Shown piece after piece: positions 1 through 21,484 of a stretch of DNA of 21,484 bases. Under the pieces are notes generated by a model, which did no database searches, was not told the DNA's origin, and saw nothing but the letters and a program-made list of their open reading frames with translations. Each line of letters starts with the position of its first letter. Within the stretch, counting starts at the first letter, position 1. Origin of the DNA: a virus; the IMG/VR virus record IMGVR_UViG_3300031857_001615, positions 1 through 21,484 of that record, one strand, 5' to 3'. The position numbers and the translations under genes were made by a program.

Positions 1-669
1 AGGTTGCGTATGGCTGCCTATTATTTGAGCAGTAGGTGCAACTTCTAGGGTTGCACCTGATGCTGTCTTTTGTTTATGCTTTGCTATCTCTTTCTTCATC
101 TTGGCGACTGTGATGGTATCTCTATTGTTAGGCATTTGATATTCCTTTAGTGGTGGGTTCATGGGTTTGACGACACCTTTGATCATGTCGTTGATTCGCT
201 TCAACCCTTCGATGTCGATGGTATTGTCTAGCTCTTTCTGTTGTTGTCTTTTCATCTCTGGTGGCCTGGTGTCTTCAATGGAGCTGGTTACTGCGATGGC
301 TGTCTCTGCGTCAATAGTTGGGTCGAAGATAACTCGCACTGTGTCAGGCTTTACGCCTTTGAATGCCTTGGATACTGTCTCGATGTAGCCTAAGGCTCTC
401 AACTTGACCAGCTGCTTACTGATGGCTTGGCGACTGGTTCCTGTGTCCTTGGCTAGCCTGGCTTGGCTAACCCAGGTGATTCCAGCTCTGTTGACGTAAC
501 TGCAGACCAGTGCCAATGTCCTGAACATGCCATCGGTGATGCGCTTGTCTGTGATGGCTCTGATGGGCATGACAGTCATCCTGCGCTGGTCTGGCAGTGC
601 TTCCTTCTCCTTTACCTTGGGCTTTTTGGGTAACTTGAAGTCCACCACGTTGGACGGTAGTGCATTCAT
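1..669 (-). CDS. Winged-helix DNA-binding protein, possible replication/regulatory protein (3' end outside window)
   Basis: The frame is open for 223 codons from the ATG at 669 to base 1, with no stop, so the gene is cut by the window edge. Residues about 42-116 read as a winged helix-turn-helix: helices around ITDGMFRTLALVCSYVN, a recognition-helix stretch SRQAISKQLVKLRALGYIE, and a basic beta-wing ending in VRVIFDP. The first 30 residues are Lys/Pro rich and likely disordered. The part after residue 125 is charged, as in a linker. The start overlaps the stop of the upstream gene by ATGA. Phage proteins of this build are often replication initiators or repressors. Which one this is cannot be decided without the C-terminus. 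DNA binding is well supported; the exact role is inference. Confidence 0.75.
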   Translation of the reverse strand, partial: MNALPSNVVDFKLPKKPKVKEKEALPDQRRMTVMPIRAITDKRITDGMFRTLALVCSYVNRAGITWVSQARLAKDTGTSRQAISKQLVKLRALGYIETVSKAFKGVKPDTVRVIFDPTIDAETAIAVTSSIEDTRPPEMKRQQQKELDNTIDIEGLKRINDMIKGVVKPMNPPLKEYQMPNNRDTITVAKMKKEIAKHKQKTASGATLEVAPTAQIIGSHTQP

Positions 670-1058
670 GAGTTCTTATCGCGCAACTTAGCTTCAATGG
701 CTTTTGCGTATTTCAGTGTGTCGAAATAACAGTTAGTTACATACTGCTCTGCCATTGCTTCATATACCTCATCAGTCAACCCAACCCATTCACGCTGTGG
801 TGCAGCATAAAGTGGCACTCGACCTTCACCACCAGTTTTATAAATCGTTCCGCAATTAGCTGTATCAAAATGCTGTCGAACCTCGTCAATCTTTACCCAA
901 CCAAAAGGCTCCGGTTCAGGCTGCGCTAGTTTGGCGCGTAATGCTTCCATTACATGATCTATTTCTGTTGGGAGCGGTATTCCTGTTGGCGGTAAACTGC
1001 ATTGGTTTATATCGTCCAGCATATCTAACGCTTGCTGTAATAATTCGCGGTCAGTCAT
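666..1058 (-). CDS. Phage hypothetical protein, PLYAAP/REWVGLTDE type
   Basis: 130 residues from the ATG at 1058, which is preceded by a purine-rich GGGGGAAG site. A longer in-frame start at 1178 would overlap the upstream gene deeply and is less likely. The N-terminal half is helical (LLQQALDMLDDINQ). The middle has a PEPEPFGWVK stretch followed by VPLYAAPQREWVGLTDE. This PEPEP-W...PLY.APQREW.GLT arrangement recurs in small proteins of many proteobacterial phages, none with a known function to my knowledge. It ends with an ATGA overlap onto the wHTH gene and begins inside the last 8 bases of its upstream neighbour. No membrane or catalytic motif is seen. Confidence 0.75.
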   Translation of the reverse strand: MTDRELLQQALDMLDDINQCSLPPTGIPLPTEIDHVMEALRAKLAQPEPEPFGWVKIDEVRQHFDTANCGTIYKTGGEGRVPLYAAPQREWVGLTDEVYEAMAEQYVTNCYFDTLKYAKAIEAKLRDKNS

Positions 1059-1299
1059 GCTTCCCCCTTGCGCGTATAGCTGCGGCTTTCGCTCGGTAGT
1101 AATTAACAACACTGCTCGGCTCACGTTCTGACTCTGCCTCGTCTGCCATTTCGTCGAACAACTTCGCACAAGATTCATATTCTGCTGCTGCGCCTGCTTG
1201 CCAGCCAGCCCATGCCCAATATGCCGGTGTATCTTGACGATAAGGGTTTTCGCTTTCTGGCTTGTCGGAATCCCACCATTCGTTAAATGCGGTATTCAT
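1051..1299 (-). CDS. Phage hypothetical protein, FNEWW / AYWAWAGWQAGA type
   Basis: 82 residues from the ATG at 1299, which has a GGGGGCAGGG ribosome site directly upstream and overlaps the preceding stop by ATGA. The 14 extra residues available from 1341 are out-of-frame read-through of the neighbour and are rejected. The protein is rich in Trp and Ala (FNEWWDSD, then AYWAWAGWQAGAAAEYE), followed by a charged helix. This aromatic N-terminal signature is common in small proteins of proteobacterial phages and prophages, but I know of no assigned function. It overlaps the next gene by 8 bases, consistent with coupled translation. Confidence 0.75.
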   Translation of the reverse strand: MNTAFNEWWDSDKPESENPYRQDTPAYWAWAGWQAGAAAEYESCAKLFDEMADEAESEREPSSVVNYYRAKAAAIRARGKHD

Positions 1300-1580
1300 C
1301 CCTGCCCCCTTTCGCGCACATAAACAGCTGCGTGATGCCAATAATTATTCAAATGCTTTACTGCTTCATGCCGCTTCATAAATTCTGTTGCAATAGCCTC
1401 ACGCTCTGTTGCTACAATGCTGCGCTCGTACTCAGTCCAATGGTCTTGAGTCCAGGTACGGTTGCGCTCTGCTGCTGCGACTAACTCCCCAAATTTCCAC
1501 AATGGATCATAGCCACTAGAATCATTTGCATAATCCCAGCCAGCTTCCCGCGCCAATTCAATCAATTTTTCTCTAGTCAT
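1296..1580 (-). CDS. Phage hypothetical protein, MTREKLIELAREAGWD type
   Basis: 94 residues from the ATG at 1580, preceded by GAGGTTAGAG. The 14-residue extension from 1622 would run into the HTH gene and lacks a ribosome site. The N-terminus MTREKLIELAREAGWDY followed by LWKFGELVAAAERN resembles the short phage proteins that begin MTR(E/D)..I..A.EAG and carry an (F/L)..LVAA.ER helix. Their function is unknown. The protein is mostly helical and charged, with no transmembrane segment. It ends on an ATGA overlap with the next gene. Confidence 0.75.
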   Translation of the reverse strand: MTREKLIELAREAGWDYANDSSGYDPLWKFGELVAAAERNRTWTQDHWTEYERSIVATEREAIATEFMKRHEAVKHLNNYWHHAAVYVRERGQG

Positions 1581-1588
1581 CTCTAACC

Positions 1589-1789
1589 TCACATAAACGA
1601 CTTGATGCGCTTGATTTCCCAATTGGTCATGTCATGCACCAGCAAGATAAAGTCTGGTGTTATAGGCAACTTACCTGCTCTGATCTTGGATATTGTCGGT
1701 GGTCGGCTGCCTAGAAACTTAACCAGGGCAGCATCGTTTTTAAGATCAAACCCAACTTTAATTGCATCTAGTAATTTATGATTATTCAT
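1589..1789 (-). CDS. Small Cro-like helix-turn-helix protein
   Basis: 66 residues, starting on an ATGA overlap with the upstream stop. The core NDAALVKFLGSRPPTISKI reads as a helix-turn-helix: an AALVKFLG first helix, a turn, then PPTISKIRAGKLP as the recognition helix. The C-terminal half (FILLVHDMTNWEIKRIKSF) looks like the packing helices of a lambda Cro/XRE-type fold. A single small HTH in an early operon usually acts as a Cro-type repressor or modulator. Its operator cannot be assigned. The inverted repeat near 3321-3345 is one candidate, but the RHH protein beside it is a better match by position. Confidence 0.7.
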   Translation of the reverse strand: MNNHKLLDAIKVGFDLKNDAALVKFLGSRPPTISKIRAGKLPITPDFILLVHDMTNWEIKRIKSFM

Positions 1790-2043
1790 TTTTTGTATCT
1801 CCTTATCATCTCGGCTCGCAGCTGTAATCTAGCCTCTGTGCCTCGCTTCTCTTCCACCATATTCAGGTAGTCACGCTTGGTTACTCGTGGCTTCCTGGCC
1901 TTATCTGGCAGCAGCAATGCGTATCTAATCTCACATTCACGCTGCCAAGATCCACTGTGAGTGCAAAGCTCTTTCCCATCGACAACAACAACTCTAGGCT
2001 CCCAATGCACTCGGTTGCACTGCTCACAAAACCGATTAGCCAA
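1786..2043 (-). CDS. Small Cys-containing phage protein with probable TTG start
   Basis: 85 residues if started at the TTG at 2043 (reads MANRFCEQCNRVHW), which has CGGAGATACC immediately upstream. The frame is also open from a GTG at 2133, but the added 30 residues (Trp/Leu/Arg rich, low complexity) look like read-through of another frame. The body carries FCEQC, then RVVVVDGKELCTHSGSWQ followed by RECEIRY, and a C-terminal RDYLNMVEEKRG...RAEMIRRYKK. The H-S-x-x-W-x-x-E-C-E pattern followed by a YL..V..KRG helix occurs in a family of small phage proteins without a known role. The cysteines could hold a metal. It overlaps the HTH gene by ATGA. Confidence 0.7.
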   Translation of the reverse strand: MANRFCEQCNRVHWEPRVVVVDGKELCTHSGSWQRECEIRYALLLPDKARKPRVTKRDYLNMVEEKRGTEARLQLRAEMIRRYKK

Positions 2044-2140
2044 GGTATCTCCGGTGGTATCGCTTGGTCGCCTTAACTGCAGCCACCACGCCAAGACCAG
2101 CCATGCGCCACATTCTGAATGACCTCCAGGCACGCATCAT
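2036..2140 (-). CDS. 34-residue basic ORF bridging two early genes (possible leader or micro-protein)
   Basis: An ATG at 2140 overlaps the stop of the upstream gene as ATGA and opens a 34-codon frame ending TAA at 2036. That stop lies 8 bases past the TTG start of the next gene. The peptide is strongly basic (MMRAWRSFRMWRMAG at the N-terminus, TKRYHRRYLG at the C-terminus) with a short hydrophobic centre, GLGVVAAV. The overlaps at both ends mimic every other junction in this operon, so it may be translated to carry ribosomes from the upstream gene to the TTG start. I recognise no family. It could equally be chance. Confidence 0.35.
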   Translation of the reverse strand: MMRAWRSFRMWRMAGLGVVAAVKATKRYHRRYLG

Positions 2141-2337
2141 TTGATTCTCCGCATCTTCTTTTCCTTGGCTTCTAGTTCCTGCTGCTTCCTAATGCGCTTG
2201 AACTTCTCAGCAAGATCTAAGGCGCTACCAGCTGTCTGGTACTTCCAATGTGGGTTCCACACTGATGGGGTTGTGTCCTTGTCCTTGCGCTTAACCAATG
2301 TCGGCTCACTTGCTAACGATAGTTTGGGTTGTTGCAT
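2137..2337 (-). CDS. Small basic phage protein, NPHWKYQTA type
   Basis: 66 residues with a near-perfect ribosome site (AAAGGAGGAATAAGG before the ATG at 2337). The middle, VWNPHWKYQTAGSALDLAEKFKRIRKQQ, resembles a recurrent phage micro-protein with an NPxWKY.TA core followed by a helical F.R.R..Q stretch. The rest is a charged Lys/Arg-rich tail ending KKMRRIK, suggesting nucleic-acid contact. The function is unknown. It overlaps the 3' end of the zinc-ribbon gene by 32 bases in another frame. Both are kept because each has family-like sequence and this one has the strongest ribosome site of the operon. Confidence 0.7.
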   Translation of the reverse strand: MQQPKLSLASEPTLVKRKDKDTTPSVWNPHWKYQTAGSALDLAEKFKRIRKQQELEAKEKKMRRIK

Positions 2338-2488
2338 CCTTATTCCTCCTTTTTAAACATCCATGACAAAGCCATCTCCTGTTTTTCTTGTTGTTAAATA
2401 CATGCCAGTCACCACCGGTTATCGGATTGTGTTGCTGGCAATTGGTACAAAATCTGGTGGTCGCATCAATACTTACTTCATCTGCCAA
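2306..2488 (-). CDS. Small zinc-ribbon-like protein, TTG start
   Basis: 60 residues with two Cys pairs: FCTNC near residues 13-17 and WLCHGC near 39-44. The ~23-residue spacing suits a zinc ribbon. The tail CLKRRNKD is basic. The only usable start is a TTG at 2488, spaced about 7 bases from a GGGAG motif. There is no in-frame ATG or GTG further in. It overlaps the stop of the upstream wHTH gene by 16 bases. Comparable short CxxC...RW.C..CL.(K/R)R proteins are common in phages of Proteobacteria, with unknown function. A metal-binding, DNA- or protein-contacting role is inferred from the Cys pairs only. Confidence 0.65.
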   Translation of the reverse strand: MADEVSIDATTRFCTNCQQHNPITGGDWHVFNNKKNRRWLCHGCLKRRNKDATTQTIVSK

Positions 2489-2805
2489 ATCGCTACTCCC
2501 TTCCCGCCATGCGCTGATGCCTGAATGCGTTTAATGATTACCTGGTGCTTTTCCATCTTCTTTAAAATGCTGTAAGCAGATGAATAGTCAGCCTGCCAAC
2601 CCTGCAGCTGGAGCTCGTCAAACAGCTGGCCGGTACTAAGCTCACCAAAATCAGTGAGTATTTCAATGATGGCTTCCCTAATGTCGGTGCCTGCAGTGCG
2701 TTTAGCCCGGTACTGGCCAATCCCCATTTTGACTATCTGTCGCCCTTCCGCATCAGGCAAAATATACTTCTCGCCCATCAGCTGACGCAGCAGCCAGTCA
2801 GTCAC
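2473..2805 (-). CDS. Winged-helix protein, GTG start overlapping nuclease stop
   Basis: 110 residues from a GTG at 2805 that overlaps the upstream TGA as GTGA. The frame is open to 2937, but that extension lies wholly inside the nuclease gene and reads as out-of-frame sequence. The second half, DIREAIIEILTDFGELSTGQ followed by LFDELQLQGW, then YSSAYSILKKMEKHQVIIKR, fits a winged helix with a beta-wing at HGGKGVAIWQMK. The N-terminal part (DWLLRQLMGEKYILPD) is unassigned. A DNA-binding regulatory or replication-accessory role is likely from the fold. The target is unknown. Confidence 0.7.
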   Translation of the reverse strand: MTDWLLRQLMGEKYILPDAEGRQIVKMGIGQYRAKRTAGTDIREAIIEILTDFGELSTGQLFDELQLQGWQADYSSAYSILKKMEKHQVIIKRIQASAHGGKGVAIWQMK

Positions 2806-3122
2806 TTCAACGCATCCCTCATGAGCGGCAGGAAATCGTGCAGCTTCAAAACTACCCGCCAAGGCTGGCCATTGCGCCTGTATGCCACCACTCCCACTTC
2901 GCCTGGCTGTGTGCAGGCTTCTACTTGCTCGCTCCATTTATCCACCTCGATTCGTTCGCGTCGTTTAACTTCAATCCTGAACTGCGCAATGGTGATGTCA
3001 TCCTCACCGTCACGCGCTTGACCCAGGTTGCGCTTAACCACAAAACCCAGCTGATCCTGTAGCAAGGCAGCAAGCTCGCGCTCACCAACTGCACCCTTTT
3101 TTCGAGCTCCTCGGCCATTCAT
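2802..3122 (-). CDS. PDDEXK-family nuclease, Holliday-junction-resolvase-like
   Basis: 106 residues. The pattern fits the PDDEXK fold used by Hjc-like resolvases and VRR-NUC proteins. An early Glu helix, KKGAVGERELAALLQDQLG, carries E14. An acidic strand, ARDGEDDITI, provides D41/D42. The E-x-K motif is in FRIEVKRRERI (E51, K53). A later strand reads GVVAYRRNGQPWRVVL. Phage enzymes of this size are annotated as putative PDDEXK endonucleases and may resolve branched DNA during replication or packaging. The gene follows the RHH gene by an ATGA overlap. Catalytic residues are all present; substrate is inference. Confidence 0.8.
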   Translation of the reverse strand: MNGRGARKKGAVGERELAALLQDQLGFVVKRNLGQARDGEDDITIAQFRIEVKRRERIEVDKWSEQVEACTQPGEVGVVAYRRNGQPWRVVLKLHDFLPLMRDALK

Positions 3123-3307
3123 GCAGCACCACTAAGCAATTGCTTTAGCCTGGCATTGGTGCTGGCATAGCGCCTGCCGTAAGCCTCAACAATAAGCTCC
3201 TCAATCAGCGAAACCCTGGTGCGTCTTTGCTCTTTGCTAGCCAGGTCTAACAGCTCGCGGATCTCAGGACGCATCTTCATCATAAATGTCTGTTGCTTAT
3301 TTTGCAT
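3119..3307 (-). CDS. Ribbon-helix-helix (Arc-like) DNA-binding protein
   Basis: 62 residues, the first gene of the leftward operon. MQNKQQTFMMKMRPEIRELL forms the expected N-terminal beta-strand (QTFMMKMRP) followed by helix A, and RRTRVSLIEELIVEAY gives the turn and helix B of an Arc/MetJ-type fold. Such proteins bind DNA as dimers with paired strands in the major groove and often repress their own promoter. A perfect 7-bp inverted repeat lies 14 bases upstream of its start (3321-3345), so autoregulation is plausible. Ribosome site AGAGGTG precedes the ATG. It may also control the divergent recombinase operon. Confidence 0.8.
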   Translation of the reverse strand: MQNKQQTFMMKMRPEIRELLDLASKEQRRTRVSLIEELIVEAYGRRYASTNARLKQLLSGAA

Positions 3308-3320
3308 TTACACCTCTCTG

Positions 3321-3345
3321 TGAATATTGCTCAACGATATATTCA
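3321..3345. promoter_or_regulatory. Inverted repeat TGAATAT-11-ATATTCA, candidate operator
   Basis: TGAATAT at 3321-3327 and ATATTCA at 3339-3345 are exact reverse complements separated by 11 bp. They lie between the leftward promoter elements and the RHH start codon. Position and symmetry fit an operator for the RHH protein encoded just downstream. Binding is not shown. Confidence 0.4.
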
Positions 3346-3363
3346 AACATCATAGCTAGTCAA
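3336..3363 (-). promoter_or_regulatory. Candidate leftward early promoter
   Basis: On the minus strand TTGACT (3363-3358) is followed after 16 bp by TATATC (3341-3336), a sigma70-like pair upstream of the RHH gene and its whole operon. The -10 element overlaps the right arm of the inverted repeat, so a protein bound there would block it. Confidence 0.4.
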
Positions 3364-3376
3364 CTAATAAAAGTGC

Positions 3377-3403
3377 TTGACGTATTGATCGCAGCAATAT
3401 AAT
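3377..3403 (+). promoter_or_regulatory. Candidate rightward promoter for the recombination operon
   Basis: TTGACG (3377-3382) and a consensus TATAAT (3398-3403) are separated by 15 bp, slightly short of the optimum 17. The spacer contains a TATTG...CAATA inverted repeat (3383-3399) that touches the -10 box and could be an operator. A run of 54 bases leads to the recombinase ATG, which has an AGGAG ribosome site. This is the only good sigma70 pair I see upstream of the plus-strand genes. Confidence 0.5.
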
Positions 3404-3457
3404 CTCTGTCTCACGGTCAATAAAGATCGCCACGCCACCGAGAAACAGGAGCGCAAA

Positions 3458-4108
3458 ATGTCTAAATATGTAGCCTACTTCCGTGTATCAACAGATCGTC
3501 AGGGCGCATCAGGCCTTGGCTTAGAAGCCCAGCAAGCAGCCGTTATTCAGTACGCCGACGGCATCATCCACTCATTTACTGAGATCGAATCAGGCAAGCA
3601 CGATGACCGGCCACAGTTGGCCGCCGCCATCGCTATGTGCAAAGCCACAGGTGCAGCTCTTCTGATCGCCAAGATTGACCGCTTGTCACGCCAGGCTGCT
3701 TTCCTGCTGACACTGCGCGACTCTGGTGTTCAAATCGTTGCAGCTGACATGCCTCACGCCGGCACCCTTGAGTTCGGTATCCGTGCAGTAGTTGCACAGC
3801 ACGAGCGCGAAGAGATTAGCCGTCGCACCAAGGCAGCACTGCAGGCAGCTAAAGCTCGCGGCATAAAATTAGGCAGCCCAAACCCATCAGCAGGCTCTGC
3901 TGCCGGCATCGCCAGCATCCAGGCAAGTGCAGATCAGTTTGCACAGCGCGTCAAGCCCATCATCGACGACATCATTGCCAAGACTGGCTCAACCAGCCTG
4001 CGCTCAATCGCAGCTGCACTGACAGCTCGCGGTGTGCAGACATCACGCGGTGGCCGCACCTGGGGTGCCAGCCAAGTAGCTAACTTAATCTCAAGGAGTG
4101 CAGCATGA
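3458..4108 (+). CDS. Small serine recombinase (resolvase/invertase family)
   Basis: 216 residues. The catalytic domain starts with YVAYFRVSTDRQ, where Ser11 is the nucleophile and Arg9 an active-site arginine. AKIDRLSR (Arg75, Arg78) supplies the other conserved arginines. EREEISRRTKAALQAAKARG is the long dimer helix, followed by GIKLGSPNP, the usual hinge into the DNA-binding region. The C-terminal part, with SLRSIAAALTARGVQTSRGG, resembles the Hin/resolvase helix-turn-helix (recombinase) element. Its length matches resolvases and invertases, not the ~450-600-residue serine integrases. In this position it could resolve phage genome multimers, invert a segment, or act in plasmid-like maintenance. 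No flanking pair of crossover sites was identified. Confidence 0.9.
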   Translation: MSKYVAYFRVSTDRQGASGLGLEAQQAAVIQYADGIIHSFTEIESGKHDDRPQLAAAIAMCKATGAALLIAKIDRLSRQAAFLLTLRDSGVQIVAADMPHAGTLEFGIRAVVAQHEREEISRRTKAALQAAKARGIKLGSPNPSAGSAAGIASIQASADQFAQRVKPIIDDIIAKTGSTSLRSIAAALTARGVQTSRGGRTWGASQVANLISRSAA

Positions 4109-4185
4109 ATGACGACTTTTTTACAGGCTTCATGGTGGCAATGGCCATCATGGTTATTCTTTTGGTTTGGGCGGGGATCATATGA
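4105..4185 (+). CDS. 26-residue single-span membrane peptide
   Basis: The ATG at 4105 overlaps the recombinase stop as ATGA, and the frame ends in a TGA whose TGA again overlaps the next ATG (4182) as ATGA. The peptide is a short acidic N-terminus (MNDDFF) followed by an unbroken hydrophobic stretch, TGFMVAMAIMVILLVWAGII, enough for one membrane span. The coupled junctions on both sides argue for real translation. No family is recognised. It might be a small membrane effector or only a translational bridge. Confidence 0.6.
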   Translation: MNDDFFTGFMVAMAIMVILLVWAGII

Positions 4186-4469
4186 TTAACGGCCAGGTAT
4201 TGCGTGATGCCCAACTTGCACTGTTTGAGCGCCGTGATGCAGATTTCTTGAGCCGGTGCAGGCAGATAGCTACCGACATCGCAAAGAGGGATGGCCAGGT
4301 ATCAATCAATGATGTTCGAGCTGCAATCCAAATACCGGCAGAGCTGCACCCATCTGTACTCGGAGCTGTTTTTAGATGTAAAAAATTCACAGCAATTGGC
4401 TTTACTGAAGCCACACACAAGGCCGCTCACGCTCGCGTGGTGCGGATCTACAAACTAAAGGAGACTTAA
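4182..4469 (+). CDS. Small phage protein with winged-helix-like domain
   Basis: 95 residues from the ATG at 4182 (ATGA overlap with the membrane peptide). A start 15 bases earlier would need a non-ATG codon within the peptide gene. After an N-terminal helix (VLRDAQLALFERRDADFL) comes a wHTH-like core: DGQVSINDVRAAIQIPAELH, then VLGAVFRCKKFTAIGFTEAT, and a terminal strand VVRIYKL. This order resembles a common family of ~80-100-residue phage proteins that sit beside recombination or replication genes (motif ..GAVFR....G.I...G). Function unknown. Its stop abuts the exonuclease ATG with no gap. Confidence 0.7.
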   Translation: MINGQVLRDAQLALFERRDADFLSRCRQIATDIAKRDGQVSINDVRAAIQIPAELHPSVLGAVFRCKKFTAIGFTEATHKAAHARVVRIYKLKET

Positions 4470-5426
4470 ATGTCAGGCAAAAAAACACCATCGACCATGA
4501 TGTCAGCCAGCCGACTGCCATCGCTGCTAGGCTTATCTAAGTACATGACACCCAATGACGAGCTGCATATGTCAATCTCTGCACTGAAGGGCGAGCTCAA
4601 TAACTTTGAGCAGAATGAAGCGATGGCTTGGGGTGATCGACTTGAAGAGATTATCTTGTTAGAAACCGGCAAGCGCCTGCAGCTGACGGAGCTACAAACT
4701 GAATTCAGCAGCGCCTTCTATCACGCCACATTACCACTGGCTTGCAGCCTGGATGGTTATGCTGATGGCCGCGGCCAAGTAATTAAAAATGATCATGATG
4801 CCGGCATTTTTGTCATTGGCGCAGATCAAATAGTGCTCGATGGTTTTGGAGTGCTCGAGGCAAAGCTAACATCTGTCCAGGCCGAGGAGATCCCAGCTCT
4901 GTACCGTGGGCCAGTTCAATTGCAAGCGCAAATGGACATCATGCAGGCTAAGTGGGGCGCAGTGTCTGTGCTTTATCGCGGCACTGAGCTGCGTATATTT
5001 TTGTTTGAGCCACACCAGCAAACCTTGGCCACAATTAAACAGGCAGTGCTTGATTTCCAAGACAAGCTGGAAAAGTACAAAGCCACCGGAGCTGTTGACT
5101 TCTACCCACCGGCAACCAGCGATGATGCAGACCGGATGTATCCAAGTGCAGCTGGTGAATCAATTGTCTTAGATGTTGAGGCTGAATTACTGGCAGATAA
5201 AATTGTTGATGCCAAAAGCAGGATTACTGCAGCTGAGAAAGACAGAGCCGATGCTGAAAAAGATCTTAAGACAATGTTAAAGACAGCGCCAAAGGGAATC
5301 GCAGGCAAGTACGAGATTAGCTGGCCAATGCGTAACTACGCAGCACAAGCACAGAAAATTGTAAAAGCCAAAGATGCCTACAGCATCAGACAATCAACCC
5401 TTGCAATAAAGGAGTTTAAAAAATGA
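4470..5426 (+). CDS. YqaJ-family phage exonuclease (lambda Exo-like)
   Basis: 318 residues. It shows the YqaJ/lambda Exo signature: a start segment SASRLPSLLGLSKYMTPND, then AWGDRLEEIILLETG (Trp54-Gly55, Glu59/Glu60), CSLDGYAD (Asp95), VLEAKLTS (Glu130-x-Lys132) and RGPVQLQAQMDIMQ with the conserved glutamines. These residues form the PDDEXK metal site that degrades one strand of duplex DNA 5'-3' to expose single strands. The C-terminal third (after ~235) is a charged coiled coil (KSRITAAEKDRADAEKDLK), common in this family. It works with the RecT protein two genes downstream for strand-annealing recombination and repair of phage DNA. Confidence 0.9.
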   Translation: MSGKKTPSTMMSASRLPSLLGLSKYMTPNDELHMSISALKGELNNFEQNEAMAWGDRLEEIILLETGKRLQLTELQTEFSSAFYHATLPLACSLDGYADGRGQVIKNDHDAGIFVIGADQIVLDGFGVLEAKLTSVQAEEIPALYRGPVQLQAQMDIMQAKWGAVSVLYRGTELRIFLFEPHQQTLATIKQAVLDFQDKLEKYKATGAVDFYPPATSDDADRMYPSAAGESIVLDVEAELLADKIVDAKSRITAAEKDRADAEKDLKTMLKTAPKGIAGKYEISWPMRNYAAQAQKIVKAKDAYSIRQSTLAIKEFKK

Positions 5427-5599
5427 TTGATTTAAACGAGCTTGAAACAGCGCACGATAGGGCAGTCAACAGTCTGCTAGGCAACGTGCCGAAGTTACAC
5501 AGAGAAGAGGCCTGCGAAATAGTTGAGTCCATTGTTACCTTGGTGCTCATAACAATTAAAGATGAACTGGAGAAAAACAATGCAGCTCACTACAACTAA
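5423..5599 (+). CDS. 58-residue helical protein between exonuclease and RecT
   Basis: The ATG at 5423 overlaps the exonuclease stop (ATGA) and the frame ends TAA at 5597-5599, overlapping the RecT start by 20 bases. The sequence (MIDLNELETAHDRAVNSLLG at the start, CEIVESIVTLVLITIKDELE near the end) reads as two amphipathic helices, acidic overall. Its coupling to both neighbours suggests an accessory protein of the recombination pair, but no family is recognised. The hydrophobic run VTLVLITI is too short for a confident membrane span. Confidence 0.6.
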   Translation: MIDLNELETAHDRAVNSLLGNVPKLHREEACEIVESIVTLVLITIKDELEKNNAAHYN

Positions 5600-6608
5600 A
5601 GGCTTTGCCCCAGCCACTATGGGTGAAGCAATTGAGTTTTCAAGAATGCTTTCCGAATCCAGCATGGTGCCAAAGGCTTACCAGGGCAAGCCACAAGACA
5701 TCATGGTATGTGTTCAATGGGGTTATGAGCTGGGTCTGGCACCTATGCAGGCACTGCAGAACATTGCTGTAATCAATGGCAAGCCTAGCGTCTACGGTGA
5801 TGCTATGGCTGCCCTGGTACAAGCTAGTCCAGTGTGCGAAGGGATCGAAGAGCGCATCGACAATGAAGGTACGGTCAACCCTGTTGCAGTTTGCATAGCA
5901 CACCGGAAAGGACGCAAGCCTGTCACTGCTACCTTTAGCGTTGAGGATGCAAAGCGAGCTGGGTTATGGGGCAAGCAAGGCCCTTGGCAGGCTTACCCTA
6001 AACGGATGTTGCAGATGCGTGCGCGTGGCTTTGCCTTGCGTGATGCTTTTCCTGATGTGCTGAAAGGCTTGATCAGCGCAGAAGAAGCCCAAGATTATCC
6101 AGAGGATACTGCACCACGGCCAATTAAAGATGTAACGCCGGTGCCTGCAAACCCATTGGATATGATTGCACCACCTGCAGCAACAACGCCACCACCAGCA
6201 CCAGAAGTTCCAGAGGATCTTGAACCCATCCTGGTAGATGAGTATGTACCTGACTTGGATGATGCGCCAGAAGAGCCACCAGAGCTGGCCACAGCGCCTG
6301 TCGACGGCATCCCATTGCTTACGCCTGGCAAGGATGATGAGCCGCCAAAAGTACACGCCACTCACCAAGACCTTAATGCATGGGCTGACCAGTTTATTGA
6401 GCTCATGGATAAGACAGCCAGAGCAGGTAAGGTACCACCACGCCAGCGCATGTCAGTGCTCAAAAAATTTAGAGATCTTAACGAATCAATTATCCAGAAG
6501 GTTGACCTGGGTAAGAAGTCTGAAATCGTTAGCATGTATGGCAGACGCATACGAGCTCTCGGAGCACAGCTAAAGGATGCTACTGACGCAGAGACTGGTA
6601 CTGAGTAA
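5580..6608 (+). CDS. recT: RecT-family single-strand annealing protein
   Basis: 342 residues from the ATG at 5580, which has GGAG seven bases upstream. An ATG at 5562 in the same frame lacks such a site. The RecT core is clear: MVCVQWGYELGLAPMQALQN, then INGKPSVYGDAMAALV, then GPWQAYPKRMLQMRARGFAL followed by RDAFPDVLKGLISAEEA. Residues ~185-260 are a Pro/Ala/Asp-rich linker. The remaining C-terminal ~80 residues form a charged helical tail. RecT proteins anneal complementary single strands made by the partner exonuclease. The gene is the last of its operon and its 3' end overlaps the opposite-strand Rz gene by 29 bases. Confidence 0.9.
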   Translation: MQLTTTKGFAPATMGEAIEFSRMLSESSMVPKAYQGKPQDIMVCVQWGYELGLAPMQALQNIAVINGKPSVYGDAMAALVQASPVCEGIEERIDNEGTVNPVAVCIAHRKGRKPVTATFSVEDAKRAGLWGKQGPWQAYPKRMLQMRARGFALRDAFPDVLKGLISAEEAQDYPEDTAPRPIKDVTPVPANPLDMIAPPAATTPPPAPEVPEDLEPILVDEYVPDLDDAPEEPPELATAPVDGIPLLTPGKDDEPPKVHATHQDLNAWADQFIELMDKTARAGKVPPRQRMSVLKKFRDLNESIIQKVDLGKKSEIVSMYGRRIRALGAQLKDATDAETGTE

Positions 6609-7047
6609 CACATTGATTCAATGCGATGCGGAGCTCTTCTGCCTGCTTACCTATGGCAATAAGAGCTTCTGCATCTTCTCTAGCAAGTTCTCTTGCAGTA
6701 CAGATGCAGGCGGGGCAGGCAGAGCCGGCGGCACCGGACACGGAACCTGCCTGGGTGGCGCGGTCGGGGCGCTTGCGCAAGCTGTCAGCAATACTGGCAA
6801 CACGAGCACCAAGCTCTTGATTCTTTGCATTGGCTTCCTCTCTTAATTGATCAGCATTAGATTGCAGCAGCTGTTCTTTCTCACGCGCAGCTGTGATTGC
6901 CTTGGCATGTTCTTCTGCCAGTTTGATTCTCTCTTTATCCCAGGCTGACTGCACTTCAGCGCGACCATGCGATGCGCCCTTAACATAGCCAGCACCACCA
7001 GCAATGGCCACAGCAAGCACAGCACCAACAATAAAGTAAGGATTCAT
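6580..7047 (-). CDS. Rz: Rz-like inner-membrane spanin (i-spanin)
   Basis: 155 residues. An N-terminal membrane anchor (YFIVGAVLAVAIAGGAGYV) is followed by a periplasmic coiled coil from ~30 to 90 (KLAEEHAKAITAAREKEQLL and onward). A Cys cluster follows, CPACICTARE, with C111, C114 and C116, then the Rz-type end helix DAEALIAIGKQAEELRIALN and C146 near the C-terminus. This matches Rz/LysB i-spanins, which join an outer-membrane lipoprotein to fuse the membranes in the last step of lysis. That partner is nested inside it in another frame at 6651-6830. It starts on an ATGA overlap with the small secreted-protein gene. Confidence 0.88.
   Translation of the reverse strand: MNPYFIVGAVLAVAIAGGAGYVKGASHGRAEVQSAWDKERIKLAEEHAKAITAAREKEQLLQSNADQLREEANAKNQELGARVASIADSLRKRPDRATQAGSVSGAAGSACPACICTARELAREDAEALIAIGKQAEELRIALNQCVTQYQSLRQ
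6651..6830 (-). CDS. Rz1: Rz1-like outer-membrane lipoprotein (o-spanin), nested inside Rz
   Basis: 59 residues read in a different frame wholly within Rz. The ATG at 6830 has AGAGGA five bases upstream. The peptide opens with a lipoprotein signal, MQRIKSLVLVLPVLLTAC, with lipobox L-T-A-C at 15-18. The mature part is proline-rich (ASAPTAPPRQVPCPVPPALP), then a short helix, LQENLLEKMQKLLLP. A small, Pro-rich lipoprotein embedded in Rz is the classic lambda-type o-spanin arrangement. Rz1 sequences vary greatly, so the lipobox, proline content, location and ribosome site are the proof, not similarity. With Rz it should span the periplasm and fuse the membranes. Confidence 0.88.
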   Translation of the reverse strand: MQRIKSLVLVLPVLLTACASAPTAPPRQVPCPVPPALPAPPASVLQENLLEKMQKLLLP

Positions 7048-7211
7048 TTTGGTGGTACTTTGGTGCTGCCCTCTAGCTTCTTATGCACCTTTACTGTTTT
7101 GCAAACCTGCTTGCCTTTCTCGTCATGGCAAACTTTTTTTAGTTCCCCACCTGCATAGCTATTGGCACTAAATGCAGCTAATAGTACAAGTATACTGGCA
7201 TTAAATCGCAT
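7044..7211 (-). CDS. Small secreted two-cysteine protein
   Basis: 55 residues from the ATG at 7211, with GGAG seven bases upstream. A 15-residue extension is possible but would overlap the holin-like gene. MRFNASILVLLAAFSANSYA is a signal peptide with a likely cut after SYA. The mature part, GGELKKVCHDEKGKQVCKTV then KVHKKLEG, is basic and has two cysteines (28 and 37) that may form a disulfide. I have seen similar short CHDEKGKQVCK proteins in phages or genomes of freshwater Betaproteobacteria but know of no function. Its place between holin-like and Rz genes suggests a periplasmic role in lysis or envelope protection. Confidence 0.7.
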   Translation of the reverse strand: MRFNASILVLLAAFSANSYAGGELKKVCHDEKGKQVCKTVKVHKKLEGSTKVPPK

Positions 7212-7212
7212 G

Positions 7213-7623
7213 TTAGATCTCCGGTTGTGCTGCTGGTGGTGGGGCAGGCTTACCATTAAAGCCTGTGATTATTGGTGCAGCTGTTGATACCGGCTCAAGC
7301 GTGGGCTCAGTGCGTTGAGCTGGTGCCTTGGGTGGTGGGTCAGTCCAGTCACTGGCTTTAGATACACCAGGTGGTGGGTCGATCAGCTTGGCCACACCAT
7401 CTTTGCCCTTGATGGCCAAGAGTGTAGCCAACGCACCCAAAATATATTTACTCATATCCGACAGCAGCATAAAGAACTGCTTGTCAGCTGGCGCAATGCC
7501 GGTCATCGGTTGCTGGACAAACACCACCGAATACATAGCCAGGCTGCTCATCATCAATAGCACCAAGCAAAATGTGGCTCCAATAATTAACTTGATGTAT
7601 GAGTCAATCAAATCTGAATTCAA
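7213..7623 (-). CDS. Holin-like membrane protein, probable TTG start
   Basis: 136 residues if started at the TTG at 7623, just after the stop of the lipoprotein gene. The frame is open to 7713 without a better start. Two membrane segments are seen: residues ~11-36 (KLIIGATFCLVLLMMSSLAM and on) and ~49-71 (FFMLLSDMSKYILGALATLL). The tail is Lys- and Pro-rich (LIDPPPGVSKASDW, TDPPPKAP and PAPPPAAQPEI), likely cytoplasmic. A two-span protein beside endolysin and spanins suggests a class II-like holin, but three other membrane proteins in the module are also candidates. The ribosome site (GAGGA) is about 12 bases from the TTG, so the start is uncertain. Confidence 0.6.
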   Translation of the reverse strand: MNSDLIDSYIKLIIGATFCLVLLMMSSLAMYSVVFVQQPMTGIAPADKQFFMLLSDMSKYILGALATLLAIKGKDGVAKLIDPPPGVSKASDWTDPPPKAPAQRTEPTLEPVSTAAPIITGFNGKPAPPPAAQPEI

Positions 7624-7625
7624 TT

Positions 7626-7820
7626 TTATTTTTGTTCCTCTGGCTTGAAGTCTGCAGCCGGCACCAATTGATCGGGGCAAGTACCAGTCACAGCGCAGGT
7701 TGGCCGCTGGCATTCAGGTTTGTTCCAGTTCTTATTGTCCTGGCATGGATACCTAAACGTATCTTCGCAGGATGCAATGGTCATAACCGCAATCGCTATA
7801 AAGAAAAATGATTTCATCAA
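7626..7820 (-). CDS. Small cysteine-rich lipoprotein of the lysis module
   Basis: 64 residues. MMKSFFFIAIAVMTIASC is a lipoprotein signal with lipobox I-A-S-C at 15-18. The mature part has four more cysteines (EDTFRYPCQDNKNWNKPECQ, then RPTCAVTGTCPD). Small lipoproteins with a YRYPCQDP.NW...C motif recur in short-tailed marine and freshwater phages, usually near the lysis genes. Because a clear Rz1 exists at 6651-6830, this is probably not the o-spanin. Superinfection exclusion or an accessory lysis role is possible. It begins on an ATGA overlap with the endolysin stop. Confidence 0.75.
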   Translation of the reverse strand: MMKSFFFIAIAVMTIASCEDTFRYPCQDNKNWNKPECQRPTCAVTGTCPDQLVPAADFKPEEQK

Positions 7821-8458
7821 TGCCCACCTTGCATCACAGCCAGCGCATGTTTGTAATGTTTGATGCGGTCGTTAAGCCCTATGGTTCCCCCATTTATTCG
7901 CTTCGTCATACCGAGGATGTCATCAATATCCGCGAATTTATTTAAGCCCCGACTCTCCCAGTACCAGCAAGCACTCTGAGTTGCCCCCTCGAATGTCTCC
8001 AGGTATTCTGGCACCTCATCAATCTTTAATGGCCGGCCATCAACTTCAATGCTGTCTGCAAATTCTTGATAGTTTGCACGACCAGTTAACTGGATAAGAC
8101 CTCGGCCAATCCAACGAGCAGCATCGCCACTAGCTTCATCACCATTACCCATACGACCACTATAAATACGATTTGCAATGGCAGCTTGTTTATTAGGCTT
8201 GGCACAATACGCTTGAGCAATTTCATCTGTTTCAAAATACTTAGCAAAAAGTTTTCTTAGGGTTGCTGGCTTGTAGTTTAGGTTTTCTTTTAATGTAGTG
8301 AAGTTGCCAGACTCATGCGCACACTGAGCAATGAATGATGCAATGCGCTTGTTGGTGTTGATCTCGTATTCAGGTAGCAGCTGCTCCAATGCATGGTGCC
8401 AATGCTCAACATACTTATTACCTGGCAGGAGCTGCTTCAGCTGGTTCAGTGTTAGCAT
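7817..8458 (-). CDS. Endolysin, glycoside hydrolase family 19 (chitinase-like)
   Basis: 213 residues, a single catalytic domain without a signal peptide or binding domain. Typical GH19 marks are RIASFIAQCAHESGNF, with Glu49 as probable acid catalyst, LKENLNY, with Glu58 as likely second acidic residue, the ANRIYSGRMGNGDEASGDA loop, and WIGRGLIQLTGRANY. GH19 endolysins of Gram-negative phages cleave the peptidoglycan glycan strand. Since no export signal is present, it needs a holin to reach the wall. The start overlaps the upstream membrane-protein gene by 41 bases. Confidence 0.92.
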   Translation of the reverse strand: MLTLNQLKQLLPGNKYVEHWHHALEQLLPEYEINTNKRIASFIAQCAHESGNFTTLKENLNYKPATLRKLFAKYFETDEIAQAYCAKPNKQAAIANRIYSGRMGNGDEASGDAARWIGRGLIQLTGRANYQEFADSIEVDGRPLKIDEVPEYLETFEGATQSACWYWESRGLNKFADIDDILGMTKRINGGTIGLNDRIKHYKHALAVMQGGH

Positions 8459-8708
8459 TTTTTTCCTCTAGTTCACGCATCATTAACTTGCGTATCCTAC
8501 GCATTCTATCTACCTCAACTATGGCTGCATTGGTTGCATTGTTTGCGTCCATGATTGCCAGCCCAACCAGCGGCAAGGCTATAGCAAGCGTTAAGACCAT
8601 TGCAAGTAAGCATATCAATAAAACCCAAGGGATGCTGTCTTGCTCGTCTTTATCAGGATCAGGACGCTGATTAGCCACAACGTCACGAACAGAACCGCGC
8701 CAAACCAT
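8418..8708 (-). CDS. Single-span membrane protein of the lysis module
   Basis: 96 residues with one long hydrophobic segment (~28-53, WVLLICLLAMVLTLAIALPL and on). A basic, charged helix follows (VDRMRRIRKLMMRELEEK), then an Ala/Glu tail. The ATG at 8708 has a weak GGGA nine bases upstream. A GTG at 8678 is an alternative that would remove the first 10 residues. The gene overlaps the upstream coding region by 94 bases and the endolysin by 41 bases, unusually long even here. The hydrophobic segment lies outside the first overlap. It may be a pinholin-like or antiholin-like protein; this is inference from location and topology. Confidence 0.6.
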   Translation of the reverse strand: MVWRGSVRDVVANQRPDPDKDEQDSIPWVLLICLLAMVLTLAIALPLVGLAIMDANNATNAAIVEVDRMRRIRKLMMRELEEKNANTEPAEAAPAR

Positions 8709-9298
8709 ATAACATTTTCCCGGAACCTTCTAATCATATGTCTACGTTTACGTGCTGCAATCTGTAGAAGTTTTAACTCTGTGATTCTTGCTGCTTCTTG
8801 CTGCTTGTTAATGCGCTCAACTGTCTTTTCATATTTACCCCAAAGCGATCCCAATTCTTGGGGTGCTCTATAAACCATCATCTCACGCAACTCTGCCATC
8901 ATTGAATCCAGCCTAGCCTCTATGATGATCTTGCGTAATGCTCTGCGACCTAATGACTCCTGACCTTTGTAGACAGTAGTGTTTGCTAGTTCCTCTGCCA
9001 GTAATGCTTTTGCCAACTGATCCTGTGCATCTAATAAAGCACCAAGCTGATTACCAATATCAGTGAACACATCATTAGGATCGGCCTTTGCAATCTCCTG
9101 AACCCTTGCTACTTCCTCGTTGTACTGAATCTTCTGTGCTGGAGTAGGATTCGGTATCTTATTGAACTGAACCTTTAAATCATCTAGCACTTCCTTTACA
9201 TCCCCAGCCGCATTCTTAATGTCTTTGTAAAGCTGACAGCCTTTCTTAACTGCAGCTACAGCAGCATTAGCTAACGCAAGTAAAGTGAGAGGATCAAT
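8615..9298 (-). CDS. Coiled-coil membrane-anchored phage protein, probable ATT start
   Basis: 227 residues if started at the ATT at 9298, otherwise 191 from a GTG at 9190. The extra 36 residues (read as MDPLTLLALANAAVAAVKKG then CQLYKDIKNAAGDVKEV) look genuine: similar phage proteins start MDP(I/L)..LALA..A..AVKK. AAGGGG lies six bases before the ATT, and an in-frame stop precedes it. The middle is helical and charged (LGRRALRKIIIEARLDSMMA, then LREMMVYRAP) and the C-terminus holds a membrane span (NVIWFGAVLFVTLWLISVLI). Homologue-like proteins occur in short-tailed marine and freshwater phages with unknown function. Confidence 0.75.
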   Translation of the reverse strand: MDPLTLLALANAAVAAVKKGCQLYKDIKNAAGDVKEVLDDLKVQFNKIPNPTPAQKIQYNEEVARVQEIAKADPNDVFTDIGNQLGALLDAQDQLAKALLAEELANTTVYKGQESLGRRALRKIIIEARLDSMMAELREMMVYRAPQELGSLWGKYEKTVERINKQQEAARITELKLLQIAARKRRHMIRRFRENVIWFGAVLFVTLWLISVLILIKTSKTASLGFY

Positions 9299-9301
9299 TT
9301 C

Positions 9302-9457
9302 TTACCCCTTCAATACAAGCGATAGAAGCAGCATAATGATTGCACCAGCACTACCGATAAGGATAGTCTCTATTTTTTTAAGACGCGCCCAGATACCGTT
9401 GTATCTTTCAGCGCATACTTCTTCGTGAGTATTCAATCTAGCTTCCAAATCGTCCAC
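9302..9457 (-). CDS. 51-residue membrane protein, XhlA/holin-like
   Basis: GTG start at 9457 preceded by GGGGATAGAG; TAA at 9304-9302. The protein is an amphipathic helix (DDLEARLNTHEEVCAERYNG then IWARLKKIE) followed by one membrane span (TILIGSAGAIIMLLLSLVL) and a Lys-Gly end. This order, a short coiled-coil helix and then a C-terminal span, is that of XhlA-type haemolysin/holin-associated proteins and similar small phage proteins with a C(A/E)ERY core. It lies directly upstream of the ATT-started gene in the lysis module. It could be the holin or a holin partner. Confidence 0.7.
   Translation of the reverse strand: MDDLEARLNTHEEVCAERYNGIWARLKKIETILIGSAGAIIMLLLSLVLKG
9305..9310 (-). promoter_or_regulatory. 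Ribosome binding site AAGGGG supporting an ATT start
   Basis: On the minus strand AAGGGG (9310-9305) is followed by TAAGAA and then ATT at 9298. Spacing of six bases is ideal. It also overlaps the last codons and stop of the 51-residue gene upstream (9302-9457), so translation is likely coupled. This site decides the choice of ATT over the GTG at 9190. Confidence 0.6.
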
Positions 9458-9469
9458 CTCTATCCCCTA

Positions 9470-9799
9470 TCACAAAGCGCCAATGTCAGTAGATGACAAT
9501 GAGTTTAAGTCTGCACTGGTTAAAGCAGTTAAGTCACCAGATGTAATTGAATTTACCTGCATTGATTCCAGCGTATCAATCTGAGTTATCTCCTGCACCG
9601 TGTACTCAACCCATTGCTCTTGCGATTGACTCCACGACCAATAGCCATCTGGCTTAGGATCACGAATAACCCAACCCGGTGGATACCACCACACTACCTC
9701 TTTGCCAGCAGGACATTCAGGAGCATCAGCCACTTCAATCCAGCCATCTGTGCCGTCAGTTTCAGGCTTAGGTATAGAACCGTTTTTAGAGTAGAGCAT
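9470..9799 (-). CDS. Tail-fibre-associated protein (possible assembly chaperone)
   Basis: 109 residues; AGGTGA lies four to five bases before the ATG at 9799. The N-terminal half, MLYSKNGSIPKPETDGTDGW then KEVVWWYPPGWVIRDPKPDG and YWSWSQSQEQWVEY, is a Trp-rich domain seen in small proteins encoded next to phage tail fibres. The C-terminal part repeats a short unit: ITSGDLTALTSADLNSLSS, then TDIGAL. It lies right after the LamG adhesin gene, the usual place for a fibre chaperone or fibre tip subunit. Which one is not settled by sequence alone. Confidence 0.6.
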   Translation of the reverse strand: MLYSKNGSIPKPETDGTDGWIEVADAPECPAGKEVVWWYPPGWVIRDPKPDGYWSWSQSQEQWVEYTVQEITQIDTLESMQVNSITSGDLTALTSADLNSLSSTDIGAL

Positions 9800-9806
9800 A
9801 AGTCAC

Positions 9807-11831
9807 CTATTGGAGAGGGAAGGCTGCGGCTGGTGGAGTGAAGTTAGCTGTGTAGCGAGCGTAACGACTAATTCTTAAATCGTCCATATAGCCCCTAAAA
9901 GAGTCACCGCTAAAATAAGCAGATCCTATAAATGGATATGGAGAACCGGGGTTCATGTAATTTACATTATCCGTTCCAGATTGCTGCAAAACACCATCCT
10001 TAAATGATCGTAAAGTTGACCCACTACGGCAAATAGCTACATGAGTCCATGTGTTTGCTGATACAGCACCGGTATTTACAATGTAATTACCCAACGATGG
10101 TACAAACCATGCAATTTTCCCACCATCCCATAAATAAAATAAAAAGCTATCCCCTGTACTTGCCCCCGGTCTTGCATCAATAATTGTGTCACTTGTACCA
10201 GCAGATATGCTAGTGCAATATACCCAAAGTTCAATAGTAAAATCACTTTTTCCAAATGCTACAGAATTAGAAAGATTTGCATTGCCTCTTAAATAATCAC
10301 CAGTTCCATCAAAGTACATCGACGTAGTACCCCACTTCGCCTGTGTCGTGCTTACCTGTGCATTGCCTACAGTCTCTAATACATTCTTAGCAGTAGAGTC
10401 GAAGATGCCGGAGTTGGTATAGTTGAGTAATAATGTTGTGTTGGTGATTGCAGTAGGTGGCGCAGTAGGTGGCGTAAACGTAGTTGTATAAAGAGCCGTA
10501 CCAACTAAAAGTCTAGTGCCTGATAAATAACCAGTGTAAAACTCTGAAGGGTCACTAGATGATGCAACATAATAATTAGTTATTGCGTTATCAATTGAGA
10601 ATGTACTAAGGGTTGTATTTGTTGTTCCTACTTGCGTTCCGTTTTGGAAAATACGAAGGTTTGCGCCACTTCTGGTTACAGCAAGATGTGTCCACGTATT
10701 GATAGGGAAAGTACCAGAACCCACTTGGTAATCTAAAACTGTTCCACCGTTATATCGACAGAAAAAACGTATTGGCTGTGAATCATTAAACATTATCATC
10801 CATGACCCAACACCATCTGCGTTTCTGATAGAACCAATAACAAAATCACGCGCAGTAGTGGTTGCGTAAACCCACATTTCTATTGTGAAGTCGTTTGCAC
10901 CAAGATTTAGCGATGTGCTGCTTAACGATAAATAATCACTTGTCCCATCAAAATACCCACTACCACCTACTACGCTAGTGCTGTATGCAGCAGTAGGAGC
11001 AAATGGACTGAAGGCTTGGACGGATGGAGTGCCGTTAATTGTGAGTGAAAATGCGTTAGTGCTGTTGTCTAAGAAGCGATTACTTTGACAAGTTAATATT
11101 GCAGTACCAGTAATTGCACTAAGATTAGTCGTTGGAACAGTAATTGTACTATTTGTGTAACCATAAACATCGGTAGTATTAAATCTTAAATTGCTCATGT
11201 ATCCTGAGAATTTAGTATTTGAACCATCCCAACCAATACCGTATGTGCTTGTTGCAGAAAAGTTGGTTGAATAAGTACCAGTAGCTATTCTTGTTCCGTT
11301 TAAAAATAATGCTGTTTGATTAGTTCCTGTACCTCCACGGCAAGCAACAACATGATTCCATTGATTTACTGTTGGTAATGTTGAACTAGTTAAACCCCAT
11401 GCAATACCAGCTTGTACGATTCCCCATAATCCAGTTGACTGGAATCCAATACCAATTCCGTTACTACCACCACCACCATAAGCAACAAAAAATAATGTAT
11501 TTGCTGTTATAGCAGTTGGAAATATCCAAGCTTCAAAAGTAAAATTTCCAGTTCCAACATTAAAAGCGGAAGTTGATGGCGTTTGTAAATTACTACTTCC
11601 ATCAAAAAAGTTACTCCACCCCGTCTGGCTAAACGGCGTAAATGTTCCCTGAGTCGTATTACCATTTCTAGTAATAGTGAAGTTGTTAGTGCTGGAGTCT
11701 AAGAACGTATTGTTCTGCGCTCCGTTAGTGCTGCTAGTGTTGAGCAGTAACGTCGTGTTATTGAAATAAGCATCTATTGCAGCCGCAATGGTAGTCTTTG
11801 CAGCCACCAGCATATTCATAATGCCACTCAT
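9807..11831 (-). CDS. Large adhesin with three LamG (concanavalin A-like) domains, probable receptor-binding protein
   Basis: 674 residues from the ATG at 11831, which overlaps the upstream stop as ATGA. The longer start at 11855 is rejected. Three LamG-type beta-sandwich domains are visible by the repeated NFTFEAWIFP (~97), DFTIEMWVYA (~315) and DFTIELWVYC (~531), each with an upstream YFDG or FFDG strand, a later W(N/T)H(V/L)(A/V) strand and a GY(M/L)..(L/T)R closing strand. Linkers share a TLLLN...FLDSS pattern. Sequence is rich in Thr, Ser, Asn and Gly. LamG domains usually bind glycans, so this is likely the host-recognition protein at the tail tip. The short N-terminus (~25 residues) would be the attachment part. 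Confidence 0.82.
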   Translation of the reverse strand: MSGIMNMLVAAKTTIAAAIDAYFNNTTLLLNTSSTNGAQNNTFLDSSTNNFTITRNGNTTQGTFTPFSQTGWSNFFDGSSNLQTPSTSAFNVGTGNFTFEAWIFPTAITANTLFFVAYGGGGSNGIGIGFQSTGLWGIVQAGIAWGLTSSTLPTVNQWNHVVACRGGTGTNQTALFLNGTRIATGTYSTNFSATSTYGIGWDGSNTKFSGYMSNLRFNTTDVYGYTNSTITVPTTNLSAITGTAILTCQSNRFLDNSTNAFSLTINGTPSVQAFSPFAPTAAYSTSVVGGSGYFDGTSDYLSLSSTSLNLGANDFTIEMWVYATTTARDFVIGSIRNADGVGSWMIMFNDSQPIRFFCRYNGGTVLDYQVGSGTFPINTWTHLAVTRSGANLRIFQNGTQVGTTNTTLSTFSIDNAITNYYVASSSDPSEFYTGYLSGTRLLVGTALYTTTFTPPTAPPTAITNTTLLLNYTNSGIFDSTAKNVLETVGNAQVSTTQAKWGTTSMYFDGTGDYLRGNANLSNSVAFGKSDFTIELWVYCTSISAGTSDTIIDARPGASTGDSFLFYLWDGGKIAWFVPSLGNYIVNTGAVSANTWTHVAICRSGSTLRSFKDGVLQQSGTDNVNYMNPGSPYPFIGSAYFSGDSFRGYMDDLRISRYARYTANFTPPAAAFPLQ

Positions 11832-12613
11832 GACACGTTTCCTGTAATAGCACAAACCGTTCCGCTAATGAACAACACCGTAGCAATACCGCGAGTAGCT
11901 AGAGTTACCGTAGCTTTATCAGCATCAGTACCAGCAATATAAGCTGTAGTAATTGTGCAGGTAATCGTAATGTTGCCACTTGTATTGTTGAAGATAGAGA
12001 TAGCGTCACCTTCAGCAAATGTCGCATCAGGTATCGTTATAGAGCCACTTGTACCTACTTGTACATACTTACCTACATCACCTACAGCTAACGTGTAAGA
12101 GCTTGTCTTAGTGCCTACAGGCGGTAAATCACGGTAGCCAATAGGGTTAGTGCCATCCACCGTACAGTTAGTTAGTGTGCCTGAACTTGGAGTACCTAAC
12201 GCACCACTCGGTGCAACATAGTCTGTACCTGCAGTGGCATTTGCTAACGCGCCACCTGAGTTAGCTTTTAGAATCGCTGTACCAGAGGGTGGTGCTAAGT
12301 AATCTGTTCCAGCAGTTGCATTTGCTAAAGCACCGCCGCTATTAGCCTTCAACAATGCAGTCCCACTAGGAGGCGCTAGGTAATCTGTGCCAGCAACAGC
12401 AGCCGCAGCGACACCCCCAGATGCTTTGACAACACCCGTAATCGAAGCGCGTTTTATTAGCGCTCCAGAAGTACTATCAAACAGAACAAGTTCGCCATCA
12501 ACAGATGCGCCCGGGCCTTCAACCTTAGCCGTGTTCAGGTTGGTGAAGTTAGTATCAACTTCATTGTTAGTAAGCGGTGAGCCTTTACCGGCCCGAGTAA
12601 CGATAGTTGTCAT
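11828..12613 (-). CDS. Tail fibre/appendage protein with 27-residue tandem repeats
   Basis: 261 residues. The N-terminus MTTIVTRAGKGSPLTNNEVD then TNFTNLNTAK is a frequent phage fibre start (the VDTNF.NLN motif). Residues 74-137 hold a tandem repeat beginning AGTDYLAPPSGTALLKANSG, repeated twice in full and once in part. The C-terminal ~100 residues (YTLAVGDVGKYVQVGTSGSI then TIPDATFAEGDAISIFNNTS) form a beta-rich head seen in many phage structural proteins. It precedes the LamG adhesin with an ATGA overlap and could connect it to the tail. The ribosome site AAGAGG supports the start. Confidence 0.75.
   Translation of the reverse strand: MTTIVTRAGKGSPLTNNEVDTNFTNLNTAKVEGPGASVDGELVLFDSTSGALIKRASITGVVKASGGVAAAAVAGTDYLAPPSGTALLKANSGGALANATAGTDYLAPPSGTAILKANSGGALANATAGTDYVAPSGALGTPSSGTLTNCTVDGTNPIGYRDLPPVGTKTSSYTLAVGDVGKYVQVGTSGSITIPDATFAEGDAISIFNNTSGNITITCTITTAYIAGTDADKATVTLATRGIATVLFISGTVCAITGNVS
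12203..12394 (-). repeat. Coding tandem repeat, 81-bp unit (27 residues), two full copies plus a partial
   Basis: Units at residues 74-100, 101-127 and 128-137 of the fibre protein differ by a single residue between the full copies (ALLKAN versus AILKAN). The DNA differs more, by silent changes, so the repeat is old and kept by protein selection and not a fresh duplication. Confidence 0.75.
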
Positions 12614-12623
12614 GACTTACCTC

Positions 12624-13088
12624 TTATGATGCAGACAGAGTAACAGTCCAAGTGATCACCATTGTATCGTCAGCAGCCTTATTGACTACTGCAAATACAG
12701 TGCGGCAGAGCATATCACCACTGGACGATGCGTTAAAGATACCAGCCTCAGTAATAGCCCCCGTACCTTCACCAGAACCAAACGTACATACGTACTGAAC
12801 TTTTTCATTATTCGAGCCGGTAATAGTTGTGCTATCTAATGCTTTACGACTACCTAGTTGACTACCTAAAGCAGTGTCCCCAGCAGCAGCAGCCGTGCTC
12901 CCAGAACCAACAGCCATGTGGCTCATAACACCTTTAGATGTGCCGACCATACGGCTGATAATAAACGCCAAACCGACGTTTACAACCAAGTTCTCAACAG
13001 TCTCAGCGTGTTTGACTAGGCCGTTCTTATCGAACAATACAATGTCCAACTGACCATCTAACCATAAATTTTCATTCATAATACTCAT
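12624..13088 (-). CDS. Phage tail/fibre structural protein with AITEAGIFN motif
   Basis: 154 residues; AAAGGA precedes the ATG at 13088. Recognisable segments are TVENLVVNVGLAFIISRMVG, SHMAVGSGSTAAAAGDTALG, then YVCTFGSGEGTGAITEAGIF. The AVGSGSTAA..DTAL followed by TGAITEAG(I/L)F(N/D) order is shared by a broad family of phage tail-fibre or baseplate-type proteins. It is beta-rich without a signal or membrane segment. Its role is virion structure; exact position in the particle is unknown. Confidence 0.75.
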   Translation of the reverse strand: MSIMNENLWLDGQLDIVLFDKNGLVKHAETVENLVVNVGLAFIISRMVGTSKGVMSHMAVGSGSTAAAAGDTALGSQLGSRKALDSTTITGSNNEKVQYVCTFGSGEGTGAITEAGIFNASSSGDMLCRTVFAVVNKAADDTMVITWTVTLSAS

Positions 13089-13098
13089 GATAATTCCT

Positions 13099-13863
13099 TT
13101 ATGTAAAAGATCGAGATATACCTACATAATCCTCGAGAAAATATGTGGACTCCGCATAATCTTGGATAAAGAGTACACCCGAAGAACTTACCGAAGAACC
13201 CTCAGCCACTAAGCGTCTACCGTATGACCAGCTACGCCCTGTACCAACGTAATCCTCCAAGAAATAAGTCATATCGACTGTATAATCTTGGATACTTAAT
13301 GACCCGGCACTCGTCGTGTTACATATATCTATTAATACTCTAGCTAAATTTTTTGCCGCTGTATCAGTTATATATGTGGGTTCAGTTAGTACTTTAAAAT
13401 ACTGCGTAATCTGATCATCCCCAGCGGCTGCGCCATTAACATCATCGGTTGCATAGATATTTTCGGCAATACTTTTTGCTGGTAGTGTTTTAGCTACTAC
13501 TTCAGTTACGGTCGGTATTTCGTTTAGAACCTTTGTTACTTGTTTATTAAACCCACCGACTAGCGTATAGGTCTGATTCTCGGGCGCACCTACAACATAG
13601 TCCTGTAGGAAATAAGGGGGATCGCCGCCTTCAAACAATGCTACCCCGGTGCTAATATTCTTTCGCGGTAGGCGAATACTTGTTTCACCTATTGTAATTG
13701 TTTCATTACGAACTTTTGTTGGACGCTTTGAAAATAAATCCGTAGCGGCTGCAGTATCTGACCGTACAATTGCAGCGATAAACTCCCCAACAGCTACGAC
13801 CATACGCTTTGCCAGCGCAGTAGTTCGCAGCTTAATGTAGGGGACGTTTATCTTCAGTTTCAT
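13099..13863 (-). CDS. Virion protein with YFLEDYVG repeats
   Basis: 254 residues, overlapping the upstream stop by ATGA. I recognise no named family. The N-terminal ~70 residues hold ALAKRMVVAVGEFIAAIVRS then DTAAATDLFSKRPTKVR. Three copies of an aromatic-acidic motif are present: PPYFLQDYVVG (~82), IQDYTVDMTYFLEDYVG (~191) and IQDYAESTYFLEDYVG (~233), the last two followed by (T/I)(G/S)RS(W/F). The stretch between them is helical. The repeats may form small beta-hairpin modules. Location between the BppU-like protein and the fibre genes points to a baseplate or appendage protein. Confidence 0.65.
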   Translation of the reverse strand: MKLKINVPYIKLRTTALAKRMVVAVGEFIAAIVRSDTAAATDLFSKRPTKVRNETITIGETSIRLPRKNISTGVALFEGGDPPYFLQDYVVGAPENQTYTLVGGFNKQVTKVLNEIPTVTEVVAKTLPAKSIAENIYATDDVNGAAAGDDQITQYFKVLTEPTYITDTAAKNLARVLIDICNTTSAGSLSIQDYTVDMTYFLEDYVGTGRSWSYGRRLVAEGSSVSSSGVLFIQDYAESTYFLEDYVGISRSFT

Positions 13864-14189
13864 GTGAAGTCATCTCGCACAGTAAATTGCAACAGATCAA
13901 ACTGTGTTTCGCGCAAGCCACTACTTAGTAGTACCTCGACCTCACCTTCATAATCTCCAGCAGCTAAATCTAAGTCGCCTACCTGCCACGCTATAATTAC
14001 AATACCTGCACTAGCCGGTGCTTGGATAATCGCCTGTCGTGTAACTAAAACAGTCGTTGTATTAATCGCTCTCATATATAACGTAACAGTGCCACCTGAC
14101 AAATCTACCGGATCACCAGTTTGGGAATCAGTAAACGTTAGCCGTAATTGTGGGCCAGTATCGTCTTTTACTAAGCGAATGGTCGCCAT
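13860..14189 (-). CDS. BppU-like Ig-fold baseplate/appendage protein
   Basis: 109 residues. The sequence reads as one beta-sandwich: IRLVKDDTGPQLRLTFTDSQ, then TGDPVDLSGGTVTLYMRAIN, a middle strand GIVIIAWQVGDLDLAAGDYE, then GEVEVLL and DLLQFTVRDDF. The (V/I)K.DTGP.L..TF.D..TG.P.DL(S)G..V pattern is the hallmark of the N-terminal domain of phage baseplate upper proteins (BppU type). The start has GGAG upstream. It would link tail and fibres. Confidence 0.72.
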   Translation of the reverse strand: MATIRLVKDDTGPQLRLTFTDSQTGDPVDLSGGTVTLYMRAINTTTVLVTRQAIIQAPASAGIVIIAWQVGDLDLAAGDYEGEVEVLLSSGLRETQFDLLQFTVRDDFT

Positions 14190-14191
14190 GA

Positions 14192-14866
14192 TTAAACTCC
14201 AAACGGCTGCATCTGCACCGCAAAAGTGCCTCGTGCATTTCCAAGATTAGCCCGGGCACGACGCTCAACTAATTGAGTAAGATACTGTTTAGCATGATAC
14301 GTCGCCAACTCTTTATCTGACCAGTTTGTTTTAGGTAGCGCTAGTAGATGTTGTAGCGCACCGTGCATCATGACATCTTCCAGATCATTAAAAATTACTT
14401 CGTCCATTCCAGATGCTGTTCGTGTAGGTTTTAATGCCACAAACATCCGTACATTGTATGTGCGCTCTGCATCTGGTAATGGGAGCACCGCAAACGCATC
14501 AGGAGAGACTTCAGTTATTGACCGTGGCTGACTACCATACAACGCGATATCACCTGTCGCAGTGTACTTATCTGCCCACGCAGGGTATAGCTCAAGTGCA
14601 CGATCTAACGTTAGAACTTCCAATGGGTTGTTATTTAACGACACTGAAAACACAGCATGTACTTGTGAATCAAACGGTTGTCGATAACTGTAGATGTAGG
14701 TACCCGCAGTTAAATCAAATCTAGGTACTTGATACCGCCATGCAAGAGTGCGCTCACATGTTTTTACAGCAGCATCGCGTATATACTGCACAATCGTCTG
14801 TCGAGGACAGCCCGGAACGACAGGTTGTAATCGTACAGCGAGTGAAGAAAAGTCACGGGTAGCCAT
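14192..14866 (-). CDS. Phage head-tail adaptor-like structural protein
   Basis: 224 residues. The N-terminus FSSLAVRLQPVVPGCPRQTI then VQYIRDAAVKTCERTLAWRY has the RL.P.VPGCP..TI...IRDAA...C..T..WR pattern of a family of structural proteins next to adaptors in short-tailed phages. Further on are QVHAVFSVSLNNNPLEVLT, ALELYPAWAD and a C-terminal helical part (HGALQHLLALPKTNWSDKEL). The helix-rich core suits a connector ring subunit. Its ATG shares one base with the stop of the upstream adaptor gene (TGATG). Confidence 0.7.
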   Translation of the reverse strand: MATRDFSSLAVRLQPVVPGCPRQTIVQYIRDAAVKTCERTLAWRYQVPRFDLTAGTYIYSYRQPFDSQVHAVFSVSLNNNPLEVLTLDRALELYPAWADKYTATGDIALYGSQPRSITEVSPDAFAVLPLPDAERTYNVRMFVALKPTRTASGMDEVIFNDLEDVMMHGALQHLLALPKTNWSDKELATYHAKQYLTQLVERRARANLGNARGTFAVQMQPFGV

Positions 14867-15507
14867 CAGATCACCTGATTCGGGTCAAGCCCGCCTGCTT
14901 CTGTGTCAGTCACAGATCGTGACTGCAGACCGACACCTAACAACTGAGTGAATGAATCCTGATACAACTTAGCGCGACCAGAATTAACATGTTCGTTATC
15001 TACTGACTCTGCCATAAATACAACACCATCAACTAGTACTGGGAAATACACGTTCGGTAAAGAGATTGTGTCGTTCAATGTATACGTCGTAGGAGACGCT
15101 ACATATTCACCAACTAGTATGACGCTCGATATAGGTCTAGGAACTAAAAAGAACTGCGTAGGATTACGCACATGACGCATGTAATTAACTGGTACTCCGG
15201 GAGACTCTGTACGCCATTCGGGGTACGTTTGATCTAACATCTCTCGGGATACTTCTGTAATTGCGTCACCATTTTTTACTTGGAATATTTCTATCAAACG
15301 CATAGCACCTGCGGGGCAACTCTGAACTACTGAGTTTGCAGTAACACTAATATCACCAATGACTGTGAATAAATCAGGACGAAGAATAGCGATACGCTTT
15401 ATCGTGGTATTAACAAACCCCAATAAAGTATTATCGCTATAACGAAAGGTTACACGCGTATCTTGTACAACCTGTCGTACTTCAGTAATGACTTCGTTCG
15501 GTGTCAT
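14866..15507 (-). CDS. Phage adaptor protein (DUF6682-like)
   Basis: 213 residues. It starts with a helical domain, VITEVRQVVQDTRVTFRYSD then NTLLGFVNTTIKRIAILRPD LF, whose RYSD..LL.F(L/V)N.....I...RPDLF pattern matches the phage adaptor family I know as DUF6682. Beta strands follow (MRLIEIFQVKNGDAITEVSR, then TQFFLVPRPISS) and the end returns to helices (GRAKLYQDSFTQLLGVG). Such proteins sit between portal and tail. Overlap ATGA with the upstream gene. Confidence 0.78.
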   Translation of the reverse strand: MTPNEVITEVRQVVQDTRVTFRYSDNTLLGFVNTTIKRIAILRPDLFTVIGDISVTANSVVQSCPAGAMRLIEIFQVKNGDAITEVSREMLDQTYPEWRTESPGVPVNYMRHVRNPTQFFLVPRPISSVILVGEYVASPTTYTLNDTISLPNVYFPVLVDGVVFMAESVDNEHVNSGRAKLYQDSFTQLLGVGLQSRSVTDTEAGGLDPNQVI

Positions 15508-15770
15508 TCAGGTAGTCCCCTAGATGCATCAGCCGCTAACTCAGGCGGAGTATAGACTGGTGGCTCAGGAATGTCAGCAGTTGTTAGATCAAGTGCAGCT
15601 TTTCGTCGTGTACGCGCTACCTTAACTTCTTCTACAGCGTTCGGGTTAACAAATCGTTCTGGGTATGCAACCTCCTCAGATACGACTTCGCACTCAGGAT
15701 TACGCGCAAGAATATCGTTGTAATCGTAAATAAAACCGTCTTTTCTTACACGGATGTACATTTTGCTCAT
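15504..15770 (-). CDS. Small virion-cluster protein, RKDGFIYDYNDILARNP type
   Basis: 88 residues. The N-terminal half, MYIRVRKDGFIYDYNDILAR then NPECEVVSEEVAYPERFVN, forms a compact unit that recurs in small proteins of phage structural clusters, where residues VRKDGFIY and NP.CEV are conserved. The C-terminal half is a charged and Pro-rich tail. Function unknown. A minor head or completion protein is possible from its place before the adaptors. Confidence 0.65.
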   Translation of the reverse strand: MSKMYIRVRKDGFIYDYNDILARNPECEVVSEEVAYPERFVNPNAVEEVKVARTRRKAALDLTTADIPEPPVYTPPELAADASRGLPE

Positions 15771-15772
15771 TG

Positions 15773-15955
15773 TTATTTTCCTAGTTTCTTTAGTGTTTGC
15801 GCTAGCCGCGCACGTTGTCCAGTTTTACCCGGCATCTTTGTAGCCTTAGCTAACTTTTCCGTCGGGATTGTTTGACCTTTCTTTACACCTAACGTTTTAC
15901 GTAAAGCTCCGGGCTTTTTAATTGCACCTTGAATCCAGTTCGCTGAAACTGCCAT
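15773..15955 (-). CDS. Small basic protein, AIKKPGALRKTLGV type
   Basis: 60 residues, strongly basic, with NWIQGAIKKPGALRKTLGVK then KGQTIPTEKLAKATKMPGKT and QRARLAQTLKKL. The W(I)..AI(K)KPGALR..LG(V)..G..IP pattern is frequent in tiny proteins of marine and freshwater phage structural regions. High charge and small size suit a DNA-associated virion component, but that is inference. No known function. Confidence 0.65.
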   Translation of the reverse strand: MAVSANWIQGAIKKPGALRKTLGVKKGQTIPTEKLAKATKMPGKTGQRARLAQTLKKLGK

Positions 15956-15957
15956 GG

Positions 15958-16194
15958 TTATTTACTCCTTCGTTTCCCTGATGGGGTTACAGGCCATGAC
16001 TGCCTTGTTGGCCCAGTTTTCTTTGTAGAAATAGTCTTTTTATCTGCAGCAGTTAACTTCTTTGCGGCTTCTTGCGGGCGGCAAGCAGGGTATCCGCGCT
16101 TAGATTTCTCCGCGCCAGAACGTCCACACTCTTGTCCGGTTTTAACATCAACCCATTTTTCACCGAACCATTTGCCTAAGCCGCCTTTAGCCAT
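15958..16194 (-). CDS. Small basic protein, WFGEKWVDVKTGQECGR type
   Basis: 78 residues. GLGKWFGEKWVDVKTGQECG followed by RSGAEKSKRGYPACRP is a recognisable unit of small phage and cyanobacterial proteins with conserved W(F/V).E.WVD......CGR......YP.CRP and two cysteines that may pair or bind metal. The C-terminal half is Lys/Thr-rich and basic. Function unknown. It overlaps the upstream short gene by 8 bases. Confidence 0.7.
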   Translation of the reverse strand: MAKGGLGKWFGEKWVDVKTGQECGRSGAEKSKRGYPACRPQEAAKKLTAADKKTISTKKTGPTRQSWPVTPSGKRRSK

Positions 16195-16360
16195 TTTTCT
16201 TTACTCGGTTGTCAGCACCAGACCAAGTACCTCCGCGTTTTTTATACTCTTTAGCAGCCCAAGCATTTGCATACGCAGACGGGTAGACATCAAACTTTCG
16301 TTTGGCTTCTGCTTTTACACGGCTCCAAAGCGCTGCGTTGTTTGGTTTAGATGTAGCCAT
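16187..16360 (-). CDS. Small basic protein, YPSAYANAWAAKEYKKRGG type
   Basis: 57 residues from the ATG at 16360 (CAGGAG eight bases upstream). The 38 extra residues open to 16474 lie inside the endonuclease gene and are rejected. The core WSRVKAEAKRKFDVYPSAYA then NAWAAKEYKKRGG is a widespread short phage motif, (R)FDVYPSAYANAWA...YKRRGG. The C-terminus is basic. Role unknown. It is one of four small basic proteins encoded between the appendage genes and the adaptors. Confidence 0.7.
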   Translation of the reverse strand: MATSKPNNAALWSRVKAEAKRKFDVYPSAYANAWAAKEYKKRGGTWSGADNRVKKNG

Positions 16361-16361
16361 G

Positions 16362-16775
16362 TCAGCACTCCTGAACTGATTTAAGGTACGTATCCCACTT
16401 TGGAGAATCTGAGGACGCGTACAGATACTGAGCAGCAAACTCAAGTAACTGCGGGTCATCCCTAAAATGCCCAAGCCCTCGGTTACAGTGGTTACATAAC
16501 ATTCCGCGTACCTGCCCAGTTACATGGTCATGATCAACTACAAGTGGCTCATTGCTCCCACATATAACGCATTCTTTCACAGACGCCTTTATATCCAGTA
16601 GCACTGCGTCACTGATTACGTTACGAAACCTACCACGGTTTATACCGTTTCTGTAAGTAGCTCGACAAACTCGGCACCAACTATCCAACCCATTACGCTT
16701 CCTATTATGGGGCGGAAAGAACTCAGTAGTTCCGGGTTTCTCGTTATTACAACGAGTACAGGTCAGCAGTTCCAT
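16362..16775 (-). CDS. Endonuclease VII-like HNH nuclease
   Basis: 137 residues. An N-terminal zinc-binding part has CTRC (6-9) and WCRVC (34-37). The nuclease core is ECVICGSNEPLVVDHDHVTG then QVRGMLCNHCNRGLGHFRDD, with Cys69/Cys72 and Cys94/Cys97 as zinc ligands and DHDH (81-84) as the catalytic motif of recombination endonuclease VII. The enzyme family cleaves branched DNA; small versions also act as free-standing homing nucleases. It lies alone among virion genes, overlapping the upstream gene by 13 bases and ending one base before the next start. Mobile origin or a packaging role are both possible. Confidence 0.88.
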   Translation of the reverse strand: MELLTCTRCNNEKPGTTEFFPPHNRKRNGLDSWCRVCRATYRNGINRGRFRNVISDAVLLDIKASVKECVICGSNEPLVVDHDHVTGQVRGMLCNHCNRGLGHFRDDPQLLEFAAQYLYASSDSPKWDTYLKSVQEC

Positions 16776-17017
16776 GCTTTGAGCGCCAACGCCTTACGGG
16801 TCGGGCGTCCTTTTTCGTCTTTCATAGGTCCCGGCATCCCGGACATCCGGGCGCAAAACGAATTACGCCGTCCCTTATCTTCTTTGGTTTTCGGATTCGG
16901 CGCCGGAGGTTTTAGATTACCGCCAGTCGCCTTGTTATAAGACGCACGACCCTTTGCATTCAAACCACCTTTAGGGTCTTTGCCTTCTTTGCGTTGCCAT
17001 GCTGGGGTCTTAGCCAT
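16763..17017 (-). CDS. Small basic protein, PAWQRKEGKDPKGGLNAKGR type (DUF6321-like)
   Basis: 84 residues. The N-terminus TPAWQRKEGKDPKGGLNAKG and the later RRNSFCARMSGMPGPMKDEK then KALALKAWNC are close to a known short phage family (I recall it as DUF6321) with W.R..G.NP.GGLN..GR and R..SF.ARM.GM motifs. It is very basic and Gly/Pro rich. The function is unknown. A virion-associated role is inferred from its constant place in structural clusters. Confidence 0.75.
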   Translation of the reverse strand: MAKTPAWQRKEGKDPKGGLNAKGRASYNKATGGNLKPPAPNPKTKEDKGRRNSFCARMSGMPGPMKDEKGRPTRKALALKAWNC

Positions 17018-17025
17018 AACTACTC

Positions 17026-17922
17026 CTATGCGTTGACTGCTTTGATTACAGCAAAGTTCAACACAAGCGCCTCTGATAAGCTGCCGCTACTATGGTTGAA
17101 CAGCGATATACGGCATGAGCCGGAGTTAATAAGTTCGACTTGCGTTGCGTAGGCACCGGCGGTTCCGCCAGACGCAATATTCACAATGAGTACATCAGTA
17201 GTATCGATATAGCTGTTTGTCAGTACAAACGACACAGAAGTATCCTGCGACAGTGCGGCATTGTGCATCGTAATCTGACCGCATAACTTGTTCAGCGTAA
17301 CGCCTGTAGACTTACTAGTGTCTTGTGTGACTGTACCGCCAGTGCTGGCACCGCCATAGCCCATTGGCTTGGTCATGATGATCTCACCAGTGCCGTTTGG
17401 AGAGATAGTGATATTTCCGTTAGTATCAGTACTGCTTAGTGTATTACTAGTCAGGCGTAAGTTGCCACCATTGGTAGTCGTCGTACCAGTAACAGTAGTA
17501 GCAGATATTAATGTAATACCAGTAAACGATCCCCCAGCAAATGACACTGCGCCAGTGATTGCGCCGCCAGTAATATTGGCCTTGTCGATATTAACCGTGC
17601 CGGTGCCATTTGGGGCGAGGACAATATTACCGTTAACGTCTGTTGACGATATGGTGTTCCCACTAATCGCAAGGTTGTCGGTTACAACTTCCCCAGTACC
17701 ATTGGGTGCAAGGACAATATTCCCGTTTGTATCAGTCGATGAAATAGTATTCCCATCGATTTTAATATTGTCCACCGACACAGACAGAGTACCCACTTTT
17801 AATGCTGTAGCAACGCCAGTGCCGCTATAAACGACTTTCTCAGCAGCCTCAGGGCCATCGTTTACATGTAGCAGTTGGTCGTATGTGGTGGCAATTGTGC
17901 TACCTGTCAGATTAGTTGGCAT
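17026..17922 (-). CDS. Tail fibre-like protein with NTISSTDTNGNI repeats
   Basis: 298 residues. Three copies of a ~30-residue unit, GNTISSTDTNGNIVLAPNGT at ~57 and ~88, and SNTLSSTDTNGNITISPNGT at ~159, separated by beta-rich Gly/Thr sequence. This repeat is typical of trimeric phage fibre shafts, where each copy adds a beta-helical turn. The C-terminal ~110 residues (VTLNKLCGQITMHNAALSQD and on) resemble a common capping domain with TSVSFVLTNSYI. Start: ATG at 17922 with AGGGAT upstream. It may be a head or tail fibre. Confidence 0.75.
   Translation of the reverse strand: MPTNLTGSTIATTYDQLLHVNDGPEAAEKVVYSGTGVATALKVGTLSVSVDNIKIDGNTISSTDTNGNIVLAPNGTGEVVTDNLAISGNTISSTDVNGNIVLAPNGTGTVNIDKANITGGAITGAVSFAGGSFTGITLISATTVTGTTTTNGGNLRLTSNTLSSTDTNGNITISPNGTGEIIMTKPMGYGGASTGGTVTQDTSKSTGVTLNKLCGQITMHNAALSQDTSVSFVLTNSYIDTTDVLIVNIASGGTAGAYATQVELINSGSCRISLFNHSSGSLSEALVLNFAVIKAVNA
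17377..17772 (-). repeat. Coding repeats of the NTISSTDTNGNI fibre unit (three copies)
   Basis: Copies at residues 51-80, 82-111 and 153-182 of the fibre protein; the first two are adjacent, the third sits ~40 residues further on and has diverged (ITISPNGTG for IVLAPNGTG). Confidence 0.75.
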
Positions 17923-17934
17923 TATCTATCCCTA

Positions 17935-18276
17935 TCAACCACGTAGAATCAGAGTAATATCAACCGCGTTAGCCGAGCCACTAGTAAGGCTTGGTTTAAA
18001 GTATGCAGCCGAAGAAGAAAGTTCAAAGATAGCGCCTGATGTAGCGCTTACTGTTGTACCACTTGTATCTTTTAGATCATAGAACGTCGTATTGTCGTTT
18101 GATACTTGTAATTTAACTGTAGCCCCGCCGAACGTGCCACCGATCTGCACACTCGCGGGTGTTAGTTTACGCCCGGGTACTGGTAACGATGTAATAGTGT
18201 CGCCAGTAACTATATCCGCCCATGTAACCCGTGGGATACCATCGACAACAGAAGTTATAGGTGAAACAGTAGCCAT
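17935..18276 (-). CDS. Small beta-rich virion protein
   Basis: 113 residues from the ATG at 18276, with CGGAG six bases upstream. The 13-residue extension from 18315 would be coded by the intergenic hairpin and is rejected. The sequence (VTWADIVTGDTITSLPVPGR, GGTFGGATVKLQVSNDNTTF, then FELSSSAAYFKPSLTSGSA) is a single beta-sandwich, with the GGA(T)V.LQ.SND...F..L pattern of phage structural proteins such as head decoration or fibre domains. Role in the particle unknown. Confidence 0.7.
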   Translation of the reverse strand: MATVSPITSVVDGIPRVTWADIVTGDTITSLPVPGRKLTPASVQIGGTFGGATVKLQVSNDNTTFYDLKDTSGTTVSATSGAIFELSSSAAYFKPSLTSGSANAVDITLILRG

Positions 18277-18294
18277 AATAATCTCCGTGGAGGA

Positions 18295-18308
18295 GGGGCC
18301 GAAGCCCC
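18295..18308 (-). terminator. GC hairpin with UUCG loop between virion genes
   Basis: In the transcript the sequence is GGGGC-UUCG-GCCCC, a five-pair stem with a stable C(UUCG)G tetraloop, possibly lengthened by GGA/UCC across a bulged C. It lies just after the stop of 18315-18680. No U-run follows, so it is not a textbook intrinsic terminator. Partial termination, a pause, or mRNA 3'-end protection are the likely roles. Confidence 0.5.
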
Positions 18309-18314
18309 GTCCCA

Positions 18315-18680
18315 TTAGCCTGCAGCCATCACGACCCAGTTAGAGCCGTCGCTAATCAATGTCGCCCATTTACCAGCAGTAGCCGCAAGAATTGCAGTAC
18401 CAGCAGTATTGGAGTCAATTGGTTTTACATTAGATGAAGCAGACACAACCGTGTAAGCGGCAATAGTTTTAATCCTTATCTCACGACCAGCCCAAGACGC
18501 AGCGGCAGGAAGTGTGACACTGATCGAAGCAGAGCCGTTGCAGACAAGATTATTCTCGTTCTGCGCTACGGTAAAAGCAGCCGTTTTAATAACCGGAGCC
18601 GTGGTAGAGAACGTAGTAGCAGCAATACGACCACCATTAATGGTCACATTATCTTGTGCTATACCAGTATAAAGACCCAT
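18315..18680 (-). CDS. Small virion protein with GREIRIKTIAAYTV motif
   Basis: 121 residues. Segments VAQNENNLVCNGSASISVTL, then AGREIRIKTIAAYTVVSASS, then GKWATLISDGSNWVVMAAG form the beta-rich C-terminal head widely seen in phage fibre or appendage proteins (G.(T/E)I.IK......V.......S.G..W..(L/V)). The N-terminus is short. AAGGAG precedes the ATG. It is framed by the two hairpins, directly after the capsid genes. A head or tail appendage is likely. Confidence 0.7.
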   Translation of the reverse strand: MGLYTGIAQDNVTINGGRIAATTFSTTAPVIKTAAFTVAQNENNLVCNGSASISVTLPAAASWAGREIRIKTIAAYTVVSASSNVKPIDSNTAGTAILAATAGKWATLISDGSNWVVMAAG

Positions 18681-18695
18681 ATCAATCTCCTTAAA

Positions 18696-18713
18696 CGGGG
18701 GGCGTACCCCCCG
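18696..18713 (-). terminator. Strong GC hairpin (UACG loop) after the decoration gene
   Basis: The transcript reads CGGGGGG-UACG-CCCCCCG: seven GC pairs closing a four-base UNCG-type loop, starting five bases after the TAA of 18719-19174. It is followed by UUUAA, a weak U-run, and then the AAGGAG ribosome site of the next gene. Its place after the capsid genes resembles the partial terminator found after gene 10 of T7. Confidence 0.6.
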
Positions 18714-18718
18714 CCTGA

Positions 18719-19174
18719 TTAGTTAGCGTCTGCAACAATCGCCCAGACATTGATCACAGCGTTAGCTGGAACCGCAGTATTGAGCAAAATGTCGATGGTA
18801 TCTGCAGTCGCAACAACTGTAGGATTAGCTAGGTCAGCAGCCTTTAAACCGGTGCTATTAGTAGCAAGATCGTTACCGTAAGCGTTAGCAGCCGCAGGCG
18901 AACCGCCGGTGTAACCGACGTCTAGCGTAGCTGTAGTATTCGTAGTCTCAGCAGTGACCACGTTGATACCAGCAGACAGAACGATAGAGTTAGCAGGGAG
19001 ACTAATAACTTGTAGTGTGTCGGTTGCAGCCAGTGCAGTAGCACCAGCAGCAAGACGAGCAGCAACAATCGCAGCAAAGTCGAGTTTAACCTCGAACTTT
19101 GATACAGAGTTAACATCTGCGGGAAACGCAGCAGTGCCCTTGTTAAAGCCAAGGGTATCAGTATAAGCAGCCAT
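18719..19174 (-). CDS. Probable capsid decoration / head structural protein
   Basis: 151 residues. VSKFEVKLDFAAIVAARLAA opens it, followed by DTLQVISLPANSIVLSAGIN, VVTAETTNTTATLDVGYTGG and a C-terminal strand AVINVWAIVADA. The LPA.S.V...G..V.TA..TNTTATLDVG(F/Y)TGG pattern is frequent in phages immediately downstream of the major capsid gene. That position and small beta-rich fold suggest a decoration (cement) protein. The name is inference; a virion role is well supported. Confidence 0.7.
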   Translation of the reverse strand: MAAYTDTLGFNKGTAAFPADVNSVSKFEVKLDFAAIVAARLAAGATALAATDTLQVISLPANSIVLSAGINVVTAETTNTTATLDVGYTGGSPAAANAYGNDLATNSTGLKAADLANPTVVATADTIDILLNTAVPANAVINVWAIVADAN

Positions 19175-19193
19175 GATTAATTCCTCCTATCGA

Positions 19194-20120
19194 TTAAGCG
19201 AACTGGATAACAGCTTGAGCCAGTGCTTCGCCCTTAGTAACTTTGTAGCCGTAGACTTGCAGACCACGGATGATGTTACCGAAGGTGGACTCAGAACGGA
19301 TAGTTTCCATGTTCGTCATCTGTGAAGCAAATGTGAAGCCCATCTTGTGACCAGCAATGATGCTGTACTTACCGGACGACACGTTCAGGTTGTGGCTGAC
19401 ATAGATTGTAAAACGATCAATCATACCCAAGCGACCATTACGCAGAACCGACATGCTATCACCAGATAACGACGCATCTTTCAATTCTGATTTCTTGATC
19501 AGGTTAGCCATCTTAGCTGGAATCACAATGAAGCGATCCGACTCAGGGGCGTTAGCCTCATCCAGAACAGTACCCATATCAACGATCAGATCAACAACAG
19601 CAGTAGTTGTCGACGCACCGTCTTTAGTAACAGTCAAAGGTGCACCTGAAGTACCCAAGTTGAATGACGCAGATTGTTCACCTGCTGTAGCACCTTTATT
19701 GGTGGATACAATACCGGGCAGGATGTCAGTTAAAACGCGCTGATCAATCTTGATCTTCATACGCTCGGAAGCGTCTTTAGACCATGTATCCATTAAAGCG
19801 ATATCTGATTGAACCTTGTCCACATCATCTTCTACGCAAGCGAAGTATTCGCCTTTGTCGATCAACAATTGGATTTTTGGTTTATCAGGATTTTCAACGG
19901 TCAGTGTTTGACCTTTGACATATTCGCGGATAGTGATTTCAGGTGTAGTGCGGATATTGACGGTATCGCCATATTGACGAATCTCGCCTTCGTAGTCGGT
20001 GTTCGAGATAGCTGCGAGCACGGTGGCGTCGTAAAAATTCTCGATCAGTTTACCCGACCAAATCTCAGGAATAAAATTACCACTATAGTTCGGTTTACCC
20101 GATACATTTGGATAAGACAT
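19194..20120 (-). CDS. Major capsid protein (HK97-fold)
   Basis: 308 residues. The N-terminal arm IPEIWSGKLIENFYDATVLA, then a strand region with GDTVNIRTTPEITIREYVKG, a spine-helix part (MDTWSKDASERMKIKIDQRV), an A-domain with SDRFIVIPAKMANLIKKSEL and a closing GFTFASQMTNMETIRSE all follow the pattern of phage coat proteins of this length. It follows the scaffold gene, the standard order. No protease gene is seen, so the N-terminus may not be cleaved. It forms the shell of the head. Confidence 0.88.
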   Translation of the reverse strand: MSYPNVSGKPNYSGNFIPEIWSGKLIENFYDATVLAAISNTDYEGEIRQYGDTVNIRTTPEITIREYVKGQTLTVENPDKPKIQLLIDKGEYFACVEDDVDKVQSDIALMDTWSKDASERMKIKIDQRVLTDILPGIVSTNKGATAGEQSASFNLGTSGAPLTVTKDGASTTTAVVDLIVDMGTVLDEANAPESDRFIVIPAKMANLIKKSELKDASLSGDSMSVLRNGRLGMIDRFTIYVSHNLNVSSGKYSIIAGHKMGFTFASQMTNMETIRSESTFGNIIRGLQVYGYKVTKGEALAQAVIQFA

Positions 20121-20136
20121 GATAGAACTCCTCTAA

Positions 20137-21186
20137 TCAAGCATTAGCGATTATGCGATTCTCCCGCTGTGCGCTGAAGATATCGCGTTCAATTCGGGCA
20201 CGATCCTGCTCACGACCTTTGTACTTACCGGCTCGGACATCATTGAAAAATTTTTGAATGTCTTGCGGCGAGTACATTTTTCCGTTATTGGTACTTGAAG
20301 AAGGTGAGCCAGCGCCGCGTGAGCGACCCGGAGTGACCTGCTTCTCCAATTCGGAGGCTGCAGTATTCGTGTTACCGGCGGATTGACCAACGGCTTGTCC
20401 AGTAGTCTCAAGCCAAGTCCGAAAGAAATTCGACACACGCGGCGCATCCAGCGAACGCTGCGCATCCTCAAGATATGTTTGGCGAGTAATACCAGTCAGC
20501 GGATCAGCGTCTAACAGCCACGCTTGAAACGTATCGTTATCGTTGATATCGCGCCAATTAGGCACGGCTGTAACTAAATCAGACCAGAACTTCTGTTCCG
20601 TTGTCATCTGCTGACGATGTGCTACCGCTTGAACTTGTGGTACTACATTCGTCTGAAGTTGCTGCAACATTGACTCAATTCGTGCAAGTCGCTGAGCCAT
20701 CGGTACTAATTCTTCCCGACTAACTTTGCGCATCACATCAATTGATTCGCCGTATTCCTCAACTTCCTTTTCGGATACTAATGGTTCAGTAACCGGTGCA
20801 GGAATAGAAGCTGCCTGCTGAGTAGATGACATCGATGCAATCAACTGCTCCATATTCTGAAGGCGCTGTTGCATGTCACGGTTCTGCTGATGTAGCCTTG
20901 GTACTTCTGCGTTGTACATCCCTTGAAGCGTCTTGTATTTTTGCAAGACGGTATCTTCCGGCACATTGTCGTCTCCAGTTCTTTGGTTATCATCTGGGGA
21001 CGGAGTAGCACTATTCGACGCAGTAACATCGTCGGCTTGTGGTGGGGTAGTTGTAGACTCATTAGCTGCGACAGTGCCATCGGCTGAAGCAGTGCCCTCG
21101 CCTGTGTTGTTGTCGGTGCCATTAAGTTGCTTATACAACTCCTGTACAGCCTCGGTCTGCTTACGAATTTGCTCTGGAAGTGCCAT
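20137..21186 (-). CDS. Capsid assembly scaffold protein
   Basis: 349 residues, acidic in the first half and helical after. The Thr/Asp/Asn-rich disordered part (~20-75) is followed by coiled coil (HQQNRDMQQRLQNMEQLIAS, then LVPMAQRLARIESMLQQLQT), a conserved-looking FWSDLVTAVPNWRDINDNDT segment and a basic C-terminus (FFNDVRAGKYKGREQDRARI). The W.D....PNW..IN.D..F..WL pattern and the basic tail, which would bind the capsid protein, are typical of scaffolds upstream of HK97-fold capsid genes. AGGAG precedes the ATG. Confidence 0.85.
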   Translation of the reverse strand: MALPEQIRKQTEAVQELYKQLNGTDNNTGEGTASADGTVAANESTTTPPQADDVTASNSATPSPDDNQRTGDDNVPEDTVLQKYKTLQGMYNAEVPRLHQQNRDMQQRLQNMEQLIASMSSTQQAASIPAPVTEPLVSEKEVEEYGESIDVMRKVSREELVPMAQRLARIESMLQQLQTNVVPQVQAVAHRQQMTTEQKFWSDLVTAVPNWRDINDNDTFQAWLLDADPLTGITRQTYLEDAQRSLDAPRVSNFFRTWLETTGQAVGQSAGNTNTAASELEKQVTPGRSRGAGSPSSSTNNGKMYSPQDIQKFFNDVRAGKYKGREQDRARIERDIFSAQRENRIIANA

Positions 21187-21227
21187 GTTGAACGCTCCTA
21201 TCGGTGTGCGTGATTAAACGGCGAGTT

Positions 21228-21446
21228 TTATAATGACTTTGCCGCTAACGCAGGGGCATCTTTGGCGAGCTTTGCAAGCTCACCCAATACTTGGCACCGC
21301 CCCTGAAACAGTGCTGTATTGTTTATTGCGATGGGTAATTGTCGAAGCTCATGCATCTCCCAGTCCTCAAGCCACTTCAACAACTCTGGGTGTTGACGGA
21401 CGACTGCGGCAAGTGCTTTAACTATTTGTGGTTCGGGTCTGATCAT
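21228..21446 (-). CDS. Small helical protein between portal and scaffold genes
   Basis: 72 residues from the ATG at 21446, with GGGAGG five bases upstream. Two helices are evident: VKALAAVVRQHPELLKWLED and FQGRCQVLGELAKLAKDAPA. Small proteins of this size with a L...QGR...L.EL..L pattern lie between portal and scaffold in many phages; they have no known role. It overlaps the upstream gene's stop as ATGA. Confidence 0.7.
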   Translation of the reverse strand: MIRPEPQIVKALAAVVRQHPELLKWLEDWEMHELRQLPIAINNTALFQGRCQVLGELAKLAKDAPALAAKSL

Positions 21447-21484
21447 GCTGCCCTCCCACTAACCCGACTCTGTACTGTGTTTGC
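21443..21484 (-). CDS. C-terminal end of upstream gene, probably portal (partial)
   Basis: The last 13 codons, reading ANTVQSRVSGRAA then TGA, run in from the window edge and the stop overlaps the next ATG as ATGA. The order of the following genes (small protein, scaffold, capsid) makes a portal protein the most likely identity. Thirteen residues cannot prove it. Confidence 0.45.
   Translation of the reverse strand, partial: ANTVQSRVSGRAA

Follow-up and report, generated by a model that had tools for sequence, protein, structure and literature searches.

Organization of the Rz/Rz1 locus

The window, i.e., the whole 21,484-nt stretch of DNA analyzed here, derives from a freshwater-type virus of bacteria and encodes on its minus strand a 155-aa i-spanin, Rz (6580..7047). 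Rz matches three PHROG families of Rz-like spanins (1327, 312, and 2466), with E-values of 2e-9 to 5e-9 (best 1.9e-9), and scores slightly under the cut-off against DUF2514. Hydropathy analysis finds a single hydrophobic segment, beginning at residue 4. An AlphaFold2 model, built with 12 sequences and of modest confidence (mean pLDDT 67), predicts an N-terminal TM helix (residues 3-19), a long helix (27-91), a low-confidence linker (92-117), and a further helix (118-154). At this level of model confidence, the two traits of an i-spanin, an N-terminal TM segment and a helical periplasmic domain, are present.

A second open reading frame lies entirely within Rz (7047-6580), in the +1 frame relative to it. 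This frame (6830-6651, minus strand) starts with ATG and encodes a 59-residue protein, Rz1, with the sequence MQRIKSLVLVLPVLLTACASAPTAPPRQVPCPVPPALPAPPASVLQENLLEKMQKLLLP; a sequence-only reading of the same DNA had proposed a 59-codon gene here, and the coordinates were recovered exactly. A Shine-Dalgarno sequence, AGAGGA (6841..6836), falls within Rz codons 69-71 and is spaced 5 nt from the Rz1 ATG, bearing out the ribosome site that had been proposed. The Rz1 N-terminus has a basic start, then a hydrophobic stretch, and then a lipobox, LTA|C, with the cysteine at residue 18 (signal peptide and lipobox, 6777..6830; Cys18 codon, 6779-6777). Judged by this pattern, Rz1 carries a lipoprotein signal; its signal peptide is the only segment that is hydrophobic by hydropathy analysis. 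The proline-rich region (residues 22-42; 6705..6767), with a VPCPVPP core that includes Cys31 (6738..6740), is encoded by Rz codons 94-115. The frame does lie within a coiled-coil gene, as first described, but its proline-rich part is opposite the predicted Rz linker rather than a coiled coil. The mature protein of 42 residues has 11 prolines, with 12 in the whole protein, fewer than the "about 13" of the initial count.

Rz1 matches one PHROG family of Rz-like spanins (3198; E-value 2.9e-4). Both proteins are thus related to known spanin families, with weak scores for Rz1 because the protein is short; curated Pfam and NCBIfam models gave Rz1 no match and no useful name. The Rz1 start lies at 0.46 of the length of Rz. 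About 70% of embedded o-spanins are reported to start at 0.4-0.5 of the i-spanin gene length (PMC6139136), so this position counts in favor of an embedded spanin. RNA folding around the Rz1 start is not unusual (z +1.56), and a search of the minus strand found no convincing promoter for Rz1.

Rz and Rz1 belong to a cassette with an upstream endolysin gene (GH19/chitinase-like; 7817..8458, minus strand; PHROG endolysin E-value 6e-71) that is syntenic in relatives. In most of the representative loci long enough to show it, the endolysin gene is followed by those for the second lipoprotein, a one-TM protein, a small secreted protein, and then Rz/Rz1. The second small lipoprotein (7626-7820, minus strand; lipobox IAS|C) is encoded between the endolysin and Rz, and has the pattern C(E/Q)DRFRYPCQDP.NW....C..P.C..TGTCP in 19 representative loci; it matched nothing in PHROG or Pfam. 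The small secreted cysteine protein (7044-7211, minus strand) is encoded directly before Rz in 20 representative loci, with the C-terminus GGE(M/L)KKVC...VCKT(I/V)KVHKKLEG(T)KVPPK. These two conserved members of the cassette may merit more attention; we think it unlikely that they are working parts of an envelope-breaking machine that, beyond Rz/Rz1, disrupts the outer membrane. Four small proteins encoded on the minus strand (9302-9457, 8418-8708, 8615-9190, and 7213-7626) each have a single strongly hydrophobic segment. The holin is probably among these four, although PHROG comparison and hydropathy analysis gave none of them a clear holin match.

On the other side of Rz, a RecT-like gene (5562-6608, plus strand) is convergent with Rz and overlaps it by 29 nt (6580-6608). 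A RecT-like gene is convergent downstream of Rz in some relatives too, with a 32-nt overlap in locus L011 and a 48-nt gap in L012. In the window, a gene resembling serine recombinases/DNA invertases (3458-4108, plus strand) adjoins RecE-like (4470-5426) and RecT-like genes.

Conservation of both reading frames

Scans with Rz and with Rz alignments yielded 81 distinct complete Rz genes, the window counted, all from IMG/VR contigs and falling into 25 clusters at <80% identity. Two observations had been named in advance as ones that would tell against the nested gene: stops in the frame in related phages, and loss of the lipobox cysteine. Neither was found. In all 81 genes, the nested frame is free of stops, the lipobox cysteine is present at the corresponding alignment position, and there is a second cysteine as well. 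Within the overlap, +1 stops occur in 0 of 4609 codon cells, as compared with 141 of 5344 upstream and 67 of 1858 downstream. Pairwise synonymous divergence of Rz is 0.284 in the overlap vs. 0.533 upstream and 0.415 downstream, and +1-frame identity is 0.486 vs. 0.332 and 0.379, respectively. These divergence, identity, and stop figures are descriptive, being taken over related sequences; the pattern is the same for 25 representatives with <80% identity.

From the lipobox cysteine through the PCPVPP core, conservation of the +1 frame exceeds that of Rz, and synonymous change in Rz is suppressed; +1-frame identity peaks in the proline-rich region. For Rz codons 101-110, synonymous divergence is 0.09 and +1 identity is 0.70, with Rz identity of only 0.48 (35 sequences). 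In L010, whose Rz is 94% identical to that of the window, Rz changes from SVSGAAGSACPAC to AMSGAAGAAGSSC with Rz1 unchanged across that stretch. The lipobox, the cysteines, the ribosome site, and the adjacency to the endolysin gene are all conserved. Both reading frames exist and show selection, with the alignments bearing the signature of dual coding.

Other properties of Rz1 are more variable. By position and codon, most relatives are assigned a GTG start at Rz nt 221 and a few an ATG elsewhere; the clade of the window has an ATG at Rz nt 218. An AGGA, GGAG, or GAGG core precedes the start in 79 of the 81. Rz1 length ranges from 55 to 82 aa among the relatives measured, and a C-terminal tail is missing in the clade of the window and in L038. 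The number of prolines in mature Rz1 ranges from 5 to 16 (35 sequences counted); a high proline content is thus dispensable in this family. Rz1 is otherwise embedded in the relatives, except that it runs 4 nt past the Rz stop codon in L018. In three loci cut by contig ends (L041-L043), the available part shows a lipobox and no interruption of the frame. A distant Rz-like gene, L044 (32% identity over 79 residues), was excluded from all counts as too distant; it has a lipobox-like stretch of the +1 frame only at its very end, and its o-spanin is possibly overlapped instead of embedded.

Relatives were found here only in uncultivated phages, on IMG/VR environmental contigs. A tblastn search of 50,697 phage records with the window Rz and the divergent L014 Rz gave no match, and a search of bacterial and archaeal genomes with the family alignment gave no confirmed relative.

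Alternative explanations for the nested frame

A long open frame opposite Rz could be a by-product of Rz codon composition. To gauge chance, shuffled versions of each Rz gene were made by permuting synonymous codons, with the Rz protein held constant. A +1 ORF of at least 59 aa was present in 78% of shuffles of the window Rz, and in 22-95% for relatives, meaning that ORF length alone is no evidence for a gene; in coiled-coil genes such as this, the openness of a frame is by itself poor evidence for a nested one. The picture differs for lipoprotein-like ORFs, defined by a start, a hydrophobic stretch without acidic residues, a lipobox cysteine at position 13-28, and at least 35 residues after it. 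Their frequency was 0.10% in shuffles of the window Rz and 0-0.12% across ten divergent relatives, two of which (L012 and L038) fail this strict filter themselves, though their lipobox is plainly visible. The initial claim that such a frame would hardly arise by chance therefore holds when applied to the lipoprotein signal; applied to the length, it does not. Moreover, a codon by-product is at odds with a +1 frame conserved above Rz and with a cysteine invariant in 81 of 81 genes; that pattern already refutes it, and we regard it as next to impossible. The decisive evidence for Rz1 is comparative, resting on the sequences of the 81 genes: the gene within Rz is real, and it was correctly read as Rz1.

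It is also conceivable that the second lipoprotein (7626-7820) is the true o-spanin, with Rz1 having another role or acting with it. This protein has a lipobox, lies in the same cassette, and is conserved in 19 representative loci. However, it has no spanin-like match, and what is conserved in it is a cysteine-rich motif, RFRYPCQDP.NW....C..P.C..TGTCP, whereas nested Rz1 shows the hallmarks of lambda Rz1 and is never lost among the relatives. We consider this alternative very improbable. Unimolecular spanins, of the T1 gp11 type, combine a lipobox and a C-terminal TM segment in one protein. This type was rejected: Rz1 is hydrophobic only in its signal peptide, and Rz has no lipobox.

Proposed function and comparison with known spanins

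Rz and Rz1 almost certainly form an embedded two-component spanin of the lambda kind. This agrees with the original proposal that one DNA stretch encodes both spanin partners; it has the support of the PHROG spanin matches, the conserved frame, and the conserved cysteine. By analogy with lambda, the N-terminal helix of Rz would anchor it in the inner membrane, with the two linker-joined helices extending into the periplasm. Translation of Rz1 would begin at its own start within the Rz message; after export and lipidation of Cys18, the protein would be anchored in the outer membrane. Both partners have a cysteine suited to homotypic disulfides, invariant in 81 of 81 genes: Rz Cys146 (6610..6612) and Rz1 Cys31 (+1 column 103). 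By position, these match lambda Rz C152 and Rz1 C29, of which lambda requires a disulfide at one or the other (PMC5295617); they are likely counterparts, and may link each protein into homodimers. The Rz and Rz1 homodimers would then pair across the periplasm and, with the peptidoglycan gone through the action of the endolysin, complete lysis by fusing the inner membrane with the outer. The understanding of lysis is unchanged.

The arrangement itself is long known from phage lambda. As in lambda, Rz1 lies wholly in the +1 frame of Rz, with its own ribosome site and a lipoprotein signal; mature Rz1 is proline-rich (10 of 40 residues in lambda, 11 of 42 in the window) and has a single cysteine; and Rz has a distal cysteine and two helical parts joined by a linker. 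In lambda, sensitive regions of one spanin protein are opposite silent regions of its partner (PMC5295617), and the position of the proline-rich part of Rz1 opposite the Rz linker agrees with this. Unlike lambda, Rz1 of the window has a PCPVPP core and no penta-proline run, and its frame ends at 0.85 of the length of Rz; many relatives use a GTG start and have a longer C-terminal tail. The family also differs in being absent, by sequence, from the isolate-phage collection searched.

"Embedded" is an architectural class of the spanin survey by Kongari et al. 2018, where it is described in detail (PMC6139136), and Rz/Rz1 of the window belong to the same class. That survey used phage genomes, whereas the present family comes from environmental contigs; it adds 81 distinct sequences from uncultivated phages to a class known chiefly from isolates, and is also a clean natural data set in which one DNA stretch encodes two proteins, with Rz1 conserved opposite a loose Rz linker.
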